This document shows, piece by piece, positions 1 to 58,911 of a DNA stretch of 58,911 bases (position 1 is the stretch's first letter; each line of letters opens with the position of its first letter). The notes below the pieces were generated by a model. It was not told where the DNA came from, made no database searches, and saw only the letters and a program-made list of their open reading frames with translations. Origin of the DNA: a virus; the IMG/VR virus record IMGVR_UViG_3300036853_000162, positions 1-58,911 of that record. One strand, written 5' to 3'. A program made the position numbers and the translations under genes.

Positions 1-364
1 CAGCATCTCCGACCTGATGGGCTGCACCGTAGAGGCGCTGGCCAATGATACGTTTCATGCGCCCCTGTATCAGAGCGAGCCGCAGCAACGTCTGGCGGCG
101 TCGTATTGCCGCAAGTGCCAGGAGGTCGTGCTCGAGATCGGCGTGTTCTGCACGGACTGCTTTGCAGTGGTGATGGAGCAAGAGCGAGAATACGACTTCG
201 GGACGACGTGGTATGGGCGCGAATGGGCGATAAGCCTGCGTGAGTGGGAGCAGCGGAAGGCAGGGGCAGGGAAGCCTGAGCAGATTGAGGCGGAATGGCA
301 GGATGTAGTGGCGATGATTGCCGGGCATGTGGAAGATGCGGGGGTGAGTTATGCGGCAGATTAG
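1..364 (+). CDS. Zinc-ribbon protein, 3' portion of a gene that wraps around the contig ends
   Basis: The reading frame is open at base 1 and stops with TAG at 362-364. The same frame starts at 58579 or 58591 at the other end of the contig, so the intact protein is about 141-145 residues. Two CxxC pairs (CRKC and CTDC) separated by about a dozen residues indicate a zinc ribbon; the rest is acidic with Trp-rich WYGREW and WEQRK motifs. No enzymatic motif is visible. It overlaps the next gene by 14 bases and starts a run of four small zinc-binding genes. Function unknown. Confidence 0.7.
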   Translation, partial: SISDLMGCTVEALANDTFHAPLYQSEPQQRLAASYCRKCQEVVLEIGVFCTDCFAVVMEQEREYDFGTTWYGREWAISLREWEQRKAGAGKPEQIEAEWQDVVAMIAGHVEDAGVSYAAD

Positions 365-632
365 CACCAATCAGACCCTCGGCCGCCTGCTCCGGGAGGC
401 GTTTGATGCCGAGCAGATCCAACACTTCCTCGAAACCGTCTATAACTTCCCGGAGTATGGGGCTTGCCCGCTCTGTGGGACTGAAGACATCCCTGTGGAC
501 TCGCGGGGCAACCCACTGCCTGAAAATGCAACCCCGGAAGAGGGGAATAACGCGAGTTGGCGCGAGCAGCACGATGAGGATTGTCTGGTGACGTGGCTCT
601 CTCAGCAGGCAGAGGGTGAGGTGGCGAAATGA
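351..632 (+). CDS. Small zinc-finger protein, hypothetical
   Basis: 93 residues. It carries CPLC near residue 39 and an HDEDC cluster near residue 76, a likely C2HC metal site. Its ATG overlaps the end of the previous gene and its TGA overlaps the ATG of the next, so translation is probably coupled. No family recognised; a nucleic-acid or protein adaptor role is a guess. Confidence 0.65.
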   Translation: MRQISTNQTLGRLLREAFDAEQIQHFLETVYNFPEYGACPLCGTEDIPVDSRGNPLPENATPEEGNNASWREQHDEDCLVTWLSQQAEGEVAK

Positions 633-1132
633 CCACATTCTACGGCTTCGACCAACTCGTGTACCTCCGCCGTGACACGAGCCAGTATGGGCGCATCGGG
701 GGCGCGTACGATGTGGAGAGCGGAAAGCAACTCGTATTCTGGGAGCACCCAGGAGCGGATATCGTCACGAGCGAGCTGGTGGCGGATCTCATGGGCGAGG
801 TGGAGTATCACGAGCGGCGGGTGCTGTTCATTCACGCCATGCGGCAGCCTGAGATGAAGATGGTGCGGATGGCACTGTGGGCGATGCGGGATCATGGCGT
901 GGATTGGCGCGGGATCAAGGAGTGTCAGATCGTTCAGTGGGGGATTGTGAATGATTGCTGGGCGCTGCTCACGGACAAGTGGCAGGCATGGACGCTGTTG
1001 GCTGGTGCTGCCAACATCACACCGAATTGGTTCCAGGTCATGTGTGTGGGCGGAGATCGTCGGACCTGCACATGCGAATGGTGCCGTGATGAGCGGCGCA
1101 TGGGTCTTGTCGAGGGGGTGAGCCATGAATAA
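629..1132 (+). CDS. Hypothetical protein with C-terminal Cys cluster
   Basis: 167 residues, starting in an ATGA overlap with the upstream gene. The body is Trp- and Met-rich and has no motif I recognise. Near the C-terminus CTCEWC could bind a metal. It lies in the early + strand operon and its end overlaps the start of the next gene (ATG at 1125). Function unknown. Confidence 0.6.
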   Translation: MTTFYGFDQLVYLRRDTSQYGRIGGAYDVESGKQLVFWEHPGADIVTSELVADLMGEVEYHERRVLFIHAMRQPEMKMVRMALWAMRDHGVDWRGIKECQIVQWGIVNDCWALLTDKWQAWTLLAGAANITPNWFQVMCVGGDRRTCTCEWCRDERRMGLVEGVSHE

Positions 1133-1406
1133 GCCATTCACTGAACTGCCAGCGCCCAAACGCACGCACCGGCTGGCCCTCGTGGCGATGTGGAACCCGA
1201 TTGAGACGGGCGATCTGCGGTGCGAGCGTGTCGGCTGCTCAGAACCCTACCTGACCGACGAGATCACCGAATGCCCGTGTTGTGGCCGGTGGATGTGCAT
1301 GGCGTGCTTCGCCCCGTTTGCTCCGCTCTGCGCTGAGTGCGGCAAACTGAGCGGGTACGAGCGGGATGCCATTGTGGAGCTGCGGGCGAAGTTAGCCCAA
1401 TCCTGA
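1125..1406 (+). CDS. Multi-zinc small protein, hypothetical
   Basis: 93 residues with an unusually dense Cys set: CERVGC, CPCC, CMAC and CAEC. The arrangement resembles a RING- or B-box-like double zinc site, but no family is certain. It overlaps the preceding gene by 8 bases. It is the last of four consecutive metal-binding genes before a hairpin and the cytosine methyltransferase. Confidence 0.65.
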   Translation: MNKPFTELPAPKRTHRLALVAMWNPIETGDLRCERVGCSEPYLTDEITECPCCGRWMCMACFAPFAPLCAECGKLSGYERDAIVELRAKLAQS

Positions 1407-1414
1407 TTTATCTG

Positions 1415-1468
1415 GCCAGGGCGGGAGTTCTGCCCTGGCACCTGACATGATCGCCGGAGTATTCCGGC
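1415..1468 (+). promoter_or_regulatory. Two inverted repeats upstream of the cytosine methyltransferase
   Basis: GCCAGGGC (1415-1422) pairs with GCCCTGGC (1432-1439). GCCGGA (1453-1458) pairs with TCCGGC (1463-1468). There is no T-run, so these look more like operator or leader hairpins than an intrinsic terminator. The second dyad ends about 25 bases before the methyltransferase ATG, which would suit autoregulation by the enzyme, an arrangement known for other C5 methyltransferases. Confidence 0.4.
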
Positions 1469-1492
1469 TTGACGATATATGAGGTAACGCCC

Positions 1493-2446
1493 ATGACTAC
1501 GATGATCTGGGGAGAATTGTTTGGCGGCGGAGGCGGTGTCGGCACTGGCCTCGCCATGGCAGGGGCACATGCGTCCTGGTCAATCGAGATTGACCAGGAC
1601 GCAGCCCGGACCTATCAGCGCAATCACCCTGAGACCCACGTGATCCACGCCGATGTCCGCGATGTTGATCCTAAAAGCCTGCCACCCGTTCAAGGGATTT
1701 GGCTTTCTCCTGTGTGCAAGCAAGACAGCAAGGCCCGCCTTAGCGGATTGCCACCACGAGAAGATGCATCGATCGGCCTGGCCGCCATCCCGTTCATTGA
1801 GCACCTGAAACCAGAGCTGGTTATCCTGGAGAATGTAGCCCGGTATCAGGACAACCCCGCCTACAAGGAGATCTTCAGGGTGCTGGTGAAGATGGGGTAT
1901 GCCATTGAGGTGCGCGTGCTCAACGCGGCTGATTATGGCGTGCCGCAATTCCGCGAGCGCCTTATCCTACAGGCCCGGCGCGGACCGATCGCGTGGCCCG
2001 ACAAGGAGCCAAAGCACGGGTGGTACGCCGCGATGGAGGATCTTATCCCGTCCATGCAGAGGATCGAGCTTGCTCTCTGGCAAAAGAAGCTGTGGGAGCC
2101 GCGTTACAACGAGATGATCCCCCTGATGGTACATGGCCATTATCACTATAAGCACAAAGCGAGCGATGCTCGAATGCTCGATATCCTCCCGGCAAACGCG
2201 CCTGGCCGGGCTGTGACCACAAGCCACAATGTCTTACAGCGCTACATTGTCCTGCCTGACCGTGTACTCAAGCCGAGCATCCAGGCTATTGCCCGCCTGC
2301 AAACGTTCCCCGATAGCTATGAATGGCCAGAGATTGCGTCGAGGGCTGTCAATGTGATTGGGAACGCCGTCCCCTGCGCCCTGGTACAGCGGCTGGTGGC
2401 ACCATACGTGGCCGTTGAGGCAGAGAGGGCGGTGTGCCATGTTTGA
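1493..2446 (+). CDS. C5 cytosine DNA methyltransferase
   Basis: About 317 residues from ATG 1493, chosen because GAGG lies 8 bases upstream; an in-frame TTG at 1469 is less likely. Motif I is the FGGGGGVGTG region, motif IV is SPVC in place of the usual PPCQ but keeps the catalytic Cys, motif VI is LENV, motif VIII is QFRER and motif X is GNAVP. This is the family that transfers methyl groups from AdoMet to C5 of cytosine. The target-recognition region between motifs VIII and IX is short. It overlaps the replication initiator start by 8 bases. In phages such orphan enzymes protect DNA from host restriction or mark the origin. Confidence 0.88.
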   Translation: MTTMIWGELFGGGGGVGTGLAMAGAHASWSIEIDQDAARTYQRNHPETHVIHADVRDVDPKSLPPVQGIWLSPVCKQDSKARLSGLPPREDASIGLAAIPFIEHLKPELVILENVARYQDNPAYKEIFRVLVKMGYAIEVRVLNAADYGVPQFRERLILQARRGPIAWPDKEPKHGWYAAMEDLIPSMQRIELALWQKKLWEPRYNEMIPLMVHGHYHYKHKASDARMLDILPANAPGRAVTTSHNVLQRYIVLPDRVLKPSIQAIARLQTFPDSYEWPEIASRAVNVIGNAVPCALVQRLVAPYVAVEAERAVCHV

Positions 2447-3689
2447 TGGATTCCCAACACCGACGAAAAACTTCTTCTCGATGCCTAACAACATTACGGA
2501 CATCATCGCAGAGATCACCAACATGGCGGAGCTCAAGGTGATTATCTACGTCATCCGGCATACGTGGGGCTTTCACGAGTTCGGCAAGCCGAAGGCCATC
2601 AGCGTCGATGAGTTCATGAACGGACGCAGGCGCGATCATGGCAAGTCCCGTATGGACAATGGCACCGGGATGAGCAATCACAGCGTGATCGATGGACTCA
2701 AGAAAGCCGTTGAGCATGGGTACCTCCTCTGCGAGATCGACACCTCGGATATGGCCCGCGTGAAGAAGTCCTATTCCTTAAAGATGGCGGGTGAACAAGT
2801 TGCACCCAGTGAAGATGCTTCACCCCCTGCAAATGTTTCACCGGGTGAAGAAAGTACATCCAGCAGTGAAGCATCTTCACCCAGCTATGAAGAATCTGCA
2901 CATCCGGGTGAAGAACCTGCATACCGATCAGAGAAAGACACTAGTAGAAAGACACTTCAGAAAGACACTGTAGAAAGACAGAGGGACGTATCGGGCGAAA
3001 TTGTCGAACCCGCAGCCTCTGACGCTACCGCGTCACCCGCGCCTCTCTCTTCTCAGGATGTTGCTTATAGCCTGGATGCCCCACAAGCACAGGAAGAACA
3101 GGGTGAGCCAGGGCGGGCGCATGACTATACGCAACCTGAAGATGCGCCGTCCGAAGAGAAGCCTGCCGAGAAGCCGAAGAAGCGCACGCGCACCCCGAAA
3201 GCGCCGAAAGTGGACCCTGCGACGCTCCAACTCTACCGGGATGTTTTCGATGATTGCCGCCGGGAGGCGCTCGCGGATGAAAGTGAGGGGTACGCCCATA
3301 CCGGGGCCAGCGACAAAGAGATCGAGACGTTGCTTGAGGCGAATCGGTCACGTCCTGGCTTCGTGACCCCTCAGCGTCTGCACAAGGTGTATGTTCGCCT
3401 GTGGAACCTCCCACGCGACGAACGCACAGGGTATTACTGGCGTGAGCATATGTCCATCAGGGCCATCTGCCACAACTACGAGGCGCAGCTCACGATCCTC
3501 AAGGTTGAGGCGCAAACGAAGCAGCAGCAGGCGCAAACGACTGAGGCGGATATGAAACGGCAGGTTGCCGAGCGTGTCGCATCGGGCGAGTTGCTCGGTG
3601 GGCGGTATCAGATCAGGTCTGGCGCTGGCCAGCCGCCCATTCACTACATGACTGCCGACGACCGTGCGGCGATTTTCGGAGGAAAGTAA
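2439..3689 (+). CDS. Replication initiator, phage O-like (replisome organizer)
   Basis: 416 residues from ATG 2439. Residues 10-100 show the phage O/replisome-organizer type winged-helix pattern (VIYVIRHTWGF, ISVDEFM, then SNHSVIDGLKKAVEHGYL). Residues 118-162 are low-complexity Glu/Ser/Pro repeats encoded by an iteron array. A charged linker and a C-terminal domain rich in basic and aromatic residues follow. Such proteins bind iterons and recruit the helicase. The next gene is a DnaB-type helicase, matching the lambda O-P arrangement with the origin inside the initiator gene. Confidence 0.78.
   Translation: MFDGFPTPTKNFFSMPNNITDIIAEITNMAELKVIIYVIRHTWGFHEFGKPKAISVDEFMNGRRRDHGKSRMDNGTGMSNHSVIDGLKKAVEHGYLLCEIDTSDMARVKKSYSLKMAGEQVAPSEDASPPANVSPGEESTSSSEASSPSYEESAHPGEEPAYRSEKDTSRKTLQKDTVERQRDVSGEIVEPAASDATASPAPLSSQDVAYSLDAPQAQEEQGEPGRAHDYTQPEDAPSEEKPAEKPKKRTRTPKAPKVDPATLQLYRDVFDDCRREALADESEGYAHTGASDKEIETLLEANRSRPGFVTPQRLHKVYVRLWNLPRDERTGYYWREHMSIRAICHNYEAQLTILKVEAQTKQQQAQTTEADMKRQVAERVASGELLGGRYQIRSGAGQPPIHYMTADDRAAIFGGK
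2790..2981 (+). repeat. Iteron array, candidate replication origin inside the initiator gene
   Basis: Seven degenerate units of the GGTGAAGAnnnTGCACCC type start at 2790, 2808, 2826, 2844, 2865, 2886 and 2907 (steps 18, 18, 18, 21, 21, 21). Then AGAAAGACAC occurs at 2932, 2946 and 2959, with AGAAAGACAG at 2972 (steps 14, 13, 13). The second set is not spaced in multiples of three, so the peptide differs in each copy and the repeat must be kept at the DNA level. Iterons followed by an A-rich stretch inside the initiator gene is the lambda ori design. Confidence 0.7.
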
Positions 3690-3690
3690 C

Positions 3691-5151
3691 ATGGCTATCG
3701 AGAAAACATTGCCCCATAGCATTGACACCGAACAGTACCTGATTGGGAGCATTCTGTACGACCCCGCATCAGTTGCAGAAGTGGCCGGGATGATCCAACC
3801 GGAAGATTTCTACCGCGATGCTCACCGGACCATTTTTGAGGGCATTCTCGCAATCGATGCGGATCATCAGCCGGTTGATACTCCGGTTCTGTCGGCGTGG
3901 CTGGAAGAGCGCGGCAAACTCGAAGAGATTGGGGGGAGCTTTTATCTGGGTAGTCTTGTGCGCCGGGTTCTCGACGAGTATCTCAATCCGATGCCTGCTG
4001 ACTATGCGCGGATTGTCGTGAACCTCTCGCGAAAGCGCAAGCTGACCCGCATCGCTGGCGAGATTGCGCAACTGGCCATGGATGAGAAAGACAGCGATGC
4101 GGCTATCGCACAAGCAGAGGCGCTCCTGCGTGCCCTGGCACTCGGCAAACGAAGCGGGTACGCCGAGGACATCACCTCAATCACTGAGGAGTATCTCAGC
4201 CGCCTGGAGCGCCTTCAGAAACAGCGCAAACAAGGTCTGGTGGTTGGTGTACCGACGGGATTCGCGGATCTGGATCGGATGACCGGGGGATTGCAGAAAT
4301 CCGATCTGATCACCCTGGCAGCTCGCCCTGGACGCGGCAAAACCGCTCTGGCGCTGACGATTGCCCGCCAGGTAATGCACTTCTGTGGGGAGCTCGGCTA
4401 TCGTACGCTGCTCTTTAGTCTGGAGATGAGCAAGTGGCAACTTGCGCAGCGCCTGCTGTCCCAGGAGAGTGGTGTCAACCAGTCGCAGTTGCGGATGGCG
4501 TGGCTGGAGCAAGACGAGTGGGATGAGGTCGTCCATGCGCAGGATCGGCTCCCCGCTGACCGCCTCTGGGTGGACGATGAGCCAGGGCTGACCGTTGAAG
4601 CGGTGCGCAGCCGGGCTAGACAACACCAAAGCAAGCATGGCCTGGATTTCGTGATTGTGGACTACATGCAGTTGATGACGGCACGGAAAGACGATGGGAG
4701 TGACTATAAAAGCCGCGTGGAGGAAGTCGATCACATCAGCCGCCAGTTGAAGGGGCTGGCACGCGAGCTGGATATCCCGGTCCTGGCATTGGCGCAATTA
4801 TCGCGCGCGGTTGAGCAGCGCGCAGAGAAGATGCCCCAACTTTCGGATTTGCGCGAGAGCGGCGGCATCGAGCAGAACAGCGATATCGTGATGTTTCTCT
4901 ACGAGAATCCAACAGCCGTCCCTAACTACCAGGGGCGCGTCATCGATCTGGTCATTGCGAAGCACCGCAATGGCCCCGAGGGCACCGTACCGCTCTTCTT
5001 CCGCCCGCACCTGACGCGTTTCGAGTCGGTGGATGTCACGATCGCTGAGGAGCCGCCTATGCCACCGAAGCCAGCGCCAACGAGGACCGTACCCGCGCGA
5101 GCAGCGTCCCGCGGCCAACGAGCCTGGAATAGCGACAAGGAGGAAGCATGA
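3691..5151 (+). CDS. Replicative DNA helicase, DnaB family
   Basis: 486 residues from ATG 3691, with GGAGGAAAG just upstream. The N-terminal domain begins with the DnaB hallmark SIDTEQYLIGSIL. The RecA-like domain has Walker A ARPGRGKT at residues 211-218, FSLEM (motif H1a), FVIVDYMQLM (Walker B), the arginine-finger region LSDLRESGGIEQNSD and the C-terminal KHRNGPEG. Length is normal for DnaB. It unwinds DNA at the fork as a hexamer, presumably loaded at the adjacent iteron origin by the upstream initiator. Stop and next start overlap as ATGA. Confidence 0.95.
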   Translation: MAIEKTLPHSIDTEQYLIGSILYDPASVAEVAGMIQPEDFYRDAHRTIFEGILAIDADHQPVDTPVLSAWLEERGKLEEIGGSFYLGSLVRRVLDEYLNPMPADYARIVVNLSRKRKLTRIAGEIAQLAMDEKDSDAAIAQAEALLRALALGKRSGYAEDITSITEEYLSRLERLQKQRKQGLVVGVPTGFADLDRMTGGLQKSDLITLAARPGRGKTALALTIARQVMHFCGELGYRTLLFSLEMSKWQLAQRLLSQESGVNQSQLRMAWLEQDEWDEVVHAQDRLPADRLWVDDEPGLTVEAVRSRARQHQSKHGLDFVIVDYMQLMTARKDDGSDYKSRVEEVDHISRQLKGLARELDIPVLALAQLSRAVEQRAEKMPQLSDLRESGGIEQNSDIVMFLYENPTAVPNYQGRVIDLVIAKHRNGPEGTVPLFFRPHLTRFESVDVTIAEEPPMPPKPAPTRTVPARAASRGQRAWNSDKEEA

Positions 5152-5462
5152 ACCAGCCATCTCAAGACCGACGCCTGAGCATCGATGAGCGTGTCGATCA
5201 GGTTCTTCAAGCGTATGCGCCATTGCAGGAAGCAGCTATGGCGGACTCACGGATCACTTTTCTGCTGAAGACGGCGGCTGGGCAGGAGCGGGGTGATATC
5301 CGGTGGCGTCTCTACGAGCACATGAAGCAGGTCGGGGTCAATCTCGTTGGATTGGGTTCGCCTGCACAGTATGAGGCGTTTTGCAAAGCGCTTGATGACC
5401 TGTTGCCACTTCCGCCGTCCGACCTAGACCGGGCGCATGTCCGGAGAGAGTATGAGGATTAG
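5148..5462 (+). CDS. Hypothetical protein downstream of helicase
   Basis: 104 residues, helical and acidic; no motif recognised. Its ATG overlaps the helicase stop, so it is co-translated with it. A replication accessory role (for example a loader or priming helper) is conceivable only from position. Confidence 0.55.
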   Translation: MNQPSQDRRLSIDERVDQVLQAYAPLQEAAMADSRITFLLKTAAGQERGDIRWRLYEHMKQVGVNLVGLGSPAQYEAFCKALDDLLPLPPSDLDRAHVRREYED

Positions 5463-5471
5463 GAAAAAATC

Positions 5472-5732
5472 ATGACAACGATAGCACCCACGCATAGCCC
5501 GATCATCGATCGTATGCGCAAAATCCATGAGCGTATGCAGGTTGAACGCCGCTCCGGGATCTCGCCCTCAAACAAGACGCTCTTCCTGGCTACGTGCCGG
5601 GATCTGGAACTGAGCGAGATCGCATCTTCATGGAAAGCAGAGGAGGAGTCCACCGATCGCGACGAGCTCTGCTGGGAACCCTTTGATAACTGGAATAATG
5701 GACCAGCATTGCTGGTAAATCGAGAAAGATAG
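5472..5732 (+). CDS. Hypothetical protein
   Basis: 86 residues, ATG at 5472 preceded by an A-rich GGAAAAAATC site. It is charged and probably helical (RMRKIHERMQVERR). No domain recognised. It lies tightly in the early operon between the helicase companion and the ArsR-type regulator. Confidence 0.5.
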   Translation: MTTIAPTHSPIIDRMRKIHERMQVERRSGISPSNKTLFLATCRDLELSEIASSWKAEEESTDRDELCWEPFDNWNNGPALLVNRER

Positions 5733-5738
5733 GGCACC

Positions 5739-6086
5739 ATGTTAAAAATGACCGAACCGCTGGTGCGGACGGAGCCATTCCCGCCCCCGCTGGCCGAGGA
5801 AGAGGCGAAGAAACAGGCTCGCCTGCTCAAGGCTCTGGCTGATCCGACACGCCTGCGTATTCTGAGCCTGCTTAGCCGATACGAGGGGGAAGCGTGTGTT
5901 TTCGAGATTGTCGAGAGCTTCACCCTGGAGCAGCCGACCATATCGCATCACCTGCGTATTTTGCGCGATGCGGGCTTGGTAGACTGCCGAAAAAAAGGCC
6001 TGTGGGTCTACTACTACGTGTGCGGAGATGCTCTCCGCCAGGCTTGCCGGGAATTGGCCGCAGTCGTGGATGGCAGCGATGGATGA
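5739..6086 (+). CDS. ArsR-family winged-helix transcription regulator
   Basis: 115 residues. The helix ALADPTRLRILSLL followed by PTISHHLRILRDAGLV and the wing KKGLWVYYYV is the ArsR/SmtB signature. The metal-sensing ELCVC box is replaced by ACVFEIVES, so the classic metal site is not intact. It could act as a phage early-gene regulator. It overlaps the next membrane-protein gene. Confidence 0.85.
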   Translation: MLKMTEPLVRTEPFPPPLAEEEAKKQARLLKALADPTRLRILSLLSRYEGEACVFEIVESFTLEQPTISHHLRILRDAGLVDCRKKGLWVYYYVCGDALRQACRELAAVVDGSDG

Positions 6087-6444
6087 TGATATGGGTTGGT
6101 TCTGGGCGCTCATGGTGATGATCTCGATTGTCGTCCTGATCCTGGTTGGTTGCGCCATCGTGAGCTGGCGACGGGAGCGAGCGGCCCCGGTGGACACGGA
6201 GCCGGATCAACGACACGATCACGCCGCCAGTCTCATGGAGCAGTCTCCGGTGACGATAGCGCAGATTCAGCAGCAACTGACTGATGTGATAGCGCAAATC
6301 GACCGGCGAGCCGCCGAGCAGAACGGGGAGAAGCCGCTGATCCCTGCTGAGAGGGCGCGGTTGGAGGCATGGATGGCCACACACCGCCTGACGAGCGAGG
6401 ATTGGGCAAGTTACGACGACAGCCAGGACCACCGCTTCTGGTGA
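6079..6444 (+). CDS. Single-pass membrane protein
   Basis: About 121 residues from ATG 6079 inside the end of the ArsR gene (in-frame ATGs also at 6070 and 6091). One strong membrane segment (WALMVMISIVVLILVGCAIV) near the N-terminus is followed by a soluble, Gln-rich coiled-coil-like tail. The overlap with the regulator suggests coupled expression. Function unknown. Confidence 0.55.
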   Translation: MDDDMGWFWALMVMISIVVLILVGCAIVSWRRERAAPVDTEPDQRHDHAASLMEQSPVTIAQIQQQLTDVIAQIDRRAAEQNGEKPLIPAERARLEAWMATHRLTSEDWASYDDSQDHRFW

Positions 6445-6505
6445 GAGGAGGCAAGAGGAGAGATGAGCCATTTTGATCATATATTTCGGAGGAAGGAGAA
6501 CTATT

Positions 6506-6994
6506 TTGAACGATGACGAGATTGATAAATTGCTGGCAACCATTTCGGCTATGCAAGAATTTCAGTCTGAATTGGAGAAGGTGCCAGTGGAGCAACAAAT
6601 CCGGGATCTGCTTGGGCGGGAGTCCGGCGCGGCGTGGTATGGCTGCCAGATCGCATCCTACGAGCTTCCTGATGGGCAGGTCGCGCATAACGCGTTCATG
6701 ATGACCGGGCGCGGTCTGGCGCTGCAAGTGGTCCATGAGGCCAGCGATGGGTCCCTGGTGCGTGTACAGCCGCTGGTCCCGGTGGGTGCGCTTGAGTCGG
6801 CTCCTGATGGCTCAATGGCTGCCATTCAGGAGCCGTACAGCGATGGAAACTCGTGCCTGGACAAGATTCTGCCAGCCCTGAAATCCGTCGCGAAGATCAT
6901 CGAGCAATCTGACCAGGTCAAGCCACGGCGGAAAACGCTGCTGTTGCGTCAGATTGCGCACGCTGTCAGGCATCTGACAGATATGTTGCCGTAA
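6506..6994 (+). CDS. Hypothetical protein, TTG start
   Basis: About 162 residues. The start is taken as TTG 6506 because GGAGGAAGGAG lies 7 bases upstream; no ATG fits. The N-terminal half is helical, and the centre (YGCQIASYELPDGQVAHN) looks like a small beta domain. No family recognised. Confidence 0.55.
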   Translation: MNDDEIDKLLATISAMQEFQSELEKVPVEQQIRDLLGRESGAAWYGCQIASYELPDGQVAHNAFMMTGRGLALQVVHEASDGSLVRVQPLVPVGALESAPDGSMAAIQEPYSDGNSCLDKILPALKSVAKIIEQSDQVKPRRKTLLLRQIAHAVRHLTDMLP

Positions 6995-7024
6995 CAATCA
7001 CCAGTCGAATGAGAGGAGAAAGCA

Positions 7025-7741
7025 ATGTGGCCATTCGATTTACTCAGTCGCAAGGAGGAAAAAAAACGTAAGGATGCACAAAACAGCGGCCAATTTCGCG
7101 TGATTCACCAACGCGAGACGCCAATCTACGCCCCCGCGCCCGAGGTGCGCCTGCTCGGTCCTCGTCAGCGGGCGTGGCTCCGCGAGTTGGGTATCTCGCT
7201 TCCCGTGGCTGCTTATGCATCGGTTCCGCATGCGCAGGCTCTGCGATTGGCGTCTGCGCCAATCCCTGATATCTCGGATCGCAATAACGCCAGGAAACTC
7301 TCGCCTGATGATCTCCTCCCGGAGATGGGACGGAAGAGTGAGACTGGCGCGGGGGCGGTTGTGGCTCCGATAGTCGAAGAGGATTATCGAAATTTGGCCT
7401 ACGAGAATGAGCCAACCTGGAAAAGTCAAAAGACGCTGGAGCGGGAAGAGCGGGATGCGTTGACGCTTTCTGGAAACCTGCTCACGATTGGCGGCCTCGG
7501 GCCTCCTCGCGAGGACTTCCCTGGATGGCTCAACGACGAGCCGATCAAACAGGCCGACGAGGTGTACCATGCGTGCGTCTTGACGGATCAGGCGGCCATC
7601 GTGGAGTACTGGGAAGAGCCAGGGGCAACGAGCGCAGTGGAGCAACTCGCGAAGCTGGCAGAGGAGCCAATGAATGATGCAACCGTGGAGGTGCCTGCCA
7701 TCATCCGAAGCAGGCACCTCGTTACAGAAAGCGAGGACTAA
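7025..7741 (+). CDS. Hypothetical protein, basic N-terminus
   Basis: 238 residues, ATG preceded by GAGAGGAG. It starts MWPFDLLSRKEEKKRK and is otherwise low in recognisable structure, with acidic linkers. It is followed 1 base later by a gene with a similar W/F-plus-basic N-terminus, so the two may be partners or paralogues. No catalytic motif seen. Confidence 0.5.
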   Translation: MWPFDLLSRKEEKKRKDAQNSGQFRVIHQRETPIYAPAPEVRLLGPRQRAWLRELGISLPVAAYASVPHAQALRLASAPIPDISDRNNARKLSPDDLLPEMGRKSETGAGAVVAPIVEEDYRNLAYENEPTWKSQKTLEREERDALTLSGNLLTIGGLGPPREDFPGWLNDEPIKQADEVYHACVLTDQAAIVEYWEEPGATSAVEQLAKLAEEPMNDATVEVPAIIRSRHLVTESED

Positions 7742-7742
7742 C

Positions 7743-8273
7743 ATGAAAACACAGCTTTCGCGCTTGTGGAACTGGCTGTTTCAGCGCCACAAGCGCGAAG
7801 CAGAGGCAGGCCCCGAGCCTGTTTTGATTGCCGCTCAGATGACCCCAATCCACCTGAGCGGCGAGGATCTTTTGGCTGTGCGGGATCTGCTGGCTCGCCG
7901 ACGGCTGGCTGAAGATATCGCGCTTCTTGATACCATGCCGCTGCCTGTGGTGGCCAAACACGATCCACACAAGACGCTCAAGCTGCCTGTGATTGCGGCG
8001 CCAGATGATGGTTTTCCACCGGCATCACACGAGCAATTTCACGGATCTGACACAGAACTCGTTCCCGCGTACGAGCCGTGGCCACACCTGGGTGATACAC
8101 GGTTCGCGGTTCCAGCGACGCCGATCGACCTGCCACGATTGCGGCTCCCGGCGCGTCATCCGCCGCACTTCCGTTTCGGCGAATCAGAGGCGGCTACGAC
8201 GGCTATGCGTGTGATCTTGCCATGGCGCAGACGGGATGCGAATGCCACCCGCGAGATGCCGGTAAAACGATAG
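7743..8273 (+). CDS. Hypothetical protein
   Basis: 176 residues from ATG 7743. The N-terminus (LSRLWNWLFQRHKRE) resembles that of the upstream gene and could be a membrane-surface amphipathic helix. A helical patch (EDLLAVRDLLARRRLAED) follows, then a Pro-rich tail. Function unknown. Confidence 0.5.
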   Translation: MKTQLSRLWNWLFQRHKREAEAGPEPVLIAAQMTPIHLSGEDLLAVRDLLARRRLAEDIALLDTMPLPVVAKHDPHKTLKLPVIAAPDDGFPPASHEQFHGSDTELVPAYEPWPHLGDTRFAVPATPIDLPRLRLPARHPPHFRFGESEAATTAMRVILPWRRRDANATREMPVKR

Positions 8274-8323
8274 TAAGGAGGCGAGACAGGGCAAGGATGC
8301 CGTCCTCGTAAAGCAACAAAAAA

Positions 8324-8341
8324 GGAGTCTGGCGGGACTCC
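8324..8341 (+). terminator. Hairpin before membrane-protein gene
   Basis: GGAGTC (8324-8329) pairs with GACTCC (8336-8341) around a 6-base loop in the 140-base gap between two genes. It has no T-tract, so termination would be weak; it may instead be a leader hairpin. Confidence 0.3.
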
Positions 8342-8414
8342 GAATTCGCAAAATCAGCCCGCCTATCCCCTAATCTTTCAACGGATGGGGGATCACTTTG
8401 AAAGGAAGACTCCT

Positions 8415-9365
8415 ATGTGGAAATTCTTGGCAAATCTTTTGCTGGCCGGGCTCGCTATCGGCCTAACATTCTTCACGGGATCGCGAACGCTGGACCTGCT
8501 GGCCCAATGGCTCCCCGCCAATCAGCAAATCATGCAATACCTCGGGCTGGCCGCGTTTGAGGGAGGGCTCTACTTCTGGGCCCTTTTCTTCGTCACCGCT
8601 GCCAAAGGTGCGGCGCAGCGCGGCATCGCAGTGGGAATGATTGTGGTTTGCTTCATTGCGGTTGCAACCGCAACAGTGGCCGATTTGCTCCTAGTCGGGT
8701 CAGAGTCAGGCAAGCTTCCGAGCATTCAGGGTGAGCAAAAACAGGCCATCGTCGTCTTCGTCGGCATTGTCATCGTGCTCAACGTCGCTGCGTTCCTGGG
8801 CGCCAAACTCTCTCACCCCGACAAGCTCAAGGAAATAGCTATCCAGGATGCTGAGGACCACATCAGCGATATGGAACTGAAGCTCATTAGGCGGCTGGCT
8901 CCTGGCGTCGCTACTCAGATGGCTCCCCTCAAGGCAGAGCAGTGGGTCAATGAGACGTGGGAGCGTATGTTCCCCGGAAGCGAGCAAGCACGTACGATCG
9001 AGGGCAGCATACAGCGTGCCTCTCTCTCATCATCCGCCACTGCGTCTACGCCAACTCCTCCACCCACTCAGCCTAAAAAACGCTGGAATCCATTTAGTCG
9101 CCAGCCAGAGAACGCAGCATCCGCTCCTGTGCAGCAGTCACCAGATCTAAATACGATTTTCCAGGCTTTTCAGGCATGGCAAGCGCAACAGATCTCAGGC
9201 CCGACTATGGCCCCCCGCGCATCGGCCACCGATGAGACGCTTCCGCCGCGCCCTGCCCCTGCTCCAACCACCGAGGACCTCAGCCCTTTGCCAGTGGCCC
9301 CGACCCAGATGGGCAACGGGGCGAGCCAGAATGGGCACCGTCGGAACCCGGACCAGATAGATTAA
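8415..9365 (+). CDS. Multi-pass membrane protein with long Pro/Ser-rich tail
   Basis: 316 residues from ATG 8415 (GGAAG 8 bases upstream). Four hydrophobic segments fill residues 1-145, followed by a helical soluble part and a Pro/Thr/Ala-rich disordered tail. It resembles no named family I can call. It could be a membrane anchor for replication or an exclusion protein; this is only inferred from topology. Confidence 0.6.
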   Translation: MWKFLANLLLAGLAIGLTFFTGSRTLDLLAQWLPANQQIMQYLGLAAFEGGLYFWALFFVTAAKGAAQRGIAVGMIVVCFIAVATATVADLLLVGSESGKLPSIQGEQKQAIVVFVGIVIVLNVAAFLGAKLSHPDKLKEIAIQDAEDHISDMELKLIRRLAPGVATQMAPLKAEQWVNETWERMFPGSEQARTIEGSIQRASLSSSATASTPTPPPTQPKKRWNPFSRQPENAASAPVQQSPDLNTIFQAFQAWQAQQISGPTMAPRASATDETLPPRPAPAPTTEDLSPLPVAPTQMGNGASQNGHRRNPDQID

Positions 9366-9383
9366 GCGACACCAGAGAAGAGA

Positions 9384-9448
9384 GGAAAAAATTAACGCCC
9401 GCCCCGGAAAAAATTAACGAAAACCCTATCGCCACGTTAATTTTTTCC
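9384..9448. repeat. Left repeat cluster, GGAAAAAATTAACG motif
   Basis: GGAAAAAATTAACG occurs at 9384-9397 and 9406-9419, and its exact reverse complement at 9435-9448. The inner pair forms a 14-bp inverted repeat around a 15-base loop. A partial copy GGAAAAAAT at 9481-9489 includes the start codon of the next gene. Confidence 0.75.
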
Positions 9449-9487
9449 GGCGGTCAGCCCTCTCCACAGGCGGATTCATCGGAAAAA

Positions 9488-9811
9488 ATGGATTACGACG
9501 GGAGAGACAAGGGAAGACAGCGGAAATTCTACGAGACGATAGCATTATTGGAGATGATGTATGCAGGAGACCCCCGAATCTGGGACCGACTCGACGGACA
9601 GATGCAGCGCTATTATCGACGTGAGTATCCTGAGTACTTCGGGAGAACATCAAAAGCAAAACAAGAGGCAAGGACAGAAAACAGGGTCAAAGCGAGCAGA
9701 ATCAGGCACGAGCGTTTCCAGCGCGAAGCGCGAGCCACCACCACGCTTCCTGGTGACAGACCTGAACCGATTAACCTTTCGGATTGGCGAGAGCGCCTAT
9801 CAGGCGGATGA
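9488..9811 (+). CDS. Basic hypothetical protein, overlaps next gene out of frame
   Basis: 107 residues. It is Tyr/Arg-rich (MQRYYRREYPEYFG) with natural-looking composition. The ATG lies within a GGAAAAAAT repeat, which serves as a poor ribosome site. Its last 250 bases are also open in the +1 frame as the next gene. Either two nested genes or one frameshifted gene is present. Function unknown. Confidence 0.5.
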   Translation: MDYDGRDKGRQRKFYETIALLEMMYAGDPRIWDRLDGQMQRYYRREYPEYFGRTSKAKQEARTENRVKASRIRHERFQREARATTTLPGDRPEPINLSDWRERLSGG

Positions 9812-9998
9812 CACCGATCATACACCCGAGTGGGCGCAGTTCGTCGGAGAACACGCAAACGTGGCGCGGGTCATTGATTGGAGCGACCTCGAAGAGCGGG
9901 TTCACTTCCTGAACATGCTCTTCGCCTATTGCTCTGCTAAGGGGAAGCCGTTTCCTTTGGCTGCTCTGCCAGGGGAAAAATTTAACGAAAAAGCTTAA
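9561..9998 (+). CDS. Hypothetical protein in the overlapping frame
   Basis: 145 residues from ATG 9561, with GGAG 7 bases upstream. The first 60 residues are Ser/Thr/Lys-rich and may be disordered, as expected for an overprinted segment. The C-terminal part (VARVIDWSDLEERVHFLNML) looks folded. The end of the frame (GEKFNEKA) is encoded by a copy of the GGAAAAATTTAACG repeat. Alternative: the C-terminal domain is reached by +1 frameshift from the previous gene. Confidence 0.5.
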   Translation: MQETPESGTDSTDRCSAIIDVSILSTSGEHQKQNKRQGQKTGSKRAESGTSVSSAKREPPPRFLVTDLNRLTFRIGESAYQADDTDHTPEWAQFVGEHANVARVIDWSDLEERVHFLNMLFAYCSAKGKPFPLAALPGEKFNEKA

Positions 9999-10058
9999 TG
10001 GGCGTTAATTTTTTCTGGCTTGCAAAGTGGCCTGAGAAGCCGTGCAAGCCAGAAAAAA
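9974..10058. repeat. Right repeat cluster with two competing hairpins
   Basis: GGAAAAATTTAACG (9974-9987) faces CGTTAATTTTTTCT (10003-10016) across a 15-base loop, the same geometry as the left cluster. Independently TTTTTTCTGGCTTGCA (10009-10024) pairs perfectly over 16 bp with TGCAAGCCAGAAAAAA (10043-10058). The T6CT segment is shared, so only one hairpin can form at a time, as in an attenuator. Confidence 0.7.
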
Positions 10059-10086
10059 TGTTATCGAAATAAGGGAGAAGGAACCC

Positions 10087-10272
10087 ATGCAGGATCAACA
10101 ACCAGCCCAATCATCAACGAAATGTGACAAATGTGGATCATCCATTTTCAGGATTGGCGAGACCAGGACGGACATCATCTACCAATGCTTTTCCCGACAT
10201 ACGATCTATGTCCAGAAGCAAGGCCAGCATATCCCTGTGCAGGGGACCAAGCCGCCGAATGACGCCGCCTGA
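10087..10272 (+). CDS. Small zinc-binding protein
   Basis: 61 residues from ATG 10087 (GGAGAAGG upstream); an in-frame GTG at 10042 is unlikely because it sits in the hairpin arm. CDKC near residue 13 and a later Cys and His form a partial zinc ribbon. Expression may be controlled by the competing hairpins just upstream. Confidence 0.55.
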   Translation: MQDQQPAQSSTKCDKCGSSIFRIGETRTDIIYQCFSRHTIYVQKQGQHIPVQGTKPPNDAA

Positions 10273-10281
10273 GCAACAGCA

Positions 10282-10315
10282 GAACCTCCGCTTGCTAATA
10301 ACGCAGCGGAGGTTC
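10282..10315 (+). terminator. Intrinsic terminator-like hairpin
   Basis: GAACCTCCGC (10282-10291) pairs over 10 bp with GCGGAGGTTC (10306-10315), followed by TTC. It closes the early transcript before a new promoter at 10407. Confidence 0.6.
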
Positions 10316-10406
10316 TTCGCATAGGGATGCCCACTATTGTGACGAGCGCGGGAGGACAGCCTTAAAAAGAGATGGGAGAGCGGGAGAAAATTGGTGGCAA
10401 AAGGGG

Positions 10407-10435
10407 TTGACTTTTCTACCGTTGTAGAATATACT
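10407..10435 (+). promoter_or_regulatory. Sigma70-type promoter with palindromic operator
   Basis: TTGACT (10407-10412), 17-base spacer, TATACT (10430-10435). The spacer holds TTCTAC-CGTT-GTAGAA (10414-10429), so a dimeric repressor bound there would block RNA polymerase. A second dyad, GTACC/GGTAC at 10442-10456 with GGTACC at 10470-10475, lies downstream. Confidence 0.8.
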
Positions 10436-10479
10436 AGAAGAGTACCAGATGGGTACGACAAAGTGAAAGGGTACCGAGA

Positions 10480-10995
10480 ATGATTACCCCAACCGAGACA
10501 GTAACCTGGGATAAGAACGGGCACACGGTCGAAATCGTCGTGTCACCCCGCTCTCTGGACATCTCTCTGGATGGCAAGCGCCTTTGCACGACTGGCATGT
10601 TCCAGCCTGCCCCCGCGCATATGAAGGCACAGGGCGCAGTTGCGGTCGCTGGCCCACTCGCTCTGACTCAGGAGCGTCATGATCAGCTTCAGGCAGTGTG
10701 GAATCGCGTGAAGGCGCAACCAGCGCAGTCTGAGCCTATCGACGAATTCTTTAAGCTTGAGGGTGCGTTGATTACAGCACGCGAAGGTGTGCGCACGCAC
10801 ATGGATCGCTCCCACGGCAATCCTGCTCAGGCTTACGCACAAGAGGCCAAGGCCGAGAAAGACCTTCAGGCGTGGATTGATGCTCACCAGGATGATGAGT
10901 CCTACCGCAGTGAGATCGCCCGCCGCAAACGTACTGCGGTGACTTATCAAGAAGCCTATAACTTGTCCCAGGATGGTCGCGGTCAGGATTATTAA
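10480..10995 (+). CDS. Hypothetical protein, first gene of an operator-controlled operon
   Basis: 171 residues. The N-terminus is beta-rich (VTWDKNGHTVEIVVSPRSL), the rest long helices with many Gln and Glu. No motif recognised. It is transcribed from the operator-bearing promoter at 10407 together with the small HTH gene just downstream. Confidence 0.6.
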   Translation: MITPTETVTWDKNGHTVEIVVSPRSLDISLDGKRLCTTGMFQPAPAHMKAQGAVAVAGPLALTQERHDQLQAVWNRVKAQPAQSEPIDEFFKLEGALITAREGVRTHMDRSHGNPAQAYAQEAKAEKDLQAWIDAHQDDESYRSEIARRKRTAVTYQEAYNLSQDGRGQDY

Positions 10996-10996
10996 C

Positions 10997-11218
10997 ATGA
11001 AAACCATCGCAGAGTTGGCCCTTGAGTGTGGTGTTCATCGCACCACACTCAATAAATGGGCCGATAAGACCCGCAAGACCAACCCATCAGTCGAGATCGT
11101 GCGTCAATCCGGGCACATCATCCTCATCGATGAGGAATCAGAACAATTCAAACTCTGGCTCGCGGGCACAAAATCCGGTAGACCGCGCAAATCATCTCTC
11201 CCAGCCGCCTCTGAGTAG
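10997..11218 (+). CDS. Small HTH DNA-binding protein
   Basis: 73 residues from ATG 10997. TIAELALECGVHRTTLNKWA is a clear helix-turn-helix, and the C-terminus ends in a basic GRPRKS patch. It is a plausible regulator of its own promoter at 10407, since it shares that operon. The stop codon lies inside the terminator hairpin. Confidence 0.7.
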   Translation: MKTIAELALECGVHRTTLNKWADKTRKTNPSVEIVRQSGHIILIDEESEQFKLWLAGTKSGRPRKSSLPAASE

Positions 11219-11229
11219 GCGGCATTTTT
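11204..11229 (+). terminator. Intrinsic terminator
   Basis: GCCGCCT (11204-11210) pairs with AGGCGGC (11217-11223), followed by ATTTTTG. It overlaps the end of the HTH gene. Confidence 0.8.
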
Positions 11230-11232
11230 GTG

Positions 11233-11547
11233 CTATCCCTGCGGATCCTGCCCCGCGCTCGTCCTCGGTGGTACGGGCGAGCTTCCCGGCGGAGGGAACC
11301 CGATCGCAGTTGGCACACGTACAGGATTCGGATTGGCTGGTGGAGGCGGATCGAACGGCGAGGGCACATCCGCGAAGAAGGCGCTGAGCACGCCAAGCGG
11401 GCCGCGCATGAGCAGCACGATGTAGGCCATGACGAGCAGGACGGACGCCTGGGCATCGCCGGGGACGAACGCGCCACTGAGCCAAATGCAGAGCAGAGAG
11501 GTGATCGAAGAAGCGTTGATTGACTTGAAAGGAAAAACAGCGAACAT
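11233..11547 (-). CDS. Small membrane protein with Pro-rich tail (minus strand)
   Basis: Up to 104 residues. Two hydrophobic stretches (LLCIWLSGAF and VLLVMAYIVLLM) are followed by a Pro/Asn-rich tail. Third codon positions are GC-rich as in real genes here. The ATG at 11547 lies in a CATG shared with the start of the + strand gene at 11546 and has no clear ribosome site, so the start is uncertain. It is oriented against the neighbouring operon. Confidence 0.45.
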   Translation of the reverse strand: MFAVFPFKSINASSITSLLCIWLSGAFVPGDAQASVLLVMAYIVLLMRGPLGVLSAFFADVPSPFDPPPPANPNPVRVPTAIGFPPPGSSPVPPRTSAGQDPQG

Positions 11548-11794
11548 GAACCCATTTTTTGTTCTTTATCCAGTTACGACGAAAAACGGCGCAATTTGGA
11601 GCGTTGTTGACGGTTATCTCACCCGTGAAGCTGCTTTGGAGGATATCAGCACCTTTGATGGGCCACAGAAAGATCAATGTGTTGTAGCTACTATGGAGGA
11701 ATGCCGGGAGCACTACAAGATTGATGCCTCCTGGTGGAACCTGAATTTTGAAGAAAGTGCTGTTCGTGAAAAGCTTGAGCGCGAGAAGCTGTAG
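11546..11794 (+). CDS. Hypothetical protein
   Basis: 82 residues from ATG 11546, with AAAGG about 13 bases upstream. It is a compact alpha/beta composition (FFVLYPVTTKNGAIWSVVDG). It is more AT-rich than its neighbours and stands alone before a bidirectional terminator, which suggests separate acquisition. Function unknown. Confidence 0.55.
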   Translation: MNPFFVLYPVTTKNGAIWSVVDGYLTREAALEDISTFDGPQKDQCVVATMEECREHYKIDASWWNLNFEESAVREKLEREKL

Positions 11795-11830
11795 TCGCTA
11801 TGTCAGATTGCCAGTCCTGCGGTAGTCGAC

Positions 11831-11880
11831 ACAAAGAGGAGCGGGCTTGAGCGAAAATGCTCAGGCCCGCTCCTCTTTGT
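11831..11880. terminator. Bidirectional terminator between convergent genes
   Basis: A 22-base arm at 11831-11852 pairs with 11859-11880 (one G-T pair), loop GAAAAT. A/T-rich ends on both sides fit termination of the + gene at 11546 and the minus gene at 11907. Confidence 0.8.
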
Positions 11881-11906
11881 GTTCTCCGGCTGCCTCTGCC
11901 ATCGTA

Positions 11907-12392
11907 TCACAGGTATGGCCACAACCGGAGCGGATCGATGCCCCAGCGCCAATTGCTCACGCCGTACGCCCAATCTGGCGTCAGGCCGAACTCGATGAAG
12001 CTGGACGAGCCCCCGAGATATTGCCAATCCACCACATGCGAGCCCACATGCAAGCCTCGTGCCACACTGGCAATCTGCACATACATGTACCGGCTGCCCC
12101 CTGCGTGGCTCGGGTAGTCCAGCTTCCAGGTGATATCCCAGATACATGGCCATTCCCAACACTCGCGCCCGATGAAGGTGATGTAGCCGCTTCTCCAGGC
12201 CGTGATGGGGAGCCCGTGCGTGGCCAAATCGACGCCGTGTTCCTGATTGACGCCGTAGCGTTGTGTCACCGGGCAATGGTACCAGACCGTGCAGGCAGCG
12301 GCATGGGTGCTCTGGTATGCCACACCAATGCCTGCGAACAGGGCGCATACGAGCAGGAATAGTGCGATTAATCTCAACAGTTGACTCTTCAT
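11907..12392 (-). CDS. Secreted M23-peptidase-like protein, degenerate
   Basis: 161 residues, with AAAGGAG before the ATG. Residues 1-32 are a signal peptide (LLRLIALFLLVCALFAGIGV). EHGVDLATHGLPITAW and the following Gly match the first half of the M23 (LytM) domain, including the HxxxD metal pair. The C-terminal HLH motif is replaced by SFIEF, so zinc binding and endopeptidase activity are doubtful. It could modify the cell surface of a lysogen. It is transcribed away from the promoter region at 12493. Confidence 0.6.
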   Translation of the reverse strand: MKSQLLRLIALFLLVCALFAGIGVAYQSTHAAACTVWYHCPVTQRYGVNQEHGVDLATHGLPITAWRSGYITFIGRECWEWPCIWDITWKLDYPSHAGGSRYMYVQIASVARGLHVGSHVVDWQYLGGSSSFIEFGLTPDWAYGVSNWRWGIDPLRLWPYL

Positions 12393-12492
12393 TCGTGAGC
12401 GACTCCTTTGTGAAATATCTGTACATCCAAATCAATAATGCACGGAAGCAGGTGAGCGGGTCAAGCAGGCGGTACTTTCTGGCAAATGGGTC

Positions 12493-12533
12493 TTGACAAA
12501 TAAAAATATTTCAGGTATCTATGATAAATAGAT
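12493..12533 (+). promoter_or_regulatory. Promoter with dyad operator
   Basis: TTGACA (12493-12498), 17-base AT-rich spacer, TATCTA (12516-12521). ATCTAT (12517-12522) pairs with ATAGAT (12528-12533) around GATAA, overlapping the -10 and start site. It drives the gene at 12562. Confidence 0.75.
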
Positions 12534-12561
12534 GCGTAAGTGTTATTGATTGGAGAATGAC

Positions 12562-13395
12562 ATGCAAGAAGTCGAAATCATCGAAGAAGCCACCGTAGTC
12601 CCTGTAATTCCTGTTCTGGAGATGCCTGTAGCGCGTTTGCAGATTGTCCAGACGAGCGAGATCGTCCAGGAAGGTTGGCCTGGTCGCCCTGATGTAGAGC
12701 CTGTGCTGAGCCAGAACCGTGATGGCCTGTGGATGCTGACCATCCGCAGACAGGGTGAGCACGGCAAGTTCGATGTGCCGTATATTGGCACGGAGATCCT
12801 GCTGGCGGATGCTGAAATGGGACTAATCGTGGCCCTGATCGGATATCATGGCACCGAGACATGGGGCCGGAGCCGGGATAAGCGCGTGCCGAAGGGGCAA
12901 TTCTACCGTTTCTACCAGCAGGAGGAGACGGGCGACTGGCAGCAGGTGGTCTGGCGGCAACTGGACGACGCCACACGCCAGCTCGTGCTTGATCTCGAAA
13001 AGCCCACATGGGCGCGCCAGCCGGGGAAGTTGTCTACTGAGCGCAAGCTGCCAGCAAAGCGGGTCGAGATGATCTCGTACAAGGTGGTACGTGTGATTGA
13101 TGGCCGCTATTACTCGCTCTACCGGCCCGATGTCGAGTATGTTCTGGGGGAGCGTCTGAAACAGCCAGCAAAACCGGGCCATGAGGGCGGCTACTTCTCC
13201 TATCCGACCACTGAGATGGGAGAGAACTATCTGGCCAGTTGCGTGCAGTCCATTCCGTTTCACCCGGAGATCCTGACCCCTGCGCTGGCCTTGCTTGAAT
13301 GCGAGATCGGGGGACGTGTGATTTCGTATGGCCACAAAATGGCGTCTACCTACCTCCGTCCGTTGCGAGTACTGGAGATACGCAACCTCAATTAG
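12562..13395 (+). CDS. Hypothetical protein, single-gene operon
   Basis: 277 residues from ATG 12562 (GGAG 6 bases upstream). It is mostly beta strands with conserved-looking aromatic clusters (QFYRFYQQEE, GRYYSLYRPDVEYVLGE). No family recognised. It has its own promoter, operator and terminator, typical of an independently regulated accessory (lysogenic-conversion) gene. Confidence 0.6.
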   Translation: MQEVEIIEEATVVPVIPVLEMPVARLQIVQTSEIVQEGWPGRPDVEPVLSQNRDGLWMLTIRRQGEHGKFDVPYIGTEILLADAEMGLIVALIGYHGTETWGRSRDKRVPKGQFYRFYQQEETGDWQQVVWRQLDDATRQLVLDLEKPTWARQPGKLSTERKLPAKRVEMISYKVVRVIDGRYYSLYRPDVEYVLGERLKQPAKPGHEGGYFSYPTTEMGENYLASCVQSIPFHPEILTPALALLECEIGGRVISYGHKMASTYLRPLRVLEIRNLN

Positions 13396-13401
13396 CGCAA
13401 A

Positions 13402-13443
13402 GCAAAGAGGGGGCAGATCGTGATTGATCTGCCCGCCCTTTGC
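13402..13443 (+). terminator. Intrinsic terminator
   Basis: GGGCAGATC (13411-13419) pairs with GATCTGCCC (13426-13434), extended by GCAAAG/CTTTGC flanks. It closes the 12562 operon. Confidence 0.75.
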
Positions 13444-13493
13444 TGTGTCTGGGGTGACTTTTGGCGGGATGGAGAAACTCATGGCAAAACCCC

Positions 13494-13531
13494 TTGCAAT
13501 TTCTAATTAGATACCGTATAATCTAATTAGA
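13494..13531 (+). promoter_or_regulatory. Promoter with two identical TCTAATTAGA operators
   Basis: TTGCAA (13494-13499), 17-base spacer, TATAAT (13517-13522). The perfect palindrome TCTAATTAGA occurs at 13502-13511 (in the spacer) and 13522-13531 (over the start region), 20 bp apart, about two helical turns. This is a textbook repressor-controlled promoter. Confidence 0.85.
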
Positions 13532-13567
13532 TAAAGAAGCGTTGCTTAGCAAAAGGAGAAACCAATC

Positions 13568-13876
13568 ATGACTACCTACGAAATTGAGATCCGCTCGTTC
13601 AGCATCCAGGCTGTCACCACTGAGGGCCAGCGCGCCGAGATGGACGGTTTGCGCGTGTTGCTCGCAGACCTGATCGATGGTATTGATCAGGATAAGCTGG
13701 AGCGCGGGCCGGGGTATGGCGAGGATGGTATGGACCACCACAGCGTTTTCGTTGAGCCGAAGAATGTTGGCGAGGCCGTCCGCCGCCTCAACGAGGCTGG
13801 CTATGCCACCGATGAGGATGATGATGGTGAGGAGATTGACGATACCCCAGTCCTGACCGACGACATGTATGCTTAG
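13568..13876 (+). CDS. Acidic hypothetical protein
   Basis: 102 residues. A ferredoxin-like beta-alpha pattern (YEIEIRSFSIQAVTTEGQ) is followed by an acidic tail (DEDDDGEEIDD). DNA mimicry is possible from the acidity but unproven. It is expressed from the doubly operated promoter at 13494 and followed by a terminator. Confidence 0.6.
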   Translation: MTTYEIEIRSFSIQAVTTEGQRAEMDGLRVLLADLIDGIDQDKLERGPGYGEDGMDHHSVFVEPKNVGEAVRRLNEAGYATDEDDDGEEIDDTPVLTDDMYA

Positions 13877-13894
13877 GTTACGCACAGTGGTCTC

Positions 13895-13922
13895 GCGGCT
13901 CTCACCTCAAGAGCCGCCCCTT
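13895..13922 (+). terminator. Intrinsic terminator
   Basis: GCGGCTCT (13895-13902) pairs with AGAGCCGC (13910-13917), followed by CCCTTTA. It lies just 10 bases before the next ATG, so it may also influence translation of that gene. Confidence 0.7.
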
Positions 13923-13926
13923 TATT

Positions 13927-14388
13927 ATGGACAAACAGAAATCCTCCAACATGACCATCTATTTCCCATTCGACTCGGAGGGCGTAATTGCTCTTCGCAA
14001 GAGGCTGAATGAGATTGCTTCTCGCTACGGCTACAAGGCCACGCGCGGGGGTACAACGGGGCAAGGCAACCTCTCCGAGTTGCTTTTAGCCATTGACGCC
14101 GGAGAGATCGCCACGGTGTTCATGAGCGATGAGGCGAAAGCGCTCATTCCGTGGCTGGATGAGCAACAGTCTGCCGTGCTCCTGACTGGCCACACGATGG
14201 CTGATCAGAATATCTATGATGCCATTGGTGCGCTGAGGGAGCAACTGGCTGAGGCTGCCGACAGAGAAGCGCAGGCGGACGCTGAGGAAGTCGTCGAGTA
14301 CTTCTCGCCTCCGAGTAAACGACAGGTGGGCATGAAGATGATTGAGAATGGACTGCGCTTGCTAAAAGAGGCGGAAGAGGAGAACTAG
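13927..14388 (+). CDS. Hypothetical protein
   Basis: Up to 153 residues. ATG 13927 has no ribosome site; ATG 13951 is an alternative start. Composition suggests a globular alpha/beta N-terminal domain and a long acidic helical C-terminus (EQLAEAADREAQADAEEVVE). Function unknown. Confidence 0.55.
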   Translation: MDKQKSSNMTIYFPFDSEGVIALRKRLNEIASRYGYKATRGGTTGQGNLSELLLAIDAGEIATVFMSDEAKALIPWLDEQQSAVLLTGHTMADQNIYDAIGALREQLAEAADREAQADAEEVVEYFSPPSKRQVGMKMIENGLRLLKEAEEEN

Positions 14389-14610
14389 ATGATCTGGCTC
14401 ATTGTTGCCGCTGTTTTTGCCGCCATTGCGGTCTATGCACAGCTTTACTTCCAGGGTGTAGGTCGCCTCTATGATGCGGTAAAGAAAGACGGCTTTCAAG
14501 ATGACCCGATGGCTGAGATGCGAAAGCGCGTTTGGACTTGGCGCTGGCTTTTTCTGATGCCGGGGCTCATGCTTGTGCGTGTTTACCATCTCTGGAGAAA
14601 GATCCCCTAA
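14389..14610 (+). CDS. Small membrane protein
   Basis: 73 residues. The ATG directly follows the previous stop. Segment 1 (IWLIVAAVFAAIAVYAQLYF) and segment 2 (WLFLMPGLMLVRVYHLW) are hydrophobic, with a charged stretch between. It is the last gene of the early + strand block. Confidence 0.6.
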   Translation: MIWLIVAAVFAAIAVYAQLYFQGVGRLYDAVKKDGFQDDPMAEMRKRVWTWRWLFLMPGLMLVRVYHLWRKIP

Positions 14611-14613
14611 AGC

Positions 14614-14660
14614 AAAAAGAGGGGGCAAGTTTGATATTATCAAACTTGCCCCCTCTTTTT
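14614..14660. terminator. Perfect bidirectional terminator between early and late operons
   Basis: A 23-base arm at 14614-14636 pairs perfectly with 14638-14660, with A5 and T5 at the outer ends. It serves both the + strand early genes and the minus-strand late operon, which converge here. Confidence 0.9.
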
Positions 14661-14663
14661 GTG

Positions 14664-15170
14664 CTACCCACGAGGCGGTACATTCGGCGGCAACATGACC
14701 CCCGCAGGTGGCACGATAGTCCCGCGTGCATCAGGCACGGCCATCAGCTTTGGCGGGATGTACGCGTTCGTGGTCGTCGTGGTGACGGTCGTTGGCTGCA
14801 ATGCCGCCGTGACCGCCGCCGAGAGTGCCTGATCCTGTGGTGTGAGCGCAGCAGGTGGTACCCGGCTCAGCATCTCTTGTCGGCCTGCTTCGACCAATGA
14901 GGAGAGCAATGGCTCATTTTTGGCACTGAAGTATTTTTCCAACACGTTGCCCAACGCGAGCGCTCCCTGAGCCAGAGCAGCGACGATGACGATTGTCCAG
15001 TTGATTTGCGTCCCGGCGGCATTGGCTGAGATAATCGTGTAGCCAGCGAGTACCGCATTGAATACGAAGACCGCCGCCAATTGCTCGTAGAACTTGATCT
15101 GAGCGCGTTGGATGGGCGTCTTGTCCACCGGCATAGGCGTGGGTATAGGTGTGGGCGGTTGTGGTTGCAT
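14664..15170 (-). CDS. Holin-like membrane protein, end of late operon
   Basis: 168 residues from ATG at 15170 (AGGAG 6 bases upstream). Two membrane segments (residues about 30-80, AVFVFNAVLAGYTII and WTIVIVAALAQGALAL) are followed by a soluble tail with a TTTTTT stretch and Pro-rich end. Topology fits a class II holin or related phage membrane protein. It lies at the far end of the operon from the lysin, so the role is uncertain. Confidence 0.5.
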   Translation of the reverse strand: MQPQPPTPIPTPMPVDKTPIQRAQIKFYEQLAAVFVFNAVLAGYTIISANAAGTQINWTIVIVAALAQGALALGNVLEKYFSAKNEPLLSSLVEAGRQEMLSRVPPAALTPQDQALSAAVTAALQPTTVTTTTTNAYIPPKLMAVPDARGTIVPPAGVMLPPNVPPRG

Positions 15171-15184
15171 GATGGGCTCCTGTC

Positions 15185-15499
15185 TCACAGCGGCGCAACG
15201 ATCTGCATGAGTCTCGTGTCCGTATGTTGCACCTTCCCGGCCACCGTCCTGCTCGCCTGAAGTGACCATGTACCTGGTGTGGCCACGTCCGCATCCGAGA
15301 ATGTGTACGTGGCATGGCCAGCTGCTCCATCCGTGATGTTCCACGTGCCGGTGCCGACGTGCCGGGTAGCTCCATTGGTCATGACCAGGGAGAGCGCATT
15401 CCCTGTAATCGGGAGCTCGCCATTGCGGGTGTCGAATTGCACGATGAGCGGCATGAGCGTGTCGCCTTGTACCCATGGGTTGAAGTCGTCGTCTGCCAT
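15185..15499 (-). CDS. BppU-like baseplate/tail immunoglobulin-fold protein
   Basis: 104 residues from ATG 15499 (AGGAGG 8 bases upstream). The pattern QGDTLMPLIVQF, then GNALSLVM, then HATYTFSDADVATPGTWSLQ is the Ig-like fold seen in BppU-type baseplate upper proteins and many siphophage adhesin accessories. It is probably virion-exposed and near the tail tip. Confidence 0.65.
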   Translation of the reverse strand: MADDDFNPWVQGDTLMPLIVQFDTRNGELPITGNALSLVMTNGATRHVGTGTWNITDGAAGHATYTFSDADVATPGTWSLQASRTVAGKVQHTDTRLMQIVAPL

Positions 15500-15510
15500 C
15501 GGTAAGCCTC

Positions 15511-15888
15511 CTATACCGCCTGTAGGTCGCTGGATAAGAGCGTGCTCCCATCCTCGCGAACGAAGAGATACACCGCCTGCTCGCCCTGCTTCCACCCGAT
15601 GCAGTGGACGGTTGGGCGTAGTTCGCGGTTGCCATCAAGCGGATTGAGCGACACGCTTCGGCGGCGGAAGAAGACAGGATGAGCTCCTGGCGGGACAGCC
15701 ACCGTATGAACGGAGACCGTCTCCATGTAGAGCAGCGTCAGGGCTGTGCATCGCTCCAGATCCACACTGCCAAAGCCTCCAACGGCGTGCGTCTCGTCCA
15801 GGTGATCGCCATCCGAGTAGGTTGCACGCCATGAGTAGATATCTTGTATGTCAATGGTGACTTCCATTGTTGCTTGTGTGTTGTCCAT
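15511..15888 (-). CDS. Hypothetical tail-region protein
   Basis: 125 residues. The ATG overlaps the stop of the homing endonuclease as TAATG, with AAGGAG upstream that also codes for the endonuclease C-terminus. It is beta-rich; no family recognised. Confidence 0.5.
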   Translation of the reverse strand: MDNTQATMEVTIDIQDIYSWRATYSDGDHLDETHAVGGFGSVDLERCTALTLLYMETVSVHTVAVPPGAHPVFFRRRSVSLNPLDGNRELRPTVHCIGWKQGEQAVYLFVREDGSTLLSSDLQAV

Positions 15889-16940
15889 TAAGTCTCCTTA
15901 TTCATAGCCGCGTAATGCACTTCCGCAAAGATCCGCGCGGCTTCTAATCCCTCTTCGGTGTAGGGGAAGTACTTGGTTATCCTACATGCTTTGCATTGGC
16001 ATGTGAACTTGTACGTAGTGCTTTCTATGCGATTGTTGCGCTTCTTTTTGTAAATTGTTATTCCCCTAAAGCCTGTTGAGGAAATGCCGAGGGCTGACAG
16101 GTGGCTGTGATTATTCCTCAAGCACAGGTTTTCGCGCCGGTTATCAAGAGTGTTGAGATTGAGATGGTCAATCCACTCGCCCTCTTTTGCTCTGGTGAGA
16201 TACCGATTAAGGAACATGATCTCCCCATGAAACGATCCTTGTGCGCGGTAGTTTCCTGTTCTCCGATCATATGCCGCCCGCCACCTCACTTTCAGCGCGT
16301 TCTCTAAGTCAAGAGTATCGATTATCGCTTCTTGCCCGAGGGTCAGGGTGATGTAGCTGACGCCCCCATCAGTTCGGTATGCATTCGGCTTCACAGCACG
16401 GGGAAGCATCTTCTGATTGGCGCGTGCTCGTTTCAGCTTCTCCCGTGCTTCGGGAGTGTGTTTTTTGCCTTTAAATGTACTGGGTTTGCCGCGATGGGAA
16501 GCACTCTGTCTCTCAAGAGTTTCAGTCGATCTCTCCCGGCCAGTATTGGCTTTGCTGATCCTGGCAATCGCTTCTGATGTATGCCGGTATCCTAGTGCCG
16601 ATCCTGCCTTTATGAGGATGTTAAAGCCACGCTTGCCGAATGGCTTGAGTTTATCAAGCCAGCATTGCTCTCTGGCTGTTAGCATCTCTGGAAGAAGCAC
16701 CAATTCCAGTACCTCGAACGTGAATGCTTCCTGTCCATATTTATTGAAAGCCCGTTGCAAGTAGGAATTTACATGTCGGTTTTTGCGGAGATCCCGAAGG
16801 TGATCCGCTCTCCGTCGCTGTAGATCCAAAGCGCTACCAATATAAATCTTTTCGTTAGCGGCGCAGGCGATCTTGTAGATTCCAGGAGCTTTAGGCAACG
16901 AAACATTGTCGTTGTGCTCACGGGGTGGTAAGGTATCCAA
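15888..16940 (-). CDS. Homing endonuclease: GIY-YIG + NUMOD3 + HNH + AP2 fusion
   Basis: 350 residues from TTG at 16940 (AGGAGG 6 bases upstream). Residues 20-80 are a GIY-YIG nuclease (GIYKI, IYIG, DLQRRRADH). Residues 121-172 are NUMOD3-type DNA-binding repeats (SEAIARISKANTG, TPEAREKLKRA). Residues about 190-272 follow the HNH_3 pattern, ending WIDHLNLNTLDNRRENL. Residues 290-346 look like an AP2 DNA-binding domain (GFRGITIYKKKR, EEGLEAARIFAE). The usual MHR histidine of HNH is LNR here, so that active site may be dead. The gene is AT-richer than its neighbours and has its own TATAAT upstream, as for a selfish gene inserted between tail genes. Confidence 0.8.
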   Translation of the reverse strand: MDTLPPREHNDNVSLPKAPGIYKIACAANEKIYIGSALDLQRRRADHLRDLRKNRHVNSYLQRAFNKYGQEAFTFEVLELVLLPEMLTAREQCWLDKLKPFGKRGFNILIKAGSALGYRHTSEAIARISKANTGRERSTETLERQSASHRGKPSTFKGKKHTPEAREKLKRARANQKMLPRAVKPNAYRTDGGVSYITLTLGQEAIIDTLDLENALKVRWRAAYDRRTGNYRAQGSFHGEIMFLNRYLTRAKEGEWIDHLNLNTLDNRRENLCLRNNHSHLSALGISSTGFRGITIYKKKRNNRIESTTYKFTCQCKACRITKYFPYTEEGLEAARIFAEVHYAAMNKET

Positions 16941-17018
16941 GACGAACCTCCTAATTGGGTTTGTCCACGCCTGGGGATGTTTGCGGCATCGCTCAGGCTT
17001 TGCATTGTTTAGGGCTTT

Positions 17019-17024
17019 ATTATA
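17019..17024 (-). promoter_or_regulatory. Candidate -10 box for the homing endonuclease
   Basis: TATAAT on the minus strand, in a local AT-rich segment about 80 bases before the TTG start. No good -35 hexamer is obvious, so it may be an extended or weak promoter. Confidence 0.4.
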
Positions 17025-17067
17025 CCATAAATTGGCGTAGAACACCATACTGACCACCCTTCAGGGC

Positions 17068-17592
17068 TCACGCTTCGTCGTATGCCATAATAATCGAAGG
17101 AAGCGCAATTGAAGTTCCTGGACCACCAACATAACTGTTGTCCACCGAAAGCACCACGACCACGAGATCGCCGTTCGCGCCTGTGCTGCTCGTTACGTGG
17201 CTCGTGTTGTCCCACTGCTGAGCGCTTGTGGTCATGGCAGTATATCCCGCTGGGGTCGCACCATTCGACCCGCTAGACGCTGGACGGTTGCCGGAAGCGG
17301 CCTGCGCATAGCTCGCCTGCGCCACGTCTTTGAAGAAGAGGCCAAGGCCGGTTGAGGGCGAGCTGCCCATTTTGATGGTGCGGTTTGTCATGGCCGTCGT
17401 CCCGGTCGCGGTGACGTTCAGGACAAGGTTTTTGATCCACGAGAAGACGGTTCCTGTTGCGGTAGGAACGGCGATAGGGGTCGTGGTATCAGAACCCGAA
17501 TCCGCCAAATTGAAAACGATCCCACCTTCCGCATTTGCATAAGAAACCGATGCTCCGGTTCCTAGCTGGGCTTGTACCGTGGCCGCAGACAT
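17068..17592 (-). CDS. Virion structural protein, Ser/Thr/Gly-rich
   Basis: 174 residues. Ala/Ser/Thr/Gly-rich beta composition (SVSYANAEGGIVFNLADSG, NLVLNVTATGTTAMTNR) typical of phage tail-fibre or baseplate parts. It lies directly after the repeat fibre and resembles the product at 21535 in composition. Confidence 0.5.
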   Translation of the reverse strand: MSAATVQAQLGTGASVSYANAEGGIVFNLADSGSDTTTPIAVPTATGTVFSWIKNLVLNVTATGTTAMTNRTIKMGSSPSTGLGLFFKDVAQASYAQAASGNRPASSGSNGATPAGYTAMTTSAQQWDNTSHVTSSTGANGDLVVVVLSVDNSYVGGPGTSIALPSIIMAYDEA

Positions 17593-17612
17593 GTTGTTAC
17601 TCCTTTATTGAT

Positions 17613-19661
17613 CTACTCGAAAAACGTGATATCTCCATTGCGAGCAGTGAGCGTGATCTCACCGCTGCGCATGACAAAGGTGATCCTCCCGCTACGTGCG
17701 GAAAGTGTGATATGGTCGCCTTGCAGAGCAGGTGCCGAGATGGCCGCCGTACAGGGGACGATACGGATGGCTTGCAGGGCCACGACTGCCGTGACCGTGC
17801 GTCTGCTGGTCGTGAGAAGAGCCACTGATGCCGGGACAGTCCGATGGGCCGACTGCAACAGCGCTACGCTGGCCCCGATTGAGCGAACCTCCGTGACCCG
17901 GATAGCGGCGGATTCCGTGACTGTGCGGGTGGATGTAACCAGGAGGCAGGCTGACGTGGCTACGGTCCGGCTCGTGGTCGTTCGCAGCGCAGCGGATTGG
18001 GTCACGGTGCGGGATGCGACTACACGCAGGGCAGCGGTCGCGAGGACCGTGTGTGCAGGCGTTATTTTGATGGCCGCTGTTGCGGTGATGGTTCGCGCGC
18101 TGCTCTCCAGGAGAGCAGCCGACGCCGTGACGGTCCTGGCTTGCGCCACCAGGAGAGCGGCGCTGGTCGAGACGGTGCGGATAGTGGCATTGCTGCTCAA
18201 GGCCACGGTCGCGGGGACGGTTCTCGATTTCGTGACCAGCAATGCTGCTGACGCCGTGACGGTTCTGGTTGCCGTGACCCTCAGCACTGCTGTTGCTCCC
18301 ACCGTACGCGCCTGTGTGGTTAGGAGGGCTACGGTATCGTTCACGGTGAGCTTCGATGTCACGAGCAGCGCCGTTGCCGTCGTGATCGTCCTCGTTGACG
18401 ATGTGGACAGTGCGGCTGATGGGCTCACCGTACGGGGAGTTTGCGTCACCAGCAAGGCGGCGGTAGAGATCACTGTTCGCGCCGATGTGACCCGCAACGC
18501 CGCCGTTGCTGAGGCCGTTCGCGAGGCCGTAACCTTGAGTGCAGTGGTATCGCTGACCGCCCTGGAACTGGTGACGCGCAAAGCCGTAGTAGCCGTGACC
18601 GATCGCGCGGGGGTCGTCAGGAGAGCGGCACTGGCTCCGACCGTGCGGCTCCCGATGATCTTGATGGCAGCGGTATCCGTCACGGTCCTGCTCTTTGTTT
18701 GCAGGAGAGCAGCGGTTGCGCTGACCGTACGCGCCGCAGTTACTCGCAATGCCGTCGTGTCGGCGACAGTCCTTGTGCTGGTGGTCTTGAGTGCTGCTGT
18801 CGCGCTTACCGTACGTGATTTCGTGACCTTGATGGCAGCGGTATCCGTCACCGTACGTGATTTGGTCACGAGGAGAGCTACTGTCGCGCTGGCCGTCCGG
18901 GATGATGTGACCTTGAGAGCGGATGTGGTTGTAACCGTGCGTGAAGCGGTCACACGAAGCGCCGCTGTTGCGGTGACGGTGCGTGTTTTTGTGGTGAGCA
19001 GAGCTGCCGTGGCTGTCACTGTCCGAGTGCTGGTCGTCACACTCGGCGCATAGCCGGGAGTCACCACCTGCGCATTGGGATCGCCTGTAAGCCCGCTCGT
19101 GTCGGTGCTGAAACGGTTGATGCGGACGGCATTCGCGCCGCCCGTGACACTCGTGATATTGAGCCATACATCAATGTACAGCTTATCGCCACTGGCGAAG
19201 CTGGTTGCAGAGCCAGATGTGGCTGGCAAGTTGAATGTCGTGGCCGTCGAAGTGATCGTCTGCGCGGTCGCCGTCGCCGTCATGATGGTCGTGTAGACGC
19301 CCCCGCTGGTCCGCTTTGATGCCCGGCAGATGATGTCACAGACAATGGTCCCGGCAGGGCTCCCGCCGAGCATACTCGTGAAGCGCACGCTCGGCGTCCA
19401 GTTCCCCGCAGCGATCGTTTGTGCCTCAAGCGTCGTCACGTCCCAGAGGAAACCATTGCCTGATTGCGCGCCAATAGAACCGCCAGCAGCCCATCCGGTA
19501 TGATTGGTATTGTAGACTTCGCCAAACCCGGTTGAGGTGCTAAAAGTGGTGGCGTAGAACGGATAGCCCGAGTTCGCTGATCCCACAATGGAATACAGCT
19601 TCTTTGCGGTGCCAAGCGTGGTGCTTGCCGCGTCTGCGAGTAATACCGTCAACGCTGTCAT
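17613..19661 (-). CDS. Long repeat fibre / tail appendage protein
   Basis: 682 residues. Residues 1-210 are a folded beta domain. Residues about 211-632 are some 30 tandem copies of a 14-residue unit with consensus SRTVTATAALLVTS. The C-terminus has four about 9-residue units (ITLSARSGR, ITFVMRSGE, ITLTARNGD, ITFFE). Alternating small and beta-branched residues suggest a beta-solenoid or extended fibre. Position between endolysin and the BppU-like gene suggests a tail fibre. It has no obvious receptor-binding lectin or depolymerase motif. Confidence 0.7.
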   Translation of the reverse strand: MTALTVLLADAASTTLGTAKKLYSIVGSANSGYPFYATTFSTSTGFGEVYNTNHTGWAAGGSIGAQSGNGFLWDVTTLEAQTIAAGNWTPSVRFTSMLGGSPAGTIVCDIICRASKRTSGGVYTTIMTATATAQTITSTATTFNLPATSGSATSFASGDKLYIDVWLNITSVTGGANAVRINRFSTDTSGLTGDPNAQVVTPGYAPSVTTSTRTVTATAALLTTKTRTVTATAALRVTASRTVTTTSALKVTSSRTASATVALLVTKSRTVTDTAAIKVTKSRTVSATAALKTTSTRTVADTTALRVTAARTVSATAALLQTKSRTVTDTAAIKIIGSRTVGASAALLTTPARSVTATTALRVTSSRAVSDTTALKVTASRTASATAALRVTSARTVISTAALLVTQTPRTVSPSAALSTSSTRTITTATALLVTSKLTVNDTVALLTTQARTVGATAVLRVTATRTVTASAALLVTKSRTVPATVALSSNATIRTVSTSAALLVAQARTVTASAALLESSARTITATAAIKITPAHTVLATAALRVVASRTVTQSAALRTTTSRTVATSACLLVTSTRTVTESAAIRVTEVRSIGASVALLQSAHRTVPASVALLTTSRRTVTAVVALQAIRIVPCTAAISAPALQGDHITLSARSGRITFVMRSGEITLTARNGDITFFE
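17744..19031 (-). repeat. About 30 tandem 42-bp coding repeats
   Basis: Region encoding the 14-residue units of the fibre. Copies are diverged at DNA level, with synonymous as well as conservative changes, so they are old rather than a recent expansion. Two copies deviate in length by 1-2 residues. Confidence 0.75.
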
Positions 19662-19669
19662 TCAATCAC

Positions 19670-20707
19670 CTAAAGTTTCTTCACCGCCGCGACCGCCTGC
19701 GCTGTTGCGAGAGCCACCGCTTTGGCCACCGCATCAGGGATGGCATCGATGGCGGCGAGCAGCGCTGTGGTGTCCACGGGGCCGGGAGTTGGTAATGCTG
19801 CTAATTTTGCCTTCAAATCGGCGATCTCCGCGCGTGCCTTGGCGAGCTCCTGACCGACCCAGGCATCAAAGACGCCGCGATCCTTCGTGTATTCGAGGAG
19901 CGCCCATCGGAAAAGCTGGAACGAGCCGCCGCCCAAGCCAGGATTGGCGTCCTCCAATGGCGTACGCATCGCTTCTTTTGCGAGCGGCCAATTGCCTGCT
20001 GGCCATCCGCCGGGGAAGTTGAGTACGTGATCACGAAAGCCGTGTACGACAGGGACACCATTGGGTGCGGTAAGGGTTGAGTTGGCGTCATGCCAGCCAG
20101 ATGGGATAATCATAGAGCCTACTCCTGGGAGCCATTGGCCGAAGTCGACCTTTAGCGAGCGATTATAATCGACATCAGCGCCCGCCAGCGTGACGCCGTT
20201 TTGGTATTGCTGGATGTGGGCACGAGGCTCCCATGCACCGCCGGACCACGCATAGGTCTGCCACCCCCACGAGATCGCGCCAGCGTCAAACAAGCCCTTG
20301 ATCAGCGCATACGAGCCGTACGCGCCGACGCGATGCGAACCCAGGACCGAAGCGACACCATGGAAGTAGTCGATGATGGCCGGTGTCGCGCCCGTGTCGA
20401 AATCTACACTGAAGTAGATCGGGCGATCCGCCGGTCCTCCGGCTGCGGCATGTTGCGCGGTGGCTATCTTCGCGTCCTGAATGCCGGATGCTGCGCCCTC
20501 GTTCGCCCGGTCTGCGTACCACTCGTAATTCGAGACAATGGCGAGACCTGCCTTGCCGAGCGCCATTGCCTCCAATGGCTGAAGCAACTTCACCTGGGTC
20601 AGATCGTTGACGAAGCTCAGGTAGCGGCATACGAATGAGACCGGCGGATTGTGCGCCAGCATGGCGGCGATAGGTGGCCCGGTGACGTAGTCGAGACCAA
20701 AGGTCAT
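19670..20707 (-). CDS. Endolysin, DUF1906/GH25-like glycoside hydrolase
   Basis: 345 residues. It begins FGLDYVTGPPIAAM and continues VSFVCRYLSF, LAIVSNYEW, PIYFSVDFDTGAT, GAYGSYALI, QTYAWSG, QQYQNGVTLAGADVDYNRSL, the DUF1906 (GH25-like TIM-barrel) pattern with the acidic D-x-D catalytic motif. The C-terminal 130 residues are a separate part ending in a coiled coil and Ala-rich helix, probably cell-wall binding or multimerising. It cuts peptidoglycan glycan strands at lysis. The holin-like gene is directly upstream. Confidence 0.85.
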   Translation of the reverse strand: MTFGLDYVTGPPIAAMLAHNPPVSFVCRYLSFVNDLTQVKLLQPLEAMALGKAGLAIVSNYEWYADRANEGAASGIQDAKIATAQHAAAGGPADRPIYFSVDFDTGATPAIIDYFHGVASVLGSHRVGAYGSYALIKGLFDAGAISWGWQTYAWSGGAWEPRAHIQQYQNGVTLAGADVDYNRSLKVDFGQWLPGVGSMIIPSGWHDANSTLTAPNGVPVVHGFRDHVLNFPGGWPAGNWPLAKEAMRTPLEDANPGLGGGSFQLFRWALLEYTKDRGVFDAWVGQELAKARAEIADLKAKLAALPTPGPVDTTALLAAIDAIPDAVAKAVALATAQAVAAVKKL

Positions 20708-20716
20708 ATAATCCTC

Positions 20717-20896
20717 CTATCCGTGAATGAGCATCTGTGCAAGAAACACGATATCCAGCACCACGGCAATGATGGTCAGAATGATCATGATCACCCGGAA
20801 CACGCTGCTCCTCGTGCCGGTGTACGTGCCCGTGGCTGGCCAGAGGATGATGATCATAAGGTTGAGTATAGCCAGAAAGTTAAAGTTGAGTAGCAT
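20717..20896 (-). CDS. 59-residue membrane protein, probable holin
   Basis: ATG at 20896 with AAGGAGG upstream, stop at 20717. Segment 1 (FLAILNLMIIILW) and segment 2 (VIMIILTIIAVVLDIVFLAQ) flank a short polar turn with TGTYTGTRSS. Size, two-helix topology and position directly before the endolysin fit a small class II holin. Confidence 0.65.
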   Translation of the reverse strand: MLLNFNFLAILNLMIIILWPATGTYTGTRSSVFRVIMIILTIIAVVLDIVFLAQMLIHG

Positions 20897-20905
20897 AATG
20901 CCTCC

Positions 20906-21508
20906 TTATTTGACGAAATGAAAGACCAGAGCAAGCGCCAGACCAGCCGCCGCCACGAAGTAGCCCCACAGATCACGAGTGCCTGTTTTTGTGCCACCTG
21001 CTTCGCTACGTGACTCACGTAGGCTAACCACCTGTGTTGTCAGTGATTCGATATCCTTTTCAAGAGCGGCTTTCTGACTATCCAATCTATTTTCATAGTT
21101 GGTCTGCATAGCGAGGAATCTCTGATTCACCGCCTCGAATAACCCCAGCGTTTCTGGTCTGGGCATTGTCTCTTTGCCCTGTAGTTCCATTTTTCGACTG
21201 AGATCATTGTGTACGACGTTATATGCCCGTTGTGCCTCCTCGGCTTTGCCGATAGCTTCTTTCGATGCGGCAAAAGCAGCCTCCATTGCTGCCTTCTGCG
21301 CGTCAAATGCGGCTCCTACGGCAACCTCGGCAGCCCGAAACTGGATTCCATATTGCCTATCTCGCTCATCAATGACGATGCGCAATTGATCAATGCGCTG
21401 ATTGGTGTTGCTGTCAGAGAGCGTCATCTGCATGGTGACGTACTCCTGCAACTGTGCGGTGCTCGTTTCCTGGTGCGGCGGTGACCGCTGTGGTCTGAAT
21501 ACGCTCAT
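20906..21508 (-). CDS. Coiled-coil, tail-anchored membrane protein in the lysis module
   Basis: 200 residues from ATG 21508. A long coiled coil (residues about 20-165, with Ala/Glu/Gln heptads) is followed by a C-terminal membrane anchor (DLWGYFVAAAGLALALVFHF). Similar proteins sit in lysis cassettes of Gram-positive phages, for example XhlA-like partners of holins. An alternative is a tail-associated protein. Confidence 0.6.
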   Translation of the reverse strand: MSVFRPQRSPPHQETSTAQLQEYVTMQMTLSDSNTNQRIDQLRIVIDERDRQYGIQFRAAEVAVGAAFDAQKAAMEAAFAASKEAIGKAEEAQRAYNVVHNDLSRKMELQGKETMPRPETLGLFEAVNQRFLAMQTNYENRLDSQKAALEKDIESLTTQVVSLRESRSEAGGTKTGTRDLWGYFVAAAGLALALVFHFVK

Positions 21509-21534
21509 ATTGACACCCCTAGAGCCTGCATGTA

Positions 21535-22119
21535 CTAAATCCCCACAAGCTCGAAGAAGCCCGTGTGTCCTGCCGTCCCGCCGCTCGTCCATTGGACCGT
21601 GTCGAACGCGGTCGGGCATTCCCCAAACGAATAGGATTTGAGGTATGACGAGCTGGACACGGTGCCTGCGCTGACTGACAATGCGGTGATAATATTGAGA
21701 GCCTGCGTAATTCCGCCTGCCAGGAGTGAGATCCCATCTCCTGCGTCATTGACGTTGCCGCTACGAATGAGTGCGCCAGCAGTAAACGGGACAGGGATCG
21801 CAATACTTTGGTTCGATCCGCCTGTACGAAAATTCGAACAATAGACCAGTACATGTTTATATGTGCCTTGCATAACCTGATAGAGCTTTGCCGTTCCACT
21901 TGTGCCGCCGTTAATTGAGTGACTCGCCGGGTTGGGTGCAATAGGGCCGTTGACAATAAGACCGAGTGCGGTGATGGTGCCACCCACCGCACTGATATTC
22001 GCGTCTGTAACGATCGGGCTGTCAATCTGATCGAGAAAGCTCTCGATATTGTTCAGGAAGGTACTGCTGATCCCCGGCGAATTATTATTCGTGAAGGGAC
22101 CGACGTTGCTGTAAGTCAC
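21535..22119 (-). CDS. Virion structural protein, Ser/Gly-rich
   Basis: About 194 residues if GTG 22119 is the start; the frame is open to 22209 inside the upstream gene, so the start is uncertain. Beta-rich, with many Ser/Thr/Asn (YSNVGPFTNNNSPGISS). Position after the distal-tail gene suggests a baseplate or tail-tip part. Confidence 0.5.
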   Translation of the reverse strand: MTYSNVGPFTNNNSPGISSTFLNNIESFLDQIDSPIVTDANISAVGGTITALGLIVNGPIAPNPASHSINGGTSGTAKLYQVMQGTYKHVLVYCSNFRTGGSNQSIAIPVPFTAGALIRSGNVNDAGDGISLLAGGITQALNIITALSVSAGTVSSSSYLKSYSFGECPTAFDTVQWTSGGTAGHTGFFELVGI

Positions 22120-22150
22120 AAAAACGATAGCACACCTCTCATTCTCTGTA

Positions 22151-23566
22151 TCATCCAGGAAAAAGCGTGGTTGACGGGTATAGCGTGGTTGACGGATACA
22201 ACGGCACATCCAGCGATATGCCTAAATTGATTGAGTTCGCAACAGTAGCAGGTGCCAGGATATTACCAAAGTAGTCCGTCCAGTTGGTATCGTAAGGTCC
22301 GGTGACGGCATAGATGGTAAACCACAGGCCGAGGCTCCCCTGCTGATCAGTTGCGTCCACCTCCGAAATGAGCATCTGCGTAGATGAGAAGCCATGCGGC
22401 GCGTATGTGACCGGGATAAGCTGGCCTGCCTGGTAACTAGGATCTTGTGTCGCGAACTTGAAAAGCGAGCCAGACATACTGTACTGGGTCAACTGCTGAT
22501 GGACCTTAGCCAGTCCATCAGCCGCTGTCGCAATCGTGTTATCAGTCAGCACCGATTCCACAATCCCACTCGTGCCATCAATAGCCGCCTGCGCGGTGAT
22601 CTGGGCCGCATTGGACGCGCTAAAGATCGCGGGTGTCTGTCCGGTATACACTACTTTTAACAGATCGTTGCTCGGCGCCCCCCGTAGTTTGGTCCCACTG
22701 CTGTCCTGCGTCACGACCGGATCGCCTTGCGCCCAATACCATTGATAGCCAGTTTGGCCCTTCAGTCCTACCGTTTGAGAGACATAGCCAGAGCCGATGT
22801 TAATCGTGATCGTGGGAGCTAGAGCCAGAGGGAAGCCCATCGAGAACGATTGCGTGTTGCCATCCCCTACGTGTATTTCAGTTAATACACTCGTTTGCTG
22901 CACCCCACCGATCGCGTACTGTGTATTGCGGTAGAGCGGATTGGCGCGGGTCACGCTCGGGATAACGCCGGACAGACGCCCATCGTCTATCATGGTGCCG
23001 TCAACCGCCGCGCCCGGAATGGCCGTATAGGGCACAAACCAGATGGCCTTGTTGCAGTCGATCATCCAGTAATACAGCGTGCCACTTGAGGAAGCCGCCG
23101 CCACGATCGCATCCAAGGCAGAGGCCACGGTGGTATACCCAAAGTTGGCAAACGGCACGACAGGGCCAGGGGCAACGGTCCCGATGGTCACGCCTTCAGC
23201 AGCCAGGATGGTGGTCACGATGTCCTGGACCATGTAGCCACAGGTCCGGTTGCGATAGACCGCCGCGATCACCCGCTTATCCGCAAGATAATGCTGATCG
23301 GTCGCGGTCAGCGAGGTTTCAAGCGTCGCGCTAAAGCCGGGCTTACTCTCAACCGGGCTGGTGAGATAGCCCGACCAGATGAGCGTCGCCGCCTGATCGA
23401 AAATCGCACATTGCTGATACTGTTGCCAGTGATTCGTCCCCAACGGATCGACCACACGTGCCCTGAGTTCCCCGCGCCTGCCGATGGTGCTCTTCGCACT
23501 CATAGAAGTCGATTCCACCGTGACGGGATTCCCGCCGATTGTCATGGAATAGGAAGTAAATGTCAT
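22151..23566 (-). CDS. Distal tail / minor tail protein
   Basis: 471 residues from ATG 23566 (GGGAGG upstream), located right after the tape measure as expected for a tail hub or tail-tip protein. It has a siphophage hub-like arrangement (GRRGELRARVVDP, LETSLTATDQHYLADKRV, then a long beta domain). The extreme C-terminus has a YPSTTL repeat (LYPSTTLYPSTTLFPG), a short aromatic/Ser/Thr motif like those at the ends of baseplate proteins of Gram-positive phages. Confidence 0.75.
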   Translation of the reverse strand: MTFTSYSMTIGGNPVTVESTSMSAKSTIGRRGELRARVVDPLGTNHWQQYQQCAIFDQAATLIWSGYLTSPVESKPGFSATLETSLTATDQHYLADKRVIAAVYRNRTCGYMVQDIVTTILAAEGVTIGTVAPGPVVPFANFGYTTVASALDAIVAAASSSGTLYYWMIDCNKAIWFVPYTAIPGAAVDGTMIDDGRLSGVIPSVTRANPLYRNTQYAIGGVQQTSVLTEIHVGDGNTQSFSMGFPLALAPTITINIGSGYVSQTVGLKGQTGYQWYWAQGDPVVTQDSSGTKLRGAPSNDLLKVVYTGQTPAIFSASNAAQITAQAAIDGTSGIVESVLTDNTIATAADGLAKVHQQLTQYSMSGSLFKFATQDPSYQAGQLIPVTYAPHGFSSTQMLISEVDATDQQGSLGLWFTIYAVTGPYDTNWTDYFGNILAPATVANSINLGISLDVPLYPSTTLYPSTTLFPG

Positions 23567-23567
23567 A

Positions 23568-25976
23568 TTACCTCCCAAACCCGCCAGAAACGTTGTAAAC
23601 CAACGCATCAGTGATATAGGGCAACAGTCCCCGTGACAGCCGCACACCGTCAAGGCTGATGTCGTTTGGCTGCACGTTGATCACAATCGTCGGGCTCGCC
23701 CCTGCTGAGGGCGCAAGAGAGCCGCCGAAAGGCATGGTCAGGCCACCCGATGGCAGGACCGGCGTGAGCATCATGTTCAGGCTCGATTGTAGTTTCGGTA
23801 TCCCGGCGGTCATGCCCTTTGCGATCTCTCCTGGGATATTGGCTCCGGCCTGAGCCAGTGTTACCAGCGGCCCTATCTTCGCCGGGCTATGGGGCAAGTG
23901 GTCTGAGATGAATTGCCCCACCTGCCCCATAGCATTTCCGATGGCCGATTCGATCGTGTTGAGGATGCCATTCGCGATCGCGGTCACGATATTGGCTCCA
24001 GCCTGGGCTGCATCACTGATCATCCCCCCGAGCACGTCCAGTATCTTGGTTGTCGCGTTCTGCATAGCCGTCCCGGCTCGGCTGGCCAGATTATTGAGCG
24101 AGTTAAACAGGCCAGACACAAAATTTCCTGCCCACGTCAGCCCTTGCGCCGCCAATCCGCCGAGTTTGGTGAGCACCGACGTGACCATATTGACGATGGC
24201 CGCGCCCGCACGCCCTGGTAGTTGCTGGAACCACGTTACTATCCCGTTGATCATATCTGGCACGATAGAGCCGCCCACGAGCCGGTGATAGAGGCCCGTG
24301 AAAAAGCCGACGATGCCCTGCACGAATCCCCCGACGATACCCGATATCAGCCCCCATGCGGCCTGGAATATGCCAGAAATGACCTTCCATGCCCCGGAAA
24401 AAATGTTAATGATGCCCTGCCAGATCAGGCCCAGATCCGAGCTCAGTTTGTTAAAGCGTCCGTGTATCAGGTCGTCAATAAACTGAACAACCCCTGAAAC
24501 CACCTGAGTTATCCCGGTGAACATCTGTATCACGCCTGAGATCACGCGCGCCAGGCCCTCAATAAAGTAACCCAGGCCCTTTGCGACCCCGGAAATAACC
24601 CCAATGAGCACACCGAGCGCGACGACTACGACCCCGCCGACGATGATGCCAAGCAGTTGGAAAAGCGGTGTCAGCTGCTGGAGGGCAGGCTGGAGCTGCT
24701 TGAAGATGGGCAAGAGTTCTGAGTTCCACAGGTCCACGAGTTGCGCCCACACCGGCACGAACACGCTCGCGATAAACGCGCCGAGTTGTTGCAGGACCGG
24801 CCACACATAGGCTTTGATCCAATCCCCAATCATTTTCATGGCTGGCAGAAAATTGGCATTGATAAAACCCGCAGCCGCCTTGAATCCACCAACAACCCCA
24901 TCAATAAATGAGCGAAAACCGGCATTGTTGTTGTAGAGGGCCATGAATCCAGCCGTGAGCAGGCCGACCGCGAGTGCAATCCCCGCGATAATGAGCACGA
25001 TGGGATTAGCCAGCAACGCCGCCGTGAAGGACCAGACCGCGCCAACCAGGAGCGTCCCGATCACCACGCTCAGGCCAGCCAGGATGGGAATGGCATTCGC
25101 CCGGATAAAGCTCCCGAACTGCATAAGCGCGGGAAGACCGGTTGAGGTGAACCACGCGCTGAATCGGCTGAAGGCAGGGACCAGATTGGCCGAGACCCAC
25201 GAGGTGAGTTGCTTCATCACAGGCATGAGCGCGTCACCGATGGATTGTCTGATATCATCCAGACTCTGCCCTAAAATCTTGAGTTGGCCGGGGAAGGTGC
25301 GGCCAGCGGCGGCGGCTGACCCGCCAAATTCGGTTTGGAGCTCCTTCAAGATGACCTTTTGTGCCCCGGCGACGTTGCCACTATCCACCAGCGACTTGAT
25401 CAGGTCTTTCTGTGCCTGCGTGAAGGTCACACCAACGCGTTGGAGGGCGGTCACACCCTTGATCGGATCGTTTAACGCCTTGCCGAGTTGGATGGCAGAG
25501 CTTTTTGTATCCTGACCCAATGCCTGCGACATGTCCAAAACCGTCTTTGTGGCCTGCGGGAAGACGTTCTTGCCAATGTTTGTAAAGGTCAACAACATGT
25601 TTTCAGCGGCCTGGACAGTATCATCACTGAACAGGGTTAGATGGCTCATTTGTGTTGCCAGATCAGCCACCGCTTGCGCAGTCATGCCAGAGGCGTCATG
25701 TGTGGAGTGAAGTACAGATACGGTTTGGGCCATGCCTGCCGCCGCGCTCAGGCTTTCAGTGAAAATCTTGCCGACCTGATCTTTGAGGAAGCCAAACGCA
25801 TCTGAGGCGAGGTTCGCAATGCCGATTGCCCCGGCGAAGGACATAGCACCGCCGAGCATCCCTTTAAAGCCACCTTTGGTCTCTTCTGTGGCCTTATTGA
25901 CGCCTTGCAGTTGGCTCTGTGCGGTTGATGCACCAACTATTCTTACCTCACCAACCAGTGAGCTTATCGTCGGCAA
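23568..25976 (-). CDS. Tape measure protein
   Basis: 802 residues. It starts ISSLVGEVRIVGASTAQSQL, has long Ala/Gln helices, a region typical of phage tape measures (TALQRVGVTFTQAQKDLIKS), several hydrophobic stretches (about residues 300-350 and 440-520) and a C-terminal LPHSPAKIGPL motif. Its length sets tail length; about 0.15 nm per residue would give a tail near 120 nm. The stop lies one base before the next gene's start codon. Confidence 0.92.
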   Translation of the reverse strand: MPTISSLVGEVRIVGASTAQSQLQGVNKATEETKGGFKGMLGGAMSFAGAIGIANLASDAFGFLKDQVGKIFTESLSAAAGMAQTVSVLHSTHDASGMTAQAVADLATQMSHLTLFSDDTVQAAENMLLTFTNIGKNVFPQATKTVLDMSQALGQDTKSSAIQLGKALNDPIKGVTALQRVGVTFTQAQKDLIKSLVDSGNVAGAQKVILKELQTEFGGSAAAAGRTFPGQLKILGQSLDDIRQSIGDALMPVMKQLTSWVSANLVPAFSRFSAWFTSTGLPALMQFGSFIRANAIPILAGLSVVIGTLLVGAVWSFTAALLANPIVLIIAGIALAVGLLTAGFMALYNNNAGFRSFIDGVVGGFKAAAGFINANFLPAMKMIGDWIKAYVWPVLQQLGAFIASVFVPVWAQLVDLWNSELLPIFKQLQPALQQLTPLFQLLGIIVGGVVVVALGVLIGVISGVAKGLGYFIEGLARVISGVIQMFTGITQVVSGVVQFIDDLIHGRFNKLSSDLGLIWQGIINIFSGAWKVISGIFQAAWGLISGIVGGFVQGIVGFFTGLYHRLVGGSIVPDMINGIVTWFQQLPGRAGAAIVNMVTSVLTKLGGLAAQGLTWAGNFVSGLFNSLNNLASRAGTAMQNATTKILDVLGGMISDAAQAGANIVTAIANGILNTIESAIGNAMGQVGQFISDHLPHSPAKIGPLVTLAQAGANIPGEIAKGMTAGIPKLQSSLNMMLTPVLPSGGLTMPFGGSLAPSAGASPTIVINVQPNDISLDGVRLSRGLLPYITDALVYNVSGGFGR

Positions 25977-25979
25977 TGG

Positions 25980-26174
25980 CTATTTCCTCTGAGAATCCCT
26001 GATTTTCTGTGCCTTGTTTTCGGCCACAATGGCCTTGAGCGCCTTATCCTGATACCAGATCGAATGCCCTAGCACCTCCCATGGAGCCACCCCTAGATAC
26101 TTCGCTGCCTGAAACACTGCGTACCAGTCCGGGCAAACGCCGGTAAATCCGTCCGTTGCGAGATAGCGCCTCAG
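25980..26174 (-). CDS. Tail assembly chaperone, frameshift extension
   Basis: No start codon. The frame is reached by -1 shift from the previous gene near GAAAAGGGGCTGA and encodes about 64 residues including WYAVFQAAKYLGVAPWEVLG and AENKAQK, typical of the second half of siphophage chaperones. It ends just before the tape measure start. The slippery site is not a canonical X-XXY-YYZ heptamer; Gly-tRNA slipping from GGC to GGG at the TGA is one possible mechanism. Confidence 0.75.
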   Translation of the reverse strand: MRRYLATDGFTGVCPDWYAVFQAAKYLGVAPWEVLGHSIWYQDKALKAIVAENKAQKIRDSQRK

Positions 26175-26509
26175 CCCCTTTTCTTCGTCTTCGTCTGAGG
26201 CGCTTCCGCTTCCGGGCGCATATCGTTGACCATGGCGTAAAACACGCCCATCAGGAACGGCAGGCCGATTTCCCCGAAGCGCTCAACCTCCAGTGGGAAC
26301 ATGGTCACGTCGTCGTCTTCGGTCAGATCCCAGGAGGCCAGGACGCCGACGAGAAAGCGGCCCATGGTCTCCATGTCTTCGTTGGCTTCCACCTCCGCAA
26401 TGAGGTTTCCGGTCATCTTGCCGGGATAGTATTCGATGTGGAACGTCAGGTCTCCCCACGCGAAGGTGATAGAGGCTTTGTTCGCGGCAACTTGGCTCAG
26501 TGTTGGCAT
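26171..26509 (-). CDS. Tail assembly chaperone
   Basis: 112 residues. Acidic globular protein (FHIEYYPGKMTGNLIAEVE) located between the tail tube and tape measure, where siphophages always place the chaperone pair. It ends in KTKTKKRG at the proposed frameshift site. Confidence 0.8.
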   Translation of the reverse strand: MPTLSQVAANKASITFAWGDLTFHIEYYPGKMTGNLIAEVEANEDMETMGRFLVGVLASWDLTEDDDVTMFPLEVERFGEIGLPFLMGVFYAMVNDMRPEAEAPQTKTKKRG

Positions 26510-26516
26510 ACGACTC

Positions 26517-27509
26517 CTATAAAGCGGTCAATTTATTGGTGACGGTCAATTTTTGTGATTGCCCGGACGCCCACGCAGCATCCTCGATGATCTCGCCCGT
26601 GTACTCGATCGCAAAGATGCCGCCCTCGTCTTTGAACTCACTTACGGAGAGGAGTTTGATGGCCATGTCGTGCTGGATAGCGTAGGTGATGGCCAACTCG
26701 ATGATGGGCCCTACAGCGTCGAAGCGGACGTACACGGTATCCCCGGCACGCAGATGGGTGTACACACCCATGCCCGCTGCATCGGCCTCAAGCAGGAACT
26801 TGCAGGTGTTCTTTGGCGTGGTGTCCACGTGCCCGGCATACGAGACATTCGCGCGGTTGAGCGGCCAGAACCCATCGAAACCCGATGAGTACTCATACTC
26901 GAAGGTAAAAGCGCGGAGGAATTGCGTGGTACCGAGCGCCGCGCTGGTTGGATCGATGTAGATGTTGACGTTGGCACCGGGACAGGGGGCAAGCGCGACC
27001 GCTGTGGGTGTGGCGGTCATGGTCACAGCATCAACAAACGCCTGCGCAAGCATATCGCCAGTGACGGTGAACCCATCCTTGCGGCTGCCCTTGTAGCCGA
27101 AGCCCTGAATCACGCCATAGGCGACACGATGGGCGCGTGTTGCGTCGCCTTGCTCGACCGTATACGTTTTTGGGGTAATTGAGCCGCTCACGGGAGGCGT
27201 CCAGATCCAATCTTTGGACAGTGTACCGCCCGTGTGTGTCGCGGGCGTGGGCGCGCCCCATGCGCCGCTGGCCAGATAGATGAAATCTTGATAGTCGAGA
27301 TCACCACTGAGTTTGACATCCGTCCATTCCCGGTTGAGGGCGGAACTCGACGCCCAACGCCTGCCGGTCCCTCGGTAAGTTTTGACATCGGGATTCGGCG
27401 TCATGGCGACGGTAAGGTTTTCCAGGAGCTTCGTTGCAGGTACTGCGGTACCGGGCGTCGTTTCGGCTCCCAGTTGCACCTGTTGATTTACTGTAGATAT
27501 TTCGGGCAC
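26517..27509 (-). CDS. Major tail tube protein
   Basis: 330 residues. N-terminal VQLGAETTPGTAVPATKLL and DVKTYRGTGRRW, then the insertion-type beta domain are typical of phage tail tube proteins of Gram-positive siphophages. Its position, after the tail terminator and before the chaperone, supports the call. Confidence 0.88.
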   Translation of the reverse strand: MPEISTVNQQVQLGAETTPGTAVPATKLLENLTVAMTPNPDVKTYRGTGRRWASSSALNREWTDVKLSGDLDYQDFIYLASGAWGAPTPATHTGGTLSKDWIWTPPVSGSITPKTYTVEQGDATRAHRVAYGVIQGFGYKGSRKDGFTVTGDMLAQAFVDAVTMTATPTAVALAPCPGANVNIYIDPTSAALGTTQFLRAFTFEYEYSSGFDGFWPLNRANVSYAGHVDTTPKNTCKFLLEADAAGMGVYTHLRAGDTVYVRFDAVGPIIELAITYAIQHDMAIKLLSVSEFKDEGGIFAIEYTGEIIEDAAWASGQSQKLTVTNKLTAL

Positions 27510-27520
27510 TTATGCACCTC

Positions 27521-27967
27521 CTACGTCTTTTCTATGAGAAGCTCATAAATCCCGCCGAAGTGCGTGAAATATTTTCCTGCAATCGCGGGCTCATCGTACT
27601 GGAGTGGCGTTTCTCCGATGCATGAGTCAATCCGGCCACCCGTGACCGTGCCCTTGGTCGGACCGCCGAAGAGCTCATCGAGTCGCTCTGCCGCATTCGC
27701 CACGGCCACGGTATCTGATCCCAGGCCAGTGGCCTTAATCTGAAAGAGCGCTCGTGTGAGCACGCGGTAGCCGTTGAATGTCGTCTTGATGCTCCCGGCC
27801 TGAAACCCGAAGATCACGACCGGCATGGCCAGCGGATTACCGCTACTGTCCGTTGCCGGTGCTGCGCCGCGATAGATGCCACCGGGCGCAAGGCCCAACA
27901 GCGTGCTGTCACCCGCGCAGGTGCTATAAATCCAGGCCAGACCAGCGGCAATCTCATGAACACTCAT
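27521..27967 (-). CDS. Tail terminator / tail completion protein
   Basis: 148 residues. IYRGAAPATDSSGNPLAMPVV and the following beta segments match the DUF3168-like tail terminator family. It overlaps the stop of the neck protein by four bases (ATGA). Confidence 0.75.
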   Translation of the reverse strand: MSVHEIAAGLAWIYSTCAGDSTLLGLAPGGIYRGAAPATDSSGNPLAMPVVIFGFQAGSIKTTFNGYRVLTRALFQIKATGLGSDTVAVANAAERLDELFGGPTKGTVTGGRIDSCIGETPLQYDEPAIAGKYFTHFGGIYELLIEKT

Positions 27968-28317
27968 CCGACTGCCTCAGTGAGCTTTTCATCCAATCTG
28001 GACAGAGCCTCCTCAAAGACCGGGCGAGCCTCCTCGCATCCGGGTGCTACGAACGGGCGGGCGGGAAGGAATCTTGTGCCCTGGTCCTGATAGATCCAGT
28101 AAGGCACGTCAATATGGATCTCTTTGGTTAGCGGATCGCCGCTCTCCTCTTTGTGAACGCTGCCTACCATCGCGCCCGTATCGATCTGTCCATTGATATG
28201 GATGTGCTCCTGGATGCCCCACACGAAGGCGTCTGCGCCCTTCTCGACCATCTGAGCCAGGATGCGAGGAAGCGCGTCAGCAGCGGCCCCCCAATGGTTG
28301 AAGTCAATCGGCATCAC
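27964..28317 (-). CDS. HK97 gp10-like neck protein
   Basis: 117 residues. QIDTGAMVGSVHKEE, YWIYQDQGTRFLPARPFVAP and EEARPVFEEAL follow the HK97 gp10 pattern. It joins head and tail during assembly. Confidence 0.85.
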   Translation of the reverse strand: MMPIDFNHWGAAADALPRILAQMVEKGADAFVWGIQEHIHINGQIDTGAMVGSVHKEESGDPLTKEIHIDVPYWIYQDQGTRFLPARPFVAPGCEEARPVFEEALSRLDEKLTEAVG

Positions 28318-28338
28318 GCGCCTCCTTTCTCGCTGTGT

Positions 28339-28587
28339 TTAGCTCTGCGCGTGATCCCAGGTATGCGATCCGCCCATGGCGCTATGGGGCACGGCGGCAT
28401 AGGTGTGCTGGTCCTCGTCCTCAAGATCAGCGCGCCCATCGGGCTCCAGGGCTTTGATGGTTGCCTTGCGCGGGATACCGCTAGTCGGGCTATAGTGAAC
28501 AGCGTCGCCCACTTTGGTCGGCCTGCCGTTGATGGTGTGTACTTCGGGCTCAGGCGCGCCGTGTGCGGCCTTATCGTGATATGCCAT
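28339..28587 (-). CDS. Small protein in the head-tail cluster
   Basis: 82 residues, AAGGAGAG before the ATG. A small beta domain (VGDAVHYSPTSGIPRKATIK) and His-rich end. It could be an SH3-like domain. It sits between two connector genes; role unknown. Confidence 0.6.
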   Translation of the reverse strand: MAYHDKAAHGAPEPEVHTINGRPTKVGDAVHYSPTSGIPRKATIKALEPDGRADLEDEDQHTYAAVPHSAMGGSHTWDHAQS

Positions 28588-28611
28588 GATGGCTCTCCTT
28601 TTGTGTGTTTA

Positions 28612-28980
28612 TCAAACAATTTCGCTTGCCAAAACCTGGGTAAACGCCTCATAACTGTCAGGATCAAGCGTGGCCTGTACAGTCATCTTGCGCCCCTTGA
28701 CGCTCAGGACATCGTTTTTCCTGATATCCGTCCCGTAAGGGAAGGACACCAGCCACGTGAGCAGATCGCCGATCTGGCTGGCGTACTCCGCGATCTCCCC
28801 GGCGGTTGGCAGGGTTACGTCAACTTTGTAGGTGCCGACCGTGCTACTGCTCCCGCCTGGGCTGCCCAATCCGTCAGGATTGCCCACCGACACGCGGTCT
28901 ACCTGGCAATTATCCCGACAGGCCAGACCGGCAAAGAGCGCACGCATCTCCGTCATTTGTGCGTCACCGAACAACGCCAT
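28612..28980 (-). CDS. Head-tail connector / head closure protein
   Basis: 122 residues from ATG 28980 (GGAGG just upstream). Composition (VDVTLPTAGEIAEYASQIGD, VLSVKGRKMTVQATL) matches head-closure proteins such as the DUF6093 type. Start and preceding stop share bases. Confidence 0.65.
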   Translation of the reverse strand: MALFGDAQMTEMRALFAGLACRDNCQVDRVSVGNPDGLGSPGGSSSTVGTYKVDVTLPTAGEIAEYASQIGDLLTWLVSFPYGTDIRKNDVLSVKGRKMTVQATLDPDSYEAFTQVLASEIV

Positions 28981-29450
28981 CACCAGCCTCCATAGGCGTC
29001 GGGCCACCGCTGCGCAGAGAACTCGCCTTGCGCGGACGGCTCCAAGAAATCCAGATTGAGCCTGCCCAACTGGAAGGATTTCGCACCAGCGAGATCCACG
29101 CCCAGCGCCACCAGATCCTGCTCCGCTTGCGCGAGCAAGGCGCTCACCTGCTGAAATGCCTGATTGCGCATGGCCTGGACGCTACCTGAGAGCGTGACCG
29201 TGAATTGCACGCTGAGCAGGCGTGCAAAGCGCCTGAGCGCGTGATAGGTCAGCAGCGCGAGGTATGACATGACCTGAGCCTGCGGAACAACCGTCGTCGC
29301 CAGCACATCCTCGGGATAGCCCAACTGCCGAAGGGCCATGTCGGTAGCCGTGCTGTACGCGGTCGCGATCTGGCTCACGTCGAATTGTGCATACGTGGCC
29401 AACTCCGCGAATTCAGTGGTCAGATACGTCACTGCTGAGGCCCTATCCAT
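28980..29450 (-). CDS. Head-tail adaptor protein
   Basis: 156 residues, mostly helical (ASAVTYLTTEFAELATYA, QAQVMSYLALLTYHALRRF). Position immediately after the capsid region and before the connector fits the head-tail adaptor. Confidence 0.6.
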   Translation of the reverse strand: MDRASAVTYLTTEFAELATYAQFDVSQIATAYSTATDMALRQLGYPEDVLATTVVPQAQVMSYLALLTYHALRRFARLLSVQFTVTLSGSVQAMRNQAFQQVSALLAQAEQDLVALGVDLAGAKSFQLGRLNLDFLEPSAQGEFSAQRWPDAYGGW

Positions 29451-29452
29451 AA

Positions 29453-29701
29453 TTAGCTCCCGTTGGGCGGGCTAGCGGGCGGAGCGTCGGACGGAGCATC
29501 TTTGCCCTTCTTTGCGGGCGTCGTACCTGGCCCTACCGCAACGCCGTTTTTCACCGTCCATCCCTCTTTGGGTATGCCGTTCGCGTCGACTACGCGGTCG
29601 CCCATGACATAACACCCGCCTGGTACGGTGACATCCAGACGTGGCGTGGGCTCTTCAACTGTGTCCGCTCCTTCAGGCTTCGCTTTCTCCTTGTCAGCCA
29701 T
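29453..29701 (-). CDS. Small hypothetical protein near capsid
   Basis: 82 residues with Lys/Glu/Pro-rich termini around a small central stretch (VPGGCYVMGDRVVDANG). It may be a head-associated or decoration-type protein; no family recognised. Confidence 0.5.
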   Translation of the reverse strand: MADKEKAKPEGADTVEEPTPRLDVTVPGGCYVMGDRVVDANGIPKEGWTVKNGVAVGPGTTPAKKGKDAPSDAPPASPPNGS

Positions 29702-29727
29702 AGTCGCGCGTCTCCTCTTCTGCCTGA

Positions 29728-30813
29728 TTAATAGGCGAATGTTGGCTCGGCATAGGTGCCAGAACCGGTATACAAAACAGCCCCATTGCTGCGCTCGATC
29801 ACGGAGACCCCATACTCATGCTCCAGGAATTGCGCACGTAGGGGGAACGTCTCAAAGTCCGCTGCAATATGCAGACTCCCCATTTCTGCGTCACGGGTAC
29901 GCATGGCAAGCGGCTTGGGAGCGTCGGTATTGTAGGCAAACACATAGTTGGGTGGAACCCAGGGTTTGACCCACACTTGTGCGCCGCCGATCACATCAAA
30001 GATGCCAATAGCGCGGTTATAGGGGTCGCTCATGTCAAGAGCCTGCCCATTAGCCACAGTGATGTTGTTCGCCACGGTCAAGGCAGGGTTAAAGTACGGA
30101 TAGAAGCCCGTGAATCCGCGTACAGTGGTCTCCTGCGCGCTGTTGATGTAGACACGCATGGAACCGCGTGGGTAGTGCTCCATGACAGTGGTGACGAGCG
30201 AGGTCAGGTTCGCGGCAATAAAGGAGGCGGTAGCCAGGTAGTGGGTATGTGTTGCCGGGTTAAAGGTGTTGCCATACTGATCTGGCGGGATATAGGTGCT
30301 ATCCGCATTGAGCAGGGCTCGCAAGGTTAAAGCAGCGCTATCGACGCGGCGGTCCAGATAGGCTGTGTTGTTGGTGGGATGGAAGAGCGCGTACCCGATG
30401 CTATTGAGCATGTCGCGTTTATCCGCGTCGGTTACGCCAAGAATGATGCGTTCCAGATCCCCGATGGTCTTGGTCTGCATGAAGAGGCGCGTCACACCCC
30501 AACCAACCTGATTGTTATAGAGGGGAATGCCCATCGTAACAGGCACGTTCAGGTTTTTTTGTACATCCGGTCGGCTGAACTCATCAGCACGAATCATGTT
30601 GATCTGGTCCGCGACACCAGTCCAGGTCATCAAGCGCTCGATCGTGGGGACGACGAGATCATTGACCATCTCTTGCATCAGAGCATTATGGATATTCAGG
30701 TAGCGCTGAACTTCAGCGGTTAATTGCTGCTCATCATACGTCTTGAGCAGGTCTCCCGCCGCGATCTGGCGCGCGCCAATCGTATCAAAGACGCTTAAAG
30801 TTCCGAAAGCCAT
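29728..30813 (-). CDS. Major capsid protein
   Basis: 361 residues. N-terminal helix, then NIHNALMQEMVNDLVVPTIE, LFMQTKTIGDLERIILGVTD, FYPYFNPALTVANNI and a C-terminal LRAQFLEHEYGVSVIERS, the layout of HK97-fold major capsid proteins. Scaffold and decoration genes lie upstream, as usual. Confidence 0.85.
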   Translation of the reverse strand: MAFGTLSVFDTIGARQIAAGDLLKTYDEQQLTAEVQRYLNIHNALMQEMVNDLVVPTIERLMTWTGVADQINMIRADEFSRPDVQKNLNVPVTMGIPLYNNQVGWGVTRLFMQTKTIGDLERIILGVTDADKRDMLNSIGYALFHPTNNTAYLDRRVDSAALTLRALLNADSTYIPPDQYGNTFNPATHTHYLATASFIAANLTSLVTTVMEHYPRGSMRVYINSAQETTVRGFTGFYPYFNPALTVANNITVANGQALDMSDPYNRAIGIFDVIGGAQVWVKPWVPPNYVFAYNTDAPKPLAMRTRDAEMGSLHIAADFETFPLRAQFLEHEYGVSVIERSNGAVLYTGSGTYAEPTFAY

Positions 30814-30834
30814 CTCGGCTCCTTTCTCAGAAGC

Positions 30835-31230
30835 CTAATAGCTTTTGAACAGATAGATGCGCGTGGCATCGATAACGCGACCAATGGGAACCAGCCCGCC
30901 AGTTGTGGCAGCAGTATCTAGCAGTCCTGCTGTGGCACTCAGGTAGGCAAAAGAGCCTGGAGAGAGAGCTGCGCCATAGCGAAAGTTCACATCCCAGTAG
31001 AGAGACGTGGCTTCGCCGATCGGGCAATCATCCGGCGCGAAGCCATCAACCACCGCCGCTGCGTTGGCAGCCGCCCCGGTAGACTTGTAGACTTTGCCAT
31101 CACTCGTTTTGATGTAGCAAGCGTCAGCGGCGCTCAGTGCTTCTCCGGCAATCAGACCAGAGACAGAGCAAGAGGTATCGGGAGCGCCGGTTGAGATACT
31201 CGGCTTCCCGCTTTTTGCGATCGTAGTCAT
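30835..31230 (-). CDS. Head decoration / capsid fibre protein
   Basis: 131 residues from ATG 31230 (GGAAGGG 6 bases upstream). Pattern SCSVSGLIAGEALSAADACY, VYKSTGAA and a beta-rich C-terminus ending RVIDATRIYLFKS match capsid-decoration or capsid-fibre proteins found directly before major capsid genes. Confidence 0.75.
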   Translation of the reverse strand: MTTIAKSGKPSISTGAPDTSCSVSGLIAGEALSAADACYIKTSDGKVYKSTGAAANAAAVVDGFAPDDCPIGEATSLYWDVNFRYGAALSPGSFAYLSATAGLLDTAATTGGLVPIGRVIDATRIYLFKSY

Positions 31231-31275
31231 ACTCATCCCTTCCCGCTTGTAAAGAGCGGTCAAAAGGCTTGTGTA

Positions 31276-31866
31276 CTAGAGAGAAGAGTAGCGGCGGCTT
31301 GCGCGAATACGCTCCTCCATTTTTTGCGTTGCGAGTTCCGGGTTATTCGGGTTAATAGGCGGCGGATTCGGTCCGTTGCCAGGTCGCCCGGCCTGTTGCG
31401 TTTGCTCAACAACAAACTTCTTCAGTTCTTTGGCATCCGTTTCTAGCTCAGATTCTGTCTGGCCTCGCAGGCGTGCCGCAAGTGCGGGCGCAAGGCCATG
31501 CTTTGCTGCGACGGTAGCACGGAGCGCTTCATAATCACGCTGTGCTATTTCTCGGTCGCGCTCGGCTATCTGGAGTTTGAGTTCAGTTACCGTCGCCTGA
31601 AGCTGCTCAGCAAGCGCTTTGTGTTCGCCTTGCTCTTTGAGTTGCTTCTGTCGCTCGGCTTCTGCTGCCTCATCCTGTTGCTTCTTGATACGGGCTTTCT
31701 CGCGGTTCTTAAACGCTTCGTCTTCGAGTGCCACAAGTTTGCGCTGTAACGCTTCGAGGTTGCTCGGCTCTCCTTGAGAGTTCGAGGCGGCGACATTCGC
31801 CGGAGGACTACCACTCTCGCCCCCATGGGGTGGGTTGGTAGGATTTTGTGAAGGGTCGTTAGCCAT
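31276..31866 (-). CDS. Capsid scaffold protein
   Basis: About 196 residues (ATG 31866; TTG 31911 is also in frame). The long central coiled coil rich in Glu, Gln and Lys (LEALQRKLVALEDEAFKNRE, AERQKQLKEQGEHKALAEQL) plus disordered ends and a C-terminal basic ERIRASRRYSSL is typical of DUF4355-like scaffolds, which shape the procapsid. Confidence 0.8.
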   Translation of the reverse strand: MANDPSQNPTNPPHGGESGSPPANVAASNSQGEPSNLEALQRKLVALEDEAFKNREKARIKKQQDEAAEAERQKQLKEQGEHKALAEQLQATVTELKLQIAERDREIAQRDYEALRATVAAKHGLAPALAARLRGQTESELETDAKELKKFVVEQTQQAGRPGNGPNPPPINPNNPELATQKMEERIRASRRYSSL

Positions 31867-31917
31867 AGTGTAATCTACTTTCTCATAATAGTCAAGGTGG
31901 TTAACCGTCAAGAGGCT

Positions 31918-32118
31918 TCACTGGTTATCCACATGCTGCATCTCTGCCACATACTGCCAATTCCATGCGTCGTCTCTGCCTCGCGCCTGCATATCTCTGC
32001 CATCATCATGCGGGTCAGGATGGCCATGGGCATAGCAGAATGGCTTGTCCGGCCACGGCAATCGTTCAAAGAAATCCAGGAGAAAGCCGTGAGGGACAAC
32101 GCGGGCATGTTCGTTCAC
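31918..32118 (-). CDS. Small His/Asp-rich protein
   Basis: 66 residues from GTG 32118 (AGGAG 5 bases upstream). HGHPDPHDDGRDMQ suggests metal binding. It is translationally coupled with the next small gene, whose TGA overlaps this GTG. Confidence 0.55.
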   Translation of the reverse strand: MNEHARVVPHGFLLDFFERLPWPDKPFCYAHGHPDPHDDGRDMQARGRDDAWNWQYVAEMQHVDNQ

Positions 32119-32291
32119 TTCTTCTCCTCTGATGTCTTCGGCGTGATGGTGTACTGCCACGCTTCGCCAACTTGCTTTACCTCAACATGCGAGAGGGCCA
32201 GCAATGCTTTGAGGAGCAGTTCATTCTCTTCATGCGAGCGGGTCTCTACGTAGAGTATTCGCTCACTATCCTGTGTTTCTCGGATTTCCAT
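32115..32291 (-). CDS. 58-residue hypothetical protein
   Basis: ATG 32291 with GAGGGG 9 bases upstream, TGA overlapping the next GTG as GTGA. Sequence begins MEIRETQDSERILYVETRS and ends TITPKTSEEKK. The middle is an amphipathic helix (ENELLLKALLALSHVEVK). Unknown function. Confidence 0.6.
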   Translation of the reverse strand: MEIRETQDSERILYVETRSHEENELLLKALLALSHVEVKQVGEAWQYTITPKTSEEKK

Positions 32292-32297
32292 CACGGT

Positions 32298-32450
32298 TCA
32301 CCCCTCGGTTATTCGTTCGATTACCCATTCAATACCTCGTGTCACCCACTCACCCATGCGCGTCAATATCTGCACAAACGGCTCTATAAGCCGCATCCAT
32401 GCATCATGCAGTTCTTGTACTTCCTCTGCGAATGTCTTTTGTTCGCTCAT
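32298..32450 (-). CDS. 50-residue amphipathic hypothetical protein
   Basis: ATG 32450 with GAGGAG about 10 bases upstream; stop TGA at 32298. Sequence MSEQKTFAEEVQELHDAW followed by two amphipathic Trp/Ile-rich helices (GEWVTRGIEWVIERI). Possibly a membrane-surface or coiled-coil peptide. Confidence 0.6.
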   Translation of the reverse strand: MSEQKTFAEEVQELHDAWMRLIEPFVQILTRMGEWVTRGIEWVIERITEG

Positions 32451-32474
32451 TGCCGCTCGATCTCCTCTCGCTCT

Positions 32475-32690
32475 TCACTCATCGTCTTCCTCGTTGATGA
32501 AATTGTGCCAACAATCCTGGCAATAGGCGTTTCGTGCTAAAATCCGCTCACCATCGTCTTCGCGCCCCACCTCTCGCAATGACAGGATCACCGCCAATGC
32601 GCCACAGGTGTCACACTCCAATCGTTGCTCTATATAGAGCACGACAGGCTGTAACTTGTAGTTGGGCTTTACATCGCCTATCTCACTCAT
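32475..32690 (-). CDS. Small zinc-ribbon protein
   Basis: 71 residues from ATG 32690. CDTC and CQDC about 32 residues apart form a likely zinc ribbon. It is part of a run of short genes between scaffold and head-morphogenesis genes. Confidence 0.6.
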   Translation of the reverse strand: MSEIGDVKPNYKLQPVVLYIEQRLECDTCGALAVILSLREVGREDDGERILARNAYCQDCWHNFINEEDDE

Positions 32691-32713
32691 CCCCTGGTCC
32701 CTTTCCGTCCCAC

Positions 32714-32935
32714 TCAATCGCCCTCCTTTATCGTCGCCTGGAGCCGTGCATTCAGGGCAAGCAGGCAATCATCCGTGTGGTCATACCTGACACGCTCACC
32801 CTCTTTCTGCCCAATCGCACCACAATGCTGACAATGGCTCACCAGTATGCCCTGCAAGCCGCTGGCCACAATAGGATTGGCGTTGCTGATCTGGTCCAAC
32901 ATCCTCGCTATCAGGTGGAGCTGCTCATCGGTCAC
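32714..32935 (-). CDS. Small C2HC zinc-finger protein
   Basis: 73 residues from GTG 32935 (AGGAG 8 bases upstream, overlapping the previous stop). CQHC with YDHTDDC gives a C2HC site resembling that of the gene at 351. Unknown role. Confidence 0.55.
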   Translation of the reverse strand: MTDEQLHLIARMLDQISNANPIVASGLQGILVSHCQHCGAIGQKEGERVRYDHTDDCLLALNARLQATIKEGD

Positions 32936-33156
32936 TGTTTGGTCTCCTTTGCCAGTTGTTGCAGCGTTGCCTCTTCCTGCTTGAGCCACGCGAGAAGAAC
33001 GAGCGACTCATCGGCATCTAATGTGATGTCAGGATGCCGCTTGCCGCCAATCCCGACACGCTTCTGTGTGGGTGTTGTGTTGGTTGCGCCCTGGACATCG
33101 ACATAGTAGACACCGCCATGTTGGCCGAGCCTAGAATATCCTTCAGGTTCATTCAT
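32932..33156 (-). CDS. Small hypothetical protein
   Basis: 74 residues. Beta-rich N-terminus (GGVYYVDVQG) and an acidic helical C-terminus (ESLVLLAWLKQEEATLQQLA). ATGA/GTGA overlaps on both sides indicate coupled translation. Confidence 0.6.
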   Translation of the reverse strand: MNEPEGYSRLGQHGGVYYVDVQGATNTTPTQKRVGIGGKRHPDITLDADESLVLLAWLKQEEATLQQLAKETKQ

Positions 33157-33791
33157 TCTTGCGTACTCCCGCGAAACTCAAGGCCACAATGACAGTTGGC
33201 TCCGCATTTCCTATCACCTATTGGCACAACATCATTTATATCCTGCCAGCCTAAAGACGCCTGTTCCACGCAATCCCCGCAATGGTCTGCCAATCCGAGC
33301 ACGCTTCTGGCCTCAGTCATGCCACCGTCTACAGCGGATTGTGTCACGACGGCTTCGTACGTGCCTCTGCTGGCCTGCGTGTAGAGCGCCGATCTGCTCA
33401 CCAGCGTGCCGTCAAGTGCCTGTGTGCCGTTCCTGATTTGCAGTGCAAATTGTTTCAGGAACGCGTACTGCTTCTTGACCAGTGAGCCGAGGAAGCCGAG
33501 CGCTGAATTGCTCGTGTTCTCCAATCCGCCGTTGGCTGCCAGCCCCATGGCCACGTGCAGGCTCTTGATCAATGATGCGCTCTGTACCTGCCAGTCGGAT
33601 AGCGCAATCTTGCCATCAACCAGCGATTGCGCAAGGTCACGCATCTTGAGCGTCTCGATATCGATGATGGTATCGACCGCTGAGCGCACCTCTTTGGCTG
33701 AGAGATACTGGCCATTGGACCGGTTACGATAGCGCCTTGAAGACGGATCGTATTGATATTGGCTGAGTTGGGACGTATTAGGGCTGGCCAC
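33153..33791 (-). CDS. Head morphogenesis protein (SPP1 gp7 / Mu F-like)
   Basis: 212 residues. YQYDPSSRRYRNRSNGQYLS is a common start of these proteins, and the C-terminal CGDCVEQASLGWQDINDVVP with CGANCHCGLEFR is the minor-head signature. It is found next to the portal in many siphophages and helps DNA ejection or head assembly. Confidence 0.75.
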   Translation of the reverse strand: MASPNTSQLSQYQYDPSSRRYRNRSNGQYLSAKEVRSAVDTIIDIETLKMRDLAQSLVDGKIALSDWQVQSASLIKSLHVAMGLAANGGLENTSNSALGFLGSLVKKQYAFLKQFALQIRNGTQALDGTLVSRSALYTQASRGTYEAVVTQSAVDGGMTEARSVLGLADHCGDCVEQASLGWQDINDVVPIGDRKCGANCHCGLEFRGSTQE

Positions 33792-34221
33792 TAATCATCT
33801 CCGAGTTCTCGTAAATGTTGCCAATGACCTCAAGAGATTGGTTCGTCCTGCTCAGGACACCGCCCGTATAGAGCGGCGGACAATCCTTCACATCACGATC
33901 ATCTTTGAGAATCCACATGCCCTCAAACTCTGAAAACATCACTGCGTACACACCTATTTTTTGCCCTGGTTTCGGCCAGCCATAGGGGTACGCCTTAACG
34001 ATATCGCCCTCGTAGATCTCGTGTTTGTTTCGGTCTGTGAAACCAGTGAATTGCATGAGAGTACCGTTCTCGCCATGGACGAGCGGATTATAGATGATAC
34101 CCTTTGGCGCTGATTCGGCGATGACGGTTCTTGCGCTTCCATCGTCGCCAAAACTGAGACTGGCAACAAGACTCATTTTTCGGTCGTAGGTATCCCACAC
34201 GCGATACTTGATCGCTCTCAT
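33778..34221 (-). CDS. YopX family protein (first of three)
   Basis: 147 residues. IKYRVWD at the start, LMQFTGFTDRNKHEIYEGDI in the centre and SLEVIGNIYEN at the end are the YopX signature. The biochemical function of the family is unknown; it is common on phages. Its presence inside the head-gene region is unusual. Confidence 0.85.
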   Translation of the reverse strand: MRAIKYRVWDTYDRKMSLVASLSFGDDGSARTVIAESAPKGIIYNPLVHGENGTLMQFTGFTDRNKHEIYEGDIVKAYPYGWPKPGQKIGVYAVMFSEFEGMWILKDDRDVKDCPPLYTGGVLSRTNQSLEVIGNIYENSEMISGQP

Positions 34222-34415
34222 TGCTTCTTCTCACCTTTCAAGACTGACGCCCTCAAGAGAGATCGATACTTCGTCGGCGCGTCCCGTTCCCAGAGCGCCT
34301 CTGCCGCCTTGAGATCCCCCAGGTGTACATCTGCCATATCGGCCATGTCCTCATCGGTCCAATCAATGGGCTTCCCGAGCGGAACGCGCTTCGGCTTCTT
34401 CGCTGGCTGAGCCAT
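34218..34415 (-). CDS. Small basic/acidic hypothetical protein
   Basis: 65 residues from ATG 34415 (GGGAGG 9 bases upstream). Lys/Pro-rich N-terminus and an acidic DEDMADMADVHLGD middle. It overlaps its neighbours on both sides. Confidence 0.55.
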   Translation of the reverse strand: MAQPAKKPKRVPLGKPIDWTDEDMADMADVHLGDLKAAEALWERDAPTKYRSLLRASVLKGEKKQ

Positions 34416-34537
34416 CACTTCATGCCTCCCATCTTCTTCATGGGCATAGAATACGATCCCGACGTAGCCGCTGGCTTTGCTTTATTGCCCTTGAGTCGCT
34501 TGTCCTTTTTGGTTCCTTTGCTCGGTTTGCCGCCCAT
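34415..34537 (-). CDS. 40-residue Lys-rich peptide downstream of portal
   Basis: ATG 34537 with GAGGAG upstream; stop overlaps the next start as TGATG. Sequence starts MGGKPSKGTKKDKRLKGNKA and ends SMPMKKMGGMK. Such very basic peptides are often encoded beside phage head genes and may bind DNA during packaging, but this is inference. Confidence 0.55.
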   Translation of the reverse strand: MGGKPSKGTKKDKRLKGNKAKPAATSGSYSMPMKKMGGMK

Positions 34538-34561
34538 CTGCTCGTTCTCCTCTCTCTCGTA

Positions 34562-36112
34562 TCATTGCCCGATTGCGGGCACGACATCTTCGTTCAAGGC
34601 CATCTGGTCCTGCTGGATCTTTGCCGCCAGATCCTCGTTCATCGACCCTATCTCCTCGTCTGTGTAGCCCTCTTCTCGCATGGCAAACGCGAGCGGTACG
34701 CCTGCCGTGACCGCAAGCCCAATGCCCGTCCACTGCGCTTGTTTCTCCTGTGCTCCCTCAAGTCTGGTCGGGTTGATCAGCGGGCGCGGCATGATGGCCA
34801 TGTCGAGCACACCATTCGCATAAGAATCCAGCCCAAATGGCTTGAATTTCGCCTGCTGCCTGTTGAGTGGCCCCCACGCGCCAGAGTTGGCACGCATGCC
34901 GCCGATCGCAACCGCCATACGAAACAGGCTCATACTCGACTGGTCATAGGAGGCTTGCGCCCGCAGCACACGGCTCTCAACGTCGCCAGAGAGGCGCTGA
35001 GCCGCCGGGCCGGTGACCTGAGACATGGAACGAAGTTGTTCGTAGAACGTGATTTCAGGATGCCGCCGTTCGATCTCGCTATACAGGCGCGCGACGGAGA
35101 GATCAGCGCCCGCCAGGTCCAGGTTGCCAGCGAGCGGAGAGAATGATCCTCCACTTGATCCTTGCAGCAGGAGCAAACTCTGATCGTCATTTGTGCGATC
35201 GCGATCAGTGTCGCCCTCCGCCGCGAGATCGATCCTGTTGTCACTCCACACGATCCCGGGCGACTCGATCACCTTGCGAATGTGGTTGTGGACCTGCGAA
35301 ATAAGCGCGTTTAATTCATCGATCGCGGGCACAATGCCACCGATCACCGATGCGCCGAAGTAGCCCGGACCTGGCTTGTGCCGGACCCAGACGGCAGGTA
35401 CGAATGTATACATGTTGGGGGCAACTGCCCCAGAGCCGTAGTCATACGGCTCCCCATCGCGGTAGTAGCGAAACGCTTGTTGGTCCACCTCCTTGCGGTA
35501 AGTGTAAAAACCGGCACGGTCATGTGCCGGATACTCAACGGTATAGCTCTTCAGGTTGCCAGCGCTGTCCAGAACAATATCATGAAGATAGCCAGGCCAG
35601 ATGAAGTCCACACAGACCTTGCCCCGCTCCATATCATCGATGATCTCTATGAGCGTGTTTCCAAGAGTCGCCGCCTCTTCGATCATTCGATACATGTTGG
35701 CCTGCCACCCGGACCATTGCCAGAATTGCGCGATTGCATCTTTGAGATTTGGCTGAGTATCCCGAGAAAACGGAATGGCGATAGAGACTCCATCAGGCAG
35801 GTTGCGCCCATCCTCACTCAACACGCCCGGGTAGATGGCGTCGGTGTAAAATTCCACCAGGCGCTCAACGGGATTATAGAGATAGCGTGTGCGCGGGAAG
35901 AGACGATAGTCCGCGAGATATTTTCGCATCCAAGGATGGGCTAACTGGTCGAACATCGAATTATTATAATAGGCCCAGAGACGGTTATACCGCGCCGGAT
36001 GATGATCATAGTCTCCCTGGTTGCGTATCTCACGCGCCGGATCATCCCAGGTGCGCCTGGCTTCGCTCCAGCCTGCCCGTGTTGCTTGCATAAGTCTCCC
36101 CCAGAATGCCAT
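34562..36112 (-). CDS. Portal protein
   Basis: 516 residues. NPVERLVEFYTDAIYPG, LGNTLIEIIDDMERGK, DELNALISQVHNHIRKVIES and the long C-terminal helices are typical of SPP1-like portal proteins. It forms the dodecameric DNA gate of the procapsid and is adjacent to TerL, one base apart. Confidence 0.88.
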   Translation of the reverse strand: MAFWGRLMQATRAGWSEARRTWDDPAREIRNQGDYDHHPARYNRLWAYYNNSMFDQLAHPWMRKYLADYRLFPRTRYLYNPVERLVEFYTDAIYPGVLSEDGRNLPDGVSIAIPFSRDTQPNLKDAIAQFWQWSGWQANMYRMIEEAATLGNTLIEIIDDMERGKVCVDFIWPGYLHDIVLDSAGNLKSYTVEYPAHDRAGFYTYRKEVDQQAFRYYRDGEPYDYGSGAVAPNMYTFVPAVWVRHKPGPGYFGASVIGGIVPAIDELNALISQVHNHIRKVIESPGIVWSDNRIDLAAEGDTDRDRTNDDQSLLLLQGSSGGSFSPLAGNLDLAGADLSVARLYSEIERRHPEITFYEQLRSMSQVTGPAAQRLSGDVESRVLRAQASYDQSSMSLFRMAVAIGGMRANSGAWGPLNRQQAKFKPFGLDSYANGVLDMAIMPRPLINPTRLEGAQEKQAQWTGIGLAVTAGVPLAFAMREEGYTDEEIGSMNEDLAAKIQQDQMALNEDVVPAIGQ

Positions 36113-36113
36113 A

Positions 36114-37514
36114 TCAGTAGCCTCTTAGCCTGGTTGTGATACGATCCTCGACACGCCGGATCGTGCGGGACCCGGCGTCCAGGCCCGCAACAGCATAGCG
36201 AGCTGCGTCTTCCGCATGATTGTTTTCGTCCACCGGGATCTCCTTCACCGGCCTCCCGTCTTTCGACAGCGGCCATATATAGGTGTCCATCTCGCCCTCG
36301 ATGCCTAATGGTTTATGCGCACTTGCCAGGCTCTCATCCCGATCTTTGAGCGCGTACTCATAGACAAAGTAACGCGGCCTGCCATCACCAGCCGGAGCCA
36401 GGCGCTGCTGCAAGAAGCTGATGCCCGGCGCAATATCGTTGAATGCACCGGTTGCGTGCATCCCACGCCCCTGAAACTGCGCGATATAGGCGGGTTCTGA
36501 CGGGTCGCAATGCCATCTTTCGATAGAGAACTCTTGTTGAAGTTGGGCAGCTCGCTCTAGCCACCAATCAATGGTCTTACGTGTTTGGTAGACCTCTCGC
36601 ATGAGGTACATCCGCTCGTCGTTGTCTACCGCGTACACATGAATGACCCCTGGATTGGTGAAACCCCAGTCTACTGAGGCGATAAACTTCCTGACCTTCC
36701 ATTGGTTGATAGTGCCATCGATATTGAGGATGGACCACTCGACCAACGTCGCCTTGCTCACCACATGAACGGCGCTATCCCACTGCTCATAGACCACGCC
36801 CTCTGCTGCCTGCCATTTGCCGTCTACAAACCGCGCCTTGAGGACGCCGGTCAGCCCGCCCAGGATACCGAAGATGTATTCTCTGCCCTCCGATGTCCAG
36901 TCCTGTGTTCTCAGATCGAAGTAGCGTGGATTGTCACGGTGATAACTCTTGAGTCGCCTCGTGGTGCCCTTGAGCATTCGCTGATTGAGCCAGTGTGACG
37001 GTGGACCAGGATTGCAGTCCATAATGAGTTGCCGATAGGGCACATCAGGCCCGCCAGTACGCCCACGTAACCGCATACGCACGAAATCAGCATTCTCCTG
37101 ACTGCATTCCGTGGCCTCATTGATATACGCCCAGTCAAATTCTGCTGAGAGTACTTTCTCTGGCTTGTCCAGACCGTTCACGATCATCTCTGAGCCATTG
37201 GGATAGCGAAAGGCGGCGGGTTCTACTTTGTTGCCCCCAAACCACTTGATGTCCGTCCGTTGCCTGCGCACATTATCCCGATACGTGACCATCGCAGCGC
37301 CCGCCAGTGCAGTGCTGGTCTTCCTGGCAACGAGCGCCCGAGCGCCTGCGTATTTATCGAGCAGGCGGTGGATCTTATAAAGAGCGCCAATGGTCTTGCC
37401 TGTCCCTGCTGGCCCATCAAGACAGACCTCCCGATCAGTGCATGATCCCAGGTAGAGCGAAGCACCGCGCAACTCAAGCGCCTTGATGCGATAGGAGACA
37501 GAGGCGTTACTCAT
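36114..37514 (-). CDS. terL: Terminase large subunit (TerL)
   Basis: 466 residues. Walker A DGPAGTGKT at residues 33-41, Walker B FDWAYINEA, coupling-motif region, and the C-terminal RNase H-like nuclease with SVDWGFTNPG and a DPSEP acidic site. It translocates and cuts DNA at the portal. The start overlaps TerS by 8 bases. Confidence 0.93.
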   Translation of the reverse strand: MSNASVSYRIKALELRGASLYLGSCTDREVCLDGPAGTGKTIGALYKIHRLLDKYAGARALVARKTSTALAGAAMVTYRDNVRRQRTDIKWFGGNKVEPAAFRYPNGSEMIVNGLDKPEKVLSAEFDWAYINEATECSQENADFVRMRLRGRTGGPDVPYRQLIMDCNPGPPSHWLNQRMLKGTTRRLKSYHRDNPRYFDLRTQDWTSEGREYIFGILGGLTGVLKARFVDGKWQAAEGVVYEQWDSAVHVVSKATLVEWSILNIDGTINQWKVRKFIASVDWGFTNPGVIHVYAVDNDERMYLMREVYQTRKTIDWWLERAAQLQQEFSIERWHCDPSEPAYIAQFQGRGMHATGAFNDIAPGISFLQQRLAPAGDGRPRYFVYEYALKDRDESLASAHKPLGIEGEMDTYIWPLSKDGRPVKEIPVDENNHAEDAARYAVAGLDAGSRTIRRVEDRITTRLRGY

Positions 37515-37935
37515 TCCGTGGCCCCTCTAAGTAGCCAGCAGGCACCTCTTCGATGATCACTTGTGGACCCACAAACCCATCCACTTTGACATCAAGGCCA
37601 AAGAGCTTTGCCCTGCGCTCCATTACCGCCAGTATCCGGTCAGCCGCGAACAGGCGTATTTTGTTGTTCCTGTCCAGAAACAGCTTCATGCATTCCGATT
37701 GCAGCAAATCCAGCGTGACCGCCTCCTCCTGACGCAATTCTTCCACATTGGCAACCACCACCCGCTGCATCTCGCGTTGAATAGCATGATGCGCCGCGCC
37801 ACGATCCGCATACCCGCATTGCTCAGCAATCTTCGCATAACTCGTTTTAGCGGCCCTCAACTGGAGCGCAAGAGCTGCCCGCTGTGCTGCATTTATATCC
37901 CGCGTTGTAGTCTTTGCGTTGTGCCGTTCAGCCAC
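37507..37935 (-). CDS. terS: Terminase small subunit (TerS)
   Basis: 142 residues. The N-terminal HTH (RAAKTSYAKIAEQCGYADRG) followed by a central coiled coil and a short beta tail is the usual TerS layout. It recognises the packaging site, which in many phages lies in or near this gene. Confidence 0.8.
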   Translation of the reverse strand: MAERHNAKTTTRDINAAQRAALALQLRAAKTSYAKIAEQCGYADRGAAHHAIQREMQRVVVANVEELRQEEAVTLDLLQSECMKLFLDRNNKIRLFAADRILAVMERRAKLFGLDVKVDGFVGPQVIIEEVPAGYLEGPRNE

Positions 37936-39364
37936 GAGCTACCTCCTCAATGTGTTCCAGTAATGTGGCGGTCTGGCCTGTATGCTTCTCCCACCTGGCG
38001 ATCACAACATCACAGTATTCTGGGCTGAGTTCACACCCATAGACCACACGGTTGTCATTTAGCATTTCGGCCCCGATAATGCTGATTCCCGATCCTAAAA
38101 AAGGGTCAAAAATAACATCTCCAGGTTTTCCATATTTTTCAGCACACCAGCAAAACAAAGCACATGGCTTCTGCGTGGGATGTACGCGCCGCTGGCCATG
38201 CTCGCTATCTTTGAGCATCCCATTCCACATGTGCTTGAAGATACGCACCGCGCTCTTGTCGCTACACCACGCTAACTCGGCATCGGCAAAGTTGCCGGTA
38301 TTCTCCTTGTCCCACACAATCCAGCAGGGCGACGGCGGCAGAGCATACGCATAATAGTTCGCGCCCCACCAGATCTGTACAGCGGTAGACCAATACTGAG
38401 AACAGAGATTATAGGCCGCGATGGCAGTAGCGGTGCTATCGTCCCCAATGACGGGGAAGTACTTGCCTACCTCGACCACGTTCGTGGCTCCGTCGGAGCC
38501 ACGAACGGCTTTGCTTCCGAAGGGCTTAGAGGCTCCGTCGGAGCCTCTAAGCCCTTGCTGCTGCTCCGCAAGGTATGATTTGCCTGTCTTGCGCATGTGG
38601 GCGGCGGTGCCGCCCACATCGCCCTTGCGATGCTTCACACCACCGAAGGGAATATCGTAGGCTTCACCGCCACCAACGTATCCGTTGGTGGCGACTATAT
38701 CAAGGCCGTAGGGAGGATCGGCCCATATCATGTGCGGAATGGCGTCAGTGAACAGACGTTTTACCTGACTGATATCAAGGCTGTTGATACAGGCTATCCG
38801 ATGCCTACCCAGTTGCCAGATATCACCGACCTTCGCCCGCGTCTCTACCTCTTCGGGTATCTCGTCCTCTTCCCCGTCACCCTCGCCTTCCCCGCCACTG
38901 CCCACATACTCATCCCCGAGCGCCTCTAGTATCTGCCGCAGCGCCTCCTCATCCGTTCCCAACGACGCCAGATCGTAGCCCGCGTCGGCCTGCTCCTGGA
39001 GCAATGCAACCAGGAGCTGATCATCATCCTCTGCGTTCAGGGCAATGTTGTTATCAGCCACGAGGATACCGTCTATCGTCTCCTGTGATGTTGAGGCAGG
39101 CAAGATATCAGCGCGTACCTCATGCTCGCCACGCTGTTTCATGGCCTCCACGATGCCATGGCCAGCCACCTGCACATACCCACCGCCAGGACGTTCCCAG
39201 AGCACCACAGAGCGATACTGAGAGAAACGCTCATGTGACGCCTTGAGTTGTCTCATCTGCTCATCGGGATGAGTCCGAGGATTGCGCGGGTGTGGCGTGA
39301 TCCGGTCAATCGAAACCATCCGATTCACAATTGACCACTCTGTGGGCGCGGTGGTTTTTCTCAT
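37928..39364 (-). CDS. ParB-domain DNA methyltransferase carrying an insert with four palindromes
   Basis: 478 residues. Residues 20-110 are a ParB/sulfiredoxin-like domain (HPRNPRTHPDEQMRQL, VAGHGIVEAMKQRG). Residues 185-470 are an N6-adenine/N4-cytosine methyltransferase of the beta type: DPPYG at 216-220 (motif IV) and FDPFLGSG at 419-426 (motif I). Between DPPYG and the usual IxGDD region there is an unusual stretch (about residues 224-297) with RGSDGA twice, encoded by four perfect inverted repeats. The fused type is common just before phage terminases. AdoMet-dependent methylation of phage DNA is the likely role. Confidence 0.88.
   Translation of the reverse strand: MRKTTAPTEWSIVNRMVSIDRITPHPRNPRTHPDEQMRQLKASHERFSQYRSVVLWERPGGGYVQVAGHGIVEAMKQRGEHEVRADILPASTSQETIDGILVADNNIALNAEDDDQLLVALLQEQADAGYDLASLGTDEEALRQILEALGDEYVGSGGEGEGDGEEDEIPEEVETRAKVGDIWQLGRHRIACINSLDISQVKRLFTDAIPHMIWADPPYGLDIVATNGYVGGGEAYDIPFGGVKHRKGDVGGTAAHMRKTGKSYLAEQQQGLRGSDGASKPFGSKAVRGSDGATNVVEVGKYFPVIGDDSTATAIAAYNLCSQYWSTAVQIWWGANYYAYALPPSPCWIVWDKENTGNFADAELAWCSDKSAVRIFKHMWNGMLKDSEHGQRRVHPTQKPCALFCWCAEKYGKPGDVIFDPFLGSGISIIGAEMLNDNRVVYGCELSPEYCDVVIARWEKHTGQTATLLEHIEEVARG
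38479..38693. repeat. Four perfect inverted repeats inside the methyltransferase gene
   Basis: Arms: 14 bp (38479-38492/38494-38507), 18 bp (38520-38537/38539-38556), 11 bp (38595-38605/38609-38619) and 11 bp (38668-38678/38683-38693). The first two share the core GGCTCCGTCGGAGCC. All keep the reading frame. Confidence 0.85.
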
Positions 39365-39477
39365 GCTCTCCCCCTGCTTCGTCGTTGTGCAACCTTACCC
39401 CATCCTCTGCGTACTCTCTTTATGCGGCTTTCTCGCCAACGTCGTCGAGAGAGCCATACCATCAGCTTCTGCCTCAT
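39361..39477 (-). CDS. 38-residue Arg-rich peptide
   Basis: ATG 39477 overlaps the previous stop as ATGA, and its TGA overlaps the methyltransferase ATG the same way. It starts MRQKLMVWLSRRRWRESR and carries about 14 Arg/Lys. The double ATGA coupling makes it a likely real gene. A nucleic-acid-binding role is inferred from charge. Confidence 0.5.
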   Translation of the reverse strand: MRQKLMVWLSRRRWRESRIKRVRRGWGKVAQRRSRGRA

Positions 39478-39710
39478 GCCTCACGCTCTCCTGACGCGTA
39501 GATCATTCCTCGCCAGACCGTGCCATCGTCCGCCACAAGCATCACGTGTGCTGATGGGCGCGTGCCCGCCGCCTTCCCCTCCAAAGGGGGATGCAGCGCC
39601 TTATGGACCTCTTCAGCCACGATAGCACGGACCAGAGCAGGTGTCAGCGTATATCCTTTCTCGCTCGGGTCAAGCGGATAGAAAGGCGGCGTCTTTTCAT
39701 TTTGCTTCAT
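39474..39710 (-). CDS. Hypothetical protein
   Basis: 78 residues from ATG 39710, which lies inside the end of the upstream membrane peptide gene. A helical middle (LTPALVRAIVAEEVHKALHP) and a beta C-terminus (HVMLVADDGTVWRGMIY). Unknown. Confidence 0.55.
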   Translation of the reverse strand: MKQNEKTPPFYPLDPSEKGYTLTPALVRAIVAEEVHKALHPPLEGKAAGTRPSAHVMLVADDGTVWRGMIYASGEREA

Positions 39711-39822
39711 AATCGCTCGCTCGCATCGCTTCCCGGATAAACCACAGAAACGCGCCACCAAACAACACCAGGGCGGCAATGCCGCCAACAAACCACCAGA
39801 CCATTGTCTCCCTCGCTTTCAT
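39697..39822 (-). CDS. 41-residue single-pass membrane peptide
   Basis: ATG 39822 overlaps the previous stop as ATGA (alternative ATG 39804 after GAGGGAG). Hydrophobic segment VWWFVGGIAALVLFGGAFLW flanked by charged ends (MKARE and EAMRASDYEAK). Confidence 0.5.
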   Translation of the reverse strand: MKARETMVWWFVGGIAALVLFGGAFLWFIREAMRASDYEAK

Positions 39823-39926
39823 CGCATCGGTATCCCCAGCCCGATCACCAGCGCCAGGCTCGCGGCCAGCACCAGCGTCACGAACGCCATACCCGCAATC
39901 ATCCCGGCCAGCTCACGCCTGCTCAC
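39819..39926 (-). CDS. 35-residue single-pass membrane peptide
   Basis: GTG 39926 overlaps the previous stop as GTGA. It starts MSRRELAGMIAGM and continues as one membrane segment (FVTLVLAASLALVIGLGI). Its stop overlaps the next ATG. Confidence 0.5.
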   Translation of the reverse strand: MSRRELAGMIAGMAFVTLVLAASLALVIGLGIPMR

Positions 39927-40015
39927 CGTGCCGGAGCCAGGGCCATCCACACAGCCAGCGCCATGCCAGCCAGGATGGCCAGTGCTATCAGCGCTCGGAG
40001 CCATCGGACGCGCAT
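39923..40015 (-). CDS. 30-residue single-pass membrane peptide
   Basis: ATG 40015 overlaps the previous stop as TGATG. MRVRWLRALIALAILAGMAL then AVWMALAPAR: a short basic N-terminus and one hydrophobic helix. One of three consecutive membrane peptides in this operon. Confidence 0.5.
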   Translation of the reverse strand: MRVRWLRALIALAILAGMALAVWMALAPAR

Positions 40016-40302
40016 CACTCCCGGCCATCGTCCCACTTGATCTCGTAGTCGCCGCCACGGGCCAGCAGTCCCTCTAGCTCTTCTAGCGTCGTGCACACCA
40101 CGCCATTGCTCAACGCGATCTGCACGCGCGCATCGTGGGCGGTAAAGCGCACTCCCTGAACCTCCTGCCACTCGTCGGAGCGGCGGCGGCTATCTGGCTC
40201 CTTCCGGCTATTCCAGCGCAGGCGAAAGGGGCGCGGTGGTTCTTGCCTGCGTGGTATCGGCGGGCAGCCTGCCCGCTTATACGCCTCTGCTTGTGTCGTC
40301 AT
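40015..40302 (-). CDS. Hypothetical protein
   Basis: 95 residues from ATG 40302 (GGGGGAGGG upstream). Basic Pro/Arg-rich N-terminal half (PIPRRQEPPRPFRLRWNSRK) and a small beta-alpha C-terminal half (VQIALSNGVVCTTLEELEGL). Unknown; heads the tiny-gene chain. Confidence 0.55.
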   Translation of the reverse strand: MTTQAEAYKRAGCPPIPRRQEPPRPFRLRWNSRKEPDSRRRSDEWQEVQGVRFTAHDARVQIALSNGVVCTTLEELEGLLARGGDYEIKWDDGRE

Positions 40303-40381
40303 CGTGCCCTCCCCCGTCGTGCCTGAGCCAGGAAGAGGGGTCTGACTCAGGCTGGTGACAGCGAGCTCAGGAATTTGCAAT

Positions 40382-40421
40382 AAAAAAACGGACATCAGCT
40401 CTTAGAAAGAGCCAACGTCCG
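40382..40421 (-). terminator. Intrinsic terminator (minus strand)
   Basis: Minus-strand stem CGGAC...GTCCG with inner GGCTCT/AAGAGC, followed by T7. It ends transcripts from the 40666 gene and implies a separate promoter or readthrough for the late operon. Confidence 0.8.
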
Positions 40422-40450
40422 GGATCATGCCTCGTTACGTTGCCAATTAT

Positions 40451-40666
40451 TCAATTCTTCTGGCCACGATCTCGGTTAAAGATCTGGCTCGTGGTGCATT
40501 CGATCAAGAAGACGAAGCCGCGTTTCAGTTCGATGAAGACTTTTCCAAATCCGCCATTTTCGGCTTTGATCCGCCCGACAGTTCGTTCTAGGTACAGGAT
40601 CTCGTCTGAATGGACATTTTCTAACTGAATGGCTTCAAGTTCTCCTGTGCGGATAAACTTCGCCAT
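40451..40666 (-). CDS. Small protein with its own promoter
   Basis: 71 residues from ATG 40666 (GAGGTG upstream). IRTGELEAIQLENVHSDEIL then GKVFIELKRGFVFLIECTTS: a compact beta-rich protein. It is isolated by a strong promoter and terminator, so it is expressed independently, perhaps in the lysogen. Confidence 0.6.
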   Translation of the reverse strand: MAKFIRTGELEAIQLENVHSDEILYLERTVGRIKAENGGFGKVFIELKRGFVFLIECTTSQIFNRDRGQKN

Positions 40667-40693
40667 AGCGCACCTCAGATACGCTTTAAGGCA

Positions 40694-40722
40694 AGTATAC
40701 ACTCACGCGAACGCATATGCAA
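40694..40722 (-). promoter_or_regulatory. Sigma70-type promoter (minus strand)
   Basis: TTGCAT (40717-40722), 17-base spacer, TATACT (40694-40699). It drives the 40666 gene. The same hexamers occur at the leftward control promoter near 47811. Confidence 0.8.
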
Positions 40723-40733
40723 GGGGAGCACTG

Positions 40734-41138
40734 TCAGACACAGATAATCATTTGAGGATGCTCGTAAATGTTGCCGATAACCTGATAGTGCTTCATATCC
40801 ATCTCACACAGAAAGCAGATCCCGTTCTGTGGCTTACCCATCCATGCTAAGCGCTCCTCATCCCACATGACCTGATACGGCATGTTGACGCCCGCGTCCA
40901 GGATATCACCCTCGTAAACATCCACCCCATCACAATCCTCAAGGCCAGTGAATTGCATCAAGTATTCGTCAATGTTGCCACCATTGGGCAGATAGCTTTC
41001 ATGTTCACGCCATTCTTCAATCCCGTGATCTCGCATGATCATTGGTATGGCACGCCGGATGAACGATGCAAGATATTGCTTATCTTGATAAAACATCTCT
41101 TTGCCTGTCCAGGCCCGAAATTTGATCACTCTGCTCAC
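40734..41138 (-). CDS. YopX family protein (second copy)
   Basis: 134 residues. VIKFRAWTGKEM, ESYLPNGGNIDEYLMQFTGL, VYEGDI and YQVIGNIYE are YopX hallmarks. The N-terminal half is strongly similar to the copy at 57632, so the two are recent paralogues. Confidence 0.88.
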   Translation of the reverse strand: MSRVIKFRAWTGKEMFYQDKQYLASFIRRAIPMIMRDHGIEEWREHESYLPNGGNIDEYLMQFTGLEDCDGVDVYEGDILDAGVNMPYQVMWDEERLAWMGKPQNGICFLCEMDMKHYQVIGNIYEHPQMIICV

Positions 41139-41653
41139 CCTTCATGCTCCCCTCCGCTCAAAAGCACATCAGGATAGAGTGTATTCGGATCGGGGGCAAG
41201 CCGCTCAGGAGCATACTGCTGGACAGTATTCTTGATAACCTCGAAGAGCTGGTCACTAATCCCGAAGCGCGCTTTGTTGATCTCCAGGCCGTGCGTGAAA
41301 TCCGTCTTGCTTCGTGCAGACGCAGCCAGCCAGTCAAACACCATCTCCATGATCTGAACGAGGTTCATGCCATTGATGCCATCACCAAAGTATTCAGGAT
41401 GATGGTCATTGACGCTGTAATGGTGCCGGATGGCAGGCTCAATCTTCTTGAGTTCTGCCTTGAATTCGTCCGTTCCATAGGCGTACCTCTGGAGTCCAGG
41501 AAACGCCTCCTCATATGCCTCAAACTCTTCTGGCGAAAACTTCGAGTTATCATGGACAGTGGCGCGTCTGAACAGGTCACCTGCCGCAATTTGCAAATAC
41601 CACGCCACTCGTCTCTTGTGATCAACAAGGTCTTTTACATAGTCACTTGGCAT
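41135..41653 (-). CDS. DUF5662-type protein
   Basis: 172 residues from ATG 41653 (AAGGAGGG 8 bases upstream). RRATVHDNSKFSPEEFEAYE and AIRHHYSVNDHHPEYF with a following GINGMNLVQIMEMVFDW are the DUF5662 pattern. The conserved HD and HH residues suggest a metal site; function unknown. It is the promoter-proximal gene of the minus operon here. Confidence 0.75.
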   Translation of the reverse strand: MPSDYVKDLVDHKRRVAWYLQIAAGDLFRRATVHDNSKFSPEEFEAYEEAFPGLQRYAYGTDEFKAELKKIEPAIRHHYSVNDHHPEYFGDGINGMNLVQIMEMVFDWLAASARSKTDFTHGLEINKARFGISDQLFEVIKNTVQQYAPERLAPDPNTLYPDVLLSGGEHEG

Positions 41654-41678
41654 TGAATGCCCTCCTTTGCTTCGCCTC

Positions 41679-41707
41679 ATTATAGCGCAAGATAAGCGGC
41701 AAGAGAA
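41679..41707 (-). promoter_or_regulatory. Candidate promoter for the DUF5662 gene
   Basis: TATAAT (41679-41684) with TTCTCT (41702-41707) 17 bases upstream on the minus strand. The -35 is weak. Confidence 0.5.
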
Positions 41708-41711
41708 CAAC

Positions 41712-41742
41712 AAAAAGCACCGCTCTTTACCGGGAGCAGTGC
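41712..41742 (-). terminator. Terminator-like hairpin upstream of the promoter
   Basis: Minus-strand stem GCACTGCTC/GAGCGGTGC followed by TTTTTG. It would insulate the minus operon from transcription entering from the integrase side. Confidence 0.6.
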
Positions 41743-41888
41743 CAGGACCGGGATGTTGTTTATGACCATCGTAACCTAACCCGGCCTCAGTATAGCACAT
41801 TCGTCCATTGCAAACTCAGCATCAAAATGGCATACTTATCTCAGCTTCTGGGGAGAATTGCGCGCGATGCGCAGGAAGGTGATTCCCC

Positions 41889-42911
41889 GTGGCATCTCCC
41901 CAAAAAACTGAGCCTACATTCAAGCACCCTGGTTGGAGGCGCTGTATACGTGATTTCCTGGCAGATATCCGGGCACGCAATCCGAAAGCGACCACACACA
42001 CGACCTACGTCGGCCATCTACGGCGTTTCTTCCTCGATCCCGGCAAACGGCCCGACACCTATACCAAGGGCGATGTCGAGCAGTACCTTATCGCCTCATT
42101 CGATGATCCGTCAACTCCTGTCGGCCCACACACTCGCAATGGCCGCCTGATCGCCCTCGGGGCTTTCTTCAGGTATGCCAAGACCTACCGCGTCCCGAAT
42201 GGCAACGGTGATACGCGTCCTCTGGTGCGCAAGAACTGGACGCCTCCAACCGAAGGCGTGGCCTGGGGTAAGACCACCACGAAACGCCGCCAACTCTCCC
42301 CGTCTCAGGTCAAAGCATTCTTTCAGGCGATCGAGGAGCACACACGCAATCCTGTCCGGCGGGCACGCGACCGAGCGCTTTTCATGCTCTATTTGCGGAC
42401 AGGACGCCGCCTGCGTGAGATCGCGGGCCTGCTCTGGGGGGACATCGAGATCCAGGAGATGCGAGGCAAAAATGGTCAGAAGTATGAGGGCTGGGTATAC
42501 CACTGGCGAGGCAAGGGGCACGTCGAGAAGGATGACTGCGCGGAGATTCCGCAGGGCGCGGTGGTCGCGCTCAAAGCCTATCTGGTCCTCAGCGAGCGAT
42601 GGGGCCATCTCACGGCCACCGATCCGCTTTTCCCCGGTTGGCGCAACCAGCCTATGAGCTGGTCCAACATCGTCTCTCTCTTCCGCCAGTACCGTGAACT
42701 GGCCGGGATCGATGCGGAGAAAGGCGGGACACACAGCCTGCGCAGGCGGGCGGCCCGTGATCGCTACGAAGTCTCAGGGCATGATCTTCTGGAGGTGCAG
42801 CAGTTCCTGCGCCACAAGGACATCCATACCACGATGATCTATGTGCAAGGCCCGCCAGAGGAGGCCGACGCATTTGCCGCCGAATTGGATGGTCGCTACA
42901 GCAATTTATAA
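41889..42911 (+). CDS. int: Tyrosine-family integrase
   Basis: 340 residues; start GTG 41889 with GGAAGG about 9 bases upstream. The N-terminal SAM-like core-binding domain (TTHTTYVGHLRRFFLDPG) precedes a catalytic domain with YLRTGRRLREIAGLLW (first Arg), HSLRRRAARDRY (HxxR), FLRHKDIHTTMIY with the nucleophile Tyr at about residue 318. It performs site-specific recombination between attP and the host attB. The 220-bp flanks (41654-41888 and 42912-43080) are the likely attP locations; no core site can be named without the host junction. Confidence 0.92.
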   Translation: MASPQKTEPTFKHPGWRRCIRDFLADIRARNPKATTHTTYVGHLRRFFLDPGKRPDTYTKGDVEQYLIASFDDPSTPVGPHTRNGRLIALGAFFRYAKTYRVPNGNGDTRPLVRKNWTPPTEGVAWGKTTTKRRQLSPSQVKAFFQAIEEHTRNPVRRARDRALFMLYLRTGRRLREIAGLLWGDIEIQEMRGKNGQKYEGWVYHWRGKGHVEKDDCAEIPQGAVVALKAYLVLSERWGHLTATDPLFPGWRNQPMSWSNIVSLFRQYRELAGIDAEKGGTHSLRRRAARDRYEVSGHDLLEVQQFLRHKDIHTTMIYVQGPPEEADAFAAELDGRYSNL

Positions 42912-43080
42912 TCTGAGCAGTCCGGACAATTCTGAACTTGCACGGGACTCTCCGGTACTGCAATGACAGACAATAGGAGCACGAGCGTGTTTTGCGCGAT
43001 AAGTGGGTCGCATGGGTGTCACATAGTATGCATTCCGATCCATACGACCGCAGGCCATGATGCCTGGATGACGGCAACAC

Positions 43081-43122
43081 AAAGCGAGCGAGATACCGTA
43101 GCTACGGTATCTCGCTCGCTTT
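43081..43122. terminator. 42-bp perfect palindrome between integrase and minus operon
   Basis: A 21-base arm (43081-43101) is the exact reverse complement of 43102-43122, with AAA/TTT ends. It lies just downstream of the minus-strand gene ending at 43134 and downstream of int, so a bidirectional terminator is the simplest reading. With no loop it could also be a recombination or protein-binding site. Confidence 0.65.
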
Positions 43123-43133
43123 GTCGGACCGGA

Positions 43134-43760
43134 TTAGCGGCGTTCTAGCCAGTCGATCACGTCGCCGTAATCCAGGAGCAGCGCTTCCAATCCGGGGAAC
43201 CAGGTTAACGGCGCGGCTCTGAGGGTATCCAGCCGCAGGTTCGCCGCCCGCCAGACCTGATCGTTGAACCAGATGGTGAGCCGCTTTTGCTCGCTGAGCT
43301 CACCCGCGCTCTTGACGAGTTGAGAGTAAGCAGCATCACCGCGAACGCGGGCTACACACTTCAATTCACGCAAGCTCTGGAGCTTATCGGCCACGCTAAT
43401 GAGTAGCGCGTGCGGTGTGACCTGGCTCAGATGCGTAATATAGGCGTCTTTCCTCTCCTGCCATGGTGCCTTGCGCGGGCTACTGGTACCGACCTCCGTG
43501 CATTCCAATACCAGATCTACCACACGCGACGGCATGATCTGGCGCAACTGGGTCGCCGTATACGAGGTGTCCTCAAGAACATCGTGTAAGAGCGCCGCGG
43601 CCACGACCTCATCGTCGCCGCCAGCAGCCTGTACCATCCCTGCTACCTCCATCAGATGCGAGTAGTACGGCACTCCCCGCACCAGGGACGCCTTACGTAA
43701 TTGCCCATCGTGTAGATCGCCCGCCAACGCGGCGGCACGTAGAATAAGATCTCGGCTCAC
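43134..43760 (-). CDS. Stand-alone HD hydrolase, SpoT/MESH1-like ((p)ppGpp hydrolase candidate)
   Basis: 208 residues from GTG 43760 (GGAGAGGG upstream). HDGQLRKASLVRGVPYYSHLME, VVAAALLHDVLEDTSYT (HD motif plus ED) and LLISVADKLQSLREL follow the HD_4 family of RelA/SpoT hydrolase domains. No synthetase, TGS or ACT domain is present, so this is a small alarmone hydrolase type. Lowering (p)ppGpp could keep the host in growth mode during infection or counter alarmone-based defence. Substrate is inferred. Confidence 0.8.
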   Translation of the reverse strand: MSRDLILRAAALAGDLHDGQLRKASLVRGVPYYSHLMEVAGMVQAAGGDDEVVAAALLHDVLEDTSYTATQLRQIMPSRVVDLVLECTEVGTSSPRKAPWQERKDAYITHLSQVTPHALLISVADKLQSLRELKCVARVRGDAAYSQLVKSAGELSEQKRLTIWFNDQVWRAANLRLDTLRAAPLTWFPGLEALLLDYGDVIDWLERR

Positions 43761-43954
43761 TCGCCCTCTCCTTTCGCTTTCGCCTCTGCCCGTTCCCACT
43801 CCGCGAAGAGCAGGGCGGCGGCTTCGGGCGCGACGAGATGCAGCAGATTGATCGCCATGCCGCAGAATTCCTCCAGCAGCGCGACCCGTTCGCGTAACGT
43901 GGCCAACTCCTGTAACGGCCACATGATTTCATCGACCTGCTCTTGTGTGCTCAT
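43757..43954 (-). CDS. Small helical protein
   Basis: 65 residues from ATG 43954 (GGAGG 5 bases upstream). Predicted leucine-rich coiled coil (ELATLRERVALLEEFCG). Coupled by GTGA overlap with the HD hydrolase; it could be its partner. Confidence 0.6.
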   Translation of the reverse strand: MSTQEQVDEIMWPLQELATLRERVALLEEFCGMAINLLHLVAPEAAALLFAEWERAEAKAKGEGE

Positions 43955-44007
43955 CTCTTCCTCCAATCCGCGAGCCGCCAGCCTCAGCCAACGGCCCGCA
44001 CATGTGC

Positions 44008-44919
44008 TTACTTCGTCGCCAGTTCGCGGGCCGGATCTGGCGGAATCTCGCTGGCTTCCTGCTGGGCGAGGGCCTCCTTGAGTTTCGGGATAGCCGACTC
44101 GGCCTGTGCGTGGGTGAATGGCCGATCGGGCATCTTCCTATGTAAGTCCTGATAGAGTTGCCGCATGAGGGCCAATTGCTCCTCATTGGCAGGCGCGTCT
44201 TCGCTGGTGTTGGTTGTCCGTGGAGCGCCCTGCATCCATTTTCTCAAGATGCTAACCAGCCGATTCGCCTCGTTCGTGTCTGCCATCGACACCACTTTTT
44301 TGTCGAGTTCGGCGCACATGGACTTGTAAAAAGTTGCCCGATGCTCATGGTCCATCTCCAGATAGACCGGGAACTCATACTCAAAGTTTTCCTTGAATAT
44401 TGGCGCGAGTCCTGAGCGCCGATACAGGAGTTTACCATCTTTGTTCGTATCAGTCGAATAGTCAATCTTCGACCGCAAAGTGCAGATGATATGCATCTTT
44501 GAGTCGAGCAGCATTTTGATGAAATCAGCGAGCAGGTTGTTCACCTGCTGCCATGCAGAGAACGTAGTGATGCGGTCACGCCGGGCAATCTGCTCTGCCA
44601 GGTCTTTCAGTCCGTTTTTTCCTTCCCACAATTGGGACAGGCCATCTATTACCAGAATATGATAACCTGCTGTCTCTGCCTCCTTAAAAGCCTTTGTGTA
44701 GGCTCCCAGAGAAAACACGTCAAGATCAAGAACGTCAAACTGGAAGAGGTCGGCATACATTCGCGCCTTGCGGGATTCAGTATCGATGACAGCAAACCGC
44801 TCGCCGTTGGCCAGCAGGCTCGCGAGTTGAAAACTGGTGAACGTCTTACCAGCACCGGCTATCCCTGCGACAGCCAGCTTGAGCGCAAAGGCTTCCTTAA
44901 CCGCCTGGGTAAATGGCAT
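44008..44919 (-). CDS. RecA-like AAA ATPase, Sak4-type recombination protein
   Basis: 303 residues, start ATG 44919 or 44925. Walker A GIAGAGKTFTSF near the N-terminus, Walker B ILVIDGLSQLWEG, a sensor region HIICTLRSKIDY, then a helical Glu/Gln-rich C-terminal tail. It fits phage AAA_24/Sak4 single-strand annealing ATPases, though other RecA-fold NTPases are possible. It would act in phage recombination and replication. Confidence 0.78.
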   Translation of the reverse strand: MPFTQAVKEAFALKLAVAGIAGAGKTFTSFQLASLLANGERFAVIDTESRKARMYADLFQFDVLDLDVFSLGAYTKAFKEAETAGYHILVIDGLSQLWEGKNGLKDLAEQIARRDRITTFSAWQQVNNLLADFIKMLLDSKMHIICTLRSKIDYSTDTNKDGKLLYRRSGLAPIFKENFEYEFPVYLEMDHEHRATFYKSMCAELDKKVVSMADTNEANRLVSILRKWMQGAPRTTNTSEDAPANEEQLALMRQLYQDLHRKMPDRPFTHAQAESAIPKLKEALAQQEASEIPPDPARELATK

Positions 44920-44973
44920 ATTCATATCCTCAATCAGAACGGGGACCACGTTGCCGCGATCCCCCACTACGCG

Positions 44974-45129
44974 CTATGCTTCGTACGAGCCGTTGATATA
45001 GGCTTCGTACAGGATCAGGCTGGCCGCTTCGGCCTCGCTGATCTCGTCCCTGGCCCACGCTTCCCACACCTCGGACTTATATGCCGCCATCTCCTCGTCG
45101 GTGAGCGGCACGAACTCCTCATCCTCCAT
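44974..45129 (-). CDS. Small acidic protein
   Basis: 51 residues from ATG 45129 (GGAAGG upstream). EDEEFVPLTDEEMAAYKSEV and an amphipathic helix. Unknown. Confidence 0.5.
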   Translation of the reverse strand: MEDEEFVPLTDEEMAAYKSEVWEAWARDEISEAEAASLILYEAYINGSYEA

Positions 45130-45240
45130 GGTATAATTCCTTCCGGGTTGGGCCATGCGCGTCCTCGTCGTTAGTGGCCTGCGCAGGCCCGCTGAACGCC
45201 GCTGCCGTCCTCGCCTGGATAGCAGCGGCCAACACACGCG

Positions 45241-45666
45241 CTACGGGTTATCTTCGCCGGTCGAGCCAGCCGCATTCTCGCGGGTCTGAACGGCATTCTC
45301 GCGGGCAATCAGGGCCATCTGGCCCTGGGCAATCTGCTCTTGACGAGCAAGTTCTTCTTCCCAGTCCTCCTCAGCAGATTGCCGCTTGAATGTCTCGTAG
45401 TCAGGCATCGAGGCCAGCACTTCCTCTGCTACTTGCCGCGCCTCCGCCACGTGGTCACGCACCGTCACCAGCAGCGTGACCCAGAATTTCTCTTCTGGGT
45501 AATCGCCACCGGTATCAGTGTAGGTGGACTGCTGCATCTGGACGCTCACTACCTCTTTATCCCGGTTGGCGGCCAGCCACTCATTCAGCGATGACGCCGC
45601 CGACTGCGCAGCCCATCCGGCAATGCGGTCCGTGTGGGCAAACGCATGTACGCTTATCTCTGCCAT
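45241..45666 (-). CDS. Hypothetical protein
   Basis: 141 residues from ATG 45666 (GAGGAAGAG upstream). An alpha/beta N-terminal part (ISVHAFAHTDRIAGWAAQSA, EEKFWVTLLVTVRDHVAEAR) and a long Glu/Gln coiled-coil tail. No family recognised. Confidence 0.6.
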   Translation of the reverse strand: MAEISVHAFAHTDRIAGWAAQSAASSLNEWLAANRDKEVVSVQMQQSTYTDTGGDYPEEKFWVTLLVTVRDHVAEARQVAEEVLASMPDYETFKRQSAEEDWEEELARQEQIAQGQMALIARENAVQTRENAAGSTGEDNP

Positions 45667-45771
45667 ATCTCTTCCTCGCTTTCTCTCACGCCAGCTCACC
45701 GCCAGCGCCTTGCCGATTCAGCAAGCCAGGATCAGCCAGTCGCCCGACTGAGCCCGGTTCACCGACCCGCA

Positions 45772-45978
45772 TTACAAGTAGGTGTGCCGCTGTACGCGCC
45801 AGTGGCAACCGCACGGAGCAAACGGCTTCTCCATGGCTGCAGCCAAATCATCTGCAGACCAGACCTTGCGCGCATCGCACACCGAGCAGGTGGTTACGAA
45901 GATCTCGGTCCCCTGCTCCTGTGGATCGAGGGAGCTGTTATAGCCCTCCTCGTCGCATTGGTAGTATTCCTGGCTCAT
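45772..45978 (-). CDS. Small zinc-binding protein
   Basis: 68 residues. CSVC and CGCH separated by about 20 residues. AAGGAG before the ATG. One of many small metal-binding proteins in this genome. Confidence 0.6.
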   Translation of the reverse strand: MSQEYYQCDEEGYNSSLDPQEQGTEIFVTTCSVCDARKVWSADDLAAAMEKPFAPCGCHWRVQRHTYL

Positions 45979-46008
45979 CTCATTGCTCCTTCCGCCGGGC
46001 AGCCCGGC

Positions 46009-46218
46009 CTATTGCTCCCCTACCTTGAGGCTTATCACCGCATACACCACCGGATACCGGTCGATGGGTGAATCCACCAACGCCACGATCAGCCCATGAG
46101 GGCGCAGGTACTCATTGAGTTGCGCCTGTTCAGGCGCAATCCGATCATCCTGCCCCGTCCGCTTCCACTCGTTCAGGTCATCCAGTGTCCGCGCCAGCTC
46201 CATGTAATCCACGCTCAT
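46009..46218 (-). CDS. Small hypothetical protein
   Basis: 69 residues. Helical N-terminus (MELARTLDDLNEWKRTGQDD) and a beta C-terminus (GLIVALVDSPIDRYPVVYAV). Unknown. Confidence 0.55.
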   Translation of the reverse strand: MSVDYMELARTLDDLNEWKRTGQDDRIAPEQAQLNEYLRPHGLIVALVDSPIDRYPVVYAVISLKVGEQ

Positions 46219-46252
46219 TGCTCCTCTGCCGGGATACGCCCGGCGCTCACTT

Positions 46253-46474
46253 TCAGGCGTCGATTTCCGCCTGCCGTTTTGCTTTCTCGTACATGTCCTT
46301 CAGTCGTTCCCAGAGCAACGGCGCGGGGTTCTCTGCCCTGACGGCCACCACCGCCTGTTCTGGCGTCAGCCAGTCCACTCGCTCGACACGAGCAGACGAC
46401 GGGAGCCCATAACAAAACGCATTGATGGCCCGCACCACTGCCGCCGTCGCTCCGGCAAAGAGATACACCTGCAT
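46253..46474 (-). CDS. Small hypothetical protein
   Basis: 73 residues. Alternating hydrophobic N-terminus (VYLFAGATAAVVRAINAFCY) and a helical C-terminus (LLWERLKDMYEKAKRQAE). Unknown. Confidence 0.55.
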   Translation of the reverse strand: MQVYLFAGATAAVVRAINAFCYGLPSSARVERVDWLTPEQAVVAVRAENPAPLLWERLKDMYEKAKRQAEIDA

Positions 46475-46477
46475 CGT

Positions 46478-46672
46478 CTAGTCCCTCCTGCTCAGGTACC
46501 CCTCAAGCCATTCTTCCATGCCATCGGGAGCGGGTTTGCCGTCCCGCACGTCCTGCAATGCGCGATAGGCTTGGTTGGCCTGCTGCTCCAACCACTCACG
46601 CCCTTCGGCTCCTCCTGCCCGCCTTGTGTTCTCTTCCTCGGCCATCCGTGCTCCACGCTCACGGTAATCCAT
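46478..46672 (-). CDS. Small Arg/Glu-rich protein
   Basis: 64 residues from ATG 46672 (GAGGAG upstream). Charged helices (REWLEQQANQAYRALQDVRD). Unknown. Confidence 0.5.
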   Translation of the reverse strand: MDYRERGARMAEEENTRRAGGAEGREWLEQQANQAYRALQDVRDGKPAPDGMEEWLEGYLSRRD

Positions 46673-46796
46673 CGTTCTTGCTCCTCTCAGGGGCAACCAG
46701 CCTCAGCCAGTTCCCCATGCTCTCGTTCTCGTCTTATCCCCTTTTCTCCTGCCCGGAGGCCCGCTTGCCCGCTTGCCCTCCTGCCCTGTCATCATA

Positions 46797-47288
46797 CTAT
46801 GCCGCGCTGTAGAAATCATCCGGGTACATCTCGCGGTACACCTCCGCACTGACCGGCGCGAACTCGTCAGCCACATGCTGCTGCACATCCTCGGCCATCT
46901 GTCCCAGGACCATCGGCGCAACCACGCGGGCCTCGTCCAGCTCGTTCTGGCGCTGTGCATCCTCGTAGCGAGCAATGGCGCGGGCCGATGCATTGCGACT
47001 GTGAACGCATGCATGACGGAAACCATAGCCATCGCAGGTGCATACGTAGCCCTCAGCCGCCCACGTGACGACGTAGCCATAGCCATTGTAGGTGTCCGAG
47101 GCGTACACGTCCAGATGCTCACCATTGCGCACGAACGAGGCGCGTTTGACGCCCGCAATCATGCGCACCAGACGGCCCTCACGGACCATTACCGCCTGCT
47201 TCAGGTACTTCTCTGCCTTGCGCTCCTCAGCGGTCTTGCGGGCCTTGCGAGGTGCCTCTATGGCCATGGGTGCGATTGCTGGTGTCAT
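46797..47288 (-). CDS. SWIM-type zinc-finger protein
   Basis: 163 residues (ATG 47288; alternatives 47267). YVVTWAAEGYVCTCDGYGFR then HACVH is the SWIM CxC...CxH zinc motif. SWIM domains bind DNA or proteins and occur with recombination factors. The N-terminus is basic and the C-terminus acidic and helical. It sits in the operon with the Sak4-type ATPase, which fits a recombination link. Confidence 0.7.
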   Translation of the reverse strand: MTPAIAPMAIEAPRKARKTAEERKAEKYLKQAVMVREGRLVRMIAGVKRASFVRNGEHLDVYASDTYNGYGYVVTWAAEGYVCTCDGYGFRHACVHSRNASARAIARYEDAQRQNELDEARVVAPMVLGQMAEDVQQHVADEFAPVSAEVYREMYPDDFYSAA

Positions 47289-47372
47289 GCTCCTTCTGCG
47301 CGGGCTCAATTGGATGTTGTCATCCCGCGCCTTTGCCGCTCCGAGTCATCTCCCGGAGCGGCGTTTTTTCTC

Positions 47373-47552
47373 TTAGCTGGCTTTCTTCGCGCCTGCCAGC
47401 GTCTTGTACCCGCGATACTCCGGCTGATAGTACCAGCCCAGACCATCGGTCCCGATGATGTGGCGCTGTGGGTAGTGCTTGCCATCGTGGCGGATGACGC
47501 GCTGTTCGCCAGTGGTGCTGGTCCAGATCACATTCTCGATGGTTGTCTTCAT
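47373..47552 (-). CDS. 59-residue hypothetical protein
   Basis: ATG 47552 (AAGGAG upstream). TIENVIWTSTTGEQRVIRHD and YYQPEYRGYKTLAGAKKAS; small beta protein with a basic tail. Unknown. Confidence 0.55.
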   Translation of the reverse strand: MKTTIENVIWTSTTGEQRVIRHDGKHYPQRHIIGTDGLGWYYQPEYRGYKTLAGAKKAS

Positions 47553-47572
47553 GTTCGTTCTCCTTCTTGCTG

Positions 47573-47722
47573 CTACTTGCTGCGTGCGTCGAGCACTGCC
47601 TGATAGGTGCGCCCCCAGCGACGGCTCGGGAGCGCGTCCATGATGCGGGCGAACACATCCTTGTCGCTCAGGTCCGATGCGGCCAGCTCGTTCACCAGCG
47701 CCGCGATCTGCTTCTTGCTCAT
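47573..47722 (-). CDS. 49-residue basic protein, first gene of the leftward operon
   Basis: ATG 47722 with GGAG upstream, TAG at 47573. It begins MSKKQIAALVNELAASDLSD and ends RTYQAVLDARSK. Promoter-proximal to the minus promoter near 47811. Helical; possible regulator, unproven. Confidence 0.55.
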   Translation of the reverse strand: MSKKQIAALVNELAASDLSDKDVFARIMDALPSRRWGRTYQAVLDARSK

Positions 47723-47810
47723 TGCCGTCTCCTTCGTGCTCGTTCATCGGTAATCGTGGGCGGGAGTGAGCTCCCTTGACCATTGACTCACTCTCTCACC
47801 TCACAATCTA

Positions 47811-47851
47811 AGTATACACTCAATTTAAGCCGATTGCAAGGGATTTAAGCC
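47811..47851 (-). promoter_or_regulatory. Leftward promoter with direct-repeat operators
   Basis: Minus strand TTGCAA (47834-47839), 17-base spacer, TATACT (47811-47816). The motif ATTTAAGCC occurs at 47823-47831 and 47843-47851, 20 bp apart, on either side of the -35. A regulator bound to both would control the leftward early operon. Confidence 0.75.
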
Positions 47852-47899
47852 ACAAATTGACTGAAATTGGCGGGCATGGATAAAACTCGTTTGCGGGCC

Positions 47900-47929
47900 T
47901 TGACAATCTGCCCATAATAGTTTACTATT
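47900..47929 (+). promoter_or_regulatory. Rightward promoter with overlapping dyad
   Basis: TTGACA (47900-47905), 17-base spacer, TACTAT (47923-47928). AATAGT (47916-47921) pairs with ACTATT (47924-47929) over the -10. Drives the XRE regulator at 47963. Confidence 0.78.
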
Positions 47930-47962
47930 GGCTTATCAAGTTCCAAAGGGGAGGTACCTCAA

Positions 47963-48247
47963 GTGTTAGATAAGCCCCAATATACCCTGCGGGAACTTTT
48001 TGACAACCTGCCTTGTACTCTCGTTGAACTGGGAGACAAGGCAGGATTGAATGAAGTTACCGTAGCGCGTATCAGAGATGGGAAGTCGGCAAGACGTGCA
48101 ACTGTTAACAAGTTGCTGATCGCTCTGTCGAAAATTTACGGACGACCGCTTTCACTGGGAAATGTTACTGGCGTGAGTATCACTGGTGATATGAGATCAG
48201 GGGGAGTTGATGCCGAGGATGATGTGGAGTATCCTCCGGCGGCTTAG
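47963..48247 (+). CDS. XRE/Cro-family repressor-like protein
   Basis: 94 residues from GTG 47963 (AAAGGGGAGG 8 bases upstream). TLVELGDKAGLNEVTVARIR is a classical HTH, followed by SARRATVNKLLIALSKIYGR. No peptidase domain, so it is either a small repressor or Cro. It faces the leftward promoter across the operator region, the geometry of a lysogeny switch. Confidence 0.8.
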   Translation: MLDKPQYTLRELFDNLPCTLVELGDKAGLNEVTVARIRDGKSARRATVNKLLIALSKIYGRPLSLGNVTGVSITGDMRSGGVDAEDDVEYPPAA

Positions 48248-48249
48248 GC

Positions 48250-48298
48250 CAGACCGCTGGCTTCATCCGGTTGGTCGCCTCGATCGGCCAGCGGTCTG
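48250..48298 (+). terminator. Hairpin after the XRE gene
   Basis: CAGACCGCTGGC (48250-48261) pairs over 12 bp with GCCAGCGGTCTG (48287-48298), loop 25 bases. No long T-run; likely terminator or leader structure. Confidence 0.5.
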
Positions 48299-48361
48299 TA
48301 GCTACACTCCAATTATAGCGAAGCTAAGATTATTCCCAAAATATCAGCAAGGAGGGCGTTC

Positions 48362-48847
48362 GTGAAGCTTACAGAAAAACAGCGAGTTAGCATGGAGAAC
48401 GTTCGGGCAAGAAGGTTGGACGCACCCTCCACGCTAACCGAGATTGAATGGGTGCAGACACTAGCGGATTTCAATGGGCTATGCGCTTACTGTCTGTACG
48501 AACCATTCACTGTGATGGAACACTTTCTACCTGTTCATATTGGCGGAACAAGCGTCAAGAATTGTATCCCTGCATGTCGCTCTTGCAACAATAAGAAAGG
48601 CGACGCAGTTGACGAACGACTGGTAGAGAAATTTGGAGAAGATGTTATCACGCGTATCCGGGCGTATCTCTACAACGGGCGGAAACCAGATATCCCATCG
48701 CCTGAAGCACTAAGCGAGCGGATAGAGCGGCACAAGAGACAGAAGCGCCATTTGCCTCCAAGAAAGACGCTTTATTATGCCGTATCAGAGGCACATGCCG
48801 CAAAACTAAGGAGCGAGGGTAAAGAGCACGTTGAGATATCGCAATAG
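48362..48847 (+). CDS. HNH endonuclease
   Basis: 161 residues from GTG 48362 (AAGGAGGG upstream). CAYC, EHFLPVHIGGT, NCIPACRSCNNKKGD form a zinc-bound HNH/beta-beta-alpha nuclease. Here it is in the control region, not beside the terminase, so a homing or defence/counter-defence role is possible. Confidence 0.85.
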   Translation: MKLTEKQRVSMENVRARRLDAPSTLTEIEWVQTLADFNGLCAYCLYEPFTVMEHFLPVHIGGTSVKNCIPACRSCNNKKGDAVDERLVEKFGEDVITRIRAYLYNGRKPDIPSPEALSERIERHKRQKRHLPPRKTLYYAVSEAHAAKLRSEGKEHVEISQ

Positions 48848-48939
48848 CCCGCGCCAGAACCGTTATCGGGTCGAAGATATTTTCGGATTGAAGCTGGCCC
48901 CCAAACGAGGATTGCAGGAGACAGCAGCATAGGAGAGAC

Positions 48940-49263
48940 ATGGACGAGTTAGTTCTGAGCAAGACATGGCGACGCAAAATATACCTCATCGGTATCATCG
49001 GCGGGATCGGTGCGAACCTGATCATCCAGCCCATTCTTGTCCTGACGGGCGTCTATCCGGCCACGTGGCGGGTGATGCTCGCGATAAGCGGGGGAATGGC
49101 CGTCGGCGTGGCGATTGCTCTGGCGATCGTCTGGTGTGTCTTTCGTCTCTGGACGATCCGCATCTTGCTGAGAATCTCTTTGTCGGATGCACAGGAGCGC
49201 GTACGGGCGATAAGCGAGGGTCGGATTTACGGCTACAACCGTGATGGTTCGCCCCGACCATAG
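48940..49263 (+). CDS. Two-pass membrane protein
   Basis: 107 residues. Segments GIIGGIGANLIIQPILVLTG and GMAVGVAIALAIVWCVFRLW, then a cytosolic helix. Near the immunity region; superinfection exclusion is a reasonable guess without proof. Confidence 0.6.
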   Translation: MDELVLSKTWRRKIYLIGIIGGIGANLIIQPILVLTGVYPATWRVMLAISGGMAVGVAIALAIVWCVFRLWTIRILLRISLSDAQERVRAISEGRIYGYNRDGSPRP

Positions 49264-49381
49264 CGAAAATGCCCCAAAATACGGGGTTTTGCCTTTTCGA
49301 TGGGTCAGATCGATGGCCTTGAGCTCAGGAGGGCGAAAGTGACGCGATTTACGGGGTTTTGCCAAAAAGGAGAGAGTATAG

Positions 49382-49921
49382 ATGGCAGAGGATTTGCCGG
49401 TACAGCTTCATCTGAGTAGCGAGGACGCCATGAGAGCAGAGGTCATACCGGCAACAAATGCCGATGGGAGTGGCATCCCATTCTGCAAGCCCTGTGGGGG
49501 AATGTGGACATCGACATGGGACCAAGAGACCCGGATATCGGGATGGGTGGAATGGTGTCAGGGTGAGTTTCAGACACCGTTGGTCGAGAAGTACTGGCAC
49601 TTGCTCACTCCGCAACCTGGGATCAGAGTCTATACGATAGACACGTACGATGATCTGACAAGGTTGTTGGGGCGATATGAGCGCCGCTTCACCGGCAAAT
49701 TTGCGAGTCTGGGATTTCGGCAGAACTATCTCGATTTTGAGCGTCTAGCTCAGGATTATGATGCCATCCATATGACCGATGATGGCCAGTGGGCAACGCG
49801 CCTGACCTACCCGGCGAATTTATACGGATGGGATTGCGAATGTACGCTCTGGTTTCGCTGGTGCTTCACGGAAGTGCAGAGAATCGAGCCGACAGTCACC
49901 GTAGAGGATATGGCCAGCTAA
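49382..49921 (+). CDS. Hypothetical protein with Trp/Cys-rich core
   Basis: 179 residues, preceded by the start-associated motif and AAAGGAG. WHLLTPQPGIRVYTIDTYDD, YLDFERLAQDYDAIHMTDDG and NLYGWDCECTLWF suggest a compact fold found in other phage proteins I cannot name. CKPC near residue 35 could bind metal. Confidence 0.6.
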   Translation: MAEDLPVQLHLSSEDAMRAEVIPATNADGSGIPFCKPCGGMWTSTWDQETRISGWVEWCQGEFQTPLVEKYWHLLTPQPGIRVYTIDTYDDLTRLLGRYERRFTGKFASLGFRQNYLDFERLAQDYDAIHMTDDGQWATRLTYPANLYGWDCECTLWFRWCFTEVQRIEPTVTVEDMAS

Positions 49922-49971
49922 CAAAAGTGGCGCGATTTGCGGGGTTCAGACAGAAAAAGGCAGGTACAGGC

Positions 49972-50343
49972 ATGGGAGTCTACGCAAACGGGCGGCTCAT
50001 TTACGGGTTCGTCCACAATGATGAGACGAGCGATCTCTTTGAGGCCATCACCGATGCCTATCATGGGGACGAGGAAGAAGAGGTCTCAATCGAGGAGATG
50101 CACACGGACCTTCAGGAGAAGCATCAGATCGAAATCTATTCGGTGGGATACGCTGGCGTAGATATCCTCAGCGCGTTCTCAGCCTCCGCCAGTTCCAAGG
50201 GGTTTGATGATCAGGGGATCGAGGCGAAAGACATCAGCCAGACAGAGGAGTATGACAGGCGGATAGCAGCGTTCCTGACCGCGCTGGAGATTGATCCTGC
50301 CGGGTACAAGCCGGGATGGCGCATACTCGGATACATGGATTAG
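49972..50343 (+). CDS. Hypothetical protein
   Basis: 123 residues from ATG 49972, next to the start-associated motif. An N-terminal beta strand (MGVYANGRLIYGFV), acidic middle (GDEEEEVSIEEM) and C-terminal helix. Unknown. Confidence 0.6.
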   Translation: MGVYANGRLIYGFVHNDETSDLFEAITDAYHGDEEEEVSIEEMHTDLQEKHQIEIYSVGYAGVDILSAFSASASSKGFDDQGIEAKDISQTEEYDRRIAAFLTALEIDPAGYKPGWRILGYMD

Positions 50344-50353
50344 GAGGACAGGC

Positions 50354-50728
50354 ATGGCACAGGATCAGGAGCAGCGGCTTGCGGACATGCAGTCTCAGAT
50401 TGACGATCTGATCACGCAGGTTGCGGAGCTGCAGCGCCAGCGCCGTGAGGCAGAGGCGCGGGAGGTAACGCTGAGGTTGGAGGAACTGCGCTCGATGCAA
50501 CTCACCCTGCGCGGGGAACTCCACGGGACGCAGGACGCCATTCAGACTGAGATGCGGGCGTGGACGCGGGTGATGCGGAAAGAGGCGAATGGCTTTCAGG
50601 AGTATGTTCGGGAGAGGATGACCGGGCAGGATGCAGCGATTGCCCGGATAGAGGCGGGCCAACAAGAGCAGACGGTCACGCTGAAGCAGATCCTGGCTCT
50701 TCTGACGGCAGGGCCGGGACAGAACTGA
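50354..50728 (+). CDS. Coiled-coil protein
   Basis: 124 residues from ATG 50354 (GGAGGA upstream). Nearly continuous coiled coil (LADMQSQIDDLITQVAELQR). No membrane segment. Unknown. Confidence 0.6.
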   Translation: MAQDQEQRLADMQSQIDDLITQVAELQRQRREAEAREVTLRLEELRSMQLTLRGELHGTQDAIQTEMRAWTRVMRKEANGFQEYVRERMTGQDAAIARIEAGQQEQTVTLKQILALLTAGPGQN

Positions 50729-50778
50729 CCATATAAAATGCCTCGATTTGCGGGGTTGAGACAAAAAGGGGAACGCGA

Positions 50779-50991
50779 GTGGACGACATATTCTTGCAAC
50801 TGACTAGCGCTGAGTCACTGGCGCTCATGCAAACCATCCTTTTCCGTATGGAGTACCTGAAGACACAGGCCAGGACAGCGGAGATGGTGAAAGAAATAAC
50901 CGCGCCAGGCTCGATATTGAAAAAAGCAGGCCCACAAATAGAACGAAGAGGCGAAGAGGCAGGGCGAAGCACCAAAGATCAGCAACAATAG
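50779..50991 (+). CDS. Small hypothetical protein with start-associated motif
   Basis: 70 residues from GTG 50779. MDDIFLQLTSAESLALMQTI and a basic C-terminal half. Third gene with the repeat upstream. Confidence 0.55.
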   Translation: MDDIFLQLTSAESLALMQTILFRMEYLKTQARTAEMVKEITAPGSILKKAGPQIERRGEEAGRSTKDQQQ

Positions 50992-51084
50992 CGCCTCGCT
51001 GTCGGGCAAAGTCCCAAAACACAGTATCGAGACATGGCTCGCCCTACGCGAGCAGGACGAGCCGGGGACAGGAACAACTGATGA

Positions 51085-51735
51085 CTATGCTGGCAAGGTG
51101 GCGTCGATGGACTTCTGGTCGTATTTCGTCCAGAGATCGCCGGGGTTGTTCCAATCGATAGCGCTTGCGGTCGCATACTTCAGCACACACGATCCAATCT
51201 TGAGATCGGAACCGGATTGCTGAAACTGGACGACGTTGAGGGTGAGCGAGGAGAAATACCAGCCCTTTTGCCAGAAGGCGGTCTGAGTGTCCTGCATCGC
51301 ACCTTTGACTGCGGATTGCGTCACAGCAACCTTGTAGCCGAAGCCAGTGGAGAGCACGAGAGTAGCGGTTCCCTGGTTGTAGGATGTGACGGTTGCCTCT
51401 AGAGCGCTGGTGTTCAGAAAATCGTCGATCTGTGAGCGGGTAGGGCCGGATCGCTTCGGTGTCGCGGTTGGCGGTTTTGTGGCAGCGGGCGGCAATGTCG
51501 CGGCGGTCGTGGGTGAGACGTTGGTGACGGGCTGGCTGGTCGAAGTCGGCTGGAAGAGCGGATTGTGGCCGGTGGCCGCCAGAACGCCGCTACAAGTAGC
51601 ACAGGCGAGCAGGGCGACAATGATGGTCGCGCAGCCGATACCAATCTGAGCAAAGCGGCCACGACCACGATACCAGCGCCAGAGGTTACGGCGCGCCGGT
51701 TGCGGTGGCTGGTAGGGATACTGAGGTGGTTGCAT
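51085..51735 (-). CDS. Secreted/membrane protein with Pro-rich head and Thr/Pro linker (moron)
   Basis: 216 residues from ATG 51735 (AAGGAT upstream). Residues 1-20 are Pro/Tyr/Gln-rich, then basic RRNLWRWYRGRGR, one membrane segment (IGIGCATIIVALLACATCSG), a Thr/Ser/Pro extracellular linker and a folded C-terminal domain (about residues 110-216). Lone minus gene inside a + block, typical of a lysogenic-conversion 'moron'; superinfection exclusion is plausible. Domain style resembles Ktedonobacterial surface proteins. Confidence 0.6.
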   Translation of the reverse strand: MQPPQYPYQPPQPARRNLWRWYRGRGRFAQIGIGCATIIVALLACATCSGVLAATGHNPLFQPTSTSQPVTNVSPTTAATLPPAATKPPTATPKRSGPTRSQIDDFLNTSALEATVTSYNQGTATLVLSTGFGYKVAVTQSAVKGAMQDTQTAFWQKGWYFSSLTLNVVQFQQSGSDLKIGSCVLKYATASAIDWNNPGDLWTKYDQKSIDATLPA

Positions 51736-51846
51736 GAGTAAGTGATCCTTTCTGCTAGAGATGAAATATCGAATCGATGATAGCAGATGGGGCAAGGCAC
51801 AAGAGTTCGTGTGACAAGCGCACACAGGGGCATGGAGGAATAGCAC

Positions 51847-52041
51847 ATGGACAAACAAGCGATCAAGAACCTGCTGACGCGGGTTGAGATGGACCTACAA
51901 TCCATTCAAGCCAATCTTTCCGGGGATGCGGAGAACGCCCCCACAAGCGTTCTCAAGAATAGCGTGTTGATCTCGCTGGCGCATCTGGAAGCCGACCAGC
52001 GACGGCTCCAGGAAGCGAAAGATCTCCTGAAGCAAGACTAA
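51847..52041 (+). CDS. Small helical protein
   Basis: 64 residues from ATG 51847 (GGAGG 9 bases upstream). Two helices (QAIKNLLTRVEMDLQSIQAN, AHLEADQRRLQEAKDLL). The end lies at the edge of the structured region below. Confidence 0.6.
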   Translation: MDKQAIKNLLTRVEMDLQSIQANLSGDAENAPTSVLKNSVLISLAHLEADQRRLQEAKDLLKQD

Positions 52042-52421
52042 TCCCTGAGCCATCCCGCTGGTGCGGATTAGCCGGTTCGATCCCGGCGATGGCGATTCCC
52101 CTTTAGTGGGGATACTGAATACCGTTCAACCGCACATCCGTGCGTGTTTAAAGGATGGCTTTATCGAGTAGCAAAACGAAGCGACAAAGCGGGGCGTGCC
52201 TCCAGCATTGACTGAGAGGTCGTGAAAAGCGTGGCGAATTCGCCGGAAGGGTCATAACCTCTCCCGTTACAGTGCTTGGCAGGCACAACAGGCAACAATG
52301 AGACGGTCATTCACAGCGGTGCGTTCAGTCCGCTGGTTGCCGAATTCTGTCGCGATTGATAGACTCTGGCGCTCGTCTTCTCTGGTTATGAGACGGGGCA
52401 ATGAGGGGCGCTAGCAATGTG
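52038..52421 (+). other. Gene-free structured region with a tRNA-like minihelix
   Basis: About 380 bases without a convincing gene. At 52049-52093, GCCATC and GATGGC form a stem enclosing CCGC-TGGT-GCGG and the T-arm look-alike GCCGG-TTCGATC-CCGGC. There is no anticodon arm. ATTCCCC/GGGGAT follows. The rest holds scattered short dyads but no clear signal. Could be a structured RNA; not a canonical tRNA or tmRNA. Confidence 0.35.
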
Positions 52422-52619
52422 TCAATCGGGCTTCGATTGCTTCTTCCGGGCTTTCCGGGTGCAGGTCGCGCACACGTAGGTATGCTGATCTAGCCGATGC
52501 AGGGGCCGATCTGGCGTCCCGCATCGAGGGCACCGCCCGCGCATCTGGTTCACACCGCGCACCGTCGTCAGGTGCATTCCACGCTCATCGAGAATAGGTT
52601 TTTTCTTCTTTTGAGGCAT
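52422..52619 (-). CDS. Small zinc-ribbon protein (minus strand)
   Basis: 65 residues. CPRC and CATC about 21 residues apart, in Lys-rich flanks (PQKKKKPIL, RKARKKQSK). Divergent from the next gene, so both share the 30-base intergenic space. Confidence 0.65.
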   Translation of the reverse strand: MPQKKKKPILDERGMHLTTVRGVNQMRGRCPRCGTPDRPLHRLDQHTYVCATCTRKARKKQSKPD

Positions 52620-52649
52620 ATCATCACTCTATCATAAGGAGGTTCTCCT

Positions 52650-52979
52650 ATGCCACGACGAGGAGGAAGCGGACACTATTTTTCCATGTCAGGCCATCAA
52701 GAAGCCCTTCACGGATATTGTGTCTGCTGCTCTAACTACCGACGCCTACAATCCTATTTCGATGGCCAATATTACTGCTCATCCTGTCGGCGGAAACTCA
52801 CTGCTGGCCTGCGAAAAGCAAAACTGCTCCCCGAGCAAACCACCACGGAGCAGGAGGCTGCGGCCAGACTGGCAACCATCGAGGAGATGGCAACGAAGAT
52901 CCAGGCATCTCTGGCCAACGAGATCAAAACGACTAAGTGGTCTCCCAAGGGCAAATGGAGTCCGAAGCGCAGGAGGTAA
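52650..52979 (+). CDS. Small zinc-ribbon protein with basic tail
   Basis: 109 residues from ATG 52650 (AAGGAGG upstream). CVCC and CSSC about 21 residues apart make a zinc ribbon. The C-terminus repeats KWSPKGKWSPK. DNA or RNA binding likely. Confidence 0.65.
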   Translation: MPRRGGSGHYFSMSGHQEALHGYCVCCSNYRRLQSYFDGQYYCSSCRRKLTAGLRKAKLLPEQTTTEQEAAARLATIEEMATKIQASLANEIKTTKWSPKGKWSPKRRR

Positions 52980-53039
52980 GGCTGCGCGAGCGGTATGGAC
53001 CACTAGGCACAATTACCTATCCAGGAGGATACGAAATTC

Positions 53040-53336
53040 GTGGTGTTATCATGCGTAAACGGGGGGGGATTTCGTATCGCGGTTGAGAAGGGGCATTACG
53101 ATTTTCGCGGGGCGTGTAAAAATAGTAGATAGTTTGACTGGCTTTACACAAGAGAACATAGACAGTGTACCCATTGTGCGACAAATGGGGGATTGGGTAC
53201 CATTTCATTGGAGAAATGTCCCCATTGTGACGCCCCACGGTACAGACGCCACTCCTGCCGCATCTCCGACCCAATCCGATCCTGTGGAGGATCACCATGG
53301 CCATTTTCTTGCGGCATTATGCTGCATCCCAAATAA
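53040..53336 (+). pseudogene. Zinc-ribbon gene split by an in-frame amber codon
   Basis: GTG 53040 (AGGAGG 11 bases upstream) opens a frame interrupted by TAG at 53130-53132 and continuing to TAA at 53334-53336 (98 codons). The second half has CTHC, CPHC and HSCR, a zinc ribbon. Either a nonsense-mutated pseudogene or a readthrough gene. Confidence 0.5.
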
Positions 53337-53452
53337 TCCGATGTCGGCGAGGGGGTGAAAGCACACAGGGAACCGGCACCATCCAGTTATGAGCTGGCGG
53401 CGGTGCAACAACGAGAGACAATCATGTACCGTATAGAACGTCTCTCCCCAGA

Positions 53453-53490
53453 AGAATAACCTGACCGGTCAGGCTTCTCTCTTATCGGTA
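53453..53490 (+). terminator. Terminator-like hairpin
   Basis: The palindrome CCTGACCGGTCAGG flanked by GAAG/CTTC and a TTCTC run; ends the preceding + strand genes. Confidence 0.5.
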
Positions 53491-53536
53491 TTGTAGCATG
53501 GACGAAATAGGATGGCTACCGCATTTCTGACGGTTT

Positions 53537-53770
53537 TTATTTGAGAGATGGTGGCTCGGGATCGGGCGCAAGCTCGATGAGTTCGCCGACCTCCACCTGG
53601 AGCGCTCTGGCCAGGCGCTCTAAGACAATGAGTGTGAGATTGCTATGTTCGGAGTCGCCATAGCGCCAGATACGACGCATCCGATCGACATCGATCAGTG
53701 CGAGTTGGCCCAGCCGAGTCTGGCTGATGCCCTTGCGTTGGGCAATCTCCTTCACTTTCAAGCGTATCAT
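53537..53770 (-). CDS. XRE-family transcription regulator (minus strand)
   Basis: 77 residues from ATG 53770 (GGGAGC upstream). EIAQRKGISQTRLGQLALID plus LTLIVLERLARALQVEVGELIE is an XRE/Cro-type HTH domain. Second regulator of this type in the genome, probably the partner of the lysogeny switch or regulator of its own divergent neighbourhood. Confidence 0.8.
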   Translation of the reverse strand: MIRLKVKEIAQRKGISQTRLGQLALIDVDRMRRIWRYGDSEHSNLTLIVLERLARALQVEVGELIELAPDPEPPSLK

Positions 53771-53871
53771 ATGTGCTCCCGTTTCTCTAGTGTAGTCTCG
53801 TCGGGGGCGCTTGTAGAGAGGCGTTCTGGCAGGGGAGAAGAACTGATAGAGCACATCAGGGCATAGTCATG

Positions 53872-53895
53872 GCAGGGGGGTTATAACCCCCCTGC
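53872..53895. promoter_or_regulatory. 24-bp perfect palindrome
   Basis: GCAGGGGGGTTATAACCCCCCTGC; a G6/C6 core around TTATAA. It lies about 100 bases upstream of the XRE gene start. No T-run on the productive side, so an operator is as likely as a terminator. Confidence 0.5.
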
Positions 53896-54127
53896 AAAAA
53901 TGAGGATCAGGCATTGACGAGCGGCATAGCCCGATTGGGAAAAGGGCGAGCTGCCCGCAGTGGTTGTTGGTCTGGGCTATGATGAGCAGCTCGCCTATGG
54001 TGGATAACCATCCTGCGAACAGGATCGGACAAGAATAGCCCGAATGGGTGATCACGGCTCATTGACGGCCTATCCTGACGGGATGATAGACTATGGAAAC
54101 GAGTTTCCTGGGATGGGCGGGAATGGC
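53896..54127 (+). other. Intergenic stretch without a convincing gene
   Basis: Between the XRE gene and the promoter at 54128 I see only shadow frames and short dyads. It may contain the XRE promoter or additional operators. Confidence 0.4.
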
Positions 54128-54156
54128 TTGACAGTGGGACTTCGGGGGCGTATACT
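54128..54156 (+). promoter_or_regulatory. Consensus promoter with dyad
   Basis: TTGACA (54128-54133), 17-base spacer, TATACT (54151-54156). CGTAT (54149-54153) pairs with ATACG (54161-54165) across the -10. Serves the HTH gene at 54235. Confidence 0.8.
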
Positions 54157-54234
54157 TGATATACGTACCTGTACATTGTTACACGCGCATATCACAAAGA
54201 CAGGAGGCGCTCCGACTGGGGGCGAGCAACGCTC

Positions 54235-54462
54235 ATGCAAGAGAGGAAGCTCAGCGTTCGGGACGTAGCCAACGAATTGCGGCGGCGCGGTTTTCCAACC
54301 ACAGAACGCACGGTTCGCGAGGAGATCAAAGCCAAGCGATTGCGAGCGTATGAGATTCGCAGAGTCTACTACATAGACAGAAGGGATCTCGACGCTTACA
54401 TTAAAGCCAGCGAGACCAAACCAGCGGATGGGGATCGGGAAGTAGAGAGCATCGGAGCCTGA
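54235..54462 (+). CDS. Excisionase-type HTH_17 protein
   Basis: 75 residues. LSVRDVANELRRRGFPTTER and RVYYIDRRDLDAYI are the MerR-like/HTH_17 pattern of excisionases and small phage regulators. First of three such genes. Confidence 0.75.
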   Translation: MQERKLSVRDVANELRRRGFPTTERTVREEIKAKRLRAYEIRRVYYIDRRDLDAYIKASETKPADGDREVESIGA

Positions 54463-54464
54463 CA

Positions 54465-54502
54465 GGGCGCACTTCTATCTGGGGAGATTGGGAGCGCCCT
54501 GC
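54465..54502 (+). terminator. Hairpin after HTH_17 gene
   Basis: CAGGGCGC pairs with GCGCCCTG over 8 bp with a 22-base loop. Weak terminator. Confidence 0.35.
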
Positions 54503-54693
54503 CGGGAACCATCGAGGCTGTGGAGCCAACGTAACACAAACAGTCGGGGAAGCCCGTCTGCTATCTCTGCATTACTGTTTCATTTTATCAGGATTCAGGC
54601 GTGCATGTCAACACCTGGGCACACCTGGACATCAAAATATATTTATGAACGTGTTAAAAGAAATGTCGTTCTATAACGAATTGGAGCTAAGCA

Positions 54694-54945
54694 ATGGCAA
54701 TAGAAATGACCGATACCCTGCTCAAGCAATTGCTGACAGGGGACGAGGATGCCCTGATGACGGTCAAGCAGGCGGCAAAATTTCTGGCCGTCTCTGAGCA
54801 TCAGGTGCGGCGATACTACGAGGGCGGGCAACTGGAAATCGTCCCACTGGGGTCGAAAGCCATTCGCGTTCGACTGGGGGCGCTCAGGGCATTTGTTACG
54901 AAACGACGAGAGACCCGGATGCCGCTGAATGCGGTATCACACTGA
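54694..54945 (+). CDS. Excisionase-type HTH_17 protein
   Basis: 83 residues; GGAGC upstream. LMTVKQAAKFLAVSEHQVRR and a C-terminal basic tail are the HTH_17 pattern. AT-rich leader with TCGTT-CTAT-AACGA dyad just upstream of the gene may be an operator. Confidence 0.75.
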   Translation: MAIEMTDTLLKQLLTGDEDALMTVKQAAKFLAVSEHQVRRYYEGGQLEIVPLGSKAIRVRLGALRAFVTKRRETRMPLNAVSH

Positions 54946-54952
54946 AAGGATA

Positions 54953-54987
54953 AACTCCTGCGAGTCAGTTCGGCTCGCAGGAGTTGG
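54953..54987 (+). terminator. Terminator-like hairpin
   Basis: ACTCCTGCGAG pairs with CTCGCAGGAGT over 11 bp, followed by TGGGG. Strong stem without a T-tract. Confidence 0.55.
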
Positions 54988-55047
54988 GGATTATCCGGCG
55001 CGACGAGGAGCGCCATTGGAGGTGGTCGATGGTTATGACACAGAATA

Positions 55048-55068
55048 GCACAAGTGAACGCACTTGTC
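55048..55068 (+). promoter_or_regulatory. Dyad upstream of zinc-binding gene
   Basis: ACAAGTG-AACG-CACTTGT, a 7-bp inverted repeat in the 320-base gene-poor stretch 54946-55268. Possible operator; no clear promoter hexamers. Confidence 0.4.
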
Positions 55069-55268
55069 ACATGGGAGCGACTTCTGATGGGTCGAGAGGT
55101 GCTCGTCCCGCATCTCGGGAGTGTCCAATCTCACTTTGCAGTTATTCAATGGATAATAGCGCTCTTTACTCAGGTTGTCAAGGCAAGCGCCTGTACCGCA
55201 CAGGAGAGGGCGCGATTCTGAGGCAATTCGAGATGCCCCCCCTTTGCAGGCTCGCGGGAGGTGGCCGT

Positions 55269-55466
55269 ATGATTGCTCCTATTGTTCCAACCCGGCCAAC
55301 CAAATGCGATTGTGCAACGCCCGTCTTTCGCTTCCTCGATGGTCGCTGGCAATGTCTCAACTGCCAACTGTGGGCTGCTATCCACCTTACCCGAGACTGG
55401 GATGAGCAGCGCCGTATCCTCGCTCTGATGGCCACCATGAGGGCAGAGAGGCGGCCACACGCATGA
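55269..55466 (+). CDS. Small zinc-binding protein
   Basis: 65 residues from ATG 55269 (GGGAGG 8 bases upstream). CDC and CLNC about 18 residues apart, then an amphipathic helix. Stop overlaps the next ATG. Confidence 0.6.
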   Translation: MIAPIVPTRPTKCDCATPVFRFLDGRWQCLNCQLWAAIHLTRDWDEQRRILALMATMRAERRPHA

Positions 55467-55540
55467 GCAAATGCCAGACCGTCTACCGTCTCCTGCGCCT
55501 GAGCCTGGCTCTTCGGCGGCGAAGGGAGGCCAGGCCGTGA
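55463..55540 (+). CDS. 25-residue Arg-rich peptide
   Basis: ATG 55463 overlaps the previous stop (ATGA), TGA overlaps the next GTG. MSKCQTVYRLLRLSLALRRR then REARP. Coupling on both sides supports a real gene. Confidence 0.45.
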   Translation: MSKCQTVYRLLRLSLALRRRREARP

Positions 55541-55629
55541 CCCGATCATTATTTTTCACCGGCATGATCGCCACCGGGATTCTGGTGGTCCTGGCCATCT
55601 GGTTCGGTGGCGCTTACAGCCAAATGTAG
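55537..55629 (+). CDS. 30-residue membrane peptide
   Basis: GTG 55537 (GGGAGG upstream, GTGA overlap), TAG 55627-55629. MTRSLFFTGMIATGILVVLA then IWFGGAYSQM: one membrane segment. Similar in design to the peptides at 39819-40015. Confidence 0.5.
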   Translation: MTRSLFFTGMIATGILVVLAIWFGGAYSQM

Positions 55630-55651
55630 TTTCGCAAGAAAGAAGAGAGAT

Positions 55652-55918
55652 ATGCCCACACAAGCAATCGGCTCGCCCGTCATGGCAGAGCCGTCCTATC
55701 CCATCGCAGGCGAGCTGCATGGCCGGGCCGCTCGCCATATCCAGATGGCCATGGGGGCACTGAGCGTCCTCTACGCCTACAGGCAGCAGGGATGGCTGCC
55801 CTACGACACCGTAGCCTACGCGGACCCCGAGGCAGCATCCGACGTACTAGCTGTCCTGCGGAAACTCCGCGACGAGTTGACGGCGGCGCTGAATGAAGCA
55901 GAGGAGGTCACGCAATGA
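55652..55918 (+). CDS. Hypothetical protein
   Basis: 88 residues from ATG 55652. Helical (ARHIQMAMGALSVLYAYRQQ, AVLRKLRDELTAALNEAEEV). Unknown. Confidence 0.55.
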   Translation: MPTQAIGSPVMAEPSYPIAGELHGRAARHIQMAMGALSVLYAYRQQGWLPYDTVAYADPEAASDVLAVLRKLRDELTAALNEAEEVTQ

Positions 55919-56211
55919 GCATCCTCCCTGAGCGCTTCCCGCAAGACTTCCGCAAGACGGACTCGGAAACCGCCGCATGGCTAGACACCATATCCAAGCC
56001 GACCACATATGCCACCCTGGAGCCCAGTACCAACGGCTGGCTTGCCCGCATCCTTGAGCCCGGCAAAGCACCCTGCTATTTCGTGCCCTCCAAACACGAC
56101 CGGATTGCCACCAAAGGCGGCCTCGTGCGTGCCGTCAACCGGGCACATCCCGGCGTGCTCTACCTCTCGGAGAGACTGTTCAATGCCCGCGTAGAGGAGG
56201 CTCAATCATGA
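55915..56211 (+). CDS. Hypothetical protein
   Basis: 98 residues, ATGA overlap with the previous gene. Pro/Trp-containing globular composition (TETAAWLD-like start, LEPGKAPCYFVPSKHDRI). Unknown. Confidence 0.55.
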   Translation: MSILPERFPQDFRKTDSETAAWLDTISKPTTYATLEPSTNGWLARILEPGKAPCYFVPSKHDRIATKGGLVRAVNRAHPGVLYLSERLFNARVEEAQS

Positions 56212-56651
56212 GCAGAGAGCAGATCGCCAACTGGTGCCGCCACTACAATGGCATATCTGGCTTTGTGTGCCGGGCAAACGTGCGCTACGACGATGTAAAA
56301 GGTGCTGGCCGTGGCATGGCGGCATATCCCTGCTTCAAGGATAGCAACTGTGCTGAGCGCTGCTCGTCTGTCTCATTCCTCTCAGAGCAGGAGGTTGACA
56401 AAGAGAACGCGAGACAGAACGCCCATGCCGCTGCTTTCATCCGTGAGTTGACCGAGGGCAAGACCTGCCCGCACTGTCACGCGCCAATTACAGAACTCTA
56501 TCAAGTCGGGCGCTGTGTCTACAATCGCGGTTGCCATTGTCGCCAGTATCAGGGCGTCGTACCTCGCGACAGGCGCACCGCAGCCGATCAGGAGCAGATT
56601 GACGAAGCATCGCTCTGGTCGCCACTGGAAGAAGAGGAGGCACAATCATGA
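56208..56651 (+). CDS. Cys-rich hypothetical protein
   Basis: 147 residues with about 11 Cys: CRHYNG, CRANVRY, CAERC, CPHCHAP, CVYNRGCHC. Likely two zinc sites. ATGA overlaps on both sides. Confidence 0.6.
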   Translation: MSREQIANWCRHYNGISGFVCRANVRYDDVKGAGRGMAAYPCFKDSNCAERCSSVSFLSEQEVDKENARQNAHAAAFIRELTEGKTCPHCHAPITELYQVGRCVYNRGCHCRQYQGVVPRDRRTAADQEQIDEASLWSPLEEEEAQS

Positions 56652-56842
56652 GCCTGAAACTCCTGCTCTACGCCCTGGAACGCGCCGTCATGACCTACGC
56701 CGACACACTCGCGCCCGCTGCCCTCACCCGTGCCCGTGAGCATCTCGCCCACATGCGGGCCGGGCTCGACCACGTGGAGATACTGCTGGCGGAACTGGAA
56801 GCAGGACCACCAAAGAAACAGGAGGTTGGCCATGCCGAGTAA
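56648..56842 (+). CDS. Small helical protein
   Basis: 64 residues. LLYALERAVMTYADTLAPAA and ARAGLDHVEILLAELEAG-type helices. Overlaps the next gene by 11 bases. Confidence 0.55.
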   Translation: MSLKLLLYALERAVMTYADTLAPAALTRAREHLAHMRAGLDHVEILLAELEAGPPKKQEVGHAE

Positions 56843-57053
56843 CCACATGCACGCGCCCATCATTCTGACCCTGCTCTGCACGAAGCCGCCGCACACCGTC
56901 ACAGAGATCGCTCTGGCCACGGGACAGCATCGCACGTCAATCAGCCAGCGTCTCGCATCCATGCAGGCTCAGGGACTCGTACGGCGTGCTGGCAGATACA
57001 GAGTCACCCCGCAAGGACTAGCAACACTCGGAAGAGAGGCTCAGAAAAATTAG
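56832..57053 (+). CDS. Winged-helix DNA-binding protein
   Basis: 73 residues from ATG 56832. KPPHTVTEIALATGQHRTSI followed by QRLASMQAQGLVRRAGRYRV is a MarR/ArsR-like winged helix. Probable regulator. Confidence 0.7.
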   Translation: MPSNHMHAPIILTLLCTKPPHTVTEIALATGQHRTSISQRLASMQAQGLVRRAGRYRVTPQGLATLGREAQKN

Positions 57054-57065
57054 AGGAGTAACCAC

Positions 57066-57635
57066 ATGGATAAAATACCTACGCTGTTTATGCGTAATCC
57101 CGACAACATGCAGCGCGTCACCCGCGATATCAATCCCGATGCCGTATGGGCGCTCTCCGCCCTCGTAGTCCCGACCGTCAAGAAAGATGGCACGAACGTC
57201 CGGGTGACGGTCCTCTCCGGCCTGTGCATCGAGGTGGAGAAACGCCGCAATCCGACCCGCGAAGAGAAAGCATCCGGTGCAGAGCCCGGTTATGTCCTTG
57301 CAAGCCGGGACGACCCATCTGACAAGCATCTCTTTGCCTCCGTCCTCGCCACCGACTTCAGCGCATGGCCCGATGGTGAATGGCCATGTGAGGCGCTTGG
57401 CCCGAAAATCCAGGGCGGCATCGAGAGCAGCATTCCCTGCCTCTATCCGTTCTCCTGGTCGCCTGAGCCCATCCTGTACACGATCCCGCTCACCTACGAT
57501 GACATAGCGGCCTATTTGGCCGCATACCGGATCGAGGGTATCGTCTGGCACGAGCAGGGCGGGTTGGGAAGAATGGTCAAAATCAAACGGCGCGATTTCG
57601 GCTTCCCATGGCCACCGAAGGAGACGACACCATGA
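57066..57635 (+). CDS. RNA/DNA ligase-like nucleotidyltransferase
   Basis: 189 residues. VVPTVKKDGTNVRVTV holds motif I KxDG with the adenylated Lys; RDDPSDKHLFASVLATDF, PCEALGPKIQGG, RIEGIVWHEQGG (motif IV) and MVKIKRRDFGFPW (motif V) complete the ATP-dependent ligase fold. It resembles DUF5565/Rnl-like phage enzymes. It would join or repair RNA (for example tRNA cut by host defence nucleases). No C-terminal extension is present. Confidence 0.75.
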   Translation: MDKIPTLFMRNPDNMQRVTRDINPDAVWALSALVVPTVKKDGTNVRVTVLSGLCIEVEKRRNPTREEKASGAEPGYVLASRDDPSDKHLFASVLATDFSAWPDGEWPCEALGPKIQGGIESSIPCLYPFSWSPEPILYTIPLTYDDIAAYLAAYRIEGIVWHEQGGLGRMVKIKRRDFGFPWPPKETTP

Positions 57636-58033
57636 GCAAAGCAATCAAGTTTCGCGCCTGGACTGGCCAGGAGATGATCTATCAGGAGAAGCAATATCTT
57701 GCGTCGTTCATCGGTCGCATCGTTCCGAAGATCATGCTACACCATGGCATCGACGACTTCAGACAGCACGAGAGCTATCTACCCAATGGCGGCGACATCA
57801 GCGAGTATCTGACGCAATTCACTGGCTTAACTGACATGGCAGGACGAGAGATCTACGAGGGCGACATCGTGACTCTTGCTCACAACGATGGCCAGTGGAT
57901 TATCGAATGGGACGAAGACGGCTATCACCGCGCCAATCCTGCACGTACCTACTTTCTGGCAGGTATCGATGCGGAGCAATGCACAGTGATCGGCAATATC
58001 TACGAGACATCATCAGAGGAGACGACACCATAG
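57632..58033 (+). CDS. YopX family protein (third copy)
   Basis: 133 residues from ATG 57632 (ATGA overlap). AIKFRAWTGQEM, ESYLPNGGDISEYLTQFTGL, IYEGDIV and VIGNIYE match YopX and closely match the copy at 40734 through the first 95 residues. Confidence 0.88.
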   Translation: MSKAIKFRAWTGQEMIYQEKQYLASFIGRIVPKIMLHHGIDDFRQHESYLPNGGDISEYLTQFTGLTDMAGREIYEGDIVTLAHNDGQWIIEWDEDGYHRANPARTYFLAGIDAEQCTVIGNIYETSSEETTP

Positions 58034-58112
58034 CCACATAAAGGACAACGCCCATGCCCACATATTTTCAGAGCGAGAAGCACAGCTATAGCAGCAATAA
58101 TCGGCAGAGATC

Positions 58113-58151
58113 CGCAGAAAGCTTGACATCTGCGCAAGGATCGCATATACT
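58113..58151 (+). promoter_or_regulatory. Consensus promoter with flanking dyad
   Basis: TTGACA (58123-58128), 17-base spacer, TATACT (58146-58151). CGCAGA (58113-58118) pairs with TCTGCG (58129-58134) around the -35. Serves the HTH gene at 58193. Confidence 0.82.
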
Positions 58152-58192
58152 AAGCATGGGTCAGCAATGGCCCAAAGGAGGATGTCGTGATA

Positions 58193-58399
58193 ATGTCAGA
58201 AGTCGTGAAGTATCTCACGCAAGAGGAGGTAGCAGAAGAACTCAGAGTTTCCGTAGACACAGTGACCCGCTGGATCAAATCGGGTCAACTGGTCGGCTAC
58301 CGAATCTCCAGGAACGCTTACCGCATCAAGCGGCAAGACCTGGATGCCTTTATGGAGGCTCGGAAAAGCACGAAACCACCGTTGGCAGAGGAGAGCTAA
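58193..58399 (+). CDS. Excisionase-type HTH_17 protein
   Basis: 68 residues from ATG 58193 (AAAGGAGG 10 bases upstream; GTG 58187 is an alternative). LTQEEVAEELRVSVDTVTRW and RNAYRIKRQDLDAFMEARK are the HTH_17 signature. It has the best promoter of the three copies and precedes the early block across the contig junction. Confidence 0.8.
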   Translation: MSEVVKYLTQEEVAEELRVSVDTVTRWIKSGQLVGYRISRNAYRIKRQDLDAFMEARKSTKPPLAEES

Positions 58400-58578
58400 G
58401 CGGAATATTTGGTTTCTCAGCAGCAACCCGGTCCAACACGCCCGTGACTTGGAACCTCCCAGGCGAGAAGGACCGTAGTAAGTCGCTGCCATGTACCCAT
58501 TTTAGCAGCAATGTACCACGGAATGCAACGATTCACCACGCATTGCAATGCTTCGATGGGTATGGGGTGGCGTGGAGG
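58400..58578 (+). other. Intergenic stretch before the wrap-around gene
   Basis: About 180 bases with short repeats such as GCAACGATTCACCACGCATT but no convincing promoter, terminator or gene. Confidence 0.3.
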
Positions 58579-58911
58579 ATGAACCCCATCATGATCAAGA
58601 CTACCCCGGTGCAAGGCACCTATACGCTGATCACGCCCACGGGCGAGCAGATCAGCATCTCCGACCTGATGGGCCGCACCGTAGAGGCGCTGGCCAATGA
58701 TACGTTTCATGCGCCCCTGTATCAGAGCGAGCCGCAGCAACGTCTGGCGGCGTCGTATTGCCGCAAGTGCCAGGAGGCCGCGCCCGAGATCGGCGTGTTC
58801 TGCACGGACTGCTTTGCAGTGGTGATGGAGCAAGAGCGAGAATACGACTTCGGGACGACGTGGTATGGGCGCGAATGGGCGATAAGCCTGCGTGAGTGGG
58901 AGCAGCGGAAG
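58579..58911 (+). CDS. Zinc-ribbon protein, 5' part of the wrap-around gene
   Basis: Frame from ATG 58579 (or 58591 with GGAGG 12 bases upstream) open to the end of the window. Its residues from IVS-like SISDLMGRT onwards repeat the copy at base 1. N-terminal 25 residues (MNPIMIKTTPVQGTYTLITP) complete the protein missing at the left end. Confidence 0.7.
   Translation, partial: MNPIMIKTTPVQGTYTLITPTGEQISISDLMGRTVEALANDTFHAPLYQSEPQQRLAASYCRKCQEAAPEIGVFCTDCFAVVMEQEREYDFGTTWYGREWAISLREWEQRK
58653..58911 (+). repeat. Terminal redundancy with the window start
   Basis: Identical to 1-259 except at four positions (window bases 23, 126, 129, 132), each T at the left and C at the right. Confidence 0.95.

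Follow-up and report, generated by a model that had tools for sequence, protein, structure and literature searches.

How does a virus gene come to carry four perfect palindromes within the stretch that encodes a single loop of its protein, and what keeps their arms complementary? The question arises from IMG/VR virus record IMGVR_UViG_3300036853_000162, which we analysed as one stretch of 58,911 nt (positions 1 to 58,911 of the record), referred to below as the window. The palindromes lie in the first of these genes, in the loop given on the second line:

37928..39364, minus strand: predicted gene for a ParB-domain plus beta-class N6-adenine DNA methyltransferase, host of the palindromes (478-aa ORF)
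38462..38704, minus strand: flexible loop, residues 221–301, from DPPYG to YFPVIGDD (302–309), with all four palindromes inside (AF2 model and residue map)
37507..37935, minus strand: neighbour gene in the place of the terminase small subunit (PHROG 645, labelled 'RNase E' in PHROG)
36114..37514, minus strand: terminase large subunit (Pfam Terminase_3; PHROG 5653 and others)

The 478-aa protein matches Pfam N6_N4_Mtase (3.6e-13) and the DNA methyltransferase family PHROG 498 (2e-74), and its N-terminal part matches several ParB-like PHROGs, with PHROG 620 and others covering residues 15–167. In a Foldseek search the AF2 model resembled ParB structures as well as CcrM and M.BceJIV, and the order of the motifs, DPPYG at residues 216–220 before DPFLGSG near residue 420, fits the DPPY-then-FxGxG layout. 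From these domains and this motif order we predict a beta-class N6-adenine DNA methyltransferase with an N-terminal ParB domain. The model has a mean pLDDT of 80, yet falls below 50 at residues 225–252, 269–286 and 288–299, which is consistent with a tolerant, flexible loop, and by comparison with the beta-class enzymes solved with DNA (CcrM, M.BceJIV) this loop would face the DNA. As for the neighbouring gene, the PHROG 645 family is found in the same place in one relative (L056) and near it in another (L032), and its 'RNase E' label may be wrong.

The four palindromes, whose coordinates carry no strand, are:

38668..38693: palindrome A, 11-nt arms, 4-nt spacer, residues 224–233 (VATNGYVGGG)
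38595..38619: palindrome B, 11-nt arms, 3-nt spacer, residues 249–257 (DVGGTAAHM)
38520..38556: palindrome C, 18-nt arms, 1-nt spacer, residues 270–282 (encodes GLRGSDGASKPF)
38479..38507: palindrome D, 14-nt arms, 1-nt spacer, residues 286–296 (VRGSDGATN)

The first-pass annotation of this DNA had reported four perfect inverted repeats with these arms and places, and all four are indeed found in the loop of the minus-strand ORF after DPPYG. Its further observation that two of them have a common core also holds: C and D, the two with the lowest coordinates, share GGCTCCGTCGGAGCC and RGSDGA is encoded twice, while apart from this core the four palindromes are mutually dissimilar. It had also considered the cluster very unlikely to be due to chance, and this we can now put in figures. 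In 400 synonymous recodings, with the protein and the codon usage of the gene itself held fixed, the loop contained on average 0.010 palindromes with arms of at least 10 nt, at most one in any recoding and with a longest arm of 12, against the four observed, with arms of up to 18. The same null applied to 12 genes predicts 0.003–0.025 loop palindromes where 1–4 are observed. The four palindromes are real and go beyond a coding explanation. Antisense ORFs across the loop bear the same palindromes, which explain them.

Other repeats occur in the window as well. A perfect 46-bp palindrome with 23-nt arms and no spacer (43079–43124) lies between the ORFs at 42652–43080 and 43134–43922, not far from the integrase at 41889–42911. 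Long inverted repeats with 22–24-nt arms and AAAGAGG-type arm ends, which may be terminators, are found at 14613–14661, 11829–11882 and 13398–13447. At 9384–9450, GGAAAAAATTAACG has two direct copies and one inverted copy within 70 bases, an arrangement like that of iterons in a region for control or replication, and GTGAAG/CTTCAC motifs are repeated over about 130 bases at 2800–2930.

Relatives of the gene were collected from scans of viral contigs, with stop-to-stop ORFs as gene calls, and numbered 102 distinct genes at first count. At least one palindrome, defined as a perfect inverted repeat with an arm of at least 10 and a spacer of at most 5, is present in 27 of these, with one to five per gene (the maximum of five in L167) and nearly all within the loop. 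In a larger set of relatives, their occurrence follows loop length (Spearman 0.78): 22 of 23 long-loop genes have palindromes, as do 10 of 78 short-loop genes. With the loop region taken as DPPYG to the WGGN motif, 67 palindromes of this set fell in the 21 kb of loop region and 2 in the remaining 105 kb of the same genes, that is, 3.16/kb against 0.019/kb. By rough ORF calls, methyltransferase ORFs (162 kb) contain 32 palindromes with arms of at least 12, and other ORFs (1524 kb) contain 10. The palindromes of the relatives have arms of 10–31 nt, and the proteins of the palindromic phages are about 40–70% identical. On a tree from which the loop was left out, palindromes are present in 18 of the 20 members of the clade of the window, and their presence or absence changes at least eight times over 49 genes, so that they have arisen or been lost outside this clade too (L148, L099, L181/L186, L150, L156).

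All palindromic sequences are metagenomic contigs, and those closest to the window may be incompletely covered. Three cultured phages with related enzymes (PaV-LD, pOW20-A and Jambalaya) have short or different loops, with no palindrome listed, and one long loop, used as a tblastn query against phage records, matched nothing. Scanning 84,980 species genomes for KPFG-spacer-RGxxG returned eight matches, which look like chance and not like clear homologues. One relative, L267, ends at positions 10733–10949 in a loop palindrome with 28-nt arms that is out of frame with the relatives, which could be a real extension or an assembly artefact.

Compared across phages, the arms differ in sequence yet stay complementary. 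In the VRG[ST]xG[AS]xN segment a change at one base almost always has its match at the partner position, such that the Arg codons CGA, CGC, CGT and AGA pair with Ser TCG, Ala GCG, Thr ACG and Ser TCT, respectively. In 29 sequences, 87.8% of cells are paired, against 33–41% when the partners are slid, and double-changed cells number 47, against 17.3 in shuffles and 3–11 with slid partners; the shuffle count is not a probability, the sequences being related, while the slid controls keep this relatedness. Pairing is codon to codon in 65 of 75 palindromes, as expected when both arms are translated. Mismatches among 319 inner pairs comprise 8 G.T and 7 A.C, and because G.T is no commoner than A.C, this argues for a constraint that acts on the DNA and not on RNA hairpins.

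The most direct indication of what happens at these sites comes from two relatives, L268 and L273, whose alignment around the gene has 99 differences in 2000 positions (about 95% identity). Their spacers are inverted in three of four palindromes, exactly in one case (CAATA/TATTG) and with one extra change in each of the other two (ATTGGG/TCCAAT and TTATCG/CGATAG), and arms that are perfect in L273 have single mismatches in L268. Four more loci (L173, L174, L263 and L264) match L268 but are in part duplicates of one another, the closely related L149, L151 and L156 have no flips, and direct flips are seen in one near-identical pair only. A further inversion-like window between L268 and L273, outside the palindromes, is probably due to chance, as any such window arose in 20 of 300 random-substitution simulations. 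Across the relatives both orientations of a spacer are found (GTATCC in 6 and GGATAC in 3; GTC in 15 and GAC in 9; ACC in 2 and GGT in 2), and the D residue at the last palindrome, present in five genes, takes five separate steps on the loop-free tree. When each palindrome of the window is flipped in silico, no stop arises and the resulting residues occur in relatives: A becomes VATNVSVGGG, present in L171 and L066; B becomes DVGGGAAHM, with DVGGGASHM carried by L167 and L152; and D becomes VRGSVGATN, the centre being V or I in many relatives. These comparisons contain both arms that have become more complementary in one lineage (homogenisation) and, where arms are longer than 9 bp, spacers that are inverted between closely related phages.

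We suggest, with a probability of roughly 0.7, that this is a micro-inversion hotspot: a group of coding palindromes, invertible by template switching and clustered in the flexible loop that follows the catalytic DPPYG motif. During DNA replication the nascent strand would switch template between the two arms of a short inverted repeat, and the copying of one arm onto the other would keep complementarity perfect while the arm sequence drifts. The spacer of 1–6 nt would be inverted in the process, by which one or two residues flip (D/V, T/G, GY/VS or AN/VG), and such flips would leave the frame intact, given that most arms pair codon to codon and that change is tolerated in the loop. Polymerase template switching has just this signature, homogenised arms together with inverted spacers (PMC8604942, PMC8794818), and we infer it as the agent over other hairpin-dependent processes. 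A site-specific recombinase was considered and set aside, as the arms have no consensus and spacers of 1–6 nt do not fit. Two points weigh on the other side: selection on DNA structure, as a cruciform or single-stranded DNA hairpin, would also yield perfect arms, and template switching leaves unexplained why, among permissive phage loops, it is this one and almost no other that gathers palindromes. It is possible, though we consider it rather doubtful, that the palindromes serve as a contingency device, namely as tiny invertible switches in a DNA-facing loop, of which four or five flipping independently could give up to 16–32 enzyme variants per phage lineage and so diversify methylation specificity or activity to escape host restriction, without a recombinase. 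The alternative to such selected switching is that flipping is merely tolerated.

The same observations bear on other explanations. The hairpins could be mRNA structures, selected for translation pausing, mRNA processing or attenuation and kept by compensatory mutation, and the strong covariation of the arms together with the very stable predicted mRNA hairpins (z −8.3) would agree with this. We nevertheless hold it to be unlikely, since RNA selection tolerates G-U pairs and the mismatch counts give no sign of this, arm length, number and sequence vary freely, and the inversion of spacers is unexpected under RNA selection. A translational bypass, one of the possibilities raised by the first-pass annotation, is unlikely as well, given that the loop residues are conserved and the codon phase of the arms makes the segment look translated; R288, G289 and G292 are invariant in a 12-protein alignment. 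Somewhat less probable than RNA selection is a role in packaging or replication, in which the palindromes would be a pac/cos site or a structure for terminase to recognise and would only by chance lie in a gene upstream of the terminase genes. The gene does lie just upstream of these in nearly all palindromic relatives tested, but the same gene order is found in relatives without palindromes, including pOW20-A, and the adjacency is therefore uninformative on packaging. Moreover, the palindromes vary in sequence, number and position, and their arms follow the codon phase.

The palindromic elements of Rickettsia are inserted in-frame within many unrelated genes and lose their repeat identity over time. 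The palindromes described here are likewise in-frame within a gene and palindromic at the DNA level, two copies have a common core, and loops are longer where palindromes occur, all of which could speak for mobile elements of this type, as the first-pass annotation had proposed. We find this very improbable, as the phage palindromes are restricted to a single gene and remain perfect. The 15-mer core has no other copy in the record, its long forms in viral contigs are found almost only in this methyltransferase gene, the long forms of the relatives cluster in the same loop, and the four palindromes of the window are otherwise unlike each other. That the palindromes were inserted is a claim that stands in one respect, relatives with a short loop do exist, and falls in another, for within the clade of the window these segments belong to the conserved protein sequence and do not represent a recent insert. 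Finally, there is next to no chance of a purely coding origin, in which conserved peptides happen to use self-complementary codons. The middle bases of V-R-G-S-x-G-A-S-N are symmetric, and the peptide thus permits a palindrome, but the synonymous null and the matched synonymous and first-position changes stand against it; the check proposed earlier, by which homologues with the same protein segment and no palindromes would point to a coding origin, fails, since synonymous sites covary with their partners. Taken as a whole, the earlier interpretation is partly supported.

The reading that we favor, template switching within the loop, has parallels in other systems. In coding inverted repeats of yeast, arm homogenisation and spacer inversion have been described, with inversion only where arms exceed 9 bp (PMC8604942). 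As in Saccharomyces, the repeats studied here are short, perfect and coding (arms of about 10–16 and spacers of 2–5 in the yeast), with one or two residues replaced and recurrent flips; unlike there, where single repeats are scattered over unrelated genes of one species (PMC8604942), several are found in one loop and are retained or re-formed across phages. In the phages the template-switch pattern is thus gathered within a single loop of the protein, and several lineages have it. Mitochondria of Nematomorpha contain coding palindromes that are kept perfect by an unknown conversion process, and share with our case perfect instead of imperfect repeats in translated genes, conserved residues encoded by both arms and a biased codon phase; they differ in that many genes and repeats of up to 284 bp are involved (PMC6649704), whereas here we see one gene, arms of 10–31, a flexible loop and spacer inversion between near-identical genomes. 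Phase variation of pneumococcal hsdS is similar in that inversions between inverted repeats in a DNA methyltransferase system alter a protein, but these take place among whole hsdS genes (PMC4948785), while the present spacers are of 1–6 nt, affect one or two residues and have no apparent recombinase site.

If our reading is true, this is a protein loop built of short palindromes that are kept perfect and flipped by errors of replication, in a gene that evolves its arms in concert and switches residues in pairs without a recombinase. It would then offer a natural system for measuring template switching in phages, and a warning that covariation need not imply RNA structure, and it may reveal a new route of variation for phage methyltransferases.
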